From Acidimicrobiia bacterium (GTDB taxonomy: Bacteria; Actinomycetota; Acidimicrobiia; Acidimicrobiales; Acidimicrobilacustridaceae), in assembly GCA_020832495.1 (NCBI GenBank), contig JAFIEP010000023.1, forward strand, positions 1-64,000: a stretch of DNA of 64,000 bases, written 5' to 3'. Made by a program: the position numbers and the translations under genes. Shown one piece after another: positions 1 through 64,000 of the stretch. The number at the start of each line of letters is the position of its first letter. Positions within the stretch are counted from its first letter, which is position 1. The notes beneath the pieces are model-generated. The model ran no database searches and was not told the origin of the DNA. It saw nothing but the letters and a program-made list of their open reading frames with translations.

Positions 1-47
1 CGTCGTGCTCCGCGACAGCGCGAAGTTGGGCGTGCACGAGCCCGAGC

Positions 48-275
48 TCAGCTCGTGGCGCGGTCTCGGAGCGAGGCGAAGTAGGCGGCGTCGGCTGTGA
101 CGGTGACCGGGGCCCGAGCTCCTTTGAGGAGGGCGGCTCGAAGCTCTCGGCGGTCGCGGTCGCGTCTGATCAGCTCGCGGACGTACTCGCTGGTGGACCC
201 GAAGTTGCCGTCGTTGACTTGGTCGTCGACGAAGGCACGGAGTTCGTCGGGGAGCGAGACGTTCATCGTGGTCAC
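48..275 (-). CDS. parD: ParD-family antitoxin
   Basis: Type II antitoxin with a ribbon-helix-helix DNA-binding fold; such proteins neutralise a ParE-like toxin and repress their own operon. The family pattern NVSLPDELRAFVDDQV near the N-terminus is followed by GSTSEYVRELIRRD, then a charged tail that would contact the toxin. I chose the GTG at 275 because a -10 box (283-288) lies 7 bases ahead of it; in-frame ATGs at 284 and 266 are alternatives. The product is about 75 residues, normal for ParD. The toxin gene should follow downstream on the minus strand, but only 47 bases remain before the window edge, too few to identify it. A palindrome at 294-310 is the probable operator. Confidence 0.8.
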   Translation of the reverse strand: MTTMNVSLPDELRAFVDDQVNDGNFGSTSEYVRELIRRDRDRRELRAALLKGARAPVTVTADAAYFASLRDRATS

Positions 276-282
276 GGCATTC

Positions 283-288
283 ATCGTA
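283..288 (-). promoter_or_regulatory. -10 box of parD
   Basis: TACGAT read on the minus strand, 7 bases before the GTG at 275, so transcription would begin at or next to that codon. Confidence 0.5.
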
Positions 289-293
289 GCGGT

Positions 294-310
294 TTGGCAA
301 GCTTTGCCAA
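294..310. promoter_or_regulatory. Palindromic operator upstream of parD
   Basis: Perfect 7-base arms TTGGCAA and TTGCCAA separated by GCT. The site lies just upstream of the -10 box of the antitoxin gene, where an autorepressing ParD would bind. The assignment to ParD is inferred from position. Confidence 0.55.
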
Positions 311-417
311 CGGCCGGTCGCCGCACCCTTCGGGACCCATCCTTGGGACACGTGGGAGCGCACCCCGGGTCACCGCCCCGGCATTCGGAGCCATAGATAT
401 ACGAGCCGGGTGCGTTA

Positions 418-423
418 TATACT
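418..423 (+). promoter_or_regulatory. -10 box of vapBC
   Basis: TATACT, a near-consensus hexamer, ends 7 bases before the vapB ATG at 431; the surrounding stretch is unusually AT-rich for this window. Predicts a leaderless vapBC transcript. Confidence 0.6.
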
Positions 424-430
424 CATCGCC

Positions 431-625
431 ATGACCAAGCACCTCGTGGACATCGACGACGACACGCTGGGCGCCGCTCGGGCCGAGCTCGGCACCGCCA
501 CGATCAAGGACACCGTCAACGCGGCGCTGCGGCGAGTCGCCACGACACGAGATGCACGCGTGGCGGGTTCTCTGAACACCCTCGCGAGCGCAGACCTCGG
601 TGATCGCGACGACGCGTGGCGGTAA
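431..625 (+). CDS. vapB: VapB-family antitoxin
   Basis: Short antitoxin of the VapB type that pairs with the PIN nuclease encoded immediately downstream. The N-terminus TKHLVDIDDDTLGAARAELG followed by TIKDTVNAALRR matches the short beta-strand plus two-helix pattern of actinobacterial VapB proteins (ribbon-helix-helix-like DNA binding); the remainder is the toxin-binding tail. The ATG at 431 is preferred to an upstream in-frame ATG at 410 because the -10 box at 418-423 lies between them. The 3' end overlaps the vapC start by 10 bases, implying translational coupling. 64 residues, typical. Confidence 0.88.
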   Translation: MTKHLVDIDDDTLGAARAELGTATIKDTVNAALRRVATTRDARVAGSLNTLASADLGDRDDAWR

Positions 626-1029
626 CCCACCTCGTCGACACGAGCGTCCTCAAGCGGCTGTCTGTTCCCACCGTGCGGGCTGTGGTCGAGCCGCTCGCGG
701 ACGCCGGCCGCCTCGCCCGTGCGGGAATCTCCGATCTCGAGGTCGGCTACTCAGCCCGAAACGCCCGCGAATGGGACTCGCTGCTCAGGGCGCTCGAGAT
801 CTTCACACTCGTCGAGACCACCGCCGACCACATCCTCCGAGCGAAGCACGTGCAGCGGCTGCTGGCATCGAAGAGCCAGCGCGGCCGCAAGATCCCTGAC
901 CTGCTGATCGCAGCAGCGGCAGAAGCGAAACGCATCACGGTGCTGCACTACGACCAGGACTTCGACAAGATCGCCGACGTCACCGGGCAACCCTGCCAAT
1001 GGGTCGTGCCCGCAGGCTCGATTGACTGA
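616..1029 (+). CDS. vapC: VapC-family PIN-domain ribonuclease toxin
   Basis: PIN-domain toxin that would cleave RNA, usually tRNA or rRNA, when released from VapB. The acidic metal-binding residues of the fold are visible: D8 in LVDTSVL, E42 in SDLEVGY, D95 in KIPDLLIAAAA, and D113/D116 in YDQDFD. Starts at a GTG inside the vapB reading frame. 137 residues, the usual length, with no sign of damage. The RNA target cannot be read from sequence. Confidence 0.9.
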   Translation: MAVTHLVDTSVLKRLSVPTVRAVVEPLADAGRLARAGISDLEVGYSARNAREWDSLLRALEIFTLVETTADHILRAKHVQRLLASKSQRGRKIPDLLIAAAAEAKRITVLHYDQDFDKIADVTGQPCQWVVPAGSID

Positions 1030-1107
1030 TCGGTCCCTGCGAAGGGAACGCGATGTGTGTCTCCCGTCCGGTGAGGATCGATCGCCGGACCCGCTGGGCG
1101 AGGGATG

Positions 1108-1260
1108 TCACACTCTGGTGACGTTCAGATCCTCGAGGTCCGGGAAGTCGTCGCCCTGGGTGACGATCGGCACGGCGAGCGCCAGTGCGGTGGCCGCGAT
1201 CCAGGAGCCGTTCACGGCCATGCGCTGTCCGGTGTCGCGTAGCAGCACTCGAAGACGGGC
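1108..1260 (-). pseudogene. C-terminal remnant of a VapC PIN toxin
   Basis: An open frame of about 50 codons reads RVLLRDTGQRMAVNGSW then IAATALALAVPIVTQGDDF and ends TRV-stop. This matches the last third of a PIN toxin: the segment around the third and fourth acidic positions (normally NDxWIAATA and TQDxDF). The N-terminal two thirds, with the first catalytic aspartate, are absent. Upstream the frame runs into a truncated AbiEii-like gene that it overlaps in another frame, so this is the scar of a deletion or recombination between two toxin genes. An in-frame ATG at 1221 would give 37 residues. It should not be catalytically competent. Confidence 0.65.
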
Positions 1261-1415
1261 CGTGCGGCGACGAATGCGTCGATGTCACGAGTCTGGCGAT
1301 CGACAGCCCCTAGCGCCACGAGTCCCAGGCCCCCGGCCAACGCGTACTGCCGCGCCTCGGGCAACCCGAAGAGCACTCGTGCGATCTCGAGTTGAGGTTC
1401 GCGGACGTTGCTCAC
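1212..1415 (-). pseudogene. Truncated AbiEii/MenT-type nucleotidyltransferase toxin
   Basis: Starts at GTG 1415, overlapping the stop of the Xre gene by four bases (GTGA), the classic antitoxin-toxin junction. The first 50 residues carry the diagnostic start of the AbiEii family: YALAGGLGLVALGAVDRQTR followed by DIDAF, the DxD metal site of the nucleotidyltransferase fold. The frame then ends after 67 residues, against the usual 200 or more, having fused into unrelated sequence belonging to a PIN-toxin remnant. The toxin is therefore broken while its presumed antitoxin is intact. Confidence 0.65.
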
Positions 1416-1936
1416 GGCGCCATCGGTGCGTGCGCTGCCGAGCCAGGCGAAACCAGTGGGGCCCATGCCGCCACCAACTCGCGAGGGAGCACGAGATCCG
1501 GCCAGGCCTCGCAGAGCAAGACGCCGTCGACGATGTCCTCGATGTCGGCGGGACCGCCCTCCCGCAAGACGATCTCGTAGAGGCGACATCGGTCGGGGCG
1601 CGCTGAGAGGTCGAAGGTGCGCGCCGGGCCGCTCCACCACAGCGTCGGCCCGGGCGCGAACTGTCGCAGTGCGGCCTCGGGGGCCAGGCGCCACAGCCTC
1701 GATGGAACCGCATAGGGGCGGACGCCCTTCGTCCATGACCACGTGAGCGGTGGCTCGACCAGGATCTCAGCGCCGGCCGCCTCCAACAGGCCGACTGCGC
1801 TGTCGAACAACGGCTGACGGCGACCCGCCTCGTAGGCGGCCACGTTCGGTCGGGCGACGCCTGCCAGCACGCCCAGCTCGGCTTGCGTCAGGCCCGCCGC
1901 GCTCCGGGCCGATCGGAGAAGATCAGGAAACCTCAC
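1412..1936 (-). CDS. Xre-family HTH antitoxin/regulator
   Basis: Residues 4-60 form an HTH_3/Xre domain (LLRSARSAAGLTQAELGVLA, then RPNVAAYEAGRRQP). The C-terminal half contains an antitoxin-type segment (YEIVLREGGPADIEDIVDG, then LPRELVAAWAPL) usual in HTH proteins encoded before AbiEii-like toxins. It probably represses its own operon by binding the palindrome directly upstream. Start chosen at GTG 1936, giving MRFPDLLRSAR, because a -10 box lies 7 bases ahead; a longer frame runs upstream to 2023 but passes through the promoter. The cognate toxin gene is truncated, so this may be a solitary antitoxin now. About 174 residues. Confidence 0.75.
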   Translation of the reverse strand: MRFPDLLRSARSAAGLTQAELGVLAGVARPNVAAYEAGRRQPLFDSAVGLLEAAGAEILVEPPLTWSWTKGVRPYAVPSRLWRLAPEAALRQFAPGPTLWWSGPARTFDLSARPDRCRLYEIVLREGGPADIEDIVDGVLLCEAWPDLVLPRELVAAWAPLVSPGSAAHAPMAP

Positions 1937-1940
1937 GAAA

Positions 1941-1958
1941 GGTATCGTAGTCGATACC
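1941..1958. promoter_or_regulatory. Palindromic operator containing the -10 box of the Xre gene
   Basis: GGTATCGTAGTCGATACC has perfect 7-base arms around TAGT. Read on the minus strand it contains TACGAT (1944-1949), 7 bases before the GTG at 1936. Repressor binding would therefore block the promoter. The site could also control the divergent gene that starts at 1997. Confidence 0.6.
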
Positions 1959-1996
1959 TCTGGTCCCGGGTGTGCGGGCGAGAGCCGCTGACCAAG

Positions 1997-2689
1997 ATGG
2001 TGACCAACGACGAGAACGATCAAGACGCCACGGTTGCTGTCGGCTACTCGTCCGCCGTCCTCGGCGGCAAGGCAGCAATCGGGCTCGCTGGCATCGCCGT
2101 CATCACGGCGGCCTTCGCCGGCTTGATTCCCCTACGGACGCTGTTCGGTTCAGCCCGCCTCGGAGTCCTCGCCACTGGAGCCATGGGAGCGATGTGCCTC
2201 TGCGTCGCTGTTGGCTACCTCGTGCTGCTCGCTCTCCGAAGGCCAGTGGTGGTGTGGGACGGGGACGTCCTCCTCATCCGGCGGTTACCCCTGCGACCGG
2301 TCGCTGTCCCAGCGAACGAGATCACCGAGGTGCGAGTGCACGACGGCGCTGCCATCGAGCCGCGCCCCATCACGGTCCTGGCCAACGGCCGGCGCCACGT
2401 CCTCCCGAACTTCAGCCGCGAGGGAGCAGATCTGGTGGTGCGTGCGGCAACGCAGCGTGGCGTGCCCGTTGTCATGGATACGGCTGGTGATGACGTCGTT
2501 TCGTCGACCGTGCGTGGACCGATCTTCACCCGTCGCGAGCGGTGGTATCTCGTCGGCGCGGTCGCGGTGCTCGCCCTCCTGCTGCTGGTCACCTACGTGG
2601 TCTTCTCGCTCTTCGACGCACCGGCGTTCGAGGCCGAGCCGGATGAGTCCGGCGCCACAGCGATCGCGTCGCAGGTTGCGGCGGGCTAA
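1997..2689 (+). CDS. Membrane protein with PH-like domain, function unknown
   Basis: About 230 residues. After a short polar N-terminus come two hydrophobic segments (around residues 20-45 and 55-80), then a soluble beta-rich part (VVVWDGDVLLIRRLPLRPVA, then ITEVRVHDG) resembling the bacterial PH-like domains found after paired membrane helices, then a third hydrophobic segment near residue 205 and an acidic tail. ATG 1997 is chosen as the first methionine after the divergent promoter region; no clear ribosome-binding site is seen. No gene name is recognised. It lies inside the toxin-antitoxin island but shows no toxin signature. Confidence 0.6.
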   Translation: MVTNDENDQDATVAVGYSSAVLGGKAAIGLAGIAVITAAFAGLIPLRTLFGSARLGVLATGAMGAMCLCVAVGYLVLLALRRPVVVWDGDVLLIRRLPLRPVAVPANEITEVRVHDGAAIEPRPITVLANGRRHVLPNFSREGADLVVRAATQRGVPVVMDTAGDDVVSSTVRGPIFTRRERWYLVGAVAVLALLLLVTYVVFSLFDAPAFEAEPDESGATAIASQVAAG

Positions 2690-2871
2690 CGCACTGTGGG
2701 CGTGTGGCGCCACGGTCGTGTCGGGACGTCTGCCCGGAGGCCTCGCCTTCGCATGTCGTCGGGGCATCGCCACCGGCCGCGACGAACGCAGCCCGTGCGG
2801 CGAACTAGGCGCCGGCGCGTGAGCAAACCCGCCGACTCGACGCCGCCAGTCCGCCGGGTGGGGGTCACCCG

Positions 2872-3078
2872 ATGACCTGGAGTGAGCGGTGTCGCAGGCT
2901 GCCATGGTGGGCGATTGCGCTCCTGTTTCTCGTCGGAAGCATCCCGTGGGGCTTCCGTGCGTGGAGCGTGACCGATGGGAACGCTACTTCCACCGCTTTG
3001 CTGGTCACCGGGTGGATCACCTTCTGGTTGGTGGCCAGCCGGATTGCCTGGCGGAATCGCAGCACACAGGAGGAGTGA
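2872..3078 (+). CDS. Small two-helix membrane protein
   Basis: 68 residues with two hydrophobic stretches (LPWWAIALLFLVGSI and TALLVTGWITFWLVASRIAW), predicted to form a membrane hairpin. No family recognised. The codon pattern and membrane-like composition support a real gene, but there is no ribosome-binding site or neighbouring operon to confirm it. Confidence 0.4.
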   Translation: MTWSERCRRLPWWAIALLFLVGSIPWGFRAWSVTDGNATSTALLVTGWITFWLVASRIAWRNRSTQEE

Positions 3079-3184
3079 GCTGCGACCTCCCGGCCACACG
3101 CCGTCCGGGAGGTGGTGATGGCTGCAAGCGTTCCCTGTCTCGTGTGCGCCATGGGGCCGGCGTACCCCAGGAAGTGGGGGATTG

Positions 3185-3337
3185 GTGTGTTGCGCTCTGT
3201 CGAACCCTGCCGAACACCGGCCAAAGGCGCGGGCCTTCTACCTGCACCTGATCCCCGAACTGCTCCCCAGTCCCACCGACGAACTCCACCTGGTCCTGCT
3301 GACGAAGGACGCCAAGCGGACCCTCCTCGAACGTTGA
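3185..3337 (+). CDS. Possible 50-residue ORF or gene fragment
   Basis: From GTG 3185 the frame encodes 50 residues including KARAFYLHLIPELLPSPTDE and LHLVLLTKDAKRTLLER. The composition looks protein-like, and a purine stretch (AGGAAGTGGGGG) stands just ahead of the start. No homologue recognised; it could be the end of a degraded gene. The rest of 3079-3382 contains nothing else I can support. Confidence 0.2.
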   Translation: MCCALSNPAEHRPKARAFYLHLIPELLPSPTDELHLVLLTKDAKRTLLER

Positions 3338-3382
3338 CGCGACTGGACTCACGCCAGCAGCCATCGCTTCCACAGCTGGCAT

Positions 3383-3793
3383 TCAGAGCGCCACGATGTG
3401 GACCACTTCATCGAGGCCGGCGAAGTCGTCAGCGTTCCTGGTGCACAGCGGAAGACCTGTGGCGGCGGCAACGGCGGCGATCAACAAGTCGACGGCGCGT
3501 GCGCCGCGAGCCTTGCGACCTCGGGCCACGACTGCTGCGTAGACAAGCCCATACGAACGGGCGGCCGCGGCATCGAAGGGGATCGGGTCGAACGCGGCTT
3601 CCACTCGTTGGAGTCGATCCTGTCGCCGCGCGCGTTCTGCGAGGTCATCTGTTGCGTGCGGACCAGCAGCGAGTTCCGCCATGGTGATCGACGTCACCGC
3701 GAGCTGGCGCGGAAGGCTGGAGGCGTCGAGTCGCTCGAGGTCGATCACGACCGAGGTGTCGAGGATGCCACGGTCGAGCCGTTGCTCAGGCAC
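3383..3793 (-). CDS. vapC: VapC-family PIN-domain toxin (Phd-linked)
   Basis: PIN ribonuclease of 136 residues. Acidic positions: D12 in GILDTSVVIDLE, E40 in ITMAELAAGP, D in AVDLLIAAVAA, and DD in TRNADDF. Starts at GTG 3793 within the 3' end of the Phd-type antitoxin gene (8-base overlap). The longer upstream open frame on this strand is only a shadow of the antitoxin. The toxin appears complete, so the pair should be functional. Confidence 0.88.
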   Translation of the reverse strand: MPEQRLDRGILDTSVVIDLERLDASSLPRQLAVTSITMAELAAGPHATDDLAERARRQDRLQRVEAAFDPIPFDAAAARSYGLVYAAVVARGRKARGARAVDLLIAAVAAATGLPLCTRNADDFAGLDEVVHIVAL

Positions 3794-4040
3794 GCGGCTC
3801 GGCGCCAGGTGCGGCGACTGCGTCGAGGTCGCTGCGGAGGCGCTCAGGGTCGATCGCTGGGGCGCGGTGGAACAGATCGGCGACGGCTTCGGCAGCGACG
3901 AATCGTTGGCGACGAAGTGGGCTGAGTTGCCCGACCGGCTGTCCAGCGCGCGTGACGATGAACGTCTCGCCAGCGTCGAGTCGGCGCATGATCTCACCGC
4001 TGGAGTTGCGCAACTCGCGCTGCGTGATAGAGGTCGTCAT
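3786..4040 (-). CDS. Phd/YefM-family antitoxin
   Basis: 84 residues. The N-terminus TSITQRELRNSSGEIMRRLD followed by AGETFIVTRAGQPVGQL is the Phd/YefM DNA-binding fold that dimerises and represses its own promoter; the C-terminal tail (AIDPERLRSDLDAV) would block the VapC active site. The leaderless-type promoter and a palindromic operator lie just upstream. Overlaps the vapC start by 8 bases. Confidence 0.88.
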   Translation of the reverse strand: MTTSITQRELRNSSGEIMRRLDAGETFIVTRAGQPVGQLSPLRRQRFVAAEAVADLFHRAPAIDPERLRSDLDAVAAPGAEPRA

Positions 4041-4049
4041 CCGGCCAGT

Positions 4050-4066
4050 GTAGCACTAGGTGCTAC
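4050..4066. promoter_or_regulatory. Palindromic operator of the phd-vapC pair
   Basis: GTAGCAC and GTGCTAC arms (7 bases each, perfect) around TAG. The -10 box TACACT (minus strand, 4047-4052) overlaps the site by three bases and lies 6 bases before the antitoxin ATG at 4040. This is the expected place for Phd-mediated autorepression. Confidence 0.65.
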
Positions 4067-4083
4067 GCGGCCCCCTCAGGCAC

Positions 4084-4473
4084 TCACGACGGCACGGCCG
4101 GCAGCAGCGTGTAGGGGACGACCGTGGTGGGGCCCATGTCGATGCGGCAGTGGGCTTCCACCGTGCCCGGCTCCTCGAAGGTGAGCTCGGCACGCACCAG
4201 GCGGTAGTTGAACTTCCCGGGCTCCACCTCCAGCGGTTGCACGTTGCGGGCCAACTGCTCACCGTCACGCTGGTACACCACCTCGAGCGCCCCGGCGCCC
4301 GTCGAGTCGGTGGGGCAGCGCACGATGATCACCAGGTGCGGTTCGATGGTCACCGGCGTCGGCCCCGGCGCAGGAGCGGAGAACTGGATGCCGGTCAGGT
4401 CGATGCGGGTGCTCGGACCCGGCACCTCCCGCAGGGCGATGTCGTCGATGAACAGAGCGGCCAGGATGTCCAT
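4084..4473 (-). CDS. Conserved-looking hypothetical protein, beta-rich
   Basis: 129 residues, no signal peptide or membrane helix. The sequence begins MDILAALFIDDIALREVPG and alternates short hydrophobic strands (PHLVIIVRC, RLVRAELTFEEPGTVEAHC), suggesting a beta-sandwich like those of small immunoglobulin-like domains. I do not recognise a family. A -10 box at 4480-4485 lies 6 bases before the ATG. It stands alone between the toxin island and the SLH surface protein. Confidence 0.6.
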   Translation of the reverse strand: MDILAALFIDDIALREVPGPSTRIDLTGIQFSAPAPGPTPVTIEPHLVIIVRCPTDSTGAGALEVVYQRDGEQLARNVQPLEVEPGKFNYRLVRAELTFEEPGTVEAHCRIDMGPTTVVPYTLLPAVPS

Positions 4474-4479
4474 GGCCGC

Positions 4480-4485
4480 ACCCTA
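4480..4485 (-). promoter_or_regulatory. -10 box of the gene ending at 4084
   Basis: TAGGGT on the minus strand, 6 bases before the ATG at 4473. Confidence 0.5.
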
Positions 4486-4557
4486 CCGCCCTCGATCCCG
4501 GGCTCTCGCAGCGGTGACCCGCTGTGTCTGCGCAGCGATGGCGAGCGACCCCGGCGG

Positions 4558-6240
4558 TCAGCCGGCGTCGTCGAGAGCAGTGGCCCGCCGCAGGAATGCC
4601 ACGGTGGCCTGGCGGGTGGTGTCGTCCCCCGGCTCGAAGAGCGGCAGGCCTCCCACCTGGGGTGTCCCGGTGGCGATGCCTTCCTGCGCCACCCACTGGA
4701 TCGCCGCGTGGAACGGGTTGGCGGAGGTGACGTCGGCGAAGGACGGCGCTCCTGGCTGCGGTGCGGGTGCGCCGGCCCGACGGTGCAGGAAGGCCGCCAT
4801 GGCCTGGCGGGACACCGGCGCCGCCGGCTCGAAGAGCGGGAGACCGCCTGGCTGGGGTGTTCCCGTGGACAGGCCCTCTGCGGCCATCCACTCGATCGCA
4901 TCGGAGAACGGGTGGTCGGCGGGAACGTCGGCGAAGGCAGGGCCGTCGTCGGGTGGCGGAGGGGAGCCGGCGAGCCGGTGGAGGAACGCCGCCATGGCCT
5001 GCCGCTCGACGGCGACGCCAGGCCGGAACGTGCCGTCGGGGAAGCCCTGGGTCACGCCCTCGTCGTCGGCCCACTCGATGGCGGCGGCGAAGGGATGCAG
5101 CCCACCGACGTCGGTGAAGCGAGCGAGGTAGCGCCAGCGCACGCTGTCCCGGCGGCTACGAAGGCCGTGGTGACCGATGAGGTCGCCGTTGTCGGCGATG
5201 GCCAAGACCGTCGACGACGTGCCGTCGTCGGTGGGGAGCGCCACCGCACCTCGGTCGGGGTCCCAGAACCAGGCGACCCAGGGTCCCGGCGCCGACAGCT
5301 GCGTCCACCCGACGACCTGCCCGGACGGGGCGATGTGGGCCGCCTGGCTGCGCGTCCCCTCGAGGCCGACCGAGCGCAGCCCGGTGGCGGGGTCCCAGCG
5401 GAAGGCCTCGGTGATCGGTTGTTCGCACAGCCACGAATCGCAGACCGAGGCGGTCAGCGCCACCCGCCCGGCGTCGTCCACGTCGACGGCGCGGCTCGAG
5501 GTGTAGCCGTCGGGGATGCCGAGGGACACCATGCCGGTCGCCTCGGTCCACACGAAGGCCTCCCAGCTGCCACCGAAGCGTGCCGTGCCCACGATGTGGC
5601 CGGCGTCGCTGATGGCCAGCGCTCGTGAATCGCGGTCGACGGTCGAACGCAAGGGGCGGAAGCCGTTGGTGGGATCCCAACGAAAGGCCTCGTCTTCAGA
5701 GAACTCGTTGATCGCCGTACCGACGACCTGGCCTGCGCTGTCGACGTCGCTCGGCACGGTGAACACCCTGAACTGCCAGGTGCCGAGGTTCACCATGCCG
5801 TCGCTCGGGTGCCAGCGGAAGGCGCGCCAGCCGCCGCCTCCCGGCACCGGCGAGGTACCCACCACGTAGCGTTGATCGTTGATGGCTGTCGGGAGCGCAG
5901 TGGGGCTCGGTGGATCGAGCGAGCCGAGTTCGACGACCTCTCCCTCGGCGGTGACCATCGTGGCCTTCGACACGGCCGAGACCTGTACAGGTGTGGGCTC
6001 CTGCACGATGCCCACGACATCGCCGTTGCTGTTGGCGGCGTCGAGGTAGAAGTACTCGGGCAGCGCCAGCGACTCGCGCACCCACGGCGAGGTGGCCTCA
6101 GCCGTGGACGCCGCCAGCCCTGCGGTGTCGTCGAGACCGACCTGGCTCGGCATCGAGGCGGCGGACGCCCCGCCGACGGCCAACGTCGCTCCCACCATCA
6201 ACGCCGCGACCGACACCCTGACGCGCACCGTCCGCTTCAT
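4558..6240 (-). CDS. Secreted HAF-repeat protein with three SLH domains
   Basis: 560 residues. A Sec signal peptide (residues 1-28: Arg/Lys n-region, hydrophobic VSVAALMVGATLAVGGASA) is followed by a beta-propeller-like region of HAF-type repeats, with recurring AFRWDPTTG-like cores (AFRWHPSDG, AFRWDPTNG, AFVWTEATG, AFRWDPATG) between about 60 and 365. Three SLH-like repeats follow at about 373-425, 433-485 and 498-555 (for example AIEWMAAEGLSTG ... VSRQAMAAFLHR). SLH modules usually tether proteins to cell-wall polymers, so this is probably a cell-surface propeller protein. Ligand unknown. Repeats two and three carry a GGLPLFEP insertion instead of the usual DGTFRP. Confidence 0.85.
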   Translation of the reverse strand: MKRTVRVRVSVAALMVGATLAVGGASAASMPSQVGLDDTAGLAASTAEATSPWVRESLALPEYFYLDAANSNGDVVGIVQEPTPVQVSAVSKATMVTAEGEVVELGSLDPPSPTALPTAINDQRYVVGTSPVPGGGGWRAFRWHPSDGMVNLGTWQFRVFTVPSDVDSAGQVVGTAINEFSEDEAFRWDPTNGFRPLRSTVDRDSRALAISDAGHIVGTARFGGSWEAFVWTEATGMVSLGIPDGYTSSRAVDVDDAGRVALTASVCDSWLCEQPITEAFRWDPATGLRSVGLEGTRSQAAHIAPSGQVVGWTQLSAPGPWVAWFWDPDRGAVALPTDDGTSSTVLAIADNGDLIGHHGLRSRRDSVRWRYLARFTDVGGLHPFAAAIEWADDEGVTQGFPDGTFRPGVAVERQAMAAFLHRLAGSPPPPDDGPAFADVPADHPFSDAIEWMAAEGLSTGTPQPGGLPLFEPAAPVSRQAMAAFLHRRAGAPAPQPGAPSFADVTSANPFHAAIQWVAQEGIATGTPQVGGLPLFEPGDDTTRQATVAFLRRATALDDAG

Positions 6241-6246
6241 GGCGAG

Positions 6247-6252
6247 AGACTA
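6247..6252 (-). promoter_or_regulatory. -10 box of the HAF/SLH gene
   Basis: TAGTCT on the minus strand, 6 bases before the ATG at 6240. Confidence 0.5.
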
Positions 6253-6477
6253 CCCGTCGCGCCCGCTGTCCGTCGGGCGTGCATCAACATTCGTCGTGGT
6301 GCAGCCCACCTCTTGGTGTGAGCGAGACGAGCGGGGCGGAACGAGGTCACGTGGGACAAGGGCTCCCCTGGGCATGGGAGGAGCGGACCCGAGCGAGGCT
6401 CGGCGGGCAGAAGGTCACCGTCGGGGCACGGTGAGAAGTGGGCCCGGGCGATGTCCTGTCGGCAGAGGGGCGACAGG

Positions 6478-6483
6478 TAGGCT
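6478..6483 (+). promoter_or_regulatory. -10 box of the acyl-CoA synthetase operon
   Basis: TAGGCT, 8 bases before the ATG at 6492. The rest of the 250-base divergent intergenic region (6241-6491) shows nothing else recognisable. Confidence 0.5.
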
Positions 6484-6491
6484 GACCGGCC

Positions 6492-7175
6492 ATGTCCGGC
6501 CCCGAGTCCGCAACGGCGCTGCCGCCGACAACCACCACGCTGTCCGAGGCCGCCTCGAAGGCGCTCCTCGCACCGCACAGCGTCCCCTTCGCCCCCGAAC
6601 GCCTGGCCACCACGCCCGCCGAGGCCGTGGCTGCTGCGCAGGAGCTCGGCTTCCCGGTGGCGGCCAAGCTCTGCGGCGCCGCCATCGCGCACAAGACCGA
6701 ACGGGGCCTGGTGCGGCTGGGGCTGGCCGACGCCGAGGCCGTCGAGCGGGCCGCCACCGAGCTGCTTGCTGCCGGCCGACCCGAGGACGAGGTGGAGGGC
6801 GTGCTGGTGGCCCCCATGCTGGCAGCCAACCGCGAGCTGATCTGCGGGGTCGCCACCGACGAACAGTTCGGCCAGACCGTCGTGGTCGGCGTCGGCGGCA
6901 TCCTGGCCGAGGCCGTGGCCGACGTGGCCATCCGCCTGGTGCCCATCGACCGCATCGACGCCGCCGAGATGCTCGAGGACCTGGCCACCCAGTCGTTGCT
7001 GGGCCCTTTCCGTGGCGAACCGGCGGTGGACCGCGACGCCGTGGTTGAACTCCTGGTGGGCCTGTCCGAAGCCGCCCAGGCCATCGACGGACTGGTGTCG
7101 GTGGACTGCAACCCAGTGATGATCGTCGACGGTCGCCCGGTGGCCGTCGACGCCCTCGTGGAGGTGCGGTCGTGA
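6492..7175 (+). CDS. ADP-forming acyl-CoA synthetase, beta (ATP-grasp) subunit
   Basis: 227 residues forming an ATP-grasp domain of the succinyl-CoA-synthetase-like (ACD/acyl-CoA synthetase, NDP-forming) type: FPVAAKLCGAAIAHKTERG near residue 57, VLVAPMLAANRELICGV in the middle, VGVGGILAE, and a C-terminal VDCNPVMI. It would bind nucleotide and transfer phosphate between it and the alpha subunit. The next gene encodes the alpha part and overlaps by four bases, so both are made as separate subunits, whereas many bacteria carry one fused chain. The acyl substrate cannot be predicted. Confidence 0.85.
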   Translation: MSGPESATALPPTTTTLSEAASKALLAPHSVPFAPERLATTPAEAVAAAQELGFPVAAKLCGAAIAHKTERGLVRLGLADAEAVERAATELLAAGRPEDEVEGVLVAPMLAANRELICGVATDEQFGQTVVVGVGGILAEAVADVAIRLVPIDRIDAAEMLEDLATQSLLGPFRGEPAVDRDAVVELLVGLSEAAQAIDGLVSVDCNPVMIVDGRPVAVDALVEVRS

Positions 7176-8644
7176 GGCTCGACCCCACCCCCGAGCACTT
7201 CGCGGCCCTGTTCGACCCCGCCGGGGTGGTGGTGGCCGGCGCCTCCACCCACCCGGGCAAGTTCGGGTTCGTGGCACTGCACAACATCTTGGCCGCCGGC
7301 TACGAGGGCAAGGTCTTCGCCACCAACCGCGACGGCGCCGAGGTACTCGGCGTCACGACGCTGCGCTCCATCGACGAGCTACCCCACGGCGAAGCCGACC
7401 TGCTGTTCGTCTGCACCCCGGCAGCGGCCAACGTCGAGCTGCTGCGGGGCGCTGCGGCCCGCGGTGTACGCGCTGCGTTCGTGGCCTCCGCCGGCTACGG
7501 CGAGGCCGGCGACGAAGGCCGTCAGGCGCAGGACGAGCTGGTGGCGCTCGCCGCAGAACTCGACATGCTGCTCGTCGGACCCAACGGCCAGGGCGTGGTG
7601 TCGACACCGTCCAAGCTGTGCGCCCAGATCGTGGCCCCCTACCCACCGGCAGGCCGCATCGGCATCGTCAGCCAGTCCGGGAACTTCGTGTCCTCGTTCC
7701 AGAACCTGGCCTGCGCCTCGGGCGTCGGCGTCAGCCGGGCCCTGTCGGCCGGCAACGCGGCGGCGGTCGGCATCCCCGACGTGCTCCGCTACTTCGCCGA
7801 CGACCCCGCCACCGAGGTGGCGCTCGTCTACGTGGAAGGCGTGCCCGACGGGCGGGGCTTCTACGAGGCCCTCCGTTCGGTGACGCCCCGCCTGCCCGTG
7901 GTCGTGGTGAAGGGCGGCACCACCGAAGGTGGCAGCGCGGCGGCGGCCAGTCACACCGGGTCGCTGGCCTCCGATGCCCGGGTGTTCGACGGCATGTGCG
8001 CCCAAGCGGGAGCGGTGCGAGCACAGACCATCGAGGAGGCATTCGACGTGGCGGCGGCCTTCGCCACCATGGCGCTGCCCAGCGGCCCCAACGTGGCGGT
8101 GATGACCACCGCCGGCGGGTGGGGGGTGGTCACCGCCGACGCCATCAGCCGCAGCGGCCTCGACCTTCTGGCGCTCCCCGACGTCCTGCGCGCCGCCCTC
8201 GACGAGAAGCTGCCGCCCCGGTGGAGCCGTAACAACCCCATCGACCTGGCCGGCGGCGAGACGAAGGACACCATCCCCGAGGTGCTCGAGTTGCTGGTCG
8301 GCCACCAGAGCGTGGACGCGTTGGTGCTGTTGGGCATGGGTATCCAGTCCAACCAAGGTCGGATGGAGCGCGAAGGGCCCTTCTATCCCGAGTGGGGGCT
8401 CGAGCGGATCTGTGCGTTCCACGACCGCCAGGACCGGCGCTACACCGAGACGGCCACCAGCCTGGCGAGCGAGTTCTCGAAGCCGGTGGCGGTGGCCACT
8501 GAGTTGGCCACGGCGGACCCGTCCAACGCCGCGGTGCAGGGCGTGCGGGACAACGGTGGCTACTGCTTCCCCTCGGCCCAGCGAGCCGTGGTGGCCCTCG
8601 ATCACATGTGGCGCTACGCCCGATGGCGCCAGCGACGCGCATGA
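7172..8644 (+). CDS. ADP-forming acyl-CoA synthetase, alpha (CoA-binding/ligase) subunit
   Basis: 490 residues. Residues 10-130 form a CoA-binding Rossmann fold (PAGVVVAGASTHPGKFG, then KVFATNRDG), followed by two succinyl-CoA-ligase-like domains with the typical GPNGQGVVS, IGIVSQSGNFVSS and GGSAAAASHTGSLASD motifs. The enzyme converts an acyl-CoA, ADP and phosphate to acid, CoA and ATP, or the reverse. Start GTG 7172 overlaps the beta-subunit stop (GTGA), and its own stop overlaps the dacB start (ATGA), so all three genes form one transcript. Confidence 0.88.
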   Translation: MRLDPTPEHFAALFDPAGVVVAGASTHPGKFGFVALHNILAAGYEGKVFATNRDGAEVLGVTTLRSIDELPHGEADLLFVCTPAAANVELLRGAAARGVRAAFVASAGYGEAGDEGRQAQDELVALAAELDMLLVGPNGQGVVSTPSKLCAQIVAPYPPAGRIGIVSQSGNFVSSFQNLACASGVGVSRALSAGNAAAVGIPDVLRYFADDPATEVALVYVEGVPDGRGFYEALRSVTPRLPVVVVKGGTTEGGSAAAASHTGSLASDARVFDGMCAQAGAVRAQTIEEAFDVAAAFATMALPSGPNVAVMTTAGGWGVVTADAISRSGLDLLALPDVLRAALDEKLPPRWSRNNPIDLAGGETKDTIPEVLELLVGHQSVDALVLLGMGIQSNQGRMEREGPFYPEWGLERICAFHDRQDRRYTETATSLASEFSKPVAVATELATADPSNAAVQGVRDNGGYCFPSAQRAVVALDHMWRYARWRQRRA

Positions 8645-10122
8645 ACCGCCGTCCGAGGACCGCGCTCGCCGCCCTGGTTGCTGCCGCAGCGTTGGTGGCC
8701 ACCTCGGTCGTGGTGCCGGCCAGCCCGCTGGGCGCCCAGGACGGCGGGACCGCCACCGAGGCACCGACTGACGTCGCCACCGACGAGGTGCCCCCCGCAG
8801 CGCCGGGCCCGGCCATCACCGGTGACGCCACCCCCACGCCGGTGCTGTCTGCTCGGCGGGTGCCCCGCCTCGTGCAGTCGGCGCACGCCGCCGCCGCTCT
8901 CGACGCCGTGGTCGAGGAGGTCATTGCCCCCGCCGCCGACACAACGTGTCTGGTGGTGACCGACAACGGGCGCACGCTCGTCGAGCACAACCCGATGCTC
9001 CCGTTGGCCCCGGCGTCGAACCAGAAGCTGCCCACGGCCCTGGCTGCCCTCGAACGGCTCGGACCCGACCATCGCTTCGCCACCGAACTGCGGGCCGTTG
9101 CCGAGCCGCGTGGTGGTGTGATCAACGGCGACCTGTGGCTGGTGGGTGGAGGCGACTCGCTGCTGTCCACCCCCGGGTTCCGGGTGTCGCTGCTGGGCGA
9201 ACCCCAACGGGTGGTCTCGGAGTTCGGCGAACTCGCCGACGCCCTGGCCGCGGCGGGCGTGCGCGAGGTACGCGGCGACGTGGTGGGCGACGACAGCCGC
9301 TACGACGCCGAGCGGTATCTACCCAGCTGGCCCGACCGTTACCAGCGTCAGGACACGGTCGGGCCGCTGAGCGCCCTGCGGGTCAACGAAGGCTCCACCG
9401 GCCTCACCGAGCGGCCCGACGATCCAGCCATCGAACGCCTCCCCGGTGACCCGCCGTTGCTGGCCGCCGAGACCCTGCTCACCTACCTCGACGATCGTGG
9501 CATCGAGGTGACCGGCGAGGCCCGCACCGGCGTGGCGCCTGCCGGGACCACGGTGGTGGCGGCGCTCGAGGCGCCGTCGCTCGACGAGGTGTTCGACGAG
9601 GTGCTCGGCTGGAGCCGCAACGCCGCCGCCGAGTTGCTGCTCAAGGAACTCGGTGTGGCCGTCGGTGGTCGGGGCACCACCAGCGAAGGGCTCGCCGTGG
9701 TGCAGGAGATCCTCGTCGGACACGGCCTGCCCCTCGAAGGCGTGCACATGGTGGACGGCTCCGGGCTGGACGAGACGAACCAGATGACCTGCCGCTTCCT
9801 GGTGGACCTCTTGGCCATCACCGAGGACCAGCCGCTCATCGCCGACTCGCTGTCGGTCGCCGGGGTGAACGGCACCTTGACCCAACGCATGGTCGGCTCA
9901 CCGGCGGAGGGTCGGGTGCGGGCCAAGACCGGCACCCTCAACCTCGTGCTGTCCCTTGCCGGGTACGTCGACACCCTCGAGGGACGAACCCTCACCTTTG
10001 CCTTCATCGTGAACATTCCCCCCGAGGGCGCCCCCGAAGCGACCACCCTGCAACAGGACCGCCTCATGGAGGCGCTGGTGGCCTATCCCGAGGCGCCCCC
10101 GGTCGAGCTCCTGGGCCCCTGA
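8641..10122 (+). CDS. dacB: D-alanyl-D-alanine carboxypeptidase/endopeptidase (PBP4/S13 type)
   Basis: 493 residues with an N-terminal Sec signal peptide (RTALAALVAAAALVATSVVV). The three penicillin-binding motifs are present: ASNQK (SxxK with the nucleophilic serine), WSRNAAAE (SxN) and RAKTGT (KTG), plus the late HMVDGSGL segment typical of peptidase family S13. It would trim peptidoglycan stem peptides or cross-links outside the membrane. I start at the ATG in the four-base overlap with the upstream gene, which leads straight into the signal peptide; an earlier in-frame ATG at 8608 adds eleven residues. The co-transcription with an acyl-CoA synthetase is unexplained. Confidence 0.88.
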   Translation: MNRRPRTALAALVAAAALVATSVVVPASPLGAQDGGTATEAPTDVATDEVPPAAPGPAITGDATPTPVLSARRVPRLVQSAHAAAALDAVVEEVIAPAADTTCLVVTDNGRTLVEHNPMLPLAPASNQKLPTALAALERLGPDHRFATELRAVAEPRGGVINGDLWLVGGGDSLLSTPGFRVSLLGEPQRVVSEFGELADALAAAGVREVRGDVVGDDSRYDAERYLPSWPDRYQRQDTVGPLSALRVNEGSTGLTERPDDPAIERLPGDPPLLAAETLLTYLDDRGIEVTGEARTGVAPAGTTVVAALEAPSLDEVFDEVLGWSRNAAAELLLKELGVAVGGRGTTSEGLAVVQEILVGHGLPLEGVHMVDGSGLDETNQMTCRFLVDLLAITEDQPLIADSLSVAGVNGTLTQRMVGSPAEGRVRAKTGTLNLVLSLAGYVDTLEGRTLTFAFIVNIPPEGAPEATTLQQDRLMEALVAYPEAPPVELLGP

Positions 10123-10186
10123 GCCATCCCATCGGTCTCGGTCCAGGGTTCTGGGAGTGTGGGGTTGAGCCACCTCGACGCGGCGG

Positions 10187-10192
10187 TACCGT
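10187..10192 (+). promoter_or_regulatory. -10 box of the Lon-N-domain gene
   Basis: TACCGT, 9 bases before the ATG at 10202. Confidence 0.45.
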
Positions 10193-10201
10193 GGCGTCGA
10201 C

Positions 10202-10852
10202 ATGGCGCCTCTCCCGATGTTCCCACTGGGCACCGTCCTGCTTCCCGGTGTGGGGCTCCCGCTGCACGTGTTCGAGCCTCGCTATCGGGCCCTGGTCGAG
10301 GACTGCATGGCCGGCGAGCGCGAGTTCGGGGTGGTGCTCATCGAGCGGGGCAGTGAGGTGGGCGGTGGCGAGGTGCGCAGCGACGTGGGCACGGTGGCCA
10401 CCATCTTGGAGGCGGTGCCGTTCGACGACGGTCGCTGGGCCCTGGTCACCGGCGGCACCCGCCGGATTCGCGTCACCGAGTGGCTGACCGACGACCCCTA
10501 TCCCCGTGCCGAGGTGGAGGACTGGCCTGAACCGGAAGCCGCCGACCCCGACGCCACCCGCAGCGCGGTGGCCGCCGTCACCGCCAAGGTGCGTCGCCTC
10601 CTCGCCGCGCAGGCGGAACTGGGCGCCGCGGCGGCGCCGGCCACCGTCGAGTTGGCCGACGACCCGGCGCTGGCGCTGCACCAGGTGGCGGCGGTGAGCG
10701 GCCTGGGGCCCCTCGATGCGCAACAGGTCCTCAGCGCCGACAGCATCAAGGAGCGAGTGCTGCTCGTCGATCGCTTCGTGGACGAGGCGCTCGAGACTGC
10801 CGCTGCTGCCCTGCGCATGTCCGATGGCGGTGAAGGCCCCGGCGACCCCTGA
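10202..10852 (+). CDS. Lon N-terminal (LAN/PUA-like) domain protein
   Basis: 216 residues. The opening LPMFPLGTVLLPGVGLPLHV followed by FEPRYRALVEDC is the Lon substrate-binding domain; FGVVLIERG and the helical C-terminal half (ALHQVAAVSGLGPLDAQQVL) complete it. There is no AAA+ or protease domain, so it is one of the stand-alone Lon-N proteins of unknown role, perhaps a substrate adaptor. Transcribed alone; converges on the serine-protease gene at 10905. Confidence 0.85.
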   Translation: MAPLPMFPLGTVLLPGVGLPLHVFEPRYRALVEDCMAGEREFGVVLIERGSEVGGGEVRSDVGTVATILEAVPFDDGRWALVTGGTRRIRVTEWLTDDPYPRAEVEDWPEPEAADPDATRSAVAAVTAKVRRLLAAQAELGAAAAPATVELADDPALALHQVAAVSGLGPLDAQQVLSADSIKERVLLVDRFVDEALETAAAALRMSDGGEGPGDP

Positions 10853-10875
10853 CCCGGGTCGGACGCCGGTGCTCG

Positions 10876-10907
10876 GCGGCGCCGTGGCTCAGCGGCGCCG
10901 TGGCTCA
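10876..10907. repeat. 16-base tandem duplication at a gene end
   Basis: GCGGCGCCGTGGCTCA occurs twice back to back (10876-10891 and 10892-10907). The second copy supplies the stop codon (10905-10907) of the minus-strand protease gene. Likely a replication-slippage product. Confidence 0.6.
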
Positions 10908-12641
10908 GCGGCCGCTGTCCTGGCCGAACTGCTCCTCGAACTCCTCGAGGGCTTCCTCGACCCAGTCCGGGAGATTCTCGGGGTCGGAGAACTCGTCGAG
11001 GTAGCTACCCGGATTGGGCTGCAACCACTGCCCCCGGAAGCGGTTGACACAGGAGCCGCCGCCGGCGATGCGGTTGCCGCAGGACGCTCCGAAGGCCTCG
11101 TACTCGGTCCGCGCCCTCGAGCGGCGGTAGAGCGTGTCGCAGCCCCACGGATTGCCGGCGTCGCACTCCTCCCACAGGCTGTCGAGGAACGGGTTGTCCC
11201 CGTAGGTGCGGGCTTCCGACAGATCGACTCGAGCGCAGTTCGGCTCGACGACCTCGTCGGAGGCCACCAGATCGGCGAGGTACGGCTCGACGGCGTCGAA
11301 GGTGAAGATGAACGGCACCACCTGGAGGCCGCCGCCGAAAAGTCCGGCACCCTGGCCGCCGGGGTTGATGTTGACCGCCGTGTTGATGCCGGCGACGCGG
11401 CCGTCGGTGGTCAGCGACGGTCCACCGCTGTTGCCCCGGTCGATGCGGCCGTCGCCTCGTATGCCGATCCGCTTCTCGCCCTCACGGGCGAACGAGGCGA
11501 TGCCGAGCGTGGTGACGGTGAAGTCAGCTGCCGGCAACGGATAGCCCATGGCCACGATCTGTTGTCCCTCGACGAGTTCGGTCGCCGGCACCCAGTCGAG
11601 CCAGATGTCCATGGGTTCTTCCACGGCGATGATGGCCAGGTCGGGATCCTCCACCATGCCCACCACCGACCCGGTGCGAACCTCGCCGTGGCGCGAGACC
11701 AGTTGCGGTCGGGTGTCGATGACCGCCACGTGCTCGTTGGTCACGAGGTGGTTGGGGGTGATGGCGAACGCCGATCCGCCGCTCTCGAAGCCGCAACCGT
11801 CGCTCTCCACCCGCCACACGGCATCGCCGAAGTGGGTGTTCAACTCCTCGGGGGTGAATCCCTCGGGTGGTGGCTCGGGGGTGGGTGCCGGATCCACCGT
11901 CGACAGATCGAACGACGGGGGCTTGTCGGCATCGGCGGGGCGAACGGCGCCGCCGTCACCGTCGAACTCGAGGTCGAGGTCGCCGGCGGTGAACTCCGGC
12001 GGGGGTTCGGAGGTGCCCAGCCGCCAGATGATGCCGCCGACGAACAGGGCGACCACCACCACGATGCCGACCACCAAGATGATGCGGTCCCGTGCACTGG
12101 GCTGGTTGCCCCCCGGCGGGGAAGGGGCCCCACCCCCGACGCCGGGGCCCCCGGCACCGAAGCCTCCGCCGCTGCCCGCCATGGGCTCGTACGCGCCCCC
12201 GGCGGCGACGGGTTGGAACGACGCTGGCGGCGGCGGGGGCGTCGGTGGGTCGGTCGGCGGCGGTCCGGCGTCACCGTGGCCGGCAGTCGGCGGCGCTGAC
12301 GGGCCAGGTGGGGGCGGCGCCGACCCCTCGACCGGAGGCGCGTCGCCGGGCGTGGGATCGGTCGGCTGCGGCTCGAGGTGTCCGAAGAACCGACCGAGTG
12401 GGTCGCCGTCCACCGGCGGACCCGCAGATGGTCGAGCGCCCGCATCTGGAGGCGGAGGCGGCGGTGGGGGCAGCGGTGCCGAGCCGTGGGCCGGGTCGCC
12501 TGCAGCCGGCGGGGTGGTCGGGCTCGCTGCGGGTCCGGTGTCGGCGGGCGAACTCGAGGGCACCGCCAGGGGTTGCCACCCACAGGTTGGACAGGTCGGC
12601 TGTGCGTCGTCGAAGGAGCCACCGCATCCCCAGCAACGCAT
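10905..12641 (-). CDS. Membrane-anchored trypsin-like protease with zinc ribbon
   Basis: 578 residues. The N-terminus is a cytoplasmic zinc ribbon (C3, C6, C17, C20), followed by a Pro/Gly-rich linker (about 25-180), a transmembrane helix (about 186-206) and an exported trypsin-like domain with catalytic H304 (TNEHVAV), D334 (DPDLAII) and S405 (GNSGGPSL). The tail has paired cysteines. This resembles HtrA-like proteases but no PDZ domain is visible; the acidic, cysteine-containing C-terminus may replace it. Start ATG 12641 is fixed by a strong ribosome-binding site (GAGGAG) eight bases upstream. The proline linker may span the cell wall. Confidence 0.85.
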   Translation of the reverse strand: MRCWGCGGSFDDAQPTCPTCGWQPLAVPSSSPADTGPAASPTTPPAAGDPAHGSAPLPPPPPPPPDAGARPSAGPPVDGDPLGRFFGHLEPQPTDPTPGDAPPVEGSAPPPPGPSAPPTAGHGDAGPPPTDPPTPPPPPASFQPVAAGGAYEPMAGSGGGFGAGGPGVGGGAPSPPGGNQPSARDRIILVVGIVVVVALFVGGIIWRLGTSEPPPEFTAGDLDLEFDGDGGAVRPADADKPPSFDLSTVDPAPTPEPPPEGFTPEELNTHFGDAVWRVESDGCGFESGGSAFAITPNHLVTNEHVAVIDTRPQLVSRHGEVRTGSVVGMVEDPDLAIIAVEEPMDIWLDWVPATELVEGQQIVAMGYPLPAADFTVTTLGIASFAREGEKRIGIRGDGRIDRGNSGGPSLTTDGRVAGINTAVNINPGGQGAGLFGGGLQVVPFIFTFDAVEPYLADLVASDEVVEPNCARVDLSEARTYGDNPFLDSLWEECDAGNPWGCDTLYRRSRARTEYEAFGASCGNRIAGGGSCVNRFRGQWLQPNPGSYLDEFSDPENLPDWVEEALEEFEEQFGQDSGR

Positions 12642-12842
12642 CAGCACTCCTCGAATCGGACCCGCGGGCGAGCAAGCGATGACGACACAGCCGAAGTCTA
12701 TTGCAGCCAGTGCACGGTGTTCGGCGCGGCGCCGGGCCCTCGACGCTCTAGAGTGGACCGGTCGCCCGCCACCGGCGGGACGAGTCGGAAGTGTCTGCCC
12801 GAGACGTGCGACCCGAGACGAGCAAGATCCCGAGAGGAGCCC

Positions 12843-13193
12843 GTGGCCACCGCCAAACCCACCACCGACACGCTCCGCGAGCTGTGGGACCTGGTTCGCA
12901 GCTACACCCTCCAAGAGACGGTCGACCCGCTGAAGGTGCTCGGCAAGAGCTTGGCGTGGGGGATGGCCGGCGCGCTGTTGGTGGGCACCGGCGTGTTCTT
13001 CCTGGCCTTGGCGGGACTGCGGGCCCTGCAGACCGAGACCACGGCGTTCAGCGGACCGCTCTCGTCGGTGGTGCCGTACATGATCGTGGTGGTGGCGATG
13101 GCGGTGGTGATCGGGGTGGTCGTCCTGGGGATCAGCCGGCTGCGTTCGACGCAGGTTCGCGAACTCGATGCACGAGAGACGGAGGTGCTGTGA
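12843..13193 (+). CDS. Small membrane protein (holin-superfamily-like), two helices
   Basis: 116 residues: an amphipathic N-terminus (TLRELWDLVRSYTLQETVDP) then two hydrophobic segments (WGMAGALLVGTGVFFLALAG and YMIVVVAMAVVIGVVVLG) and a short charged tail. The pattern matches conserved actinobacterial membrane proteins annotated as phage-holin-like, without evidence of phage. GTG start with GAGAGGAG ahead. First of three overlapping small membrane genes (12843-13611). Confidence 0.7.
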   Translation: MATAKPTTDTLRELWDLVRSYTLQETVDPLKVLGKSLAWGMAGALLVGTGVFFLALAGLRALQTETTAFSGPLSSVVPYMIVVVAMAVVIGVVVLGISRLRSTQVRELDARETEVL

Positions 13194-13408
13194 CACCGCC
13201 AACGCCTGAGGGGCGTGTGAGCCCCGAGGACATCGAAGCGAAGTTCCGTGAACTGGCCGAGGACGTCGACGCCGTCGGCGAGGGGGCCCGCTCCGCCGCA
13301 GTCACCGTCGGTGCCGTGGTCGTCGTGGCGGTCGTGGTGGTGGCCTTCTGGCTCGGTCGACGGCGAGGACGCAAGGCCGGGACCGTGGTGGAGATCCGTC
13401 GGGTCTGA
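13190..13408 (+). CDS. Small single-helix membrane protein
   Basis: 72 residues: a helical charged N-terminal half (SPEDIEAKFRELAEDVDAVG), one transmembrane segment (AAVTVGAVVVVAVVVVAFWL) and an Arg/Lys-rich C-terminus. GTG start overlaps the previous stop by four bases. Function unknown; co-translated with its neighbours. Confidence 0.7.
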   Translation: MTPPTPEGRVSPEDIEAKFRELAEDVDAVGEGARSAAVTVGAVVVVAVVVVAFWLGRRRGRKAGTVVEIRRV

Positions 13409-13611
13409 TGTCTCGCATCTCGTCGCTACGCCGCCTGACTGTCGAACGCGGCCTCCTCGGTGGTCACCTCGGGTGGCTGGGACTGGGAGCGGTCCTGTGG
13501 GGTGGCTACGCCGTCCGCCGCGCCTGGAAGCGGGAGACCGGCCTTGCCTGGCGCGGCACCATCGAAGAAGGCCAGACCATCGTGCTGCAGGCCCGCTCCG
13601 GCCGGCGTTGA
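13408..13611 (+). CDS. Small membrane-associated protein
   Basis: 67 residues; the ATG shares its A with the preceding TGA stop. One weak hydrophobic segment (GGHLGWLGLGAVLWGGYAV) followed by a basic region and a short beta-like end. No family recognised. Its tight coupling to the two upstream genes is the main support. Confidence 0.55.
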   Translation: MSRISSLRRLTVERGLLGGHLGWLGLGAVLWGGYAVRRAWKRETGLAWRGTIEEGQTIVLQARSGRR

Positions 13612-13693
13612 ACGGCGTCGAGGGCGGACGCCCTGGGGAGACACCCTCGAGATCGGATGGTGCGCGCCCGGTGGTGCGCGCCATCATGGGACG

Positions 13694-13921
13694 GTGAAGG
13701 TCGTCCTCCACCATCCGCGTCGTGAGATCGACGTCAGCGGCCCGGCCACGGTTCGCGCCCTGCTCGACCATCTCGAGGTCAACCGGGAGTCCGTGCTCGT
13801 CATCCGTGGCGACACCTTGGTCACCGGCGACGAACGGCTGTCCGACGACGACGTGGTGGAGCTGCGACCGGTGATCTCCGGCGGGGCCTTCGCTCGAGCG
13901 GTGCCACGAGGTCGGCCGTGA
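13694..13921 (+). CDS. ThiS/MoaD/TtuB-like sulfur-carrier protein with C-terminal extension
   Basis: 75 residues with the ubiquitin-like beta-grasp of sulfur carriers: LHHPRREIDVSGPATVRALL, DHLEVNRESVLVIRGDTLV and DDVVELRPVISGG. Active carriers end in a free Gly-Gly that is adenylated and thiocarboxylated; here the pair (63-64) is followed by eleven more residues (AFARAVPRGRP), so the protein would need cleavage after GG. The next gene encodes a TtuA-like tRNA thiolase, which in Thermus takes sulfur from TtuB, and overlaps by four bases. I infer a TtuB role from this pairing. Confidence 0.75.
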   Translation: MKVVLHHPRREIDVSGPATVRALLDHLEVNRESVLVIRGDTLVTGDERLSDDDVVELRPVISGGAFARAVPRGRP

Positions 13922-14865
13922 AGTGCCGGGTGTGTCGAGGCGGCGCCGTCATCGAGTTGCGCCGTCACAACGCCGGGTTCTGTCCTGAGCACTTCCTGCG
14001 GTTCTGTCGCGACCAGGTGGCGAAGGCCATCGCCGAGTTCGACATGTTCACTCCCGAGGATCGGGTGCTCGTGGCGGTTTCGGGGGGCAAGGACTCCCTG
14101 GCGCTGTGGGACATCCTCACCGAGCTGGGCTACCAGGCCGACGGGTTCTACCTCGGGTTGGGCATCGGTGAGTACTCGGAGCGTTCGGCGTCGGCGTCGC
14201 GTGCGTTCGCCGAGCAGCGGGGGCTGACCCTCGTCGAACGCAGCCTGCCCGACGAGTTCGGCTTCGATGTCCCCGGTGGCGCCAAGGCGGCCAAGCGGGC
14301 GCCCTGTTCGGCGTGTGGGATGTCCAAGCGACACGTCTTCGACGAGACTGCCATCGCTGGGGGCTACGACGTGTTGGCCACCGGTCACAACCTCGACGAC
14401 GAGGCCGCTGTGCTGTTCGGCAACGTGTTGCACTGGCACACCGAGTACCTGGCCCGACAGCAGCCCGTGTTGGCGGCACGGCCCGGGTTCCCTCGCAAGG
14501 TGAAGCCGCTGGTCCGCCTGGGCGAGCGGGAGATGGCGGCGTGGTGTGTGCTCCGCTCGATCGACTACATCGTCGAGGAGTGCCCCATGGCTGCAGGCAA
14601 CCGCCACCTGGCCTACAAGGAGGCGCTCAACGAGGTGGAGGAACGCTCGCCGGGCTCGAAGTTCGACTTCTACCACGGGTTCCTCCGCCGGGCAGCGGAA
14701 GGGTTCCGCCACAGCGAGCAGGTCGACGACGTGGACCTCCAACCGTGCAGCACCTGCGGGGCGCCGACGCCGGGCGAGGTGTGCGCCTTCTGCCGACTGG
14801 TCGAGCGGGCCGGGGGCAGCGTGCCCGTCACCCTGGGCGCGACACGACAGGTCGAGCCCAGGTGA
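13918..14865 (+). CDS. ttuA: TtuA-type tRNA 2-thiolation enzyme
   Basis: 315 residues. N-terminal zinc site C3/C6/C22/H25, PP-loop ATP-binding motif SGGKDS at 55-60, three cysteines C130, C133 and C222 placed as the [4Fe-4S] ligands of TtuA proteins (PCSACGMSKR and EECPMA), and a C-terminal zinc ribbon C277/C280/C289/C292. The enzyme adenylates a tRNA uridine (U54 in the T-loop for TtuA) and replaces its 2-oxygen with sulfur. The neighbouring sulfur carrier and TrmI support T-loop chemistry; TtcA-like activity on C32 is the alternative but fits the two zinc fingers less well. Overlaps both neighbours by four bases. Confidence 0.85.
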   Translation: MKCRVCRGGAVIELRRHNAGFCPEHFLRFCRDQVAKAIAEFDMFTPEDRVLVAVSGGKDSLALWDILTELGYQADGFYLGLGIGEYSERSASASRAFAEQRGLTLVERSLPDEFGFDVPGGAKAAKRAPCSACGMSKRHVFDETAIAGGYDVLATGHNLDDEAAVLFGNVLHWHTEYLARQQPVLAARPGFPRKVKPLVRLGEREMAAWCVLRSIDYIVEECPMAAGNRHLAYKEALNEVEERSPGSKFDFYHGFLRRAAEGFRHSEQVDDVDLQPCSTCGAPTPGEVCAFCRLVERAGGSVPVTLGATRQVEPR

Positions 14866-15662
14866 GCGCCGAGCTGCAGGAGGGCGACAAGGTCCTGCTC
14901 ATCGACCACAAGAAGCGCCGCTATCTCATCGAGCTGCGGGCCGGCTCGGCGTTCCACTCCCATGCCGGGATCCTCGACCACGACGTGCTCATCGGCCGGC
15001 CCGAAGGCTGCACGGTGCGCACGACTCGTGGCCTGCGCCTACTGGCCTTCCGCCCGACCCTGGCCGACTTCGTCCTCAAGATGCCGCGAGGCGCGCAGGT
15101 CATCTACCCGAAGGACCACGGGCCGATCCTGTCGTTCGCCGACATCGGTCCGGGCTGTCGGGTCCTCGAGTCGGGCGTGGGCTCGGGAGCGCTGTCGATG
15201 GCGCTGCTGCGCGGCGGCGCTGACGTGGTCGGCTACGAGGTGCGGGAGGACTTCGCCGCCCGGGCCGCCAAGAACGTCGAGAGCTTCCTGGGCGCCGAGG
15301 TCCTCGACCGCTACCGGGTGGAACTGCGGGACTGCTACGAGGGCATCGACGAAGTGGACCTCGACGCCGTGGTGCTCGATCTTCCCGAGCCGTGGCGCGT
15401 GGTGGCCGCGGCGGCAGACGCACTTCGCCCCGGCGGACGCCTGGTGGCCTACACCCCCAGCGTCCCGCAGGTGATGGCGTTGCGCGAAGAACTCGACCGC
15501 GGTCCGTTCGCCCTGGCGGGTACCTTCGAGCACCTCCAGCGGGGCTGGTACGTCGAAGGGCAGGCGGTGCGACCCGACCATCGGATGGTGGCCCACACCG
15601 GGTTCTTGACCCACGCGCGACGGGTGGCGCCCTCAGGCGGGGAGTCGGAGCCGGCCGGGTGA
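14862..15662 (+). CDS. trmI: tRNA (adenine-58-N1)-methyltransferase
   Basis: 266 residues. The N-terminal beta-domain (QEGDKVLLIDHKKRRYLIEL) precedes an SAM-dependent Rossmann methyltransferase with motif I VLESGVGSGALSMALL, the acidic loop VGYEVREDF and the catalytic region VVLDLPEPW. This matches TrmI, which makes m1A58 in the T-loop. GTG start overlapping ttuA by four bases. m1A58 and 2-thio-U54 are structural partners in the T-loop of thermophiles. Confidence 0.9.
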   Translation: MSAELQEGDKVLLIDHKKRRYLIELRAGSAFHSHAGILDHDVLIGRPEGCTVRTTRGLRLLAFRPTLADFVLKMPRGAQVIYPKDHGPILSFADIGPGCRVLESGVGSGALSMALLRGGADVVGYEVREDFAARAAKNVESFLGAEVLDRYRVELRDCYEGIDEVDLDAVVLDLPEPWRVVAAAADALRPGGRLVAYTPSVPQVMALREELDRGPFALAGTFEHLQRGWYVEGQAVRPDHRMVAHTGFLTHARRVAPSGGESEPAG

Positions 15663-16837
15663 ACTTCCTCGACCTGGTGATCGCCGGGCTCCTGGTCGGC
15701 GCGGCCGTCGGTGGGTACCGCCTGGGTTTCGTGACACGGGTGCTGTCGTGGGTGGGGCTGGTGGTCGGGCTGTTGGTGGCCATCAGGCTCCTGCCCACGT
15801 TGCTGCGGGCCATGGGTGACCCCAGTCCCGTCGCCGCCCTGGCGGTGACCGTGGGCACCGTGTTCGTCGGCACCGTGTGCGGCCAGGCGCTGGGCGCGTT
15901 GGTCGGCAGCCGGCTCCGGCCGGTGCACGACGGCGACGGGGGAGTGACCCCCATCGACGGGGTCGCCGGCGCCGCCGCCGGCGCGGTTGGGGTGGCGGCC
16001 ATCGTCTGGTTGCTGATCCCGGTGGCGGCCAACTCCTCCGAAGGGGTGGCCACCATGGTGCGCGGCTCGGCGGTGGTGCAGGCGTTGGACGAGCGTCTGC
16101 CTCCAGCCCCCGACACCATGCAGGCTCTGCGCACCCTGGTGGGTGAGGGCGATTTCCCCCAGGTGTTCGAGTCGCTCAGCCCGACGCCGGACCTCGGGCC
16201 ACCACCGGAGGGGGTTCCCCTCGATGCGGCAACGATCGAGGCGACGGCAGCATCCACGGTGCGGATCAGCGCAGAGGCGTGCGGTCGGGTGCAGCAGGGC
16301 TCGGGATTCGTGGTGGCGCCGGGGCTGGTGGTCACCAACGCCCACGTGGTGGCCGGCCAGGTGGCCCCGACGGTCCATCGTTCCGACGGCGTCGCCCGGC
16401 CGGGCCAGGTGGTGTCGTTCGACCCGCAACTCGACCTGGCGCTCTTGGCCGTGGACGGTCTCGACCGCGCGCCGCTGTTGCTCGCCGAGCCCGCCGGGAG
16501 CGGCGTCGAGGCAGCCGTGTTCGGTCACCCAGGCGGCGAACCGCTGCGCATCGCGCCCGCCCGGGTGGTGCGCGAGCTGGCCGCCACTGGACGCGACATC
16601 TACGGACGCAGCGGCGCCGACCGCCAGGTACTGGAGTTGGCCTCGGAGTTGCGACCCGGTGATTCGGGAGGTCCGCTGGTGGACGCCGGCGGCAGTGTCA
16701 TCGGCGTGGTGTTCGCCATTGCCTCGGACCGCGCCGATGTGGCGTATGCCTTGGCGTCAGGTCAGGTGGCTGATGCACTCGGTGCCTTGGCCGACGGCCG
16801 AGCGCCGACCGCCGAGGCCACCGTCTGCCTGGTGTGA
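15659..16837 (+). CDS. MarP-like membrane serine protease (CvpA + trypsin fold)
   Basis: 392 residues. Residues 1-125 hold four hydrophobic segments of the CvpA/colicin-V-production type; the rest is a trypsin-like protease outside the membrane with H229 (TNAHVVAG), D259 (LDLALL) and S336 (GDSGGPL). Cysteines C208 and C390 could form the stabilising disulfide seen in mycobacterial MarP, which protects against acid stress. Start GTG 15659 overlaps the trmI stop. Position at the end of a tRNA-modification operon is unusual. Confidence 0.85.
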   Translation: MNFLDLVIAGLLVGAAVGGYRLGFVTRVLSWVGLVVGLLVAIRLLPTLLRAMGDPSPVAALAVTVGTVFVGTVCGQALGALVGSRLRPVHDGDGGVTPIDGVAGAAAGAVGVAAIVWLLIPVAANSSEGVATMVRGSAVVQALDERLPPAPDTMQALRTLVGEGDFPQVFESLSPTPDLGPPPEGVPLDAATIEATAASTVRISAEACGRVQQGSGFVVAPGLVVTNAHVVAGQVAPTVHRSDGVARPGQVVSFDPQLDLALLAVDGLDRAPLLLAEPAGSGVEAAVFGHPGGEPLRIAPARVVRELAATGRDIYGRSGADRQVLELASELRPGDSGGPLVDAGGSVIGVVFAIASDRADVAYALASGQVADALGALADGRAPTAEATVCLV

Positions 16838-16907
16838 CGTGTCCCGGGGTGAGGGCCCCAGTGGGCGCACACGGGGAGCGTGGCGACGTCCGGAGCGGGT
16901 CCGCCGC

Positions 16908-17150
16908 TCACTCGATGTCGATGAAGATGCACTCCCCGGGGCACTCCTCGGCCGACTCGATGGTGGCCTCTTCCTGCCCGGCGGGCACGTTGGCGATGCC
17001 TTCGGCGCCACCGGGGTCGCTGAAGACCTTGTCGCCTTCCTTGACGTAGGCCAGCCCGTCGTCGAGCAAGGTGAACACGTCGGGGGCGATCTCCTCGCAG
17101 AGTCCATCCCCCGTGCAGAGATCCTGATCGATCCAGACCTTCATTCCCAT
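16908..17150 (-). CDS. Ferredoxin, 3Fe-4S/4Fe-4S type
   Basis: 80 residues, strongly acidic. The opening MKVWIDQDLCTGDGLCEEIA and the closing EECPGECIFIDIE carry the Fe-S cysteines in the spacing of small actinobacterial ferredoxins; the second position of the first motif is Gly rather than Cys, pointing to a 3Fe-4S cluster of the kind that feeds cytochrome P450s. Start ATG 17150 follows AGGAAGAGG; a second ATG lies two codons on. Transcribed away from arc; a TATGCT hexamer at 17225-17230 may be its promoter. Redox partners are not in the window. Confidence 0.85.
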   Translation of the reverse strand: MGMKVWIDQDLCTGDGLCEEIAPDVFTLLDDGLAYVKEGDKVFSDPGGAEGIANVPAGQEEATIESAEECPGECIFIDIE

Positions 17151-17342
17151 TGCTCGACACCTCTTCCTGTGGTTGGTACCAGGTGGGGGTCCTGCCCCCA
17201 CGGGCGTTCCTGCGACCTGTGAACAGCATAGCGGACCGCGTGAATTAACACGGCCATGGCAAGGGAAATGCCGTTGGGTGGGCGCCACGGGCCGCTACCG
17301 TGCGATACATCCCGTGAGCACCGTGGCCCGATGGGTGCGGTG

Positions 17343-17348
17343 TAGGGT
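17343..17348 (+). promoter_or_regulatory. Candidate -10 box of arc
   Basis: TAGGGT, about 35 bases ahead of the arc start; unlike most genes here, this one would have a leader, containing AGGTGGAG. Confidence 0.4.
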
Positions 17349-17383
17349 CCCGCGTACCCCCGAGAAGTGAGGTGGAGCCTGCC

Positions 17384-19162
17384 GTGGACTCAGACGCCGA
17401 TCGCCGACCGACGGACAGCGGAGCCACCGACGCGAGCGAGCTGGACGAGCTGCGTGCGCACGTGGCAACCCTCGAGGAAGAGATCGTCAACCTTCGCCGA
17501 CGGCTGCAGGATGCCCCGAAGCGAGTGCGCACGCTCGAGGAACGGCTGCTCGAGACGAAAGGTCAGCTCGCCCAGGCCGTCGGTCAGAACGAGAAGCTGA
17601 CCTACACGCTGCGAGAGGCGCGCGACCACATCGCCGCGCTGCGCGACGAGGTGGACAAGCTCACCCAGCCCCCCTCCGCCTATGGCACGCTGCTGGGTCG
17701 CAACGAGGACGGTACCGCCGACGTCTTCTCCGGCGGTCGCAAAATGCGGGTGTCGGTGCATCCCGACCTCGATGCCGACGCGCTGGTGCGCGGCGCCGAG
17801 GTGGTGCTCAACGACTCGTTGAACATCGTGGCTGCCCGCAACCAGGAAGTGGCCGGCGAGGTGGTCACCTACAAGGAGAGCCTGGCAGGGGGCCGGCGGG
17901 CCATGATCGTCGGACGCGCCGACGAGGAGCGCGTGGCCGAACTGTCCGATGCCCTGCTGGGCGAGCGCCTGCGGGCAGGCGACTCGCTCATGATGGACAC
18001 GCGCTCTGGGTTGCTGCTCGAGAAGCTGCCCCGACCCGAGGTCGAGGAACTGGTGCTCGAGGAGGTCCCCGACATCACCTACGGCGACGTGGGCGGGCTC
18101 GACGAGCAGATCGAGCTCATCCAGGACGCCGTCGAGTTGCCGTTCCTGCACCAGGAACTGTTTGCCGAGTTCACCCTGCCTGCACCCAAGGGCATCCTGT
18201 TGTACGGCCCGCCCGGCTGCGGCAAGACGCTCATCGCCAAGGCGGTGGCCAACTCGCTGGCCAAGAAGGTGGCCGAGACGTCGGGCAACGACGCCGCCCG
18301 CAGCTACTTCTTGAACATCAAGGGTCCGGAACTGCTCAACAAGTACGTGGGCGAGACCGAGCGCCAGATCCGGCTGGTGTTCCAGCGGGCGCGAGAGAAG
18401 AGCGAGGAGGGCTGGCCGGTCATCGTGTTCTTCGACGAGATGGACTCGCTGTTCCGCACCCGCGGCTCGGGCATCTCGTCGGACATCGAGTCCACCATCG
18501 TCCCGCAGCTCCTCACCGAGATCGATGGTGTCGAGTCGCTCAAGAACGTCATCGTCATCGGGGCGTCGAACCGCGAAGACCTCATCGACCCGGCCATCCT
18601 CCGTCCGGGTCGCCTGGACGTGAAGATCAAGATCGAGCGACCCAACGAAGAAGCGGCGGCGTCGGTGTTCGCCCGCTACCTCGACGCCGACCTCCCGCTC
18701 GACTCCGCCGAGGTGGCGTCGCTCGGTGGCGGCGACCGGGCCAAGGCCGTGCAGGCCATGATCGAGCACACCGTTGGGGAGATGTACCGCACCGACGAGG
18801 CCAACCAGTTCCTCGAGGTGACGTACCAGAACGGCGACAAGGAGATCATGTACTTCAAGGACTTCTCCTCGGGGGCCATGATCGAGAACATCGTGCGACG
18901 GGCCAAGAAGCTGGCCATCAAGCGGGTGATCGACGGAGGGGAGCGAGGGGTGCGAACCGACGACCTGCTGCGCTCGGTGCACCAGGAGTTCCGCGAGCAC
19001 GAGGACCTGCCCAACACCACCAATCCCGACGACTGGGCCAAGATCTCGGGCAAGAAGGGCGAGCGCATCGTGTACGTGCGCACCCTGGTGCAGCGCGACG
19101 TGGAGGAGGCCCCGGGCGGGGGTCGGGCCATCGAGCGGGTGCAGACCGGCCAGTACCTGTGA
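17384..19162 (+). CDS. arc: Proteasome-activating AAA+ ATPase (ARC/Mpa)
   Basis: About 592 residues. An N-terminal coiled coil (roughly 15-85) captures Pup; two OB-fold domains follow (95-230), then the AAA+ module with Walker A GPPGCGKT and Walker [11 protein letters not shown], arginine-containing sensor regions, and the C-terminal GQYL whose last residues dock into the proteasome ring. It unfolds pupylated substrates and feeds them to PrcAB. GTG 17384 is preferred because AGGTGGAG stands six bases before it; GTG 17372 would add four residues. Heads the Pup-proteasome locus. Confidence 0.95.
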
Positions 19163-19194
19163 GCCCCGGGCCCGGTCCGACCCCGGCGGCCCGG

Positions 19195-19200
19195 TAACCT
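19195..19200 (+). promoter_or_regulatory. -10 box of dop
   Basis: TAACCT, 6 bases before the dop ATG. Suggests dop-pup has its own leaderless transcript besides read-through from arc. Confidence 0.5.
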
Positions 19201-19206
19201 CCCCCC

Positions 19207-20715
19207 ATGGCGATCCGCAAGATCCTCGGGCTCGAGACCGAGTACGGGATCATCCACCGAGGCACCGACGAGTCGAACCCCATCGCGGCCTCGTCGATGC
19301 TCATCAACGCCTACATCGCCTCGCTGGAGCGCACCGACCGCGCCAAGGGCCCGACGGCCGCCTGGGACTTCGAGGACGAGACCCCCGGCAACGACGCCCG
19401 CGGGCCGATCGGGGGGCCGGCCATGCCCCCCGAGATCGAGACGCACCTGGTGAACGCCGTGCTCACCAACGGGGCCCGCTACTACGTCGACCACGCGCAT
19501 CCGGAGTACTCGAGCCCCGAGTGCGCCGATCCGCTGTCGGTGGTGCGCTACGACCGAGCCGGCGAAGAGATCCTCCTGGCGTCGATGGCCGCAGCAGCCA
19601 ACCTGCTGCCCCCTGGTCAGGAGTTGGTGGTCTACAAGAACAACTCCGACCGCAAGGGCAACTCCTACGGCTGCCACGAGAACTACCTCATGGACCGCCA
19701 GGTGCCCTTCGGGCGGGTGGTCACCCACGTCATCCCCCATTTCGTGACCCGCCAGATCTACACCGGGGCGGGCAAGGTCGGTTCCGAACTACACGGTGAG
19801 GAGCCCGACGCCGTCGGTTTCCAGATCAGCCAACGTGCCGACTTCTTCGAAGAAGAGGTGGGGCTCGAGACCACACTGAAGCGCCCGATCGTCAACACCC
19901 GCGACGAACCCCACGCCGACGCCCAGAAGTACCGCCGACTGCACGTGATCGTCGGCGACGCCAACCTCTCGGAGGTGGCCACCTTCCTGAAGGTCGGGAC
20001 CACCGCCATTGTGCTGTGCATGATCGAGGACGACTGGCTGAACCGCGAGTTCGTCTTCAGCGCCTCGGTGCCCGCCCTACGGACGGTGTCGCGCGATCTC
20101 ACCCTGCGCCAGCCCCTGCCCTTGGCCGACGGCACGTCCATCTCGGCGCTCGAGTTGCAGTGGGAGCTCTACGACCGGGCCCGCAAGTACTCCGAGGAGT
20201 TCGGCCTCGAGGCCATCGGCCATGACGTCGGGGTCGCCGTGCTCGACCGTTGGGAACAGGTACTGAGCGGCCTCGAGACCGAGCCGTCCTCGGTGGCTCG
20301 CCAGGTCGACTGGGTGGCCAAGCAGCGGCTCTTCGAGGGCTATCGCCGACGGCACGATCTCCCGTGGAGCGATGCCCGCCTGGCTGCCATGGACCTGCAG
20401 TACCACGACCTGCGTCCCGCGCGGTCGTTGGCGGCGCGGGTGGACCTCGAACGACTGGTCGACCCGGCCGAGGTGGCCACTGCGGTGACCGAGCCACCGG
20501 AGGACACCCGGGCCTACTTCCGGGGGCGCTGCCTGCAGCGTTGGGGGTCCCAGATCGTGGCCGCCAACTGGGATTCCCTGGTGTTCGACGTGGGCGACGA
20601 TCCGCTGCGCCGCGTGCCGATGATGGAACCGACCCGCGGAACGCGGGCCCACACCGGTAGCCTGCTGGACAGCAGTTCCAGCGCCGCTGAGCTGCTCGAC
20701 AAGTTGGGGTCGTGA
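19207..20715 (+). CDS. dop: Pup deamidase/depupylase Dop
   Basis: 502 residues of the glutamine-synthetase-like Dop/PafA fold. The start AIRKILGLETEYGIIHRG holds the catalytic-site GxETEYG motif; a Dop-type insertion follows (about 40-80, FEDETPGNDARGPIGG), absent from the PafA paralogue at 23157. The [28 protein letters not shown] and [10 protein letters not shown] segments line the ATP/Mg site. Dop converts the C-terminal Gln of Pup to Glu before ligation and can remove Pup from substrates. Followed directly by pup. Confidence 0.95.
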   Translation: MAIRKILGLETEYGIIHRGTDESNPIAASSMLINAYIASLERTDRAKGPTAAWDFEDETPGNDARGPIGGPAMPPEIETHLVNAVLTNGARYYVDHAHPEYSSPECADPLSVVRYDRAGEEILLASMAAAANLLPPGQELVVYKNNSDRKGNSYGCHENYLMDRQVPFGRVVTHVIPHFVTRQIYTGAGKVGSELHGEEPDAVGFQISQRADFFEEEVGLETTLKRPIVNTRDEPHADAQKYRRLHVIVGDANLSEVATFLKVGTTAIVLCMIEDDWLNREFVFSASVPALRTVSRDLTLRQPLPLADGTSISALELQWELYDRARKYSEEFGLEAIGHDVGVAVLDRWEQVLSGLETEPSSVARQVDWVAKQRLFEGYRRRHDLPWSDARLAAMDLQYHDLRPARSLAARVDLERLVDPAEVATAVTEPPEDTRAYFRGRCLQRWGSQIVAANWDSLVFDVGDDPLRRVPMMEPTRGTRAHTGSLLDSSSSAAELLDKLGS

Positions 20716-20769
20716 CGGCCCCGCCGGCGGCCCGACCGCCATCGGCACCCACGAGGAACGACAGCACCC

Positions 20770-20967
20770 ATGGCAGAACGTGAGCAGATCCGAAAGTCCA
20801 CCAGCTCCCGCTCCGACGAGGAGACCGTCGAGGAGGCCCCTGCAGGGTCCGAGAAGGGCGAGCAGCTCAAGGCCGAGCTCGACGACCTGCTCGATGAGAT
20901 CGACGACGTCCTCGAGACGAACGCCGAGGACTTCGTGAAGAGCTACGTGCAAAAGGGCGGCCAGTGA
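20770..20967 (+). CDS. pup: Prokaryotic ubiquitin-like protein Pup
   Basis: 65 residues, disordered and acidic, with the conserved C-terminal half ([20 protein letters not shown] then KSYVQKGGQ). The Arc-binding helix lies at about 30-50. It ends in Gly-Gly-Gln, so deamidation by Dop is required before PafA can attach it to lysines. Only 54 bases after dop, with GAGGAA in the gap; co-transcribed. Confidence 0.96.
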
Positions 20968-21011
20968 GCGCCGCTCGGCGCTGACCTGACGTCGGTGCTG
21001 CGCAGGGGCGG

Positions 21012-21017
21012 TAGCCT
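21012..21017 (+). promoter_or_regulatory. -10 box of prcB
   Basis: TAGCCT, 8 bases before the prcB ATG at 21026. Confidence 0.5.
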
Positions 21018-21025
21018 GCGCCCCG

Positions 21026-21868
21026 ATGACCCTTCCTCTCTATTCTCCGACCGACGATCCCGGTCCTGATTTCGCTGCGCTGGTGCGGCGGGTGGGGCTG
21101 GGCGCTCCCGAGACGCCCATCACCTCTGACGACCGCCTCCAGATCACCCATGGCACCACCGTGGTGGCCATCCGCTACGAGGGTGGTGTGGTGCTCGCCG
21201 GTGACCGGCGGGCCACGTCGGGCCACCTGATCGCCCATCGCGCCATCGAGAAGGTGTTCCCTGCCGACCGCCACTCCGGCGTGGCCATTGCCGGCGCAGC
21301 GGGCCCGGCGATGGAGATGGTGAAGCTCTTCCAACTGCAGCTCGAACACTACGAGAAAGTGGAGGGCTCGGCGCTCAGCCTCGAGGGCAAGGCCAACCAG
21401 CTCGGCCACATGGTGCGCAACCACCTCCCCGCCGCCATGGCCGGGCTGGCCGTCGTGCCGCTGTTCGCCGGCTACGACGTCCGTCGTTCGGTGGGGCGAC
21501 TCTTCCAGTACGACGTCACCGGCGGCCGCTACGAGGAAGCCAACTTCGCCGCCACCGGCTCCGGCAGCCTGCACGCCGCCACGGTGGTGAAGTTGGGCTA
21601 CCAGTCGGGCCTGCAGCGCGACGCGGCGCTGGACCTGGGCATCAGTGCGCTGTTCCAGGCGGCGGACGAGGACTCCGCCACCGGCGGACCCGACCTCGTG
21701 CGCGGCATCTACCCGACGGTGGCCACCATCGACGCCGTCGGCTTCGAGCGCATCGACGAGGGCGAGGTGTCGGATCGCTTCGCCACCCTGGTCGCCCGGC
21801 TGGCCGAGGCGCAGGCGCCGGTACGCCAGGCCGAGACCGACGACGACCGCGGAGACGACCTGTCATGA
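21026..21868 (+). CDS. prcB: Proteasome beta subunit (catalytic)
   Basis: 280 residues. A propeptide of 43 residues ends at HG before the catalytic threonine (T44 of TTVVAIRYEGGVVLAGDRRA), which becomes residue 1 after self-cleavage. The GDRR and later lysine (K77 region, IEKVF) complete the N-terminal nucleophile site. Assembles with PrcA into the 20S core. Overlaps prcA by four bases (ATGA). Confidence 0.96.
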   Translation: MTLPLYSPTDDPGPDFAALVRRVGLGAPETPITSDDRLQITHGTTVVAIRYEGGVVLAGDRRATSGHLIAHRAIEKVFPADRHSGVAIAGAAGPAMEMVKLFQLQLEHYEKVEGSALSLEGKANQLGHMVRNHLPAAMAGLAVVPLFAGYDVRRSVGRLFQYDVTGGRYEEANFAATGSGSLHAATVVKLGYQSGLQRDAALDLGISALFQAADEDSATGGPDLVRGIYPTVATIDAVGFERIDEGEVSDRFATLVARLAEAQAPVRQAETDDDRGDDLS

Positions 21869-22632
21869 CCATGCCCTTCTACGTCGCTCCCGAACAGGTC
21901 ATGAAGGACCGGGCGGATTACGCCCGCAAGGGCATCGCCCGGGGTCGCAGCCTGGCGGCGATCGTCTACGACGACGGCATCCTTGTCTGCGCCGAGAACC
22001 CATCGGCCACCTTGCGCAAGGTGAGCGAGATCTACGACCGCATCGCCTTCGCCGGGGTGGGCAAGTACAACGAGTTCGACCAGCTCCGCATCGCCGGTGT
22101 GCGGCACGCCGACCTCAAGGGGTACTCGTTCAGCCGCGAGGACGTCGACGCCCGCAGCCTGGCCAACCAGTACGCCCAGATCCTCGGGCAGATTTTCACC
22201 CACGAGATGAAGCCCATGGAGGTGGAGATCCTGGTGGCCGAGGTGGGTGAACGCCCGGAGCTGAACCGCCTCTTCCACATCCTCTATGACGGCACCGTGG
22301 TGGACGAAGCCGACTTCACCGTGCTCGGCGGTGACGCCGAGGTCATCGAGGCCCGTCTGGCCGAGCGGTTCGAGCCGGGATTGTCGCTCACCGCCGCGCT
22401 GCGCCTGGCCGTCGACGCTCTGGCCGGCACCGATCGCAGCATCGGCGCCGACGACCTCGAGGTGGCCGTGCTCTCACGCACCAACGGTCGCCGGGCCTTC
22501 GAACGGCTCGAGCGGGGCCTGTTGGCCGAGTTGCTGGCCGCCACGGGCGACGACGACGGCCCAGCCGACGAACGAGGCGACGGACAGGGCGACGGACAGG
22601 GCGACGACGACCCGGACGGCGCCGACGACTGA
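21865..22632 (+). CDS. prcA: Proteasome alpha subunit
   Basis: 255 residues. The N-terminal FYVAPEQVMKDRADYARKGI forms the gate region, followed by the non-catalytic proteasome fold (GRSLAAIVYDDGILVCAENP, IAFAGVGKYNEFDQLR). The last 30 residues are a hydrophilic Gly/Asp repeat tail (GDGQGDGQGDDDPDG), longer and more acidic than I would expect and probably flexible. Forms the outer rings that bind Arc. Confidence 0.95.
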   Translation: MTMPFYVAPEQVMKDRADYARKGIARGRSLAAIVYDDGILVCAENPSATLRKVSEIYDRIAFAGVGKYNEFDQLRIAGVRHADLKGYSFSREDVDARSLANQYAQILGQIFTHEMKPMEVEILVAEVGERPELNRLFHILYDGTVVDEADFTVLGGDAEVIEARLAERFEPGLSLTAALRLAVDALAGTDRSIGADDLEVAVLSRTNGRRAFERLERGLLAELLAATGDDDGPADERGDGQGDGQGDDDPDGADD

Positions 22633-22665
22633 GCGGGGCCAGCCGGTCGCAGCCCGCAGTGCTGC

Positions 22666-23073
22666 TCAGGCGGCGCCGGACACCGAGACGACGCGGGCGG
22701 CCACCAGGCCGGCGCCACCGAGCGCCGCGCCGGCGAGCAGGAGCCGGCGACGGCGGGTGGTGGCCGTGGTGGCGGCCATGACGACCACGTCACTGCCGAG
22801 CTCGGCGTCGTTCTCCCCGGCGAAGGCGGCGGGTTCGGTGCCGTCGAACAGGTCGAGCGCGTCACCGTCGGTGCCCAGCAGTTCGGTGGCGCTCTCCACG
22901 TCGTGGTCCTCGACGAGCACGGTCACCGCGCCGAGCGGATAGGGCCCGTCGACGGCGCCGCGCAGCTCCCACAGGAACCCTTCGGCGCCGAGGCGCGCCG
23001 CCAGGAGCCGCGCCTCGAACGGCGTGGCCACCTGCACCAACGGCACCATGTGCACGGCACGCTCCGATCCCAC
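22666..23073 (-). CDS. DUF2007 domain protein with C-terminal membrane helix
   Basis: 135 residues. Residues 9-65 (MVPLVQVATPFEARLLAARL, then GAVTVLVEDHDVESATELL) are a DUF2007 'putative signal-transducing' domain; an acidic spacer and one C-terminal hydrophobic segment (RRRRLLLAGAALGGAGLVAA) anchor it. It faces against the proteasome genes between prcA and pafA. Start GTG 23073 follows a -10 box by 6 bases. Role unknown; a link to proteolysis is only positional. Confidence 0.75.
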   Translation of the reverse strand: MGSERAVHMVPLVQVATPFEARLLAARLGAEGFLWELRGAVDGPYPLGAVTVLVEDHDVESATELLGTDGDALDLFDGTEPAAFAGENDAELGSDVVVMAATTATTRRRRLLLAGAALGGAGLVAARVVSVSGAA

Positions 23074-23079
23074 GACGTC

Positions 23080-23085
23080 AGTCTA
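23080..23085 (-). promoter_or_regulatory. -10 box of the DUF2007 gene
   Basis: TAGACT on the minus strand, 6 bases before GTG 23073. Together with the box at 23143-23148 it defines a compact divergent promoter. Confidence 0.5.
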
Positions 23086-23142
23086 GGACGGCCCCCGGCG
23101 ATGCTCCGGGCCGGGGTGGCGAGAGGTTGGCGGTGGCGCCGG

Positions 23143-23148
23143 TAGCGT
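23143..23148 (+). promoter_or_regulatory. -10 box of pafA
   Basis: TAGCGT, 8 bases before the ATG at 23157 and 5 before the in-frame GTG at 23154; the spacing favours the ATG. Confidence 0.5.
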
Positions 23149-23156
23149 GAGCGGTG

Positions 23157-24515
23157 ATGGAGCGACGGATCTTCGGCCTCGAGAACGAGTACGGCGTGAC
23201 CTGCACCCTGCGTGGGCAGCGTCGGCTCAGCCCCGACGAGGTGGCCCGCTACCTGTTCCGTCGCGTCGTCTCGTGGGGCCGCAGCTCGAATGTCTTCCTG
23301 GCCAACGGTGCTCGTCTGTACCTCGACGTGGGCTCGCATCCCGAGTACGCCACCCCCGAGTGCGACTCGATCCTCGACCTGGTGGCCCACGAGAAGGCGG
23401 GGGAGCGCATCCTCGAGCAGTTGCTGACCAGCGCCGAGCAGCGGCTGCGGGAAGAAGGCATCCGCGGGGTCATCTACCTGTTCAAGAACAACACCGACTC
23501 GGCAGGCAACTCCTACGGGTGCCACGAGAACTACCTGACCAGCCGCAGCGACGATTTCAGCCACTACGCCGAGGTCCTCATCCCGTTCCTCGTGAGCCGG
23601 CAGATCTACGCCGGCGCCGGAAAGGTCCTGCAGACGGCACGTGGGGCCATGTACAGCATCAGCCAGCGGGCCGAGCACATCTGGGAGGGCGTGTCCAGCG
23701 CCACCACCCGCTCCCGGCCCATCATCAACACCCGCGACGAACCCCACGCCGACGCCGAACGCTACCGCCGACTGCACGTCATCGTCGGTGACTCCAACAT
23801 GAGCGAGTACGCCACGTTCCTCAAGGTGGGTGCCTGTTCGATTCTGTTGCGGATGCTCGAGGAGCCGTCGGTGGTGCTGCGCGACATGACCCTCGAGAAC
23901 CCCATTCGGGCCATCCGCGAGATCAGCCACGACATGACCTGCCGGCGGCGGGTGCGGCTGGCCAACGGGCGCGAGGTCTCGGCGCTCGACATCCAGAGCG
24001 AATACCTCGAACGGGCGCTCAAGTACGCCGAGCGGCGCGAACTGTCCGAAGTGGAGACCATGGCGCTCCAGATGTGGGAGCACTGTCTCGAGGGTCTTCG
24101 CCGCGACCCGTTGAGCCTCGACCGCGAGGTCGACTGGGTCATCAAGTACAAGCTGATCGAGGCCTACCGCGAGCGCAACGACCTCGAACTGCACCACCCC
24201 AAGGTGGCGCTCATCGACCTGCAGTACCACGACATCTCGCGCCAACGCAGCCTGTTCTACAAGCTGCAGCAGCGCGGCCTGGTGGAACGGATGGTCACCG
24301 ACGAGGCCATCACCACGGCGGTGGAGACCCCGCCGCAGACCACCCGGGCGCGGCTGCGCGGCGAGTTCATCCGTCGGGCAAAAGAACGCAAGCGTGACTT
24401 CACCGTCGACTGGGTCCACCTGAAGCTCAACGATCAGGCGCAACGCACCGTGCTGTGCAAGGACCCGTTCACCTCGAGTGACGAACGGGTGGAGCGGCTG
24501 ATCGCCTCGCTGTGA
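23157..24515 (+). CDS. pafA: Pup-protein ligase PafA
   Basis: 452 residues, glutamine-synthetase-like fold. Begins [20 protein letters not shown]; the glutamate in this motif binds Mg-[34 protein letters not shown] and [19 protein letters not shown] form the active site, and the Dop-specific insertion is missing, which separates it from the gene at 19207. It phosphorylates the C-terminal glutamate of Pup and couples it to substrate lysines. Confidence 0.95.
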
Positions 24516-24601
24516 GCAGCGGGTGACCGTGGCGGTGCACACCGTGCGCGTCGGTCCGTGCGCCCAGCGAGTTCGGGGGCGTGGGGTGGTCGGGTGGCCC
24601 G

Positions 24602-24607
24602 TAGGAT
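24602..24607 (+). promoter_or_regulatory. -10 box of pafBC
   Basis: TAGGAT, 7 bases before GTG 24615. Confidence 0.5.
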
Positions 24608-24614
24608 CAGCGGC

Positions 24615-25610
24615 GTGCAACAGATCGACAAGCGTGAGCGACTGCTGAACCTGGTGACGATCCTGCTGCACACCGAACGTCCGCTGTCGGCCGACGAGCT
24701 GCGCCAGCGCGTCCCGGGCTACGACCCCGATGGCGAGCTGGCTGCGTTCCGGCGTGCGTTCGAGCGCGACAAGGACGATCTGCGAGAGATGGGTGTGCCG
24801 CTGCGCACCGAGGAGATCCCCTACCGGGATCCGCCGGTGCTCGGGTACCGCATCCCGCGCAGCGAGTACTACCTGCCCGATCCCGGCCTCGAACCCGACG
24901 AGTTGGCCGCCCTGCGCTTCGCCGTGGCTGCCGTGCGCTTCGACGGCCTCGACCGCACCGACCCTGACGACGCGCTCCTGCGGCTCGGTAGTGCGTCGGC
25001 CGCGGTCGCTGCGGAGGTGGGCCCTGATGGTGTGTCCCCGCCGGTGGCCCTGCGCACCGAGCTGCCCACGTCTCCCACCGTGGCAGCGCTGTTCACCGCC
25101 ATCGGCGCCCGTCGCGCCGTCACCTTCGACTACAGCGGACGAGCTCGATCGGTGGATCCGCACCGCCTCGACTTCCGCGGAGGGCGGTGGTACCTCACCG
25201 GCCGTGACCGGGAGCTCGACGCCACCCGGGTGTTCCGCATCGACCGCATCGAGGGCACACCCGAGGTGACGTCGTCCACGGCCAGCACTCCCGACGCCGC
25301 CGCCGGCGGGCCGGCGCAGCCCTGGGAGTTCGAGTCGGTCGAGGAGCCGCTCGACGCCGTGGTGCTCATCGACCCGCCGCAGGCTCCGTGGGCCGAGCAG
25401 GTCCTCGGGCCCGAGGCCGTGAGCGAACGACGCGACGACGGCTCGCTGGTGGTGACCCTGCGGGTGACCAACCGCGTGGGGTTGCGGAACTTCGTCCTCG
25501 GCTTCCTCGACGGCGCCGAGGTGCTCGAGCCGGCCGAGCTGCGTGCCGACATCACCGGATGGCTCGGGGGTCTTGCCGAACCGACGGCTGAGCGATCGGA
25601 CGCCCGGTGA
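24615..25610 (+). CDS. pafB: WYL-domain transcriptional regulator PafB
   Basis: 331 residues. N-terminal winged helix (QQIDKRERLLNLVTILLHTE, RPLSADELRQRVPGY), a middle WYL domain (AVTFDYSGRARSVDPHRLDF, GGRWYLTGRDRELDATRVFR) and the WCX C-terminal extension. With PafC it forms the mycobacterial DNA-damage activator that controls most LexA-independent repair genes. The GTG is set by the promoter spacing. The next gene overlaps by four bases. Confidence 0.88.
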   Translation: MQQIDKRERLLNLVTILLHTERPLSADELRQRVPGYDPDGELAAFRRAFERDKDDLREMGVPLRTEEIPYRDPPVLGYRIPRSEYYLPDPGLEPDELAALRFAVAAVRFDGLDRTDPDDALLRLGSASAAVAAEVGPDGVSPPVALRTELPTSPTVAALFTAIGARRAVTFDYSGRARSVDPHRLDFRGGRWYLTGRDRELDATRVFRIDRIEGTPEVTSSTASTPDAAAGGPAQPWEFESVEEPLDAVVLIDPPQAPWAEQVLGPEAVSERRDDGSLVVTLRVTNRVGLRNFVLGFLDGAEVLEPAELRADITGWLGGLAEPTAERSDAR

Positions 25611-26578
25611 CCCGCCGGTCGGCGTCGTCGAGTGTGGCGCGGATGCTGTCGCTGGTGCCGTGGGTGGCCTCCCACGACGAGGGCGTCCCCCTCGCCGAGG
25701 TGGCCGAGCGCTTCGGGATCACCGAACGCCAACTGTTGGGCGACCTGGACGTCCTGTCGTTCGTCGGGGTCCCACCCTTCACGCCCGACACGCTGCTCGA
25801 CGTGCGCATCGAGGCCGACCGGGTGTGGATCCGGCCGCAGTGGTTCGACCGTCCGCTGCGGCTCACCGCCGAGCAGGGGTTGGCGCTGGTGGCCGCCGGC
25901 GAGAGCTTGTTGGCGGTGCAGGGCGCCGATGCGGACGGCCCGCTGGCGCGAGCGTTGGCCAAGCTGTCGGTGGTCGTGGGGGTGGCACCCGGCCGACAGC
26001 TCGACGTGGATCTCGGGGCCGCCGACCGCGAGATCCTCGAGGCGCTGACCACCGCCGCCGGCACGCAGCGAGCGGTTCGCATCGACCACTACTCGGCCAA
26101 CCGACACCAGCGGGTCGAGCGAGTCATCGAACCGTGGGCGGTGCACAACCGCGCTGGCGCGTGGTACGTGGAGGCCTGGTGCCAACTTGCCGACGACGTG
26201 CGGCAGTTCCGGCTCGACCGGATCGCCTCGGTGGTCGATGTGGGGGAGGCACCGACCCGCGACGTGGAAGCGGGGTCCTCGGAGCGCTACAACCCCCAGC
26301 CGGAGGACCCGCAGGTCACCTTGGCCCTGGCGCCTACGGGCCGGTGGGTGCTCGAGCGGGTGGACCACCGAGTGGTGGTCGATCACCCGGCGGCGGCGGA
26401 CGACGAGGTGGTTGCCCAGTTCACCGTGTCGGGACGCGCCTGGCTGGAGCGTCTGCTGCTGCAACTCGGTCCGGCGGCGCGGGTGCTCGACGTCACCGGG
26501 GATGCTGCGTTGGCGAACGTCGGGTCCGATGCCGCTCGGCGCATCCTCAGTCGCTACCAGTCCGCTCCGCTGCCGTGA
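25607..26578 (+). CDS. pafC: WYL-domain transcriptional regulator PafC
   Basis: 323 residues, same architecture as PafB: helix-turn-helix (VPLAEVAERFGITERQLLGD), WYL core (AVRIDHYSANRHQRVERVIE, GAWYVEAWCQL) and WCX tail. The WYL pocket is thought to sense single-stranded DNA or a nucleotide signal. In mycobacteria PafB and PafC act as a heterodimer and are sometimes fused; here they are separate but translationally coupled. Confidence 0.88.
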   Translation: MTRRSASSSVARMLSLVPWVASHDEGVPLAEVAERFGITERQLLGDLDVLSFVGVPPFTPDTLLDVRIEADRVWIRPQWFDRPLRLTAEQGLALVAAGESLLAVQGADADGPLARALAKLSVVVGVAPGRQLDVDLGAADREILEALTTAAGTQRAVRIDHYSANRHQRVERVIEPWAVHNRAGAWYVEAWCQLADDVRQFRLDRIASVVDVGEAPTRDVEAGSSERYNPQPEDPQVTLALAPTGRWVLERVDHRVVVDHPAAADDEVVAQFTVSGRAWLERLLLQLGPAARVLDVTGDAALANVGSDAARRILSRYQSAPLP

Positions 26579-26595
26579 TCGATCGGCGGAGCCGA

Positions 26596-26601
26596 TAGCC
26601 T
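26596..26601 (+). promoter_or_regulatory. -10 box of lepB
   Basis: TAGCCT, 7 bases before GTG 26609. Confidence 0.5.
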
Positions 26602-26608
26602 GCCGGAG

Positions 26609-27301
26609 GTGAGTGCAACTCCGACGTCGGGTGTGTCCGAGAGCGATGACGCGTTGACGTCCACGCAGGGGTTGGGTGAGCCGGACCCGCCTGGCAGCTC
26701 CGGTGGTCGCCCGGGAGTGGTGCGCACCGCCATCGAGTGGCTGGTCGTGGTGGTCGGTGCCGTTGCGGTTGCGCTGCTCATCAAGACCTATCTCCTCCAG
26801 GCCTTCTACATCCCCTCCACGTCGATGGAGAGCGTGCTGCAGGAGAACGATCGGGTGCTCGTCAACAAGCTTGCGTACCGCTTCGGGGAGATCGACCGTG
26901 GCGACATCATCGTGTTCGACAAGCCCGACACCGACCGCTCGGCCCTTGGCATCAACGACCTCATCAAGCGGGTGGTCGGCCTTCCGGGGGAGACACTCGT
27001 CATCGATGGTGGCAACGTCCTGATCGACGGCGAGGTGCTCGACGAGCCCTACCTGGACCCCGGGGTGGAGACCCTGCCCGGCACCGGCACGTCCGACCCC
27101 CGCGACCCGTCCGCCCCCACGGTCAACTGCACGCCACAGGCGCCGTGCGTGATCCCCGAGAACCACGTGTTCGTGATGGGCGACAACCGGCACAACTCCA
27201 AGGACAGCCGCTACCAGGACCTCGGCTACATCGACCTCGACACGGTGGCTGGTCGGGCCGTGTGGCGCATCTGGCCTCCCGGCCGACTCGGCGGGCTCTG
27301 A
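26609..27301 (+). CDS. lepB: Signal peptidase I
   Basis: 230 residues. A disordered cytoplasmic N-terminus, one membrane helix (AIEWLVVVVGAVAVALLIKT), then the exported Ser-Lys dyad protease: catalytic Ser in YIPSTSMESVL, Lys in LIKRVVGLPGE, and the late GDNRHNSKDSR motif. It removes signal peptides such as those of the SLH proteins and DacB in this window. Single-helix form as usual in Gram-positives. Confidence 0.93.
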   Translation: MSATPTSGVSESDDALTSTQGLGEPDPPGSSGGRPGVVRTAIEWLVVVVGAVAVALLIKTYLLQAFYIPSTSMESVLQENDRVLVNKLAYRFGEIDRGDIIVFDKPDTDRSALGINDLIKRVVGLPGETLVIDGGNVLIDGEVLDEPYLDPGVETLPGTGTSDPRDPSAPTVNCTPQAPCVIPENHVFVMGDNRHNSKDSRYQDLGYIDLDTVAGRAVWRIWPPGRLGGL

Positions 27302-27410
27302 GCCTCGCCGCCGCGCTGCCCACCCCACCGTTTTCTGGCGTTCGTTCGCGGGGCCACCACCCGCCAGTTGTACGCAGGAATCCCTGGGGGCGGGTGGCCG
27401 AGTGGGCGGG

Positions 27411-28127
27411 CTACCAGGCGCCGCGCTGTTGGAAGCAGGTGACGAGACGGTCCACGTGATCGCTGAACACGCCGTCGATGCCGCCATCCAGCAGGTCGTC
27501 GATGATGCGCTCGAACTGGGCGTCCCACCCGAGCGCCAGTCGCCCGAAGCGGTGGTAGAGGGTGATGGTGCCGCCGGTCCACTCGGAGTGGTGGAAGTTG
27601 GCGGCGTCGATCTGACGCTGCTGCAACTCGGCGGCGTGGTGCTCGGGCGACATCCCGAGGCGCTTTCGGCGGGTGGAGTGCACCAGGCGAACCTCGGCGG
27701 ACAGCGGCCGCCACGAGGCCACCGTGTCGAGGTCGGGGTGACACAGCCACAGATCTGCCTCGGCGCCCACGTCACGGGCGCAGGCGATGACTTCCGGTGC
27801 GACCGCCGGATCCTTCACGTCGAGCGACAGTGGCACCTCCGGGCCGACCTCGTCATAGAGCTCCCGCAGGGTGGGGATGTGCTCGGGCAGCGCCGCCCGT
27901 TCGAGCTCGCTGATCCGCTTGCGCCGCAGGCCGCTGCGGACGACGCCGTCGTGGTCGAGCACCGCCACGCCGTCGGAGGTGGGCCACACGTCGCTCTCGA
28001 GGCCGGTCGCACCCAGCCGCATGGCCAGGCGGAAGGCCTCGAGGGTGTTCTCGGGCGCGTGCGCCCGGGCGCCGCGGTGGGCAAAGGCAAGGGGTGGTCG
28101 GAGCAGCGAGGGGAGCCGTTGGCGCAC
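27411..28127 (-). CDS. Glycerophosphodiester phosphodiesterase family protein
   Basis: 238 residues without a signal peptide. Motifs of the GDPD TIM barrel: FAHRGARAHAPENTLEAF, LESDVWPTSDGVAVLDHDG and the later PLSLDVKD, with the catalytic histidines in HRG and HDG and Mg-binding ESD. Hydrolyses glycerophosphodiesters to glycerol-3-phosphate and alcohol. I take GTG 28127 as start, two residues before the fold begins to match; the open frame extends further without homology. Converges on lepB. Confidence 0.85.
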   Translation of the reverse strand: MRQRLPSLLRPPLAFAHRGARAHAPENTLEAFRLAMRLGATGLESDVWPTSDGVAVLDHDGVVRSGLRRKRISELERAALPEHIPTLRELYDEVGPEVPLSLDVKDPAVAPEVIACARDVGAEADLWLCHPDLDTVASWRPLSAEVRLVHSTRRKRLGMSPEHHAAELQQRQIDAANFHHSEWTGGTITLYHRFGRLALGWDAQFERIIDDLLDGGIDGVFSDHVDRLVTCFQQRGAW

Positions 28128-28285
28128 ACCGCATCCTGACACCCGGCGAACGCCGACGTCATCCGCAGCGCAGGGTGAAACGGGCGCCGACCTGCAGAAA
28201 TGAGTCATTCGACCCATGGCCAGACCCTCAAGGCGACCGCCTTCGCCGCCGTTACCTGACGTTGGATAGAGAGGAGGGTCCGGTT

Positions 28286-28621
28286 ATGGCTGTCATCCGG
28301 GCCAGTTGCAGCGACTGTGGCGACGTGGAGCTGACAACGGCGGACGTCCACGTTCGAGTGTGCACTGCCGACAACCAGGGCACGTACCTCTTCCGCTGCC
28401 CGATCTGCGACATGACCGTCGTGAAGCCTGCCGAGCCACGCACCATCGATCTGCTGGTCACCAGCGGGGTGTCCTGCTCGATGTGGGACCTGCCGGCAGA
28501 GCTGGCCGAGCCTCGCCCCGAGGGTGCCAGGTTCGACCACGACGACCTCATCGACTTCCACGCGCTGCTGGGCGACGACGCCGAGTTGGCACGAGCACTC
28601 GACACGCTGGCCGGCCGTTGA
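28286..28621 (+). CDS. Zinc-ribbon protein of unknown function
   Basis: 111 residues. A CxxC pair (SCSDCGDVEL) and a second pair (RCPICDMTVVKP) frame a small beta domain, the pattern of a zinc ribbon; the rest is helical and acidic (DDLIDFHALLGDDAELARAL). Start ATG 28286 has GAGAGGAGGG ahead. Lies upstream of the tat genes; function unknown. Confidence 0.75.
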   Translation: MAVIRASCSDCGDVELTTADVHVRVCTADNQGTYLFRCPICDMTVVKPAEPRTIDLLVTSGVSCSMWDLPAELAEPRPEGARFDHDDLIDFHALLGDDAELARALDTLAGR

Positions 28622-28642
28622 GGCCCCGGCGGCGCCGACCGC

Positions 28643-28648
28643 TAGCCT
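28643..28648 (+). promoter_or_regulatory. -10 box of the 47-residue membrane protein
   Basis: TAGCCT, 6 bases before the ATG at 28655. Confidence 0.45.
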
Positions 28649-28654
28649 GAGCAC

Positions 28655-28798
28655 ATGCTCATCGTCCTCGCCAGCGCCGCCGTCACCGCCCTCGCGCTGG
28701 GCTGGTGCGCCGTGTTGATCGAGACCGAGCGACGCCGGTTGGACAAGGCGGCCCTGCGTTTGAGGGCGACCTCCCAACGCATGAGGGACGCCCGGTAG
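28655..28798 (+). CDS. 47-residue single-helix membrane protein
   Basis: A short gene: LIVLASAAVTALALGWCAVL forms one membrane helix, followed by a highly basic amphipathic tail (ETERRRLDKAALRLRATSQR). Its promoter box and the position immediately before tatB support it. The TAG stop codon is the first half of the tatB -10 box. The N-out/C-in helix plus charged tail superficially resembles a Tat component, but I would not assign that. Confidence 0.5.
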   Translation: MLIVLASAAVTALALGWCAVLIETERRRLDKAALRLRATSQRMRDAR

Positions 28799-28801
28799 AC
28801 T
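28796..28801 (+). promoter_or_regulatory. -10 box of tatB
   Basis: TAGACT, 6 bases before ATG 28808; its first three bases are the stop codon of the preceding small gene. Confidence 0.5.
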
Positions 28802-28807
28802 ACGTCC

Positions 28808-29200
28808 ATGCTCGGCAACGTCGGTGGCCCCCAGCTGCTGGTCATCCTCCTCGTGGCGCTCATCGTGCTCGGCCCCGACAAACTGCCCGAGGCAGCGCGT
28901 TCGGTCGGCAAGATGTTCCGCCAGGTCCGTGCGGTGTCGTCAGGCTTCCAGCAGGAGATGCGAGAAGCCATGGACGCCATGGACGTGTCCGACACACCGT
29001 CGTCCTCGACACCCGCCAACCGTACGAAGACCAACGGGACGAACGGGTCCAGCACCGGCCGGAACCTACACCCCGGGCTCGGCAAGGGTCCGGCGCTCCC
29101 GCCGGCGCCACCGGCGCCTGCCGCGCTGCCCGAATCCACCGGCGGGGTCCCCACCGAGGGCACCTGGCAGACCGACGGCCCCGACCACTCCTTCTCGTGA
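28808..29200 (+). CDS. tatB: Twin-arginine translocase subunit TatB (TatA/B family)
   Basis: 130 residues: N-terminal membrane helix (GGPQLLVILLVALIVLGPDK), the hinge Gly-Pro, an amphipathic helix (LPEAARSVGKMFRQVRAVSS) and a long disordered Pro/Ser-rich tail. Length and tail favour TatB over TatA. With TatC it binds folded twin-arginine substrates. tatC lies 86 bases downstream. Confidence 0.85.
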   Translation: MLGNVGGPQLLVILLVALIVLGPDKLPEAARSVGKMFRQVRAVSSGFQQEMREAMDAMDVSDTPSSSTPANRTKTNGTNGSSTGRNLHPGLGKGPALPPAPPAPAALPESTGGVPTEGTWQTDGPDHSFS

Positions 29201-29286
29201 CCGGCGACGTGACCCCACACCCCACAGACCTCCGCGCTGTCGCTCGCTGAGCGACGCGCGCGCCCGCAGGCAAGGACCCGCACTCC

Positions 29287-30087
29287 ATGGCCACCGTTCC
29301 CGACGAGTCAGGCGTCGAAGAAGGCGCTCACATGACCATCTGGGAGCACCTGGCGGAGCTCCGCAAGCGCCTCATCATCTGCGCGGTGGCCGTCGGTATC
29401 TGCATGGTGGGCGCCTACTTCTTGTGGGACTGGATGCTCGACATCGCCCGGGCGCCCTACTGCCGGATCATGGAGGAGGACTGCCAGCTCTACGCCCCCG
29501 ATCCGCTCGAACCGTTCCGGACGCGCCTGCGGGTGTCGCTGTACGCCGGGGTCATCCTGGCCATGCCGGTGCTGCTGTGGCAGGTGTGGGGGTTCGTGAC
29601 CCCCGGCCTCTACGCCAAGGAGAAGCGGTACGCCGTGCCCTTCGTGGCGGCGTCGCTGGTGTTGTTCATCATGGGCGCAACTGCTGCGTACCTCGCCCTC
29701 GGCCAAGCCCTCGAGTTCCTCATCAACGCCGGCGGACCGGAGATCACCCCCATCCCGTCGGTGGATCGCTACCTCAACCTGGTGGTGTGGATGATGCTGG
29801 GCTTCGGCATCGGCTTCGAGTTCCCCGTGCTGCTGGTGGCGTTGCAGCTCATCGGGCTGCTGCACCACAGCCAACTCGTGCACTTCCGTCGCTACGCCAT
29901 CGTGCTCATCATGGTGGTGGCCGCCTTCATCACCCCGAGTGGTGATCCGGTGACGCTGATCCTGCTGTGGCTGCCGATGTACCTTCTCTACGAGGCATCC
30001 ATCGGCATCGGCTGGTTCATCCAGCGACGCAGGCGCAAGGCCGAGGCGGCGCAGACCACCGCGGGCGGCGACGATGGACGCCGCTGA
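29287..30087 (+). CDS. tatC: Twin-arginine translocase subunit TatC
   Basis: 266 residues, six membrane helices. The cytoplasmic N-terminal MTIWEHLAELRKRLI and FRTRLRVSLYAGVILAMPVL with PGLYAKEKRY are TatC hallmarks; the conserved glutamate sits in the first loop region (FEFPVLLVAL later). It recognises the RR signal peptide. The last 14 bases overlap the helicase gene. Confidence 0.93.
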   Translation: MATVPDESGVEEGAHMTIWEHLAELRKRLIICAVAVGICMVGAYFLWDWMLDIARAPYCRIMEEDCQLYAPDPLEPFRTRLRVSLYAGVILAMPVLLWQVWGFVTPGLYAKEKRYAVPFVAASLVLFIMGATAAYLALGQALEFLINAGGPEITPIPSVDRYLNLVVWMMLGFGIGFEFPVLLVALQLIGLLHHSQLVHFRRYAIVLIMVVAAFITPSGDPVTLILLWLPMYLLYEASIGIGWFIQRRRRKAEAAQTTAGGDDGRR

Positions 30088-32803
30088 GGTCGGCACCAGC
30101 CCGTCGGCCAGCGAGGACGACACCGACGACAGCGGTGACGCAGGACGCGGCTTCCGGCTCGACCGCTTCCAGGTGGAGGCCATTGCGTCGCTCGACGCCG
30201 GCCGCTCGGTGCTGGTGGCCGCACCCACCGGCGCAGGCAAGACGGTGGTGGCCGAGCACGCCGTGGCCTGGGGCCTGGCCAACGGGACGAAGGTCTTCTA
30301 CACCACGCCCATCAAGGCCCTGTCGAACCAGAAGTTCCGCGAACTGACCGCTCGGCACGGCAGCGACTCGGTGGGGTTGCTCACCGGCGACAACGCCATC
30401 AACCCCGACGCCCCGGTGGTGGTCATGACCACCGAGGTGCTGCGCAACATGATCTATGCGCGCTCGCCCCTGCTGGCCACCGTCTCGCACGTGGTGCTCG
30501 ATGAGGTCCACTACCTCCAAGATGCCTATCGGGGCCCCACGTGGGAGGAGGTCATCGTGCACCTCCCGCGGCAGGTGCGGCTGGTGTGCCTGTCGGCCAC
30601 GGTCTCCAACGCCGGTGAACTCGTCGAGTGGCTGACCACGGTGCGAGGGCCCACCGACCTGGTCACCGAACACCGCCGGCCGGTCGAGCTTGTGAACCTC
30701 TACGCCGTCGAGGACCGCGCCAGCGGCCAGGTGACCACCGTGCCCGTGCTGGTGGACGGCCGACCGAACCAGCGTGGAGCCCGCTTCGACCGCACCGAGG
30801 GCGGACCGCCCGGCAAGCGTCGCAGTCGTCGCCGCTACGCCACCCCCGACCGCCTCGAGATCGTCCACCTGCTGGACCGGGCGGCGCTGCTGCCGGCCAT
30901 CGTGTTCATCTTCAGTCGGGCGGCCTGCGACGACGCCGTCCGACAGGTGGTGCACAGCGGCCTGCGCTTCACCGACGCCGACGAGCGGGCAGCCATCGTG
31001 GAGATCGCCGAACGCCACGTCGAGGACCTCGCCGACGAGGACCTGGCCGTCTTGGGCTACGACGACTGGCTGGCCAGCCTGCAGGCGGGCGTCGCCGCCC
31101 ACCACGCCGGCATGGTGCCGCCGTTCAAGGAGGCGGTGGAGTCGTGCTTCGCCGCCGGGTTCATCCGGGTGGTCTACGCCACCGAGACCCTGGCGCTGGG
31201 GGTGAACATGCCGGCGCGCACGGTGGTGCTCGAGAAGCTCACCAAGTTCACCGGCGAACACCACGAGTTCCTCACGCCGGGTCAGTTCACCCAGATCACC
31301 GGGCGGGCCGGTCGACGAGGTCTCGACGACATCGGTCACGCCGTGGTGTTGTGGTCGCCGTTCGTGAGCTTCGGTGAGGTGGCCGAGCTGGCGGCCAGCC
31401 GCAGCTTCCCGCTGCGCTCCTCGTTCCGGCCCACCTACAACATGGCGGCCAACCTGGTGCGGAGCTACCGCCCCGAACGGGCCCACGAGCTGTTGCGCCT
31501 CTCGTTCGGTCAGTTCCAGACCGACCGCCGCGTCGTGCAACTCGGCACCCGGGTGGCCCGGCGACGCGAGGAGATCGACGCGCTCGAGGCGGAGGCGAGC
31601 TGCAGCCGGGGCGACGCCGAGGAGTACCTCGACCTGCTCGAGGCGGCACGCCGGCGGGCCGTGCGCGAGCGGCGACGGGACGCCGAGGCCGTGCACGCCG
31701 CCATGGCCGGGCTCCGACCCGGTGAGGTGGTGCGGGTGCGCGGCGAGCCCGCCGCGGTGCTGTCGGTGTCGCACCGAAAGGGCGGGGCTGTGCACGTACG
31801 GGCGGTGACCGGTCGACGACGGGTAGTACGGCTGGTGGAGGCCGACGTGGACGAGCCCCCGACCGTGCTCGGCACGGTGACGACCCCCACGCCGTACGCG
31901 CCACGCGACACCACCTTCCAGCGCGAGCTGGCCCGCCAGGTCACCGCTCGGCGCTGGCCCACCCGGGGCCGCCCGGCCCGCCGGGGAGGGTCGAAGTCCG
32001 AGGCCGCCAGCCCAACGGTGCTCGACGGTGAGGAGACGGATCCGGCCGACCACCCCGTCGACGACTGTCCGGATCGATCCGAGCACCTGCGTGCGTTGCG
32101 TCGCCTGCGGGCACTGCGGGCCGAACAGGCCGCCGCCGAGGAGCGAATGAGCACCCAGACCGACTCGCTGGGTCGGCGCTTCGATGCCGTGCTCGACCTG
32201 CTCGAGGCGTGGGGCTACGTGGCCGAGTGGACGTTGACGTCGCGAGGCGAGCGGCTGCTGCGCATCTTCCACGAGTGCGACCTCCTCGTCGCCGAGGCGC
32301 TCGAGGGCGGCCTGTTCGACGGTCTCACGCCCGCAGAGGTGGCTGGGCTGGCGTCGTGCGTCGTGTACGAGCACCGCTCCTCCGCACCCGCCCCCGACCC
32401 CTGGTTCCCGCCGGGGGCGCTTGCCGAACGGTGGGACCAGCTCGAGTCCTTGGCCGCCGTGCTGCAGACCGAGGAACGACGCCGAGGGCTGGAGCTCACC
32501 CGCCAACCCGACCCGGGGTTCGTGGCCGTCGCCCACGCCTGGGCCGCCGGCGGGCACCTCGACACGGTGCTCGAGGACGAGGAGATCACCGGCGGGGACT
32601 TCGTGCGGACTACCAAGGTGCTGCTCGACGTGCTGCGCCAATTGGGGGACGCCGCCGGCGACCCGGCCACCGCTGCGGCAGCCCGACAGGCGGCCGAGGA
32701 CGTGTTCCGTGGGGTGGTGGCAGCCTCGTCGGCCGTGGGCGCCGGGGTGGCCGACGACGACGAGGATCCCCTCGACAGCAATGCCGGCTCGAGCGCCCCA
32801 TGA
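30074..32803 (+). CDS. helY: DEAD/DEAH-box RNA helicase (HelY, Ski2/Mtr4 type)
   Basis: 909 residues. RecA-like domain 1 has the Q-like FRLDRFQVEAI, Walker A APTGAGKT at 50-57, motif Ia TTPIKALSNQK and DEVH at 143-146; motif III is CLSATVSN. Domain 2 carries AAHHAGMVPPFKEAVE, TETLALGVNMPART and motif VI QITGRAGRRG. The C-terminal ratchet/DSHCT-like helical region follows (about 450-900). It probably unwinds structured RNA during processing or decay. Starts inside tatC and overlaps the next gene by four bases. Confidence 0.92.
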   Translation: MDAAEVGTSPSASEDDTDDSGDAGRGFRLDRFQVEAIASLDAGRSVLVAAPTGAGKTVVAEHAVAWGLANGTKVFYTTPIKALSNQKFRELTARHGSDSVGLLTGDNAINPDAPVVVMTTEVLRNMIYARSPLLATVSHVVLDEVHYLQDAYRGPTWEEVIVHLPRQVRLVCLSATVSNAGELVEWLTTVRGPTDLVTEHRRPVELVNLYAVEDRASGQVTTVPVLVDGRPNQRGARFDRTEGGPPGKRRSRRRYATPDRLEIVHLLDRAALLPAIVFIFSRAACDDAVRQVVHSGLRFTDADERAAIVEIAERHVEDLADEDLAVLGYDDWLASLQAGVAAHHAGMVPPFKEAVESCFAAGFIRVVYATETLALGVNMPARTVVLEKLTKFTGEHHEFLTPGQFTQITGRAGRRGLDDIGHAVVLWSPFVSFGEVAELAASRSFPLRSSFRPTYNMAANLVRSYRPERAHELLRLSFGQFQTDRRVVQLGTRVARRREEIDALEAEASCSRGDAEEYLDLLEAARRRAVRERRRDAEAVHAAMAGLRPGEVVRVRGEPAAVLSVSHRKGGAVHVRAVTGRRRVVRLVEADVDEPPTVLGTVTTPTPYAPRDTTFQRELARQVTARRWPTRGRPARRGGSKSEAASPTVLDGEETDPADHPVDDCPDRSEHLRALRRLRALRAEQAAAEERMSTQTDSLGRRFDAVLDLLEAWGYVAEWTLTSRGERLLRIFHECDLLVAEALEGGLFDGLTPAEVAGLASCVVYEHRSSAPAPDPWFPPGALAERWDQLESLAAVLQTEERRRGLELTRQPDPGFVAVAHAWAAGGHLDTVLEDEEITGGDFVRTTKVLLDVLRQLGDAAGDPATAAAARQAAEDVFRGVVAASSAVGAGVADDDEDPLDSNAGSSAP

Positions 32804-33411
32804 CCATCCGCCGAGGACAGGACTGGGGCCGCAACGCGGCGCTTCCTGATGGCGGCGTGGTCCTCGACAGCGATGCCGCCGCGGCGGCGCTGGTGACCCG
32901 CTGCCGGCGCCAGGGCGAGCCGCTGCCGCCGGTCGGGCTGGTGGGCGGTGACCTGTGCCGCACCCTGGGCGGGCGACGCGACGCCGACCTCCTGCGGTCC
33001 GACACCGCCACCTGCGTCGAGGTGGACGTGGGTCGTGTCACTCTCGACGACGGGACGACGGCGTGGTTCGTGGCCCACTGCCTCGTGGGGCGCTGGTGGT
33101 GGGGTCCGGGGGCGGCGGTCATGAACGCTGCCTGGTACGGCCCCTACCGGCTGGGACCACGAGCGCACCCGGGGGACGCCCTGTTGGACCTCACCGAGGG
33201 CACCCTGCCCCTGGGAGACCGCTGGGAGGCCCGACGCCGGGCCCGCACCGGTGCGCACGTGCCCCACCCGGCGTTGCGCACCGCCCGCCGGGCGGAGCAC
33301 CACCTCGAGTTCGGGGCGCCCCTGCGGGTGACACTCGACGGACAGTCGGTGGGGCGGGCACGTTCGCTCGAGGTGGCCGTCGAAGCGGACGCCCTCACCG
33401 TCGTCGTCTGA
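32800..33411 (+). CDS. Protein resembling the C-terminal domain of diacylglycerol-kinase-like enzymes
   Basis: 203 residues. The pattern in the second half - AVMNAAWYGPYRLGPRAHPG, a decade of residues later LTEGTLPLG, then TGAHVPHPALRT and LRVTLDGQSVGRARSLEVAV followed by EADAL - follows the beta-sandwich of YegS/DgkB-type lipid kinases (normally N...RxxPRAHPNDGxLDV and DGxxxGxxxxLxVxVxPxALxV). The nucleotide-binding N-terminal domain with GGDGT is absent. It may bind lipid or be a non-catalytic relic. Translationally coupled to helY. Confidence 0.5.
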   Translation: MTIRRGQDWGRNAALPDGGVVLDSDAAAAALVTRCRRQGEPLPPVGLVGGDLCRTLGGRRDADLLRSDTATCVEVDVGRVTLDDGTTAWFVAHCLVGRWWWGPGAAVMNAAWYGPYRLGPRAHPGDALLDLTEGTLPLGDRWEARRRARTGAHVPHPALRTARRAEHHLEFGAPLRVTLDGQSVGRARSLEVAVEADALTVVV

Positions 33412-33442
33412 CCCGGGGCCCGAGGTGGGCCGGTCGCGCCGG

Positions 33443-33448
33443 TACGCT
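33443..33448 (+). promoter_or_regulatory. -10 box of the M20 peptidase gene
   Basis: TACGCT, 7 bases before ATG 33456. Confidence 0.5.
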
Positions 33449-33455
33449 GGCGGGT

Positions 33456-34646
33456 ATGGCTGGCATGGCTGTCGACGTGGAGGCTCTCAAGGACCGGCTG
33501 TGCGCCGAGGTGGACGCCCGGGGCGACCTCCTGTGCGACGTGGCCCGCCGGATCCACGACCGTCCGGAGCTGTGCTACGAGGAGCACTTCGCCCACGACC
33601 TGCTGGCCGGCATCTGCGAACAGGAGGGGTTGGCCACCGTGCGAGGGGCCGCCGGGGTGGACACGGCGTTCGTGGCCGATGCCGGCATCGGCGGGCCGAT
33701 GGTGGGTGTGTGCTGCGAGTACGACGCGCTGCCGGGCCTGGGACACGCCTGTGGGCACAACGTCATCGCCGCCGCGGGGTTGGGCGCGGGGTTGGCGGCC
33801 GCCGCGGTGGCCGACGAGGTGGGTGGGCGCATTCGGGTGCTCGGCACCCCGGCGGAGGAGGGTGGCGGCGGGAAGGTGCACCTGGTCGACGACGGCCTGT
33901 TCGCCCCGCTCGACGCCGCGCTGATGGTGCACCCGGCCAGCGCCGACCTGACCACCATGGCCGCCATTGCCAACCAGCAGGTGCAGGTGACCTTCACCGG
34001 CCGCAGCTCCCATGCCGCAGCCGCCCCTCACCAGGGCCGCAACGCCCTCGACGCCGCAGTGCTGGCCTATGTGAACATCGCCGCTCTGCGTCAGCACATC
34101 CGACCCACCGAGCGCGTCCACGGGATCTTCACCCACGGGGGCGACAAGCCCAACGTGGTCCCGTCCCGTGCGGCACAGCACTGGTACGTGCGGGCCGCCG
34201 ACCTCGCGGCGCTCGAGGAACTCAAGCCGCGGGTCATTGCCTGCCTCGAGGCGGGGGCGACGGCGGCCGGCTGTGGCCTCGAGATCGAGTGGATCGATCC
34301 GGCCTATGCCGACATGCGCGACAACCGGCCGCTGCTCGACCTCTACGCCGCCAACTCGGCGCGCATCGGACGCACCGTGGCGGACCCGACCGCCCACACG
34401 GCCGTGGTGGGCAGCACCGACATGGGCAACGTGAGCTACGCCGTGCCCTCCATCCATCCCATGATCGCCGTGGCCCCGCCCGGCACCGCCATCCACACCG
34501 AGGCCTTCGCCGAGCACACCCGAGGTCCCGCAGCCGATGCTGCCGTACTGGACGGGGCCAAGGCCATGGCCATGACCATCGCCGATCTGTGGTGCGATCC
34601 CGACGCTCGGGCCGCAGTGCGCGGCGCCTTCGATCGGCGGTCGTGA
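33456..34646 (+). CDS. M20-family amidohydrolase (AbgB/PM20D2-like)
   Basis: 396 residues, cytoplasmic. Metal-site motifs: GVCCEYDALPGLGHACGHN (H at the first ligand), TPAEEGGGGKV (catalytic Glu pair) and GRSSHAAAAPHQGRNALDAA in the lid domain; a late HTEAFAEHT supplies the last histidine. The EYDALP/GHACGHN form is typical of p-aminobenzoyl-glutamate hydrolase and PM20D2-like dipeptidases. Would hydrolyse an N-acyl amino acid or unusual dipeptide; substrate unknown. Confidence 0.85.
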   Translation: MAGMAVDVEALKDRLCAEVDARGDLLCDVARRIHDRPELCYEEHFAHDLLAGICEQEGLATVRGAAGVDTAFVADAGIGGPMVGVCCEYDALPGLGHACGHNVIAAAGLGAGLAAAAVADEVGGRIRVLGTPAEEGGGGKVHLVDDGLFAPLDAALMVHPASADLTTMAAIANQQVQVTFTGRSSHAAAAPHQGRNALDAAVLAYVNIAALRQHIRPTERVHGIFTHGGDKPNVVPSRAAQHWYVRAADLAALEELKPRVIACLEAGATAAGCGLEIEWIDPAYADMRDNRPLLDLYAANSARIGRTVADPTAHTAVVGSTDMGNVSYAVPSIHPMIAVAPPGTAIHTEAFAEHTRGPAADAAVLDGAKAMAMTIADLWCDPDARAAVRGAFDRRS

Positions 34647-34696
34647 ACCGGATGACCAGGTCACGTCCCATCCGCGGAGGCGCTCGGCGCGCCGCC

Positions 34697-34702
34697 TACG
34701 CT
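34697..34702 (+). promoter_or_regulatory. -10 box of the tandem ThyX-like gene
   Basis: TACGCT, 8 bases before GTG 34711. Confidence 0.5.
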
Positions 34703-34710
34703 CGGCGCCC

Positions 34711-36318
34711 GTGAGCATCTACGTCGCCGAGGAGTTCTCCCCGGAAGAGGCGGACATCCTCCGGCGCTACTTCACCAACCTCGACGGGCCGGTGTTCGCC
34801 CTCGTGAACCTGCCCGAGGTGGTCAAGGGCGCGCTGTTCGCCCGGTACTCGCGCTCGTCGAAGAGCCTGCGGCGCCTGTTCCTCGACGAGTTCGTCCACG
34901 AACTCGACATCTCTGGCGACGTGACCATCGACGCCACGGTGGGCCTCCGCCGAGCCGAGGAACTCTACGACCGGGTCTTCTTCGAGTACGGCGACGACTC
35001 GGTGGCCCAGCTCGGCGGTGTGCACCTGGCCTGTGAGCAGGCCTCCAACCTGCTCACCAAGGTGCTCGAGTGGGGTCGGCTCATGTCGTACCTCGAGCAG
35101 TCCACTCGCTACATCGCCTACGACTCGCGCATCGGCGGGCGCTACCGGTACCTGCGCGACCTCGACGTGCTCGGCTCGTCCCTCGGCACCCGCTACGTGG
35201 GGGACATGGACCGGCTCTTCGACGTCTACGCCGCCCTGCTGCCCCGGCTGGGGGACTTCTTCCGCGAGCACGTGCCCAAGGCCCCGGGGGACTCGGACTT
35301 CGCCTACCGGCAGGCCGTGCGGGCTCGGGCGTTCGATACCCTTCGGGGGTTGTTGCCCGCCGCGTCGCTGTCGAACGTGGGCATCTACGGCACCGGACAG
35401 GGCTACGAGGCGCTACTGCTGCGCATGCGCTCCCACTGGTTGCCCGAGGCACGCACGTACGCCGATCTGATGCTCACCGAGCTGCGCAAGGTGGTGCCGT
35501 CGTTCCTGAAGCGCGTCGATCTGCCCGACCGCGGGGAGCGTTGGAGCCAGTACCTGGCCGACAACCACCAGGCCATGGCAGCCACCGCCGCGGCACTGTT
35601 CCCGCCGGCCACGGTGCGGGCCGACGCCGCGCCGGTGGTGACGCTGGTCGATCACGATCCCGACGGCGAGACGAAGATGATCGCCGCCATGCTCTACCCC
35701 TACACGTCGCTGCCGGAGCGGCAGATCGAGGAGCGGGTGCGGTCCATGCCGGCCGACGAGAAGCGGTCGGTGGTGCGGGCCTACGTGGGGGATCGGAGCA
35801 ATCGTCGTCACAAGCCGGGCCGTGCGCTCGAGCGCACCGACTACCGCTTCGACGTGCTGGCCGACTACGGCGCCTTCCGCGACCTGCAGCGGCACCGCAT
35901 GCTCACCCTCGAGTGGCAGCCGCTGACACCCCACCACGGCTACACGCGACCCGAAGCGGTGGACCTCGCCGGCGAGACCGAGGCCTTCGACGGCGCCATG
36001 GAGCGCTCCGCAGCGCTGTACGAGGCGATGGTGGACGACTTCCCGGCTCAGGCGTCCTACGCCGTGGCCCTGGCCTACAAGGTGCGTTTCGTCATGCAGT
36101 GCAACGCCCGCGAGGCCATGCACATGCTCGAGCTGCGCACCACGCCCCAGGGTCACCCGGCCTACCGCCACGTGGCCCAGGAGATGCACCGCCTGATCGC
36201 CGAGGAGGCCGGCCACCCCTTCGTCGCCGAGATGATGTCGTTCGTCGACCATGCCGGTGAGCCGGAGCTGGGCCGACTCGACGCGGAACGCCGGGCAGAA
36301 GCCCGCCGACAAGGCTGA
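34711..36318 (+). CDS. Tandem ThyX-like (FAD-dependent thymidylate synthase fold) protein
   Basis: 535 residues, about twice the length of ThyX. The N-terminal copy contains ALFARYSRSSKSLRRLFLDE and SYLEQSTRYIAYD; the C-terminal copy contains FRDLQRHRMLTLEWQPLTPH and NAREAMHMLELRTTPQGHPA. The true ThyX signature RHRxxSxNxxSxRY is altered in both halves (the second keeps RHR but has T and W where serines are expected), so thymidylate synthesis is doubtful. The family is known in actinobacteria and is generally called thymidylate-synthase-like; the reaction is unknown. Flavin binding seems possible. Confidence 0.75.
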   Translation: MSIYVAEEFSPEEADILRRYFTNLDGPVFALVNLPEVVKGALFARYSRSSKSLRRLFLDEFVHELDISGDVTIDATVGLRRAEELYDRVFFEYGDDSVAQLGGVHLACEQASNLLTKVLEWGRLMSYLEQSTRYIAYDSRIGGRYRYLRDLDVLGSSLGTRYVGDMDRLFDVYAALLPRLGDFFREHVPKAPGDSDFAYRQAVRARAFDTLRGLLPAASLSNVGIYGTGQGYEALLLRMRSHWLPEARTYADLMLTELRKVVPSFLKRVDLPDRGERWSQYLADNHQAMAATAAALFPPATVRADAAPVVTLVDHDPDGETKMIAAMLYPYTSLPERQIEERVRSMPADEKRSVVRAYVGDRSNRRHKPGRALERTDYRFDVLADYGAFRDLQRHRMLTLEWQPLTPHHGYTRPEAVDLAGETEAFDGAMERSAALYEAMVDDFPAQASYAVALAYKVRFVMQCNAREAMHMLELRTTPQGHPAYRHVAQEMHRLIAEEAGHPFVAEMMSFVDHAGEPELGRLDAERRAEARRQG

Positions 36319-36418
36319 ACGCGGCGATCGAGCGATTCCGCGGCGCTCGGCTGGCGCGACCCGCCGGTGCGGTGTGTATCCTCCGGCCCGACCTCCCGAT
36401 GTCCGACCCAGAGGCACA

Positions 36419-36952
36419 ATGGCTGACGACGACCTGAACGACGACGAACTCGACGACGACGTCCCCGATCTCGACGAGGACGTGGTGGATGACGACCTGC
36501 TCGAGGACGACGACGATGACGTCGTGGCGGTCGTGCCCGACGAGGACGACGACGATGACGTCGTGGCGGTCGTCGACGATGACGATGACGACGAGGACGA
36601 GCCGGCACCGGCGGGCAAGAAGAAGGCCGGGGACGCCGTCGACGACGATGACGACGACGAACTCGATCCCGACGACGTCGAAGCCGATCTCGACGCCATC
36701 CTCAAGGACCGCATCGCCGCGGCGGAGGACGACGACGACGAAGAGGACGAGCCGACCGTGGCCGAGCCCCGGGCCACCGGCGAGGTGGCTGACGGGGTGG
36801 CCCCCAAGCGGGCCAACGAGTTCATGTGCACCGGCTGTTTCCTGCTCGTCAACCGCGCCCAGTTCGGTCCTCTCGACGCGCTGGAGTGTCCGGTGGGGGA
36901 CAGTTCGTGTCCCGCTATCGAGCGGATCCTGGCCGAGAGCGGCGGTAGCTGA
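36419..36952 (+). CDS. Acidic DUF4193-like protein
   Basis: 177 residues. The first 120 are nearly all Asp/Glu/Val with poly-Asp blocks; the C-terminal ANEFMCTGCFLLVNRAQFG followed by a second Cys pair (LECPVG, SSCPAI) resembles DUF4193, a small actinobacterial family with a CxxCF site that may bind zinc. LDAILKDRI also fits that family. The acidic part contains an in-frame 39-base duplication at 36503-36573. Function unknown; acidic tails of this type can bind basic proteins. Confidence 0.7.
   Translation: MADDDLNDDELDDDVPDLDEDVVDDDLLEDDDDDVVAVVPDEDDDDDVVAVVDDDDDDEDEPAPAGKKKAGDAVDDDDDDELDPDDVEADLDAILKDRIAAAEDDDDEEDEPTVAEPRATGEVADGVAPKRANEFMCTGCFLLVNRAQFGPLDALECPVGDSSCPAIERILAESGGS
36503..36573 (+). 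repeat. 39-base in-frame tandem repeat in the acidic gene
   Basis: A 32-base sequence recurs with a 39-base period (36503-36534 and 36542-36573), encoding EDDDDDVVAVV twice. Recent slippage or selection for the repeat. Confidence 0.7.
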
Positions 36953-37013
36953 CGACGCGCTGGATCGGCGATGATTTCCCCAGAGCCCCGAGCGTGAGGG
37001 ATCATCGAGAGCA

Positions 37014-37595
37014 ATGACCGACCAGGAGCCACCCAGGAACCCGCTCGAGAGCGCGGTGGAGCTGACCGTCTACGCGCCCCTCGGGTTCGTGCTCGAGGCC
37101 CCGAACCTGCTGCCGCGCTTCGTCGAGCGCGGACGCAACCAGGTGGCGCTGGCCCGTGTGGTCGGCAAGTTCGCCGTCCGCAAGGGCCGTGAGGACGTCG
37201 AGGCCCTGCTGCTGGACCGCCAGGCACAGCTCACCGAGCTGCTGCGGGCCGTGGGTGTCGTCCCGCCGGTGCCGTCGGCGCCGGTGCGGCCCTCGACCGC
37301 TGCGGGCCATTCGAGCGGCACGGACGCCGACTCTGAGGTCGCCGACGGGGCCGAGTCAACGAGCGGCCCGCGGCGTGCAGCGGCGGCCCCGCGTCCGGTG
37401 GCCACGGCCAACGACTCGGGCATCGCGACCGACGAGCTGGCCATCCCCGGCTACGACACGCTGGCTGCATCGCAGGTGGTGCCCCGCCTGGCCAGCCTCG
37501 AGGCCGAGGAACTCGAAGCCATCCGCCAGTACGAGGCCGGCACCCGCGGGCGACGGACCATCCTGTCGAAGATCGCCCAGCTGCAGTCGGCCTGA
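37014..37595 (+). CDS. Conserved actinobacterial protein with C-terminal helical motif
   Basis: 193 residues. The N-terminal part (ESAVELTVYAPLGFVLEAPN, LLPRFVERGRNQVALARVVG) looks like an amphipathic membrane-surface region, as in proteins reported on lipid droplets of rhodococci. After a disordered Ala/Thr spacer, a C-terminal module (DELAIPGYDTLAASQVVPRL, then LEAEELEAIRQYE) is found at the end of several actinobacterial proteins of unknown function. Separated by one base from the GNAT gene. Confidence 0.65.
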   Translation: MTDQEPPRNPLESAVELTVYAPLGFVLEAPNLLPRFVERGRNQVALARVVGKFAVRKGREDVEALLLDRQAQLTELLRAVGVVPPVPSAPVRPSTAAGHSSGTDADSEVADGAESTSGPRRAAAAPRPVATANDSGIATDELAIPGYDTLAASQVVPRLASLEAEELEAIRQYEAGTRGRRTILSKIAQLQSA

Positions 37596-37596
37596 G

Positions 37597-38070
37597 ATGG
37601 AGCGAGCCCGCGACGCCCAACCAGATGACCTGCCGGCACTGGCCGACATGGCGGCCGACGCAGTGGCCGAGCAGTGCGACGCACGAGGTGGCTGGGTGTG
37701 GTCCCGGAGAGAGGCTCGAGCCCTGCCGCTGGAGCGTTCGCTGCAAGCGGCGATCGAGAACCCTGAGGCGATCGTGGTGATCGGAGACCTGGACGACGCG
37801 CCCGTCGGGTACGCCGTGGCCCACCTGGAGCTGCTGCGCACCGGCGAGCCGCTGGCGGTGGTGGAGGACATCTACGTCCATCCTGACGGGCGGGGCGTCG
37901 GGTTGGGCGAGGCCATGATGGACCGGGTAGTGGCCTGGGCCACCGAGCACGACTGCGTCGGGATCGACGCCTTCGTCCTGCCCGGCAACCGTCAGAGCAA
38001 GAACTTCTTCGAGACGTTCGGGCTCACGGCCCGAGCCATCCTGGTCCACCGTCGGCTGCGGGACGACTGA
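37597..38070 (+). CDS. GNAT-family N-acetyltransferase
   Basis: 157 residues. The acetyl-CoA loop GRGVGLGEAMMDRVVAWA is preceded by VVEDIYVHPDG, the usual beta4-alpha3 of GNATs, and followed by NRQSKNFFETFGL. Acceptor unknown. Two bases separate it from the Nudix gene; both probably belong to one operon with the gene at 37014. Confidence 0.85.
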   Translation: MERARDAQPDDLPALADMAADAVAEQCDARGGWVWSRREARALPLERSLQAAIENPEAIVVIGDLDDAPVGYAVAHLELLRTGEPLAVVEDIYVHPDGRGVGLGEAMMDRVVAWATEHDCVGIDAFVLPGNRQSKNFFETFGLTARAILVHRRLRDD

Positions 38071-38072
38071 AC

Positions 38073-38480
38073 GTGGCCGCCGTGCGCCCTGAGCTGTGCG
38101 TGGGCGCCGTGGTGGTCGCCGAGGATCGCCTCCTGCTCATCCGCCGGGGCCACGGCCCCGCAGCGGGGGAGTGGTCCGTGCCCGGCGGACGGGTGGAGTG
38201 GGGCGAGACCATGGCGGAGGCCGTGGTGCGCGAACTGCGGGAGGAGACCGGCCTCGAGGGCGTCTGCGGCGAACTGGTCGGGTGGGTCGAGCGCATCGAC
38301 GACGACGACCACTTCGTGATCGCCGACTTTGCCGTGGTGGTGCTCGGCGGGGAACTGGTCGCCGGATCCGACGCCGCCGAGGTGGCCTGGGTGCCGTTGT
38401 GGGACGTGGCCGAGCAGCGCCTGGTGGCGGGTCTGGCTGAGTTCCTGGCCGACCACGGCATCATCGACACGTTCACCTGA
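38073..38480 (+). CDS. Nudix hydrolase
   Basis: 135 residues with a complete Nudix box, GGRVEWGETMAEAVVRELRE followed by ETGL (Gx5Ex7REUxEExGU). The preceding RRGHGPAAGEWSVPGG positions the diphosphate. Would hydrolyse a nucleoside diphosphate derivative such as ADP-ribose or an oxidised nucleotide. GTG start just after the GNAT stop. Confidence 0.88.
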   Translation: MAAVRPELCVGAVVVAEDRLLLIRRGHGPAAGEWSVPGGRVEWGETMAEAVVRELREETGLEGVCGELVGWVERIDDDDHFVIADFAVVVLGGELVAGSDAAEVAWVPLWDVAEQRLVAGLAEFLADHGIIDTFT

Positions 38481-38538
38481 GCGAGCGCTCAGAGCCCACG
38501 AGGGCCCGACCCTTGCACCCACCGTGCGTGCTCGTGGG

Positions 38539-38630
38539 CCTTTCCCGCGAACTGCCGGCGATCTGAACCTTTCCCGCGAACTGCCGGCGATCTGAGCTCG
38601 ATTGAGCGCGAATCGCCGGCAGTTGAAGGG
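38539..38630. repeat. 28-base direct repeat plus inverted copy between convergent genes
   Basis: A 28-base unit starting CCTTTCCCGCGAACTGCC occurs at 38539-38566 and 38568-38595. Its core AACTGCCGGCGAT (38579-38591) then appears inverted as ATCGCCGGCAGTT at 38612-38624, so the second copy can pair into a 13-base hairpin. Between convergent genes it probably acts as a bidirectional terminator, and could be a dispersed REP-like element. A further inverted pair (GCCCACGAG 38494-38502, CTCGTGGGC 38531-38539) precedes it. Confidence 0.6.
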
Positions 38631-38660
38631 CTGTTGGTGGTCAGCGACCGGTGTGGGGGC

Positions 38661-39422
38661 TCAGCGGCCCTTCCACACCGGGGGGCGCTTCTCGATGAAG
38701 GCGGTCAGGCCCTCGGAGAAGTCCTCGCTGCCGGCGAGTTCCATCATGGCTTCACCCGAGCGCGTGATGCCTTCCTCGTCGTCGGCGTCGACCAGGTCGA
38801 TCATGAGCTGGCGGGTCTTCTGCACGGCGAGCGGCGCGTTGGCCGTGACCTGCTCGGCCAACTCGACGGCTGCCTCGTAGGCGCTGCCGGGCTCGGCCAG
38901 GCGGTTCACCATGCCCAGTTCGAACGCACGAGCGGCCGAGATGGGATCACCGGTGAGGCCCAGTTCGAACGCCACGTTGCGGGGCAGCACCCGCGGCAGG
39001 CGGAACACACCGCCGGCGGCAGCCACCAGGTTGCGCTTCACCTCGGGGATCCCGAAGCGTGACTCCTTGGACGCGACCACTAGGTCGCAGGAGAGCACGA
39101 TCTCGAGCCCGCCGGCGAGGGCAGGGCCTTCGACGGCCACGATGATCGGCTTGGTGCGCTGGCGGGTCACGATGCCGGCGAAGCCACCCTTGGGGGTCAT
39201 CATCTCGCCGGCCTTGCCGGCATTGATGAGCTTCAGGTCGGCGCCGGCGCAGAAGAACTCCTTGGTGCCGGTGAGGATGCCCACCCACAGCGACTCGTCC
39301 TCCTCGAGGCGGTCGATGCCTGCCTCGATGCCGCTGGCCACGTCGCCGTTGACGGCGTTGCGGGCCTCCGGCCGGTTGATCCTCATGACGGCGATGTTGC
39401 CCTGGGTCTCGAAATCGATCAT
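38661..39422 (-). CDS. Enoyl-CoA hydratase/isomerase (crotonase) family protein
   Basis: 253 residues. Crotonase fold: INRPEARNAVNGDVASGIEA, FCAGADLKLINAGK (oxyanion-hole Ala-Gly) and AGGLEIVLSCDLVVASKESR, with Glu in FGIPEVKRNL as the probable catalytic acid. Acts on an acyl-CoA substrate, either in fatty-acid or ring degradation. Monocistronic with a clear promoter box. Confidence 0.88.
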   Translation of the reverse strand: MIDFETQGNIAVMRINRPEARNAVNGDVASGIEAGIDRLEEDESLWVGILTGTKEFFCAGADLKLINAGKAGEMMTPKGGFAGIVTRQRTKPIIVAVEGPALAGGLEIVLSCDLVVASKESRFGIPEVKRNLVAAAGGVFRLPRVLPRNVAFELGLTGDPISAARAFELGMVNRLAEPGSAYEAAVELAEQVTANAPLAVQKTRQLMIDLVDADDEEGITRSGEAMMELAGSEDFSEGLTAFIEKRPPVWKGR

Positions 39423-39428
39423 GGCGGC

Positions 39429-39434
39429 AGGCTA
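39429..39434 (-). promoter_or_regulatory. -10 box of the crotonase gene
   Basis: TAGCCT on the minus strand, 6 bases before ATG 39422. The 215-base gap to the next gene holds nothing else recognisable. Confidence 0.5.
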
Positions 39435-39637
39435 GCGGCTGCCCCCGAGGGCACAGAAAATGGCAGAGGCGCTGGACGGTCCCTTCTCGGCTGCCTCCGG
39501 CCAGCGACTACGGTGCTCCGTTCGTGAGCGACACCACCGGGGCGACAACCCACCCGAGGAACCGAGTGCCCAGTGCGCTTCGGGGTGACCGCTACCCGCT
39601 GGCGGACACGTCGATGGCGACGGCGAGGCGCTGAACG

Positions 39638-40213
39638 ATGGCTGACGTGGCGGCATCGGCGGGCACCGCAACGACGCCCCTGGTCGGGGTGTTCGACCTC
39701 GACGGCACACTGCTGGACACAGACCGGGCACTCGCCGACGCCTTCGTGGCGCTCGGCATCCGGCGCCAGGACGTCACCTGGGGCCACGTCCTGGCCGAGG
39801 AGTGCGCCCGCCTGTCCATCTCGGTGGAGGACTACCTCGACGCCTACGACCTCGAGCTCTCCCTGCCCTACCCCGGGGTGGAGGACCTCCTCGGCCGTCT
39901 CGACCGCTGGGCGGTGTGTTCCAACAAGCACCCGCGCCTGGGCCACGCCGAGCTTGCCCGGCTCGGCTGGGAGCCCGAGGTGGCGCTGTTCGCCGACGCC
40001 TTCGACGGACCGAAAGCGCTCGGCCCTGTGCTCGACGTGCTGGGCCTCACGTCAGCCGACGTGCTGTTCGTGGGGGACACGCACCACGACCGCAGGTGCG
40101 CAACGGACGTGGGCTGCGCCTTCGCACTGGCCGGGTGGAACCCGAGGGCAGCGACACTCGAGGACCCGGCCGCAGTGGCCACCCCTGCGGAGTTGCTGCC
40201 TCGGCTGCGCTGA
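39638..40213 (+). CDS. HAD-superfamily phosphatase (phosphoglycolate-phosphatase-like)
   Basis: 191 residues. Motif I FDLDGTLLDTD, motif II VCSNK, motif III lysine near DGPKALGP and motif IV FVGDTHHDRRCA, with a short helical cap after motif I. Likely dephosphorylates a small metabolite. Converges with the gene at 40233; 19 bases separate them. Confidence 0.88.
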   Translation: MADVAASAGTATTPLVGVFDLDGTLLDTDRALADAFVALGIRRQDVTWGHVLAEECARLSISVEDYLDAYDLELSLPYPGVEDLLGRLDRWAVCSNKHPRLGHAELARLGWEPEVALFADAFDGPKALGPVLDVLGLTSADVLFVGDTHHDRRCATDVGCAFALAGWNPRAATLEDPAAVATPAELLPRLR

Positions 40214-40232
40214 CGCCGCCGGGGCAGCGAGG

Positions 40233-41741
40233 TCAGGAGGCGGGCCCCTCGGACTCGCGTGCGGCCGGCTCGGCTGGAGCTGGCTCGGGTGTGGCCTGTT
40301 CGGCCGGAGCCGGCTGAGCGACACCCCGGTCGTCGAGGGTCTGCTCGCCAGCGTCTGATGGCGTGCTGGCCGCTGGTGGCGCACTCGAAGCTGGTGCAGC
40401 CGGGACCGGCGGCGGAGGGGGCACCGGAGCGGGCCGCGGGGGGCCGCCGGTTGGGGTGCTGGCGGCAGGCGCCAACCCGAAGGCGGCAGCCACCTTGGGC
40501 GTGCGCTCGGCCAGCGAGCGGACCGTGGTCAGCAGCTTGTCCGACGGCTTCGGCGGCACTGACTCCGGCGCCACCTGGGCACGGACCGGCGAGTGGGCCA
40601 AGGCGTCGAGCACGGTGCCGAACCGGTCGTCGGTGATGTCGGCGGTGAGGGACTCGGCGGTGGCCGCTGCCAGTCGGTTGCCGAGGTCGGGCGGGAAGGG
40701 CATGCCGGCCTTGGGTGGCCGCGACGACTCGCGCAGGGCACGGACGACCCGGCCCTCGTCGAGCAGTTCCACCACCTCGGCCAACCACTTGTCGTGCTCG
40801 GCTGCCACGCGTTCTGCCAGTGCCTGACGCAGTGACGCCGCCAGCTCGCGGGTCTCCTCGTCGCGGGTGTTGCTCTCAGCGGCCACCACCACCGACCGGA
40901 GGTCGCGCAGGTCGACGGTGGCCATCTGCGCCAGGGCGGCGTCGGCCTTGTCGCGCCACTCGGCGGCTTTGAGGTGGGGGAGGAGTTGTTCGGCCAGCGC
41001 CAGGATGGGCTCGGCAGGCACCGGCGGGCGACCGTCGGCCTTGGCCTGGGTGTTCTGCTCGTCGAGGGCGGAACGCACGGCAGGGATACCGCCCCTGAGC
41101 AGAGCATCGGCGATGGGCTGCTGCTCGGGTGCGAGCGAGTCCAGCAACGCTTGGCGATGGACCCGCTTGGCCTTCAGCCGCTTCGGCTTGGGCTTCGATG
41201 GTGGTGGCGGCCGGTTGTCCCGGCGATCCCCACTGGAGCGTTCGCGTCCGCGCTCGCCGTCACGGCCGCCCTGGCGGCGACGTCCGTCGCCTCGGCCGCG
41301 GTCTCCGCGACCACCGCCGTCACGTCCGTCGCGACCTCCGCGGTCGTCGCGGCCACCGCGGTCGCCTCGATCCCCACGGGGACCTCGGTCACGGGACCGG
41401 CCGCCACGACGCTCGCCGTCACGACCGCCGTCGCGTCCACGGCCGCCGCGCTTGGGAGCCAGTTGGGTGGTGACGGCCGGTTCGTCCTTGCCGGTGCCGA
41501 GGATCTCGAGGCGGCCGTCCTCGAGCGGGCGGCTCTTGCCCTTGGGGGGCAGGACGGAGTTCACCACGATGCCGTCCATTTCGACGTCGACGTCGACGCG
41601 CACCACGTCGCCCACGGACGCGCCGTCGGGCAACAGGTGGCCGTCGAGGACGCCCTTCGGTTGGCGGGCGCCCGCGGCACGCCAGGTCCAGGTGCCGTCA
41701 TCGCGGCTGCTCGTGAGTTCTACGTCGATACGGTTCGACAT
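40233..41741 (-). CDS. Large disordered Arg/Gly/Asp-rich protein
   Basis: 502 residues. A structured beta-rich N-terminus (RIDVELTSSRDDGTWTWRAA, VRVDVDVEMDGIVVNSVLPP) is followed by a low-complexity RGD/RGG-type segment (about 95-185, e.g. GDRGDRGGRDDRGGRDGRDG), a helical middle (ALLDSLAPEQQPIADALLRG, VELLDEGRVVRALRESSRPP) and a Pro/Ala tail. RG-rich segments commonly bind RNA or drive condensates, so an RNA-related role is my inference. I recognise no name. Confidence 0.7.
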   Translation of the reverse strand: MSNRIDVELTSSRDDGTWTWRAAGARQPKGVLDGHLLPDGASVGDVVRVDVDVEMDGIVVNSVLPPKGKSRPLEDGRLEILGTGKDEPAVTTQLAPKRGGRGRDGGRDGERRGGRSRDRGPRGDRGDRGGRDDRGGRDGRDGGGRGDRGRGDGRRRQGGRDGERGRERSSGDRRDNRPPPPSKPKPKRLKAKRVHRQALLDSLAPEQQPIADALLRGGIPAVRSALDEQNTQAKADGRPPVPAEPILALAEQLLPHLKAAEWRDKADAALAQMATVDLRDLRSVVVAAESNTRDEETRELAASLRQALAERVAAEHDKWLAEVVELLDEGRVVRALRESSRPPKAGMPFPPDLGNRLAAATAESLTADITDDRFGTVLDALAHSPVRAQVAPESVPPKPSDKLLTTVRSLAERTPKVAAAFGLAPAASTPTGGPPRPAPVPPPPPVPAAPASSAPPAASTPSDAGEQTLDDRGVAQPAPAEQATPEPAPAEPAARESEGPAS

Positions 41742-41750
41742 CGGACGGAC

Positions 41751-41756
41751 AACCTA
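41751..41756 (-). promoter_or_regulatory. -10 box of the RG-rich gene
   Basis: TAGGTT on the minus strand, 9 bases before ATG 41741. Confidence 0.4.
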
Positions 41757-41816
41757 CCGGCTGCCGTCGCGGCGGGCGAACTACGACCCGGCGCGGCGCG
41801 ACGTCGTCGGCTGCGC

Positions 41817-42239
41817 TCAGACGTCGAGCGGGTTGGCGACGTGCAATCCACGACGCTCCGCCGCAGCGCACAGCGCAGCGTCCGAGCTCGTCACCACGTT
41901 CGCCTCGATGGAGAGGGCTGCGGCCAGGTGCACCGCGTCATAGCCACGCAGCGCCTCGGATTCGGCCAGGTCCGCCGCCTCGGCGATCAAGGTGTCGGTG
42001 ACGGCGACGAAGGTGACCTCCTCGAGCAGGTCACCGAGTTCCGACGTGGCTGCCCGGAGCTCCCCAGCGGTGAGTCGGCCGCCGCGCTGGGCCGCGGCGA
42101 GCGCGGCTCTGGCCTCGACGACGGCGGTCGCCGCGCACGCCAGAACGTCAGCGGCGTTCCAGATGGCGTCGGCCGCGTCGGAGCCGTCCTCGGCGAGCAG
42201 GCGCTTGAGGAGCGTCGAGGTGTCGACGTAGGTGATCAA
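41817..42239 (-). CDS. vapC: VapC-family PIN-domain toxin
   Basis: 140 residues: D6 in ITYVDTSTLLKRLL, E in TAVVEARAALAAA, D in LRGYDAVHLAAALSI and SSDAAL near the end give the PIN acidic cluster. Start overlaps the antitoxin stop by four bases (ATGA). Complete. The GYDAVHLAAAL form is the common COG1848/VapC type. Confidence 0.88.
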   Translation of the reverse strand: MITYVDTSTLLKRLLAEDGSDAADAIWNAADVLACAATAVVEARAALAAAQRGGRLTAGELRAATSELGDLLEEVTFVAVTDTLIAEAADLAESEALRGYDAVHLAAALSIEANVVTSSDAALCAAAERRGLHVANPLDV

Positions 42240-42517
42240 CGGCGCTGTTCGGCGACGAGATCGCTGACCGACCCTCTGGGCGTGATGCGCTGCTTCGGGG
42301 GGCGACGGGTGACTCGCTTCGCGGGGCGCACGACGCCAGCGGCCACCAGCTCAGCGAGGCGGTCCGTGGAGTGGTCGAGCGCCGACAGTCGAGCCACCGG
42401 CTTGCCGCGGTCGGTGACGATGACCTCCTCGCCCGCTCGGACCCGCTCCAGGTAGCGGCTGAGATTGTTCTTGAGGTCTCGCACCCCGACTTCCACGCGA
42501 GGTGTAGCTACTGCCAT
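42236..42517 (-). CDS. Phd/YefM-family antitoxin
   Basis: 93 residues. EVGVRDLKNNLSRYLERVRA then GEEVIVTDRGKPVARL is a textbook Phd/YefM N-terminus; the basic tail (RPAKRVTRRPPKQRITPRG) would hold the VapC toxin. A -10 box precedes it, but unlike the pair at 3.4-4.0 kb I find no clean palindrome upstream. Confidence 0.88.
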   Translation of the reverse strand: MAVATPRVEVGVRDLKNNLSRYLERVRAGEEVIVTDRGKPVARLSALDHSTDRLAELVAAGVVRPAKRVTRRPPKQRITPRGSVSDLVAEQRR

Positions 42518-42523
42518 TGCCTC

Positions 42524-42529
42524 ACTGTA
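42524..42529 (-). promoter_or_regulatory. -10 box of the second phd-vapC pair
   Basis: TACAGT on the minus strand, 6 bases before ATG 42517. Confidence 0.5.
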
Positions 42530-42606
42530 GCCACTTCAACGCACCGGCAGCGGCCGGTGAACGCCGTACAGGCCGTGCTACCGTGCTCGCTCGAAGGGGG
42601 ATGTCG

Positions 42607-44148
42607 ATGTCCGAGAAGCGCCGTCCGTTGCATCCGCTCGCCGCCGAGGCGGTGTGGGAACGTCGGCGGCTGCTGCGCGCCGGGGGCATCCTGGCCGCAG
42701 TGGCCGGCACCGGGGGAGTGGGAGCCCTGCTGGCTGCCTGCTCGTCGGACGACGCCTCACAGCGAGCGGCCACGACCACCACGTCGGTGCCACCGGTTCC
42801 CACCACGCTGCCGGGTGACCCCGACGAGCCCTGGTTCCGACGCGGCAACTTCGCTCCAGTGTTCGACGAGGTGGATGCCTTCGACCTCGAGGTGGAGGGT
42901 GCACTGCCGCCCGAGCTCACCGGGCTGTTCGTCCGCAACGGATCGAACGCCGCGGGGGAGCCGTCGCCCCACTGGTTCCTCGGTGACGGCATGCTCCACG
43001 GCGTGCGGCTCGAGGAAGGCCGGGCGGTGTCGTACCGCAACCGCTGGGTGCGCACACCGCTGATGGAAGCCGGCGTCGGGTTGACCGGCGACGGCCCGCC
43101 GGGCGGGGAGCGCAGCCAGAGCAACGTGAGCGTGGTGCACCACGGCGGCAAGCTGCTGAGCCTCGGCGAGATCGGCTTCCCCTACGAGGTCGACGTGGCC
43201 GACCTGTCGACGGTCGGGCCGTTCGACTACGGCGGCGCGCTCACCACGTCGGCCACCGCCCACCCGAAGATCGATCCGGACACCGGCCACCTGCACTTCT
43301 TCGGCTACGGGTTCGTGCCGCCGTACCTCACCTACCACGAGGCGGATGCCGACGGCACCCTGTTGCGCTCCACGGTCATCCCCACCGAGGCGTCGGCCAT
43401 GATCCACGACTTCGCTGTCACCGATCAGGAGGCCATCTTCTGGGAACTGCCGGTGCTGTTCGACCTCGACGTGGCCATCGCAGGCGGCGGCATGCCCTTC
43501 TCGTGGCAACCGGACTACGGCGGCCGCATCGGCATCCTGCCCTTCGGCGCCGAGGGCGAGGACATCCGCTGGGTTGAGATCGACCCCTGCTATGTGTTCC
43601 ACGGCATCAACGCCCACCGCAACGGCGACGACGTGGTGCTCGACGTGTGCCGCATGGACTCGATGTTCGACGACAGCAGCGCCCCCAACGCCAGCGCACT
43701 GCACCGCTGGACGGTGGACACCTCGGGCGAGCAACTGAGCTTCACCGACGAACGACTCGACGAGAACGACCTGGATCTGCCCACCGTGGATCGCCGCTTC
43801 ACCGGCCGTCCCACCCGCCACGCCTGGATGGCCACGTTCGACCGTGACCCCGAGATCGAGTTCACCGGGGTGGCCGGCTGGGACTCCCGAACCGGCGAGA
43901 TCGACCGGTGGCGACCGGCGCCGGCGCTACGACCCGGCGAGCCCGTGCTGGCGCCAGCAGGGCCAGGGGAGGGGGAGGGGTGGCTGCTCACCTTCGCCCA
44001 CGACGAGGCCACCGGCAACGGTGTGCTGGTGGTGCTCGACGCCCTCGACGTGGCTGCCGGGCCGGTGGCCACCGTGCACCTGCCGGCACGGGTGCCGTAC
44101 GGCTTCCACGGCTGGTGGGTGCCCGACGACCCGTCGGCCACCGCCTGA
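42607..44148 (+). CDS. Carotenoid-oxygenase-family lipoprotein
   Basis: 513 residues. The N-terminus (ERRRLLRAGGILAAVAG, ending GALLAACSS) is a twin-arginine-like signal with a lipobox cysteine. The rest is the RPE65/carotenoid-cleavage dioxygenase seven-bladed propeller with four histidines for the Fe centre: TAHPKID, MIHDFAVT, CYVFHGINAH and YGFHGWWVP; FVRNGSN and HWFLGDGMLHG are family motifs. It would cleave an alkene bond of an apocarotenoid or stilbene outside the cytoplasmic membrane, unusual for this mostly cytosolic family. Start ATG 42607 because AAGGGGG lies six bases upstream; ATG 42601 abuts it. Confidence 0.85.
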   Translation: MSEKRRPLHPLAAEAVWERRRLLRAGGILAAVAGTGGVGALLAACSSDDASQRAATTTTSVPPVPTTLPGDPDEPWFRRGNFAPVFDEVDAFDLEVEGALPPELTGLFVRNGSNAAGEPSPHWFLGDGMLHGVRLEEGRAVSYRNRWVRTPLMEAGVGLTGDGPPGGERSQSNVSVVHHGGKLLSLGEIGFPYEVDVADLSTVGPFDYGGALTTSATAHPKIDPDTGHLHFFGYGFVPPYLTYHEADADGTLLRSTVIPTEASAMIHDFAVTDQEAIFWELPVLFDLDVAIAGGGMPFSWQPDYGGRIGILPFGAEGEDIRWVEIDPCYVFHGINAHRNGDDVVLDVCRMDSMFDDSSAPNASALHRWTVDTSGEQLSFTDERLDENDLDLPTVDRRFTGRPTRHAWMATFDRDPEIEFTGVAGWDSRTGEIDRWRPAPALRPGEPVLAPAGPGEGEGWLLTFAHDEATGNGVLVVLDALDVAAGPVATVHLPARVPYGFHGWWVPDDPSATA

Positions 44149-44186
44149 GGGACGAACGCGTCCGCCCGGCGGGGTCGGGGCCCGCC

Positions 44187-44783
44187 TCAGCTCGGGACCG
44201 AGTCGAGCATGGCCTGGAGTTCCTCGACGCTGGCCAACCCGTTGGTGCGGTCCACCCAGGATCCGTCGGGTGCCACCATGATGACCACCGGTTGACTACG
44301 CACCCCGAAGTGGCGCCACGAGGCACCGTTGTCCTCCCACACGAGCGGGAAGGAGACGCCGACATCCTCGGCGAAGCGCTCGGCGTAGTCGGGGTCGTTG
44401 CGGGTGCCCAGCCCGACGACCTCGACCCGGCCGACATTCGCCTCGGCGAACTCGTTCACCGCCGGTGCCAAGGTCCGGCAGGTGGCGCAGTCCGGTGCCC
44501 AGAACCAGGCCAGGATCGGCAGGTCGCTTCCGTTGAGATCGGCCAGGCTCGATTGGCTACCCGTGCCCACCTCGGTGACCGCCACGTCGGGAAAGCCCGA
44601 CGAGGTCGAACCAGTGACCGGAGCGGCCCCGGCCTCGGTGGTCGGGTCGTCGGACCCGCAGGCCGCCATCACCAGCGCCATGGTGGCGACGAGAGCCACC
44701 GCGAGTAGCCGGCCGGTTCGCCGTGCTGGCCGGGCCACCGGCGAGGTGTCACCATCGGCGTGTGAGACATGCGCTGCTGCCAT
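44187..44783 (-). CDS. TlpA/ResA-like thioredoxin-fold lipoprotein
   Basis: 198 residues. Lipoprotein signal (LLAVALVATMALVMAACGS) then a thioredoxin fold with active site WFWAPDCATCRTLAP (CxxC) and the cis-Pro loop VRSQPVVIMVAPDG. Acts as an extracytoplasmic thiol-disulfide enzyme, reducing or oxidising exported proteins. Convergent with the carotenoid-oxygenase lipoprotein; a functional link is possible but unproven. Confidence 0.88.
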   Translation of the reverse strand: MAAAHVSHADGDTSPVARPARRTGRLLAVALVATMALVMAACGSDDPTTEAGAAPVTGSTSSGFPDVAVTEVGTGSQSSLADLNGSDLPILAWFWAPDCATCRTLAPAVNEFAEANVGRVEVVGLGTRNDPDYAERFAEDVGVSFPLVWEDNGASWRHFGVRSQPVVIMVAPDGSWVDRTNGLASVEELQAMLDSVPS

Positions 44784-44789
44784 CGCCTC

Positions 44790-44795
44790 ACGCTA
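44790..44795 (-). promoter_or_regulatory. -10 box of the thioredoxin lipoprotein gene
   Basis: TAGCGT on the minus strand, 6 bases before ATG 44783. Confidence 0.5.
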
Positions 44796-44938
44796 CCGGA
44801 GCGCCGGGGTACTGCCGGGTTCAGGCGGGCGGGGAGGCCTGGATGGCACCAGTCCTCGACGCCGTCTCGACCACGCTGTTGGCGGCAACTGCGGATGCCA
44901 GGTGAGTGACCGTGCCAGTCATCGCGATTGGAGGCACA

Positions 44939-45148
44939 ATGGTCCTCGTGAGCACCATCGGCGAAGAACTGCTCGAGGAACGTCGCCGTCGTCGGCGTGC
45001 TGGCGATCCGCGCCTCAGCGAAGAGGATCGAGAGATCCTTCGGCGGGTCACCCGCGGCGACTTGGCCGAGGACTTCCAGGCCGCCCTCGACGCAGACGCG
45101 GCTGCGGATCCCCTTCTCGGGGCCATTTCGGGCCCAGAGACACTCTGA
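44939..45148 (+). CDS. Small charged protein, unknown function
   Basis: 69 residues: VSTIGEELLEERRRRRRAGD, then helical EEDREILRRVTRGDLAEDFQ and an acidic end. No family recognised; the shape resembles small antitoxins. Start ATG 44939 is supported by GGAGG (44930-44934) four bases ahead; an upstream GTG at 44906 is possible. The next 248 bases (45149-45396) hold no gene I can support. Confidence 0.45.
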   Translation: MVLVSTIGEELLEERRRRRRAGDPRLSEEDREILRRVTRGDLAEDFQAALDADAAADPLLGAISGPETL

Positions 45149-45396
45149 ACCGACGCAGGGATTTGAGCGGTGTTGGTTGTTGACGAATACCACGTCGCTG
45201 AACCCCGATGAGATGTACGTCAGGCGATCCCGGAACGAGGTGGGGCCTGTCGTGTTCATCCAGGAGGTATCCGCCGAGTGATGAACAAACCGCCGAGAAT
45301 GCCCGTTATGTAAAGTAACGAGGAGCGGCCCGAGGCTGGTCGGAATGGGCCCGACGGCACCCCCTTGCGCGGGATCGACCCTGCTCGCAGCAGGTC

Positions 45397-45780
45397 TCAG
45401 CGGGCCATCGACTCGTGCCACCCCGCTGCTGCTGGCCGGGCGTTCACCAGCAGCCAGTCGAGCATACGCCGGAGCTCTGTGGGATCGTCTCCTGCGGTGG
45501 CCAAGTCCTCCTCGGTGTCCTCAATGGCCGCCTCGAGGCAGTACAGCCGCCCGGCCAGTTCCTCGAGCTGTGACCGGCGCACCACCACGTCGCCCTCGCC
45601 GAGGCCGTGCCGCTCGGCATCCCTGCGTGCCACGTAAGCCTGCTGGCGGCAGCCCTGCCGGCAGTAGCGCCGGGGCCGTCCGGTGGCCTGCCGGTCCGGC
45701 AAGGGCCGCGCACACCAGGCGCACCGTGGCTGCGACCGGAGAAGCTCAACCACGTCCCAGAACCCCCGCCCCTTCCACAC
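45397..45780 (-). CDS. Small zinc-finger protein of mobile-region type
   Basis: 127 residues. CAWCARPLP and RRYCRQGCRQQAYVARR form a treble-clef-like zinc site seen in many short actinobacterial proteins of accessory regions; the C-terminal half is helical (LEELAGRLYCLEAAIEDTEE). Start GTG 45780; a GTG at 45753, after AAGGGGCGGGGG, is an alternative. A perfect 18-base palindrome stands seven bases upstream. Function unknown. Confidence 0.65.
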   Translation of the reverse strand: MWKGRGFWDVVELLRSQPRCAWCARPLPDRQATGRPRRYCRQGCRQQAYVARRDAERHGLGEGDVVVRRSQLEELAGRLYCLEAAIEDTEEDLATAGDDPTELRRMLDWLLVNARPAAAGWHESMAR

Positions 45781-45787
45781 CCGCTTG

Positions 45788-45805
45788 TTTCGTCACGTGA
45801 CGAAA
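45788..45805. promoter_or_regulatory. 18-base palindromic operator
   Basis: TTTCGTCACGTGACGAAA is a perfect palindrome located between a -10-like TAGCGT (minus strand, 45806-45811) and the GTG at 45780, so a bound repressor would sit on the transcription start. The regulator is not identified. Confidence 0.55.
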
Positions 45806-45979
45806 CGCTAGAGGGGCGAACAGGCCTGTGGGTGGATCCGTCGGTTCGGTCGTTGTTGCCGCACCGGCTGATCGCAGTGCCTGGCGTCGTTTCCGGCAGC
45901 GTGATCGCTGTCCCCGATCGGCCTTTGGTGACGCGCTGGTGGACCCGGTCCAACGGCGTTGTGGGCTATCGGAAACCGC

Positions 45980-46255
45980 TCAGGACGTGGTGAGTCGTTC
46001 GAAGCGTTGGCGGGCGCCTTGGCGGGTCATGCCGAGCTGCGCACCAATGACTCCCCAGGAGGCACCGTCTCGGTGCGCGCGCAACGCCGCGGCTTCGATC
46101 CGGCTTTCGGCTTCGCGTCGCGCCGCGACAGCGGCACGAAGTTCAGCCAGCGCATCGGAACCGATCACGACATAGTCATCTGCGGCGTCGAACTCGTCCA
46201 CGATGGCCGCTGCTTCAGCGTCGGACAGTTCCCGGGGGTGCTTGGTGGTCTTCAT
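45980..46255 (-). CDS. HTH antitoxin-like protein
   Basis: 91 residues. N-terminal acidic helical part (LSDAEAAAIVDEFDAADDYV), then a C-terminal helix-turn-helix (AHRDGASWGVIGAQLGMTRQ followed by GARQRFERL). Second gene of a coupled pair: its ATG overlaps the upstream stop by four bases. In such pairs this is the antitoxin. Confidence 0.65.
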   Translation of the reverse strand: MKTTKHPRELSDAEAAAIVDEFDAADDYVVIGSDALAELRAAVAARREAESRIEAAALRAHRDGASWGVIGAQLGMTRQGARQRFERLTTS

Positions 46256-46506
46256 GACTGGCCACCTCCTGGCAGGTCGAGCATGGTCAAGTACTTGCTA
46301 CGGGCAGTCATGGCGTGGATCACATAATCCTGGTCGTCAGTCTCGATCACGCCAACCTCGAGGAGGCGGGCCGTTGGGTCCGGTCCGATCAGCATCGTGA
46401 AGTCCGGTTGCTCGGGTCGGGTGATGGCTGCGACGGCGTTGTCGATGGCATGGCGGATGTCGTCGTCGGAGATACCGTGCTTGCGAGCGCTCGGCCGAAT
46501 CTCCAC
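46252..46506 (-). CDS. Putative BrnT/RelE-like toxin
   Basis: 84 residues: EIRPSARKHGISDDDIRHAI, then FTMLIGPDPTARLLEVGVIE and YVIHAMTARSKYLTML. This alpha-beta pattern (helical start, LLEVGV strand, IHAMxxRxKY end) recurs in actinobacteria next to a small HTH gene and resembles BrnT-type ribonucleases. Start GTG 46506 is chosen because the promoter-operator ends one base before it; ATG 46542 lies upstream of the -10 box. Toxin precedes antitoxin. Confidence 0.6.
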   Translation of the reverse strand: MEIRPSARKHGISDDDIRHAIDNAVAAITRPEQPDFTMLIGPDPTARLLEVGVIETDDQDYVIHAMTARSKYLTMLDLPGGGQS

Positions 46507-46528
46507 TGCGACAACACTAGTTGTCGCA
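46507..46528. promoter_or_regulatory. Palindromic operator abutting the toxin start codon
   Basis: Arms TGCGACAAC and GTTGTCGCA (9 bases each, perfect) around ACTA. On the minus strand it contains TAGTGT (46514-46519), 7 bases before GTG 46506. Operator, -10 box and start codon thus occupy 25 bases. Confidence 0.65.
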
Positions 46529-46563
46529 GGTCCAGTTGACAATCAGGGATTCATGGGTCGTCA

Positions 46564-46923
46564 TCACTCGGATTGCCACGTCTCCTGCCACCGGGCCGTC
46601 ACCTGGGTTCCGTCCACCACCGGTTCGCCATCTGACGCCGAGACGACACCAGATCCGAGGCTGATGACGATGTCGGCGAGCTCGGCACTGATGTCATCGG
46701 GAAAGGGCACCTCGAACGAAGACGTCGAACCGGCGGGGCGGCCGGGGCACGGCTCGACGACCGTCGCTGCAGGGTTGTTCATCGGCGCCAGGAAGATCGT
46801 CACCCATTCACCCGGTACGACTGCCACCGGAACGAGGTGCTGCTGGGCGTCGACCTGGTCCCAAGGCCAGACCAGGTAGCACTCCTCGCTGGTCTCGAAC
46901 GCCAGGCCCAGCGACTCCTCCAC
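46564..46923 (-). pseudogene. Hypothetical protein, possibly the frameshifted end of a longer gene
   Basis: From GTG 46923 the frame encodes 119 residues (EESLGLAFETSEECYLVWPW, VVPGEWVTIFLAPMNNPAAT, ISLGSGVVSASDGEPVV), beta-rich and plausibly extracellular. Just upstream another frame on the same strand reads SPLVEPYNEYEMAYTPAAAP before shifting out, which looks like the preceding part of the same protein interrupted by a frameshift. No homologue recognised. Confidence 0.4.
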
Positions 46924-47108
46924 GGGGCCGCTGCGGGAGTGTACGCCATCTCGTATTCGTTGTATGGCTCGACCAGGGGCGAATCGATGCCCGCGAGGTG
47001 ACGGCTGATGGACTACGCGTGCACCCGCCATGCACTTGCTGCACGACCTGCTCGAGAGTGGAGCCGGGTGCAGCGGCCGGTGGGTCAGCCGCCGCACCCG
47101 CCACGGTC

Positions 47109-48884
47109 TCAGAAGGTCTCGGGAGGCACCGGCGGCAGGTGCAGCACCACGGTGAACGAGAGGAACCGAGCCATGGCCTGGCGGCTGACGGGTTCGGTGG
47201 GCCGGAACGTGCCGTCCTCGTAGCCCGAGGCGATCCCGTTGTCCACCAGCCAGGTGATTTCGGGGCAGAACCGGTGGTCGCTGGGCACGTCGGAGAACGG
47301 CCCCTGTGCCTCGGTGTCGCACTGCGCTGGGGCTGTGCCGTTCCACAGCCCCGAGGTGCGGGCCAGGAACGCGGCCGACGCCTGGCGGCTCACCGGCGCG
47401 GTCGGTCGGAACGTGCCATCGGCGTAGCCCACAGCGATGCCGTTGGCTGCCGACCAGGTGATCTCGGCGCAGAACACGTGATCGGCGGGCACGTCGGAGA
47501 AGGGCCCCTCGCCATCGCACTCCTCGGCAACGTCGCCGCCCCACAGCGCCGAAGTCCGGAACAGGAACGCCACCGCTGCCTGGCGGCTCACCGGAGCAGT
47601 CGGGCGGAAGGTGCCGTCGGCATACCCCGAGGCGATGCCGTTGGCCACCAGCCACGAAATATCGCCATTGAATGGATGGTCGAGGTCGACGTCGTCGAAG
47701 GTCGTCGGGCAGACCTGGCTCACCGGGGCGAAGCTCGGTGCGGCCACGGCATAGCCGCTCAGCGCGGCGCCGAGCACCGCTTGGCGCGAAGCGAACAGGT
47801 CGGCGGCGCCGCCCGAGAAGGGTGAGGCGAAGGCCCCGGGCGTGTCCGTGTCACAGCCGAGCTGCCAGTCGAGCAGCGACGTGAGCGGGTGGACGCCCTC
47901 GGCGATCTCCCACCGGCCACCACGTGGGTCTTCTCCGGCGGCCACGATGGCGCCGATCACCAGGGCCGTCGAGTTCGGGTCACCGGCTGGTTGGCCCGTC
48001 AGGTACGGGAAGCCCCCGTCGAGGGTCTGGGCCTCGACGAGGAAGTCGAGAGCGAGGGAGAGTTCGTAGGCCGGGGGGTCGAGCACCAGGCTGAGCGCTT
48101 GGGCAGCCAGGGCCGTCTGGTTGGTGTCGGGACCACTGAAGGTGTCGGGGTCGGGCAGCTGGCACTCGGGACCGGTGTCGGCCCGGTAGGCCTCCCAGCC
48201 ACCCACCGCGCCGGGTGCGCCGCTGCACTGCTGCTCGAGCAGCCAGTCGACCGCCGCCTCGGGCACCGTGGCGTCGACGGTGTGCAGGGCCATGATGGCC
48301 AGCGATTGGCGGAACGCCCCGTCGAAGGTGGGGGCGGCGGCGCCGTAGAGGCCTGCCTCGAACCCTCCGAAGGTGCTGCCCAGCAGGGCCACCAGGTCGA
48401 CGTCGCCGTCGGGACCGACGCCGGTCGGGTCGACTCCAGCGGCATTCAGCAGCAAGATTGCCAGGGCCAGCCGTGCGGGGCTGGCCGAGTCGTCGAGTGA
48501 ACCGGCCACCACGTCGGGGTTGGCTCGCACCCATTCGATGATCGCTGCGAACGTCGGCGCCGCCGTGCCGCTGGCCGCCAGGGACAGTCCGACGTCGAGC
48601 GTGGCGCCGACGTCGGGGGCCTCACCGGCGGGAACGTAGCCGTCGGGTCCGACCTGGGCAGCCAGCCACAGGGCGCCCGCCGCGGCGGCAGGTTGGGTGT
48701 CGACCGGCGCCGGCGGTTCCAGGCCGTCGACCGTGCCGGCGCCGACGCCGGCCAGCAGTGCCATGACCAACAGCGTGGCCGTTGCCACGCGACGATGGAC
48801 CCGTGCTCGGGGGGCGGCAGGCCGCACGCCTCGGCGTCTCGGAGTGGGCGACTGCCCCGGGGGCTGGGCCAGGTCGACGTGCAT
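47109..48884 (-). CDS. Secreted alpha-toroid protein with three SLH domains, B12-riboswitch controlled
   Basis: 591 residues. A long basic n-region and hydrophobic core (VATATLLVMALLAGVGAG) form a signal peptide. Residues about 60-380 are alpha-helical repeats of the terpenoid-cyclase/prenyltransferase toroid type, e.g. LVEAQTLDGGFPYLTGQ, NQTALAAQALSLVLD and NSTALVIGAIVAAGEDP; this is also the fold of the B12-binding N-terminal domain of intrinsic factor and transcobalamin. Cyclase DxDD motifs are absent. Three SLH repeats (about 395, 461, 529; FRPTAPVSRQA) tether it to the wall. The cobalamin riboswitch upstream implies a B12-related job, I suggest capture at the cell surface. ATG 48884 follows GGAAAGGA. 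Confidence 0.85.
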   Translation of the reverse strand: MHVDLAQPPGQSPTPRRRGVRPAAPRARVHRRVATATLLVMALLAGVGAGTVDGLEPPAPVDTQPAAAAGALWLAAQVGPDGYVPAGEAPDVGATLDVGLSLAASGTAAPTFAAIIEWVRANPDVVAGSLDDSASPARLALAILLLNAAGVDPTGVGPDGDVDLVALLGSTFGGFEAGLYGAAAPTFDGAFRQSLAIMALHTVDATVPEAAVDWLLEQQCSGAPGAVGGWEAYRADTGPECQLPDPDTFSGPDTNQTALAAQALSLVLDPPAYELSLALDFLVEAQTLDGGFPYLTGQPAGDPNSTALVIGAIVAAGEDPRGGRWEIAEGVHPLTSLLDWQLGCDTDTPGAFASPFSGGAADLFASRQAVLGAALSGYAVAAPSFAPVSQVCPTTFDDVDLDHPFNGDISWLVANGIASGYADGTFRPTAPVSRQAAVAFLFRTSALWGGDVAEECDGEGPFSDVPADHVFCAEITWSAANGIAVGYADGTFRPTAPVSRQASAAFLARTSGLWNGTAPAQCDTEAQGPFSDVPSDHRFCPEITWLVDNGIASGYEDGTFRPTEPVSRQAMARFLSFTVVLHLPPVPPETF

Positions 48885-48891
48885 GAGCGGA

Positions 48892-49118
48892 TCCTTTCCG
48901 GGAGGCGAAGCCCGGGACCGTCCGCTCCCCTGCCCTCTACGACCTGACGTCGTCCATGCAGCGGTGCAGTGCTGTCCACGGCTCAGCCCCGTTGTCCACG
49001 ACGGTGCGGTTGAGCGTTCCGTGTGCGGCAGGTGCTCCGGCTCATCGGGTCGGGCCCGACTCACGGTTGCGGGACAGCGTCGGAGTCTCACCGACTTCCC
49101 CCAGCACACACGATGTTC
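48892..49118 (-). promoter_or_regulatory. Cobalamin (adenosylcobalamin-type) riboswitch
   Basis: Minus-strand leader with the conserved B12 elements in order: GGGGGAAGTCGGTGAGACTC at about 49083-49102, CCCGCAACCGTGA (49061-49073) and the B12 box AGCCGGAGCACCTGCC (49027-49042). A closing hairpin CCCGGGCTTCGCCTCCCGG (48898-48916) abuts the ribosome-binding site GGAAAGGA (48892-48899), so control is probably at translation. Downstream gene: the toroid/SLH protein. Confidence 0.85.
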
Positions 49119-49304
49119 CGATTGCGCCGGTATCCAACCACACACCACCGAGGCGCGCAAGCAACGACCGCATGCTCGCTGCGCCCGAGACGGAGGTTCC
49201 GCGCCAACCTCCATTTCTCCTTGAGGTTGAGACTGGCCTCGACCTTCTCCTCAGGTGCAGCTGTGTCTCACGTGGAACGCTCCGACACCAGGCGACTGTC
49301 GGAG

Positions 49305-50582
49305 TCAGTCGGTGGCCGCTGCGACCTGAGCCGCCGCCATGGCCGCCAAGCTGCCGGCCAGCAGGCTCATCTCGCTGATGTGGAGGCCCCAGTCGGGCAC
49401 GTTGGTCGTCATGGCCAGTAGTGCCTCGGCGACCTCGGCACTGGTGGCTGCATCGGTCGGTCGCACCTCGAGTACCGAGGCGTCGCCGATGCGCACACAT
49501 TCGGCCACCAGCAGGTCGCCGAGCGACAACCACGGCGTGGGGGCCTCGAACCCCGCCACGGCACCCAGGTCGGCAGCCACGATGGCATCAGCCCCGCCCA
49601 CCCCGCCGCCAGGAGCGCCCGGATTCACACACGCCCGTTGCTCGCCGTCAGGGGCGGACCCCCAGCGGGCCAGGGTGGACTCGTCGGGGTCGGGCCCCAC
49701 CGTCGTGAAAGCCACCACACACCCCACCTGGTCGCTCGAGGTGCAGAGTTCGAGCCGCTCGAAGGTTCCACCGCTGGTCGAACCCTCGTCGACCGCCACC
49801 CCGCCGCCGATCAGGTGGGCGCTCACCATGCGGTCGAGCAGCTCGTCGTCGGGTTCGATCTCCTCTTGGAGGAGGCGGACCAGCATGCCGGTGCCCTGTG
49901 AATGACCCACCAACAGGAAGGGCTGGTCGGCGGAGCGTTCGCTCAGGTAGTGGAGAAACGCCGTCCGCACATCCTCGTAGGCGATCTCGCGCAGTTCGGC
50001 CACGTTCTCGGCTCCGAAGGCGTCGAGAGTGAGTTGACGGTAGAGCGGGGCCCAGACGTCGCACACGTCGCTGTAGCGACTGGCCTGCGCGGTGGCCACC
50101 CCGCGCTCGGCAGTGTCATCCTCGAGTGGATCGGCATTGCCCCCGCCGGTCAGGTTCACCGTCGGGTAGACGTAGAAGCAGTCGACGCCGCTGTCGACCG
50201 GATCCCGCACGACCTCGGCGCCGAGGCCGTCCTCGGTCAGGTCGGTGCTGTCGAGGTCGACGTCGCACGGGTCGTCGTCGCGGTCCGGACGGCACAGCCA
50301 CCATTGGTCGTCGCTGTACTGCTCGGAGCGCTCCCCGACCGCCGCCTCGCCCTCGTCGGGGGACTCGTCAGCCTCCTCGGGACTTGTCGTGGTCGGTGGG
50401 TCGGTCGTCGCCGCGGGGGCGCCGTCCTCGGTGTCGTCGCCCGCACATGCCGACATCACCAAGCCGAGCGCGACGAGCAGGGCCAGCGGCGTGGTTGCCG
50501 GTCTGCGACGACGGACTGTCGCTGACGCAGCACCGCGCAGCCGACTGCGGGAGGTACGTGACGATGAATGTCGATGCAACAT
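49305..50582 (-). CDS. DUF3089 alpha/beta-hydrolase lipoprotein
   Basis: 425 residues. Lipoprotein signal peptide (TPLALLVALGLVMSACAGDD), acidic linker, then the DUF3089 domain: WWLCRPDRDDDPCDVDLDST, DCFYVYPTVNLTGGG, ASRYSDVCDVWAPLYRQLTL and the nucleophile elbow LLVGHSQGTGM. A serine hydrolase acting outside the membrane on an unknown ester or lipid. ATG 50582 has AGGAGG six bases upstream. Six Cys in the mature part suggest disulfides. The 186 bases between its stop and the riboswitch hold nothing recognisable. Confidence 0.85.
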   Translation of the reverse strand: MLHRHSSSRTSRSRLRGAASATVRRRRPATTPLALLVALGLVMSACAGDDTEDGAPAATTDPPTTTSPEEADESPDEGEAAVGERSEQYSDDQWWLCRPDRDDDPCDVDLDSTDLTEDGLGAEVVRDPVDSGVDCFYVYPTVNLTGGGNADPLEDDTAERGVATAQASRYSDVCDVWAPLYRQLTLDAFGAENVAELREIAYEDVRTAFLHYLSERSADQPFLLVGHSQGTGMLVRLLQEEIEPDDELLDRMVSAHLIGGGVAVDEGSTSGGTFERLELCTSSDQVGCVVAFTTVGPDPDESTLARWGSAPDGEQRACVNPGAPGGGVGGADAIVAADLGAVAGFEAPTPWLSLGDLLVAECVRIGDASVLEVRPTDAATSAEVAEALLAMTTNVPDWGLHISEMSLLAGSLAAMAAAQVAAATD

Positions 50583-50601
50583 GGTGGGGCCTCCTGCGCA
50601 G

Positions 50602-50607
50602 AGGCTA
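50602..50607 (-). promoter_or_regulatory. -10 box of the DUF3089 gene
   Basis: TAGCCT on the minus strand, 19 bases before ATG 50582; the transcript would start right at the AGGAGG. Confidence 0.4.
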
Positions 50608-50642
50608 GTCGAGTGAGCCTGTTGGACACTCGTGTCGACGGC

Positions 50643-50648
50643 TAGCGT
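50643..50648 (+). promoter_or_regulatory. -10 box of the propeller gene
   Basis: TAGCGT, about 34 bases before GTG 50683; leader with GGAAGGAG. Confidence 0.4.
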
Positions 50649-50682
50649 TTCAGGTGCTGGCCACCGGGAAGGAGTCGACCTC

Positions 50683-52362
50683 GTGGACACTTGCCGCCGA
50701 TGCGGATCCATGCTGCCCTCGCCCGATCTCGAGGGGAAGCGCACCTGCCTGTCGTGTGGCACCACCACGACGGAGAAGCCCACCACCGCTGAGCGGCCGA
50801 GCCCGACACCGTCACCCCAGCCGACCCCGAGCGCGCCGCCTGCGTGGAGCGGCGCCGCTGGCGGCACGGGCGGTGCCGTGCCGCCGCCCGGTGGCGATGA
50901 CCGCTTCACCGTCACCCAGGCACCAGCGACACGCCGCCGAGGGTGCGGCTGCCTCGTGCCGATCCTCATCCTTTTCCTCATCGGCGGGATCGGCCTGGCC
51001 GCCTTCGACACCGACTGGCTGGAGGAGATCGAACGCCAGCTGGACGGCGTCGGCGGTGGCAGCGGGCTCACCCTGTCGTCCGACGAGGCGCTCGCCCTGC
51101 CCCGCCCCGACGGCGGCCCGCCCGATCTGGTCACGGTGGGTCATCGCTACGAGTCGGCCACGTCGTCGGTGGTCTGGTCGGTGGTCCGCCTCGACGCCGA
51201 CGGCGATACCGGCGACCCCCGGTGGATGTCGCCCCTGCCCGACGGGGTGAGCGACACGCCGCTCGTCCGTGCGGGCGACCTGGCCGTGTTCGCTGCCGGG
51301 CCGGAGGTCCGGGCGGTGTCGCTGGCCGACGGCACTCCACGCTGGTCCGCCACCCTGAGTGACGACGTCGACCCCTACTGCGACGGCTGTCTCTTCACTG
51401 CCGGTGACTCGGTGATGGTGTTGGCCAAGGACCACCACCTGGCTGCCCTCGATCCGGCCGACGGGTCCCTTCGGTGGGAGTGGCGCTTCGAGGACACCGG
51501 AGGGTGGGCCGTGCCCGCCGGCGACAGCGTCCTGGTCATCGATCGCGCCGCCGAGACCGGCGCCACCGCCATCGCCCGTCTGGCCGCCCTCGACGGCGCG
51601 CCGCTCGCCGGCTACGAACCTGCCTGCCCACGGCCCGACGCCACCCCCCAGCCTCTGGGCTTCGACACCTTGGTGGTGGGCCTTGCCGACGGTTCGGCCA
51701 TCGTGGCCTACGGCACGGTGGCAGCCTGCGTCGAGCGACGCGCCCCCGATGGCGCCATGGCCTGGCAGGTTCCCGTCGAGGGCAGCGGCTTCGGCCGCCG
51801 AGCCCGCCACGCCATCGGGGACACCTGGTTCGCCGTGACCGACCGCAACGACACGCTGATCACCGTCGGTGTCGAGACCGGCGAGCGGGCCGAACTGCCG
51901 TCGGAGGCGGACCAGACGCTGGTGCCCATCGACAGCAGCGGCCCGCTGGTGCTGGCCGTGGCCGAGACGACGCGCGGTACCACCCAGAGTCGCCTCATCG
52001 CCGTCGACCCAGGCGCGCTGGCCGCCCTGGTGAACATCGACATGGGACGAGCCACCAGCGGACTCCCACCCGACAACATCACCGGCATCGTGTCCGACAA
52101 CGAGCGTCTCTTCGTGGCCGCACTCGAGGGCGGCCGGGTGGCCGCCGTGACCATCGACGGCGAGGACGGCACGCTCGAACTGTTGGTCGTGGACCCCGCA
52201 GACCCGGCCGATCCCCATGCCTCCATCGTCGCTGGGCGCTCCACCATTGGGGTGCTCACCTTCGCTGCGCTGGTGTGGGATGAGGAGTGGGTGGTCATCC
52301 GCCGCGGCGCCGAGGCCGTGGCTATTCCGCTCGCTGGACCGGGTGAGCCGGTTCGGTACTGA
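50683..52362 (+). CDS. Zinc-ribbon, membrane-anchored PQQ-like beta-propeller protein
   Basis: 559 residues. Cytoplasmic zinc ribbon (C4/C7 in DTCRRCGSM, C22/C25 in RTCLSCGT), Pro/Thr-rich linker, one membrane helix (about 90-107, LVPILILFLIGGIGLAAF) and an exported propeller with PQQ/YncE-like blades (LVRAGDLAVFAAGPEVRAVS, HHLAALDPADGSLRWEWRF, ERRAPDGAMAWQVPV). Probably an assembly or sensing scaffold. It shares the ribbon-linker-helix-outside layout with the protease at 10905. Start GTG by GGAAGGAG seven bases ahead. Confidence 0.75.
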   Translation: MDTCRRCGSMLPSPDLEGKRTCLSCGTTTTEKPTTAERPSPTPSPQPTPSAPPAWSGAAGGTGGAVPPPGGDDRFTVTQAPATRRRGCGCLVPILILFLIGGIGLAAFDTDWLEEIERQLDGVGGGSGLTLSSDEALALPRPDGGPPDLVTVGHRYESATSSVVWSVVRLDADGDTGDPRWMSPLPDGVSDTPLVRAGDLAVFAAGPEVRAVSLADGTPRWSATLSDDVDPYCDGCLFTAGDSVMVLAKDHHLAALDPADGSLRWEWRFEDTGGWAVPAGDSVLVIDRAAETGATAIARLAALDGAPLAGYEPACPRPDATPQPLGFDTLVVGLADGSAIVAYGTVAACVERRAPDGAMAWQVPVEGSGFGRRARHAIGDTWFAVTDRNDTLITVGVETGERAELPSEADQTLVPIDSSGPLVLAVAETTRGTTQSRLIAVDPGALAALVNIDMGRATSGLPPDNITGIVSDNERLFVAALEGGRVAAVTIDGEDGTLELLVVDPADPADPHASIVAGRSTIGVLTFAALVWDEEWVVIRRGAEAVAIPLAGPGEPVRY

Positions 52363-52428
52363 GTTCCCCTGGCCGAGCCCGCTCGGTGGGAGCGGTTGCT
52401 CGGTGCTCGGTGCACGCCACCGCAGCAC

Positions 52429-52434
52429 TACACT
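52429..52434 (+). promoter_or_regulatory. Candidate -10 box of the gcvP transcript
   Basis: TACACT, 30 bases before the first glycine aptamer begins. Confidence 0.4.
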
Positions 52435-52464
52435 CCACACCACAACTGAGGCCCATCATCACCT

Positions 52465-52646
52465 GTGGGAGAGCATCGACGGCCCCGGTCGGCGATGCGC
52501 CGAAGGAGCAACCGCCCCGGAATCTCTCAGGCCCCCGTACCGCAGGTGTAGGCAACGCTGGAGAGCAGTCGGCAGCACAGCCGGCTCACCGAAGGGGAAA
52601 GCTGCCCCGGGTAGCGAATCTCTCAGGTCCACATGACAGCGTGGGG
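52465..52646 (+). promoter_or_regulatory. Tandem glycine riboswitch
   Basis: Two aptamers in series. The first opens GTGGGAGAGC, with CGCCGAAGGAGCAACC and GGAATCTCTCAGG; the second opens GCTGGAGAGC, with CACCGAAGGGGAAAGCTG and CGAATCTCTCAGG, and closes with GACAGCGTGGGG. These are the conserved blocks of the gcvT glycine element. Glycine binding should switch on gcvP, whose ATG lies 36 bases after the element. Confidence 0.95.
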
Positions 52647-52681
52647 TGCCCGATCCACGCGCCAGCCCGCCGGGAGCACCC

Positions 52682-55573
52682 ATGACCCTCGACCAGACCG
52701 AGCCGACCCTCGAGACGCTCGAGCACCACCACGAATTCGTCGAGCGCCACATCGGCCCCGACGCCGCCCAGACCCGGGCAATGCTCGAGGCCCTCGGGCT
52801 GGGATCGGTCGACGAACTGCTCGACGCCGTGGTCCCTGCCTCCATCCGCTGGTCCAAGCCGCTGGATCTGCCCACGGCGAGCACCGAGGCCGCCGCGCTG
52901 GCCCAGCTCGCCGAGTTGGCCGCTCGCAACGAGGTGCTGACCTCGCTCATCGGCACTGGGTACGCCAACACCGTGACCCCGGCGGTGATTGCCCGCAACG
53001 TGTTGGAGAACCCCGCCTGGTACACGGCCTACACCCCCTACCAGCCCGAGATCTCCCAGGGTCGCCTCGAGGCGCTACTCAACTTCCAGACCATGGTCAG
53101 CGACCTGTGCGGGTTGGACCTGGCCAACGCCTCCATGCTCGACGAGGCCACCGCGGCGGCCGAGGCCATGGCCATGTGCCGCCGGGCCAAGCCGTCGGCC
53201 GGCAACCGCTTCGTGGTCGACGCCGACTGCCACCCCCAGACCATCGCCGTGGTGCACACCCGGGCCAAGCCCATCGGCGTGGAGGTGGTGGTGGCCGACC
53301 TGGACCGCCCCCTCGACCTCGACGGGAGCTTCGGGCTGTTGGTGCAGCACCCCGGCTCGTCGGGCGAGTTGCGCGACCATCGTCCCCACATCGACGCTGT
53401 CCACGCGGCGGGCGGTCTGGCCGTGGTGGCTGCCGACCTGCTGGCCCTGACCGTCATTGCGTCGCCCGGCGAGTTGGGCGCCGACATGGCCGTCGGTAAC
53501 TCGCAACGGTTCGGGGTGCCGTTGGGCTTCGGTGGACCGCACGCCGGCTTCCTGGCCGTGCGCGACGAGCACAAGCGCTCGCTGCCGGGCCGCTTGGTCG
53601 GCGTGTCCCGAGACACCGAGGGGCGGGTGGCCTACCGACTCACCCTGCAAACCCGTGAGCAACACATCCGCCGCGAGCGGGCCACGTCGAACATCTGCAC
53701 CGCTCAGGTGCTCCTGGCCGTCATCGCCGGCATGTACGCCTGCTACCACGGCCCCGACGGTCTCGAGCGCATCGGACGTCGGGTGCACCGGCTGACGTGT
53801 GTGCTGGCCGAAGGACTCCGTCGGGGCGGCGCCGACGTCGTCACCCGCAACTTCTTCGACACCCTCACCGTGTCGGTGCCGGGCCACGGCGCCGCCGTGA
53901 TCGACGCTGCCCTCGAGCGCGGGTACAACCTGCGCCGCGTCGACCGTGACACCGTGGGGGTCACCCTCGACGAGACGTGCAGTCTCGAGACGGTGACCGA
54001 CCTGTTGGCCGCTTTCGACGCCGGTGCCGATCAGCCGCCGGCGGACCTGGCGGTGACCTCGTCGATTCCCGCCGAGTTGCGCCGGACCACCGAGTACCTG
54101 ACCCATCCGGTCTTCACCGCCCACCGCTCCGAGACCGAGATGCTGCGCTACCTCCGGCGGCTCGCCGACCGCGACATCGCCCTCGACCGGGCCATGATCC
54201 CGCTGGGCTCGTGCACCATGAAGCTGAACGCCACCAGTGAAATGCTGCCCATCACCTGGCCGGCCTTCGCCGACATCCATCCGTTCGCCCCCATCGAGCA
54301 GGCCGACGGCTACCTGACCATGATCCGCCAACTCGAGCAGTGGCTGGCCGAGATCACCGGCTACGACGCCGTCTCGGTGCAACCCAACGCCGGCAGCCAG
54401 GGCGAGTACGCCGGTCTCCTGGCCATCGCGGCGTACCACGCTGCTCGAGGCGAGACCGAGCGGGACGTCTGTCTCATCCCCGCCTCGGCCCACGGGACCA
54501 ATGCGGCGTCCGCAGCCATGGCCGGCATGCGGGTGGTGGTGGTGGCCTGCGACGACGACGGCAACGTGGACCTCGCCGACCTCGAGGCCAAGCTGGACGC
54601 TCACGGCGACACGTTGTCGTGCCTGATGGTCACCTACCCCTCCACCCACGGCGTGTTCGAGACCGCCATTGGCGACATCTGCGCCGCGGTGCATGACGCC
54701 GGCGGGCAGGTGTATCTCGACGGGGCCAACCTGAACGCGCTGGTGGGGGTGGCCAAGCCCGGCAAGTTCGGGGCTGACGTCAGCCACCTCAACCTGCACA
54801 AGACGTTCTGCATCCCCCACGGCGGCGGCGGGCCGGGTGTCGGGCCGGTGGCGGTGCGAGGCCATCTGGCGCCCTACCTGCCCACCAGCCCGCTGACCCC
54901 CGAGGCCGGCCCGGTGACCGGGGTCGGCGCGGTGTCGGCCGCCCCCTGGGGCTCGGCAGGCATTCTGCCCATCTCGTGGATGTACATCGCCATGATGGGG
55001 CGCGACGGCCTGTTGGCCGCCACCGCCTCGGCCCTGCTGGCCGCCAACTACGTGGCCCACCGCCTCCGGGACCACTACCCCATCCTCTACTCGGGTGCCG
55101 ACGGGTGGGTGGCCCACGAGTGCATCCTCGACATCCGCCCGCTGACCAAGGCAACGGGTGTCACCGTGGACGACGTGGCCAAGCGCCTCATCGACTACGG
55201 GTTCCACGCCCCGACGATGTCGTTCCCGGTGGCGGGCACGCTGATGGTGGAGCCCACCGAGTCGGAGTCGCTGGCCGAACTGGACCGCTTCTGCGACGCC
55301 ATGATCGCCATCCGTGGCGAGATCGACCGCGTGGGTTCTGGCGAGTGGCCGGCGGAGGACAACCCGCTGCGCAACGCTCCGCACACCGCTGAGGACGTCA
55401 CCGCTGACGACTGGGCCCGGCCCTACGGGCGTTCGCTGGCTGCCTACCCGGTGGAGGGCCTGCGCTCGAACAAGTACTGGCCCCCGGTGAGCCGCATCGA
55501 CGGCGCCTGGGGCGACCGCAACGTCGTGTGCGCCTGTCCGCCGCTCGAGGCGTTCACCGACCCGGAGGACTGA
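52682..55573 (+). CDS. gcvP: Glycine dehydrogenase (decarboxylating), P protein
   Basis: 963 residues, the full-length fused form. N-terminal half from [20 protein letters not shown]; the C-terminal half holds the PLP lysine in [17 protein letters not shown] and the glycine-rich loop before it. It decarboxylates glycine and loads the aminomethyl group on GcvH lipoate. Under glycine-riboswitch control; its 3' end overlaps the convergent gcvT by 20 bases. Confidence 0.96.
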
Positions 55574-56630
55574 CGAACGGGGTGGGCACCACCCGCCCCG
55601 CCAGTTCGCTCCCCCGCTGTGCCACCGTCACCTCGTCGCCCTCGGTCACCTCGGGGGACAACAACGCCAGGGCGATGCCGTGGCCGAGCACCGGCGAGAA
55701 GTTGCCCGACGTCACCACTCCCACCTGGCGCCCGGCGTGGTGCACGGTGGCGTCGGCACGCGGTGGTCGGCGCCCCTCGGTGGCCAGCCCGCGGAGGCGT
55801 CGGGTCGGCCCGGCGTCCTTCTCGGCCGCCAGCGCCACGCGACCCCGGAAGTCGCCCTTGTCCCATGACACGACCCAGCCCAGGCCTGCCTGCAGCGGGG
55901 TGATGCCCGGCCCGAGCTCGTGGCCGTGCAGGGGCAGGCCGGCCTCCAGTCGCAAGGTGTCACGCGCCCCCAACCCGGCGGGGACCACACCGGCCGCCAT
56001 CAGCTCGTCCCACAGGTCACCGGCCACCTCGGCGGGGACCGCCACCTCCACCCCGTCCTCGCCCGTGTAGCCGGTGCCCGCCACCGTGGCGGGCACACCC
56101 CGCCACTCGAGCGTCGCCACACGGAAGCGGCCGACGTCCGCCGCCTCGGACCACACCGTGGCCAGCTTCGCTCGTGCGTCGGGTCCCTGCACGGCCAGCA
56201 CGGCCCGGGTGGCCGTCACGTCAGCGGCGGTCACGCCGTCGTGGGTACCCAGCGCAGCGGTCACCCCGTCGGTGTTCGAGGCATTGGGCATGACGTCGAA
56301 GCGGTGCTCGTCCACCCACCACACGATGATGTCGTCCACCACCGAGGCGTCGTCGGGGTCGAGCAGGTGGGTGTACTGGGCGCGGCCGGGCGCCACCTTG
56401 GCGAGATCGTTGGTGAGCGTGCGCTGGAGCACCTCGAGCGCACCGTCGCCCTCGACTCGCACGGTGCCCAGGTGGCTCACGTCGAACACCACTGCCGCAT
56501 CCCGACAGGAGCGGTGCTCGGCCAGGGTGCCCGACGGGTAGGACAACGGCATGTCCCATCCACCGAACGGCACCATCTTGGCGTCGAGCGCACGGTGGCG
56601 GTCGTCGAGCGGGGAACGGCGATCGGTCAT
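55554..56630 (-). CDS. gcvT: Aminomethyltransferase, T protein
   Basis: 358 residues. Folate-binding YgfZ/GcvT fold: [40 protein letters not shown] and [15 protein letters not shown], with the catalytic Asp in [20 protein letters not shown]. Transfers methylene from the H protein to tetrahydrofolate. It converges on gcvP and lacks the riboswitch, so the two are regulated apart. Confidence 0.95.
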
Positions 56631-56636
56631 CGTCGC

Positions 56637-56642
56637 ACCCTA
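56637..56642 (-). promoter_or_regulatory. -10 box of gcvT
   Basis: TAGGGT on the minus strand, 6 bases before ATG 56630; it includes the stop region of the upstream gene. Confidence 0.5.
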
Positions 56643-57086
56643 CTTCGACCCCTGATCGGCCTCGATGTCCTGCTCGACGTCGGGCTCGACGTCCGGCTCA
56701 GGTGGCCCGTTCGGCCTGCCCTCCCCGGTGATCGGTGCGGTGTCCTCCGCCCACTGGGCCCCTGGGTCCGGTGCCAGGGCGAAGCCCGGCGCGTCGTCGC
56801 CCGTGCTCCGCCACCACACCCGACCGACGAGCACCACCGTGGCGCCCACCACGACCAGCAGCCACACCCAGATGGCCGAGTCGATGACCCGCTGCTGCGT
56901 CGGCGGTACCGAACGTCCCGTCGGGTCGGGCCCGGTCCGCACCGAAGTGGTGGGGGCCTCGTCGGCGGGCACGGGCTCCTGCTGGGCGGCCGCGCCGGCA
57001 CCGACGGTGGCGGCGACCACCATGGCAATCGCCAGCACCGCACCGGCGAGCCAACGGGCCGAGTGAGACGGTCGTGTCGTCGTCAC
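56640..57086 (-). CDS. Exported membrane-anchored hypothetical protein
   Basis: 148 residues: N-terminal signal (GAVLAIAMVVAATVGAGAA), a short Pro/Thr-rich region, a second membrane helix (SAIWVWLLVVVGATVVLVGR) and an acidic cytoplasmic tail with PDVEPDVEQDIEAD. No family. Starts at a GTG that overlaps the TetR stop by four bases, so it is co-transcribed with the regulator. Confidence 0.65.
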   Translation of the reverse strand: MTTTRPSHSARWLAGAVLAIAMVVAATVGAGAAAQQEPVPADEAPTTSVRTGPDPTGRSVPPTQQRVIDSAIWVWLLVVVGATVVLVGRVWWRSTGDDAPGFALAPDPGAQWAEDTAPITGEGRPNGPPEPDVEPDVEQDIEADQGSK

Positions 57087-57850
57087 CGGTCCCACCCCGG
57101 CCCCTCGGGGGGTGGCGCCATCGGTCCCCCCGCCGCCAGTCGGTCGACGTGGGCGGCGGCCACCTCCACGGTGCGCCGCTCCGCCCCCCAGCCGACCAGC
57201 AGGTCCTCGGTGAGACACCGGGCCAGGTGACTGGCGCGGAACAGGTGACGGTCGAGGGGCGCCAGGTTCTCCACCAGCAGCACCCCGTTGAGCGCACACA
57301 CCCACCGCAGGACCCTCGCCTCGGCCGGTCCGTCGGCCAGTGCGCCGGCGGCCACCGCCGCCTCCACCAACCCGGCCGGGCCGTCGAGCAGCCGGCGGGC
57401 CACCGGCATCACCTCGGCGATCTCCTCCGCGCTCACGAGGGTCACCTTGGCCGACAACAGCTGTCGTTGCAGCTCGAACTCGTCGGCGAACACCACTGAC
57501 GCTGCTGACCAGAACGACCCGAAGCCGAGCACCTCGACCAGGGTGCGCACCTCGTCGGGAAGCTCCTCGCCCGCCAGCTGGTCCTCCCATCGCTCCCGGG
57601 CAGTGGCGAACGAGGCGGCCAACAGGTCGACGGCCTGCCCTTGCAGCGCGGTGAGCAGCGCCGCCTTCGAGCTGAAGTACGAGTAGATCGTGCCGACGGC
57701 GCAGTCCAGCTCGTCGGCCACGGCCGCCATCGTCACGCCGCGGAGGCCCTCACGGTCGACGATGGCCGACGCCGCGTCGAGGAAGCGCTGCCGCTTCTTC
57801 TCTCGTGACCGCTCCCGGCGGTCGTCGGGCACCACCTTCAAATGAACCAT
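57083..57850 (-). CDS. TetR-family transcriptional regulator
   Basis: 255 residues. N-terminal HTH (SREKKRQRFLDAASAIVDRE, VTMAAVADELDCAVGTIYSY, FSSKAALLTAL) and a helical ligand-binding domain. Two palindromic sites overlap or precede its start, indicating autoregulation. The ligand is unknown. ATG 57850 is chosen for the domain fit, though it falls inside one operator. Confidence 0.85.
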   Translation of the reverse strand: MVHLKVVPDDRRERSREKKRQRFLDAASAIVDREGLRGVTMAAVADELDCAVGTIYSYFSSKAALLTALQGQAVDLLAASFATARERWEDQLAGEELPDEVRTLVEVLGFGSFWSAASVVFADEFELQRQLLSAKVTLVSAEEIAEVMPVARRLLDGPAGLVEAAVAAGALADGPAEARVLRWVCALNGVLLVENLAPLDRHLFRASHLARCLTEDLLVGWGAERRTVEVAAAHVDRLAAGGPMAPPPEGPGWDR

Positions 57851-57873
57851 GTTCAAAGTATGAACCAGATTCA
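57843..57873. promoter_or_regulatory. Tandem operator of the TetR gene
   Basis: TGAACCATGTTCA (57843-57855, near-perfect palindrome) and TGAACCAGATTCA (57861-57873) repeat with an 18-base period; the first contains the start codon of tetR on the minus strand. Typical layout for two stacked TetR dimers. Confidence 0.55.
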
Positions 57874-57985
57874 AACGGGCGTGGTGGACCCTGTGCCGCG
57901 CCAACCTCGACCGTGCCTCGTGCGCGGCGCCGCACCGACCGCTGAGCGGCCGGTGCCGGAGCGTGGTGGCGACGGCAGCGGCCGC

Positions 57986-58462
57986 TCAGCTGCCGGAGAC
58001 GGCGCGGAGTTCTGCGCCGGCGGCGTCCTCTGCGGACGGCCGTAGCTCGACGATGCGGGTGTCCACCTCGTCCTTGACCGAGCCCAGCGGCAGGATGTTC
58101 AGTACGCCCTGGCCTTGCTTGAGGAGGTCGATCAGTTCGCCATCGGTCTGGACGAGGACGGTCTGGCTCCCGGAGATGACCAGGTTGGCCGAGGTGATCT
58201 CCTCGCCGAGGTTCTCGCGCATGTAGGTGAAGACCTTTCGCACCGACTCGAGCTTGATGCCCGCGTCGAGCAAGGTCTTGATGACCTTGAGTTCGAGGAG
58301 GTCCTGGTAGGAGTAGAGCCGGCGGCTGCCCGACCCGGCGGCGTCCTGCAGCGAGGGCCGGACGAGGTCGGTGCGGGCCCAGTAGTCGAGCTGGCGGTAG
58401 GTGATACCGACGATCTCAGCCGCCTTTTGACCCGAGAACCCGTCATGTCTGGTGACGCCCAC
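57986..58462 (-). CDS. MerR-family regulator (Rv1830-like)
   Basis: 158 residues. Winged HTH SGQKAAEIVGITYRQLDYWA, RTDLVRPSL and RRLYSYQDLLELKVI; then a coiled-coil helix and a C-terminal domain GQGVLNILPLGSVKDEVDTR. Equivalent in place and order to mycobacterial Rv1830 downstream of the bifunctional nuclease. Start GTG 58462 follows GGGAGGA. Confidence 0.85.
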   Translation of the reverse strand: MGVTRHDGFSGQKAAEIVGITYRQLDYWARTDLVRPSLQDAAGSGSRRLYSYQDLLELKVIKTLLDAGIKLESVRKVFTYMRENLGEEITSANLVISGSQTVLVQTDGELIDLLKQGQGVLNILPLGSVKDEVDTRIVELRPSAEDAAGAELRAVSGS

Positions 58463-58642
58463 AGTGCGTTCCTCCCTGCAACCCGGGCCTCGATCTCCTC
58501 GAAGACCGAGTGTCGACCTCAGATGGAGGCCGGATGATGGTCCATCTGACAGTGAGGGAATTACGTCGCTGTCAGCGGAAGCGCAATGCTAGCCAGCATG
58601 GAGGTCAGGGTCAACGACCCTCGACGTCACCGAGGATGCGCC

Positions 58643-59140
58643 TCAGGAGGCGAAGTCTTCGGGGTTGACGTTGTCGATGAACTCCCGGAACTGCTCGACC
58701 ACCTCGTCACTGGCTTCGGGGTCGTCGTCGTCGATCTCCTCGAGCACGACGGCTGCCTCGTCGAGGACGTTCGCCGTGGCCAGCACCGGCACCCCGGCTC
58801 GCAGTGCCAGGGCGATGCCGTCGGACGGCCGAGCCGAGACGGTGACGGGCCCCTGGGGTCCTTCGAGATGGAGTTCGGCGTAGAAGGTGCCTTCGGACAG
58901 GTCGGTGATCACCACGCGGAGCAAGGTGGCACCCAGGGCGTCGACCACGTTGCAGAACAGGTCGTGGGTGAGTGGCCGCGGTGGCTCCTCGCCGTTCAGG
59001 GCGAAGGCGATGGCGTTGGCTTCGGGGGGGCCGATGAAGATGGGCAGCACGCGATGGCTGCCCGACTGTTCCCGCAGCATCACCACCGGGATGTTGCTCG
59101 GGAGTTCCAACTTGACCCCGAGGACGTCCATCTCGACCAC
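58643..59140 (-). CDS. Bifunctional nuclease family protein (DUF151)
   Basis: 165 residues. MDVLGVKLELPSNIPVVMLR, LPIFIGPPEANAIAFALNGE and RPLTHDLFCNVVDALGATLL, followed by SARPSDGIALALRAGVPVLA, are the BFN/DUF151 signatures. Plant and mycobacterial relatives have nuclease activity in vitro. Start GTG 59140 is fixed by the -10 box seven bases upstream; ATG 59131 is internal. Confidence 0.9.
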   Translation of the reverse strand: MVEMDVLGVKLELPSNIPVVMLREQSGSHRVLPIFIGPPEANAIAFALNGEEPPRPLTHDLFCNVVDALGATLLRVVITDLSEGTFYAELHLEGPQGPVTVSARPSDGIALALRAGVPVLATANVLDEAAVVLEEIDDDDPEASDEVVEQFREFIDNVNPEDFAS

Positions 59141-59147
59141 GTCACGA

Positions 59148-59153
59148 ACCCTA
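59148..59153 (-). promoter_or_regulatory. -10 box of the bifunctional nuclease gene
   Basis: TAGGGT on the minus strand, 7 bases before GTG 59140. Confidence 0.5.
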
Positions 59154-59203
59154 CCGTGCCGAGGCGGCCAGTTCCTCGCACAGCGAGCCGTGCGGCCAGG
59201 CGT

Positions 59204-60136
59204 TCAACTGGGTCGGAAGGCGTCGCGCAGCAGTCGCCGCAGGAGCGTGGCGTGCAGCTCCGCCCCCAGGTCGACCACCTGGCCGAGGCGCTCGGTGGCT
59301 TCCTGGCGGCTCTCGGCTCGGCGTTGCTTCAACAGGGGCAACAACAGCTGCTCGTACACCCCCGCCTCCCGCTGGGCCGACACCAGGTACATACGCAGGT
59401 TGCGCGGGTCGAGGCCCGCATCCCACAGGGCCCCGCACAGCCGACACACGGCCAAGGCGTCCTCGTCGTAGAAGGCGACGTCACCCAGCCGACCGGGCTG
59501 CAACAGCCCGTACTCCTCGAGCTGGGTCAGTTGGCGGGCCTCGAGCCCGCTGGCCACCACCAGCTCGTCGAAGGAGAACGTGGCCGAGCTCAGTCCGGCA
59601 TCGAGGCTGAACCCGCTGCTGGCCCGTCGGACGCTCTCTGCGCCGGCGCGGGTGGGGGTCGTCCCCTCCTCGGCCGGTGTCGTTGCACTGGCCACCGCCC
59701 CGTCGCCACCGGTGGGGGCGCCCGCAGGCCCGGCCCTGCCGTCGTCGGCGGCTGCGGCTTCCGTTGGCGTCGCCTCGCCGTCGGCCGGTTCGTCGGCGCC
59801 GTTGGCTGCCGCATCGGTCGAGGGGTCAGTCGCGGCGTCGGCCGTCCCCTCCGCTGCGGGACCGTCGAGCTCACCCGAGGCCAGGCGGTCCTTGATCACC
59901 TTGAGCGGCAGGAAGTTCTCCTTCTGCTGCACGAGGATCCACCGCAGTCGCTCGATGTCGGCCTCGTAGAACTTCCGGTACCCCGACGGTGTGCGTTCGG
60001 GGTCGAGCAGGCCTTGGCTCTCGAGGAAGCGGATCTTCGAGATGGTGATGTCGGGGAACTCGTCCTGCAGGAGGCTCAACACCTCACCGATGGAGAGGTG
60101 GGCCCGGTTGGAACGACGGCGGCTCTTGGCGGGCAC
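59204..60136 (-). CDS. MerR-family regulator with long disordered insert (Rv1828-like)
   Basis: 310 residues. HTH at 13-75 (LSIGEVLSLLQDEFPDITIS, KIRFLESQGLLDPERTPSGY), dimer helix, then about 100 residues of Ala/Thr/Asp/Glu low complexity (roughly 100-185), then a structured C-terminus (FSFDELVVASGLEARQLTQL, LCGALWDAGLDPRNLRMYLV). Mycobacterial Rv1828 is shorter in the middle. GTG start four bases after the FHA stop. Confidence 0.85.
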   Translation of the reverse strand: MPAKSRRRSNRAHLSIGEVLSLLQDEFPDITISKIRFLESQGLLDPERTPSGYRKFYEADIERLRWILVQQKENFLPLKVIKDRLASGELDGPAAEGTADAATDPSTDAAANGADEPADGEATPTEAAAADDGRAGPAGAPTGGDGAVASATTPAEEGTTPTRAGAESVRRASSGFSLDAGLSSATFSFDELVVASGLEARQLTQLEEYGLLQPGRLGDVAFYDEDALAVCRLCGALWDAGLDPRNLRMYLVSAQREAGVYEQLLLPLLKQRRAESRQEATERLGQVVDLGAELHATLLRRLLRDAFRPS

Positions 60137-60140
60137 GGAG

Positions 60141-60647
60141 TCAGCCCTCCGCCGGGGTCGGGTTGTGGAAGAAGTGGAGCTTGAACTTCCCCACCTGCAA
60201 CTCGTCGCCGCTCTCGAGTTGGCGCGGCTCGTCGATGCGCTCCCGGTTCACGTAGGTGCCGTTCAACGAGCCGGCATCCGACACCCGGTAGACGGCGCCG
60301 TCACGCCGCACCTCGACATGGCGGCGGGAGACCGTGATGTCGTCGAGGAAGATGTCGCTGTCGGGATGTCGACCGACCGTGGTCACCTCCCCCTCGAGGA
60401 GGAACCTGCTGCCGGCGTTGGGGCCGCGGATGGCCAGCAACGCCCCCGTGTCGGGTGGGACGTCGGCCACGTCGAGTTCGAGTTCCTCGTCCACCGAGTC
60501 CGCCGGCTGGGTCGGGAAGAACGTGATGGTCGGGGGGTCCTCGGCTTCGATCTCGAGGGGCGCGCCGCACGACGAGCAGTAGTTGGAACCGGAGGCGTTG
60601 CGGTGCCCGCAGTTGTTGCAGAAAACGTCCGACACGGCCTCCCCCAT
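60141..60647 (-). CDS. garA: FHA-domain protein GarA homologue with zinc ribbon
   Basis: 168 residues. N-terminal zinc ribbon (CNNCGH, CSSCGAP), acidic linker, and a C-terminal FHA domain: VGRHPDSDIFLDDITVSRRH, then DAGSLNGTYVNRERI. Mycobacterial GarA controls 2-oxoglutarate use and is switched by threonine phosphorylation near its N-terminus; here the ETTS-like site is replaced by the ribbon. ATG 60647 is used; GTG 60635 also possible. Eight bases after gcvH. Confidence 0.85.
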   Translation of the reverse strand: MGEAVSDVFCNNCGHRNASGSNYCSSCGAPLEIEAEDPPTITFFPTQPADSVDEELELDVADVPPDTGALLAIRGPNAGSRFLLEGEVTTVGRHPDSDIFLDDITVSRRHVEVRRDGAVYRVSDAGSLNGTYVNRERIDEPRQLESGDELQVGKFKLHFFHNPTPAEG

Positions 60648-60655
60648 CTGCTCGC

Positions 60656-61036
60656 TCAGCTCTCTGTCAGGTCTCGGTACGCGGCCGAGTCCATGAGTGC
60701 GGCCACCTCGGCAGGATCGCTCACCTCGATGACACAGATCCAGCCCTCGCCGTAAGGATCTTCGTTCAGTCGCTCCGGGTGCTCCCCCAGGTCCTCGTTG
60801 ACCTCGACGATCCGTCCGGCCACCGGAGCGTAGATGTCCGACACCGACTTGGTGGACTCCACCTCGCTCAGTTTGGCGCCGGCGGCCACCTCGGCCCCCA
60901 CCTCGGGCACATCGAGGTACACCACGTCGCCCAGTGCGTCCTGGGCGTAGTCGGTGATGCCGATGCGTACCCGGGTGTCGTCGACGCGCACCCACTCGTG
61001 GTCCGTCGAGTACCGCAGATGCTCGGGAACGTTCAT
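60656..61036 (-). CDS. gcvH: Glycine cleavage system H protein
   Basis: 126 residues. Lipoyl-attachment lysine in LSEVESTKSVSDIYAP, preceded by RIGITDYAQDALGDVVYLDV. Shuttles the aminomethyl intermediate between GcvP and GcvT. First gene of the gcvH-garA-merR operon. Confidence 0.96.
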   Translation of the reverse strand: MNVPEHLRYSTDHEWVRVDDTRVRIGITDYAQDALGDVVYLDVPEVGAEVAAGAKLSEVESTKSVSDIYAPVAGRIVEVNEDLGEHPERLNEDPYGEGWICVIEVSDPAEVAALMDSAAYRDLTES

Positions 61037-61042
61037 GGCCGC

Positions 61043-61048
61043 ACGCTA
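61043..61048 (-). promoter_or_regulatory. -10 box of the gcvH-garA-merR operon
   Basis: TAGCGT on the minus strand, 6 bases before ATG 61036. Confidence 0.5.
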
Positions 61049-61142
61049 GCGCGCCGGACATGAACGCACCGCAGGCACCGGATGACGTCCCCGACGCCCT
61101 GCCGAGCCGGACTCAAGCTCCACCTGAGGTCGACGGGAGCCG

Positions 61143-63629
61143 TCATCGAACCATCTGGCGGATGCGGCGGATCCACTCCTGGCAGAGCTGGGATGCCTCG
61201 TTGGCCGTGGTGCCCTCGCTCCAGACGTGAGTGACCGGGTCGTCCGGATCAGGGAGGGCCATGACCCAGCCGTTGGCGTAGCGCACCTTGACCCCGTCGA
61301 TGAGGTCGACGTCGTGGTCCTTGGCCTGCTCGAGCAGCGACCGCATGACCTGACCCTTCTGCTCCCACGGGGTCACCACCGTCTCGTGACGCTGGTGAAC
61401 CGCGGGCAGGGACTCCACCACCTCCGACAGCTTCCGCTCGTGGAACGACAACAGGTCGAGCAGTTGCACGAACGCCGCTGCGGCGTCGAAGGCCGGGAGG
61501 AACTTGGGGAAGATGCAGCGGCCTTCGGTGTCGGCGGCGAAGCCGACGCCCGGTGTGGTGGCAGCATCCATGATGGCGGGCACCGACAGCTTGGTCAGTT
61601 CCACCTCGTAGCCCGCCGACCGCACCATCTCTATGGCGCGGTCGGTCACGTTGACCGGGAGCGCCACCGCCTCGGCCCCCAGCGTGCCCTCGATGAGGCG
61701 CAGCATGGCCAGCAGCATCTGGGTGTGGTCGAGCACCGTGCCCCGATCGTCGATGAGCATGATGCGCTCACCTCCGGGGTCCATGACCGCCCCGAAGTCC
61801 GATCCCGAGGCCCGCACCAGGTCGGCCACGTTCGTGGCGTGGCGGTCGAGATCGCTCGACAACACCCCAGCGGTGGAAAGGAACGGGTTGACGACCAGTG
61901 CCTCGAGCCCCAGTTTGGCCAGCACGTTGGGCATGACGAAGCTGGCCGACCCGAACGAATAGTCGATCACCACCTTGAAGTGCCGGCCACGGATACGGCT
62001 GGTATCGACCGTGCTCTCGAGGGCGGTGGCGTAGTGCTCGAGAGCCCTCGGGGCGAAGCCGATGTCGCCTATCTCGCCGGGGAACACCCGCCGGAAGTCT
62101 TCCCGGTTGAAGAGCCGTTCGATCTTGCGGCGGCCGTCCTCGGTGACGTCGAGTCCGTCGCCGTCGAAGAACCGGATGACCACCTGCTGGGGATCGTCGG
62201 GATGGAGGCGCACGGTCAACCCGCCCGCCACCTCGGGTCGGCGCGTCACCCAGCGTGTCACCGGCACCGACGCCACCTCGAGGTCCTGCACGGTGACGCC
62301 GGTGGCGTTGAAGCCCGCCATCATGGCCCGCTTGAGCATGCGGGCCGATCGGCTCGAGTCGCGCGAGGTGATGATGGTGGTGCCCTTCTTCAGCACACTG
62401 CCGTAGGCCATGGCCACGCGGGTGGCGAACTCGGGGGTGACGTCCACGTTGGCAAGGCCCGACACACCCTCTCGGCCGAAGAGACTGCGCGCGCCGCGGG
62501 ACTCCCACACGATCGAGGTGTTGATGGTGGCCCCCGCCTCGATCGTCTTGAAGGGGTAGACCTTCACCTCGGGGGCCAGCGTGGCGTCCTCGCCCACGAA
62601 GCACTCGTCACCGAGGACCACGCCCTCATCGGTGCGCACCCCGGCGCGCAGGTCGCACGACCGACCCACGATGGTGCCCCGCAGTCGCGTGCCCTCACCG
62701 AGGTACGTGTTGTCGTGCACGACGGTGCGGTCCAGTGAGGCGTCGGTGCGGACCCGGATGTTGCTGCCCAGCACGCTGTACTCCCCCACCACGGCGCCGG
62801 CCTCGATGCGGCAGTTGTCGCCCACCACCGCCGGGGCGGCCACCCGGGCGTCGGGGTGCACCTCGGCACCCTCTCCGAGCCACAGTCCTGGTTCGGTCTC
62901 GAAGCCGTCGATGTGGACCTTGACCTTGCCGTCGAGGATGTCCTTGTGGGCGCCGAGGTAGGCCTCGAGTGTGCCCACGTCCTCCCAGTAGCCCTCGGCC
63001 ACGGCGCCGAACAACGGCTTCTCCTCGGCCAGCAGGGCGGGGAACACCTCACCGGAGAAGTCCACCGCACGGCCGTCGGGGATGAAGTCGAAGATCTCGG
63101 GTTCGAGCACGAAGATGCCGGTGTTGATGGTGTCGCTGAACACCTGGCCCCACGAGGGCTTCTCGAGGAAGCGCTCGATGCTGCCGTCCTCGCGGGTGAT
63201 GACGATGCCGAACTCGAGGGGGTTGTCGACCCGCACCAGGCCGATGGTGGCCATGGCGCCGCGCTCCTCGTGGAAAGCGACGATGCCCTCGAGGTCGACG
63301 TCGGTGAGCACGTCACCGGAGATCACCAGGAAGCGCTCGTCGAGCAGGTCCATGGCGTTGCGGACCGACCCGGCGGTGCCGAGGGGCGTCTCCTCGGTGG
63401 CGTAGGAGATGTTGACCCCGAACTCGGAGCCGTCACCGAAGTAGGTGCGGATGGTGTTGGCCATGAAGGCCACCGTCACCACGATGTCCTCGATGCCGTG
63501 CGACTTGAGCAGGTCGATGATGTGCTCCATCATCGGCCGGTTCACCAAGGGCATCATCGGCTTGGGCATGTTCGAGGTGAGCGGCCGCAGCCGCGTGCCC
63601 TCACCTCCGGCCATGATCACAGCCTTCAC
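61143..63629 (-). CDS. Mannose-1-phosphate guanylyltransferase / phosphomannomutase-like fusion
   Basis: 828 residues: nucleotidyltransferase (1-230, [29 protein letters not shown]), left-handed beta-helix (about 250-370) and a phosphohexomutase domain (380-828). The mutase parts are degenerate: where TASHNP with the phosphoserine should stand there is [16 protein letters not shown], and the metal loop DPDGDR reads MDPGGERI. The fusion may thus make GDP-mannose only, the mutase half serving regulation. GTG 63629 follows AGGAGG. Confidence 0.85.
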
Positions 63630-63773
63630 CGTGGACCTCCTCGCTCGACTGCTCTCGACGCTACCCGCCCCGAGCGGGTCGTACATCAGTGCGATCGGTA
63701 CGTTCGTTCGCGGACAGGCCGGGGGCGGGAACCGATCGTGTCGAGGTGGGCGTCGTTCGCCACCACGAAGGTC

Positions 63774-64000
63774 TCAGCCCTGGGCGGCGCGCAGCACTTG
63801 CCGTTCGCGCCAAGCCTCCTGCCACAAGGGCACGTAGCGCACCCAGGCCACGAAGGACAGCACGAGGCCGGGCAGGCCCCATGCCCAGGCCAGCGCCGTG
63901 CACACCGCCGCCCCGGCGAAGTCCTCGGCCGATCCGGCGAGGAACAGCGGGAAGGCCACCATCATGGCGAAGGTGCCCGCCTTGCCCCACCACGTGACGT
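63774..64000 (-). CDS. CDP-alcohol phosphatidyltransferase, C-terminal part
   Basis: Only the last 75 residues are in the window; the gene continues past the right edge. GKAGTFAMMVAFPLFLAGS and AWGLPGLVLSFVAWVRYVPL are the closing membrane helices typical of PgsA/CdsA-like CDP-alcohol phosphatidyltransferases of actinobacteria, which make phosphatidylglycerophosphate or phosphatidylinositol. The active-site motif D(x2)DG(x2)AR would be further upstream. Confidence 0.7.
   Translation of the reverse strand, partial: VTWWGKAGTFAMMVAFPLFLAGSAEDFAGAAVCTALAWAWGLPGLVLSFVAWVRYVPLWQEAWRERQVLRAAQG

Follow-up and report, generated by a model that had tools for sequence, protein, structure and literature searches.

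A 64,000-nucleotide stretch of DNA from an Acidimicrobiia bacterium (the window) carries, under a cobalamin riboswitch, a gene whose product joins an alpha/alpha toroid to three S-layer homology (SLH) domains. With a probability of about three in four, judging from sequence and structure modelling, this protein is a wall-anchored capture subunit for vitamin B12 that feeds an ECF importer. The apparent B12 auxotrophy of the host, the riboswitch, the carrier-type fold, and the presence of relatives in B12-transporter operons together make B12 capture at the cell surface the most likely function. Counting against this reading are the solitary locus; the lack of a beta domain; an altered motif; a fold closer to that of cyclases; and an SLH anchor that is a local feature.

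The window gene, its leader and its protein

Comparison of the whole 64-kb window with Rfam (cmscan) gave three matches above threshold: two tandem glycine riboswitches and one cobalamin riboswitch (RF00174; full model, positions 1-189; 39.7 bits against a gathering threshold of 31.5; E = 1.5e-6 for the whole window). The Infernal result thus bears out the original prediction that a cobalamin riboswitch lies upstream of the toroid gene. The interval then assigned to it, 48892-49118, cuts off the 5' end of the aptamer and takes in leader sequence that is not aptamer. The tandem glycine riboswitch (52456-52648, (+)) precedes a gcvP-like gene (52646-55573), and five related loci (L013, L044, L050, L051, and L055) likewise have glycine riboswitches near the toroid gene.

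The best coding start is the ATG at 48884, preceded by AAAGGA, and the gene ends at 47109. A 701-aa open reading frame was rejected as the gene: it is merely an open frame extending back through the riboswitch. From the aptamer (49157-49010, (-)) to the start of the 591-aa gene is 125 nt. Because the cobalamin riboswitch forms the mRNA leader of this gene, expression would be expected under B12 shortage, with B12 lowering it. The hairpin GAGCGGA...UCCGCUC, which overlaps part of the ribosome-binding site beside the AUG, might conceivably be a translational expression platform; its local stability is -24.3 kcal/mol, yet this is no better than for shuffled sequence (z = -0.34), and a longer leader stretch around it adopts another fold.

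Table 1. Features of the toroid gene and its leader (window coordinates)
Feature	Position	Strand	Basis
Cobalamin (B12) riboswitch aptamer, complete	49010..49157	(-)	RF00174, again in genome-wide scan
Candidate translational expression platform, hairpin	48886..48927	(-)	local fold
Ribosome-binding site AAAGGA	48892..48897	(-)	sequence
Gene for alpha/alpha-toroid protein, 591 aa, predicted to be secreted and SLH-anchored	47109..48884	(-)	translation, families, homologues
Basic N-terminus with a hydrophobic stretch, residues 1-50, RRVATATLLVMALLAGVGAGTV	48735..48884	(-)	by inspection
Alpha/alpha toroid, residues about 55-385	47730..48722	(-)	AlphaFold model, fold matches, conservation
Three SLH domains, residues about 393-580, putative wall anchor	47145..47708	(-)	PF00395

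Residues 1-50 of the protein are an apparent Sec-type export signal. The SLH domains were recognized in three stretches (PF00395; E = 7.3e-36; 122.3 bits against a gathering threshold of 20.8). Together with the signal seen by inspection, they support the earlier call of a wall-anchored secreted protein, and the protein would be expected to reside in the wall. About ten further SLH proteins are encoded in the same genome (for example on contigs C53, C99, C97, C55, and C71), with 49-65% identity to the window SLH domains; SLH display is therefore a general device of this strain. No beta-grasp domain was found in the protein, which past the toroid contains only the SLH domains.

The Pfam search found no prenyltransferase match in the protein and no significant family in the toroid region. 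The NCBIfam model SCO2321_fam matches residues 176-384 with 174.1 bits, under its 300-bit curated cut-off. Conserved toroid motifs of the family are QQC (218-220), DTNQT (253-257), and DPNST (302-306), along with a second Cys at 241; one of the three motifs is altered, reading DTNQT where relatives have DTNST.

AlphaFold, given residues 51-395 with 25 homologues, returned a helical alpha/alpha toroid (pLDDT 91.5; pTM 0.91). The claim of an alpha toroid therefore stands, with intrinsic factor and transcobalamin among the structural matches. In a Foldseek search of the PDB, squalene-hopene cyclases and drimenyl diphosphate synthases rank first (E = 1.8e-6); transcobalamin follows from rank 13 (4zrp; E = 7.3e-6), with intrinsic factor further down, at rank 28 (E = 1.5e-4). 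The VIA-align scores also put the cyclases first: Z is 25.8 for terpene cyclases, 21.5 for intrinsic factor (2pmv), and 20.8 for transcobalamin, so that by this measure the window toroid resembles terpene cyclases more closely than the animal B12 carriers. A toroid profile compared with PDB sequences likewise matched terpene cyclases and not transcobalamin. Intrinsic factor (2pmv) aligns with the window toroid over 241 residues at 3.0 A. The human carriers (intrinsic factor, transcobalamin, and haptocorrin) are co-linear with the domain and about 15% identical to it.

Alpha/alpha toroids are common and occur in other families too. Since cyclases score above carriers, the fold by itself cannot single out B12 carriers. 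The suggested counterpart of animal carriers holds for the toroid fold, which is common to both; against it, the beta domain is missing and cyclases are structurally closer.

Judged by inspection of the open reading frames, no ECF-like genes adjoin the window gene, which lies outside an ECF operon. Also by inspection, tandem PIN-domain-like and Phd/YefM-like reading frames at 41817-42517 (-) are likely a toxin-antitoxin pair.

Riboswitches and ECF genes among relatives

The 118 genomes of the order were searched with the toroid profile and with RF00174, and the coordinates were then compared; full-length and partial toroid matches were separated by eye, on profile coverage and the part covered, before distances were scripted. 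In 15 of 17 full-length toroid genes, RF00174 lies upstream in the same orientation, at a distance of 52-459 nt. Of the other two, one closes an ECF operon that a riboswitch leads (G010), and one has no detected riboswitch (G072). Partial, squalene-cyclase-like matches in the same genomes had a riboswitch within 1 kb upstream in none of 29 cases. Random expectation for a same-strand riboswitch within 1 kb upstream is, as a rough figure, 1.7e-4 per gene; the association of riboswitch and toroid exceeds chance.

These counts bear on the possibility that the window protein belongs, as an enzyme, to the terpene-cyclase/prenyltransferase superfamily and came under B12 control through accidental promoter capture. 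The top structural matches, squalene-hopene cyclases and drimenyl diphosphate synthase at Z about 25, are what this account would predict. However, the riboswitch is kept family-wide rather than captured once, and the partial cyclase-like matches in the same genomes lack it; relatives share operons with ECF and transcobalamin-type beta-grasp genes; and the protein carries an apparent secretion signal and an SLH anchor. Moreover, the DxDD motif of class II terpene cyclases is absent from all 591 residues. Terpene cyclase function was rejected on this absence and the genomic context, and the enzyme account as a whole is very improbable.

A scan of GTDB genome contigs yielded 77 related loci (L040-L116), nearly all from Actinomycetota and including Acidimicrobiia, Nanopelagicales, and Frankiales bins. 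Fifty-one related loci were scanned with Rfam: 36 have a cobalamin, AdoCbl, or AdoCbl-II riboswitch above cut-off, all upstream and on the same strand; in five of the other 15 no sequence upstream is available, and eight show a B12-box match in the equivalent position. ECF genes lie on the toroid strand in 53 of the 77 loci, downstream in 50 and upstream in 3. The toroid gene of most relatives comes first in an operon that also encodes a beta-grasp protein and an ECF transporter. Heading ECF-type B12 transporter operons as they do, these relatives make the toroid family part of the transporter regulon, and the original view of the gene as unlike the usual transporter targets is not supported.

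None of the 77 related loci has an SLH match. This absence, set beside the frequency of SLH domains in the window genome, marks the SLH anchor as a local addition. It also tells against a structural role, in the S-layer or in adhesion, with expression that tracks B12 status by coincidence. Such a role would fit the three SLH domains and the many SLH proteins of the genome, but relatives under the same riboswitch do without SLH and mostly belong to B12 transporter operons, and the toroid is the conserved part; this explanation, too, has very little probability. The C-termini of several toroid relatives (L011, L040, L044, L050, L052, L055, and L065) bear at their very end a short P-x-(F/Y)-T-G motif, which may be an unusual anchoring or processing signal.

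A solitary toroid gene, as in the window, also occurs in the nearest relatives, a synteny group of five loci (L011, L013, L044, L050, and L051). They have some neighbours in common with the window: the glycine riboswitches near four of them, and in L011 a gene that starts MPRRIEVELTSSRDDGTWTWRA there and MSNRIDVELTSSRDDGTWTWRA in the window.

Beta-grasp partners and circular permutation

The second operon gene in relatives encodes a secreted protein with the motifs LCxIDGYP...YWSYWxG...GDVEGWRF. No Pfam family recognizes these partner proteins. A model of one of them (L041) has a mean pLDDT of 69, with a higher core, and in Foldseek its top 15 rows are all transcobalamin and haptocorrin chains. 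VIA Z scores are 12.6 for haptocorrin, 12.4 for transcobalamin, and 12.2 for intrinsic factor, in keeping with a match of about 12 to the beta domain of the human carriers; the animal-carrier matches together span 11.4-12.6. Next comes 3u7z at 10.7, a small protein of Ruminococcus gnavus that putatively binds metal; unrelated, ubiquitin-like folds then score 7.1. In hhalign, the beta-grasp profile aligns over the whole domain with DUF4430 of other actinobacteria (probability 90.5; P = 1.3e-6). A profile of the partner proteins compared with PDB sequences gave photosystem matches only; these are at chance level and were discarded.

In transcobalamin, B12 is held between a toroid and a beta-grasp domain of exactly these kinds (PMC1796856). 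In operons that pair toroid and transcobalamin-type beta-grasp genes, the two parts of an animal-type B12 carrier are therefore present, each as a protein of its own. The window gene supplies only the toroid (alpha) half.

Of the 77 loci, 46 have a toroid whose order is a circular permutation of the window type, and in 27 it is linear. In the permuted order, model positions about 140-360 come first, followed by about 30-145 (for example L114:4905-5942, compared with window 47730-48722). The beta protein changes in step: in the 48 loci where its order could be typed, by the author's own motif patterns, 35 are permuted/permuted, 13 linear/linear, and none mixed. One event per gene in one lineage could suffice for this pairing; it need not be more. 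The NCBIfam profile SCO2321 (NF053823) reflects the same rearrangement. Window residues 176-384 align with its positions 33-231 and the preceding part with 248-353, which makes SCO2321-type proteins circular permutants of the window type. This model matches the window toroid and a fused protein encoded on contig C54 of the same genome, yet below its curated cut-off, and the SCO2321 and SCO2322 models carry no function assignment.

The host regulon and the proposed capture of B12

Genome-wide, RF00174 has three matches above cut-off, on contigs C54, C57, and C58 (the window contig), and the SCO2321 matches fall on the same three contigs. The C54 riboswitch (3147-3279, (+)) is followed by the gene for a secreted protein in which toroid and beta-grasp are fused. 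Directly upstream of that riboswitch and gene lies a DnaB-like replicative helicase reading frame (L009:1003-3084, (+)) with, by inspection, an apparent intein (CLTADTPI...FVAGGVVVHN). The C57 riboswitch (2243-2357, (+)) is followed by genes for a membrane-anchored beta-grasp protein, ECF-T (CbiQ-type; E = 1.7e-8), a double ECF ATPase, and ECF-S. Back to back with it, on the opposite strand of C57, is a fourth cobalamin riboswitch, below threshold (L008:2011-2091, (-); 22.8 bits; E = 0.0023 in 1.5 kb). The two drive divergent genes; the one on the minus strand encodes a protein with beta-grasp, toroid, and SLH parts, interrupted by the contig end. All four detected cobalamin riboswitches, three above cut-off and one below, thus lead toroid or beta-grasp/ECF gene sets. 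BtuF/FecCD-type genes reside on C17, away from any detected cobalamin riboswitch.

Pfam DUF4430 (PF14478) has no match in this genome. Its beta domains were recognized through SCO2322_fam (NF040672), with weak matches below the curated cut-off for C54 and the C57 operon, and the transcobalamin-type fold through the structure model and profile comparison.

The host actinobacterium is apparently unable to make B12. No match to CbiC, which marks synthesis of the corrin ring, turned up in its assembly; as this is 97% complete, the absence is no proof. Five B12-binding domains are above cut-off. With no CbiC detected and several proteins with B12-binding domains, the host should depend on B12 uptake.

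The same genome encodes two fused alpha/beta proteins (C54 and C57) and an ECF operon besides the solitary window toroid. The window protein might accordingly be a specialized paralogue that takes another ligand (for example cobinamide or other corrinoids), or that stores or holds B12 in the wall, while the ECF proteins of C57 do the importing. The position of the gene outside the ECF operon, its lack of a beta domain, and the equally solitary genes of the synteny group all agree with this alternative. Against it, the riboswitch type and the conserved motifs are the same as in ECF-linked members such as L041, and there is no sign of another ligand; a specialized paralogue is unlikely, although a good deal less so than an enzyme or a structural protein.

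On the preferred reading, a capture subunit for the importer, the riboswitch-led gene would be expressed at low B12 and yield the alpha half of a transcobalamin-like carrier. The toroid would be exported and fixed in the wall by its SLH domains. Its central cavity would take up B12, probably jointly with a beta-grasp partner acting in trans; candidates in the same regulon are the C57 operon protein and the fused proteins of C54 and C57. The B12 would then presumably be passed on to the riboswitch-controlled C57 ECF importer.

The general idea is not new, as Burroughs et al. predicted in 2007 a role in B12 scavenging for transcobalamin-like beta-grasp proteins of bacteria, which are often fused to toroids and encoded alongside CbiO/CbiQ, and proposed that animals acquired their B12 carriers from such bacteria (PMC1796856). 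The proteins described here share with theirs the apparent secretion, the toroid with a transcobalamin-type beta-grasp, the CbiO/CbiQ (ECF-type) operons, hosts without B12 synthesis, and a proposed role in B12 scavenging. Theirs are fusions, from low-GC Gram-positives, planctomycetes, and some archaea (PMC1796856), whereas those here are actinobacterial, missed by Pfam DUF4430, riboswitch-led, and divided between separate toroid and beta-grasp genes; the window form is an SLH-anchored toroid by itself. The words "SLH" and "riboswitch" are absent from the 2007 text. What is new, then, is the actinobacterial branch missed by DUF4430, with its two-gene architecture, its systematic association with riboswitches and its paired permutations, and the SLH-anchored one-domain toroid without a beta domain.

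Animal carriers are single soluble chains with both domains, in contrast to the window protein, which is alpha only, presumably anchored in the wall by its SLH domains, and predicted to bind B12. BtuG of Bacteroides (PMC6143338) is likewise a surface-exposed B12-capture protein beside a B12 importer, but it is an outer-membrane beta-propeller lipoprotein paired with BtuB, of unrelated fold. B12 import of the ECF type, as proposed here, is known from the ECF-CbrT transporters (PMC5997447). A 2017 genome study of acI bacteria describes cobalamin riboswitches preceding ECF modules in genomes without B12 synthesis (PMC5301498), an arrangement that resembles the riboswitch-led Nanopelagicales loci. 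In the excerpts of these two papers used here, no role is given to a secreted toroid or beta-grasp protein. In the literature outside subscription journals and preprints, bacterial intrinsic-factor-like proteins appear in one in-silico prediction (PMC1796856) and in no experimental study; the finding fits a frame of a kind so far only predicted in the literature searched.

A broader picture can be offered tentatively, at slightly less than even odds: a split bacterial transcobalamin, in which cobalamin is sandwiched between a separate secreted toroid and beta-grasp protein on the wall, coupled to ECF import. This device would be widespread in Actinomycetota, including B12-auxotrophic freshwater lineages, with both halves circularly permuted in the same lineages, and would be a relative of the source of the animal B12 carriers.

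The first B12 capture step in ECF-using actinobacteria is not described in the literature searched. Such bacteria include abundant freshwater lineages lacking the B12 pathway, according to the acI study (PMC5301498). The conserved, riboswitch-controlled secreted pair with both transcobalamin folds provides direct candidates for the capture role, and the finding bears on the 2007 proposal that animal B12 carriers are of bacterial origin.
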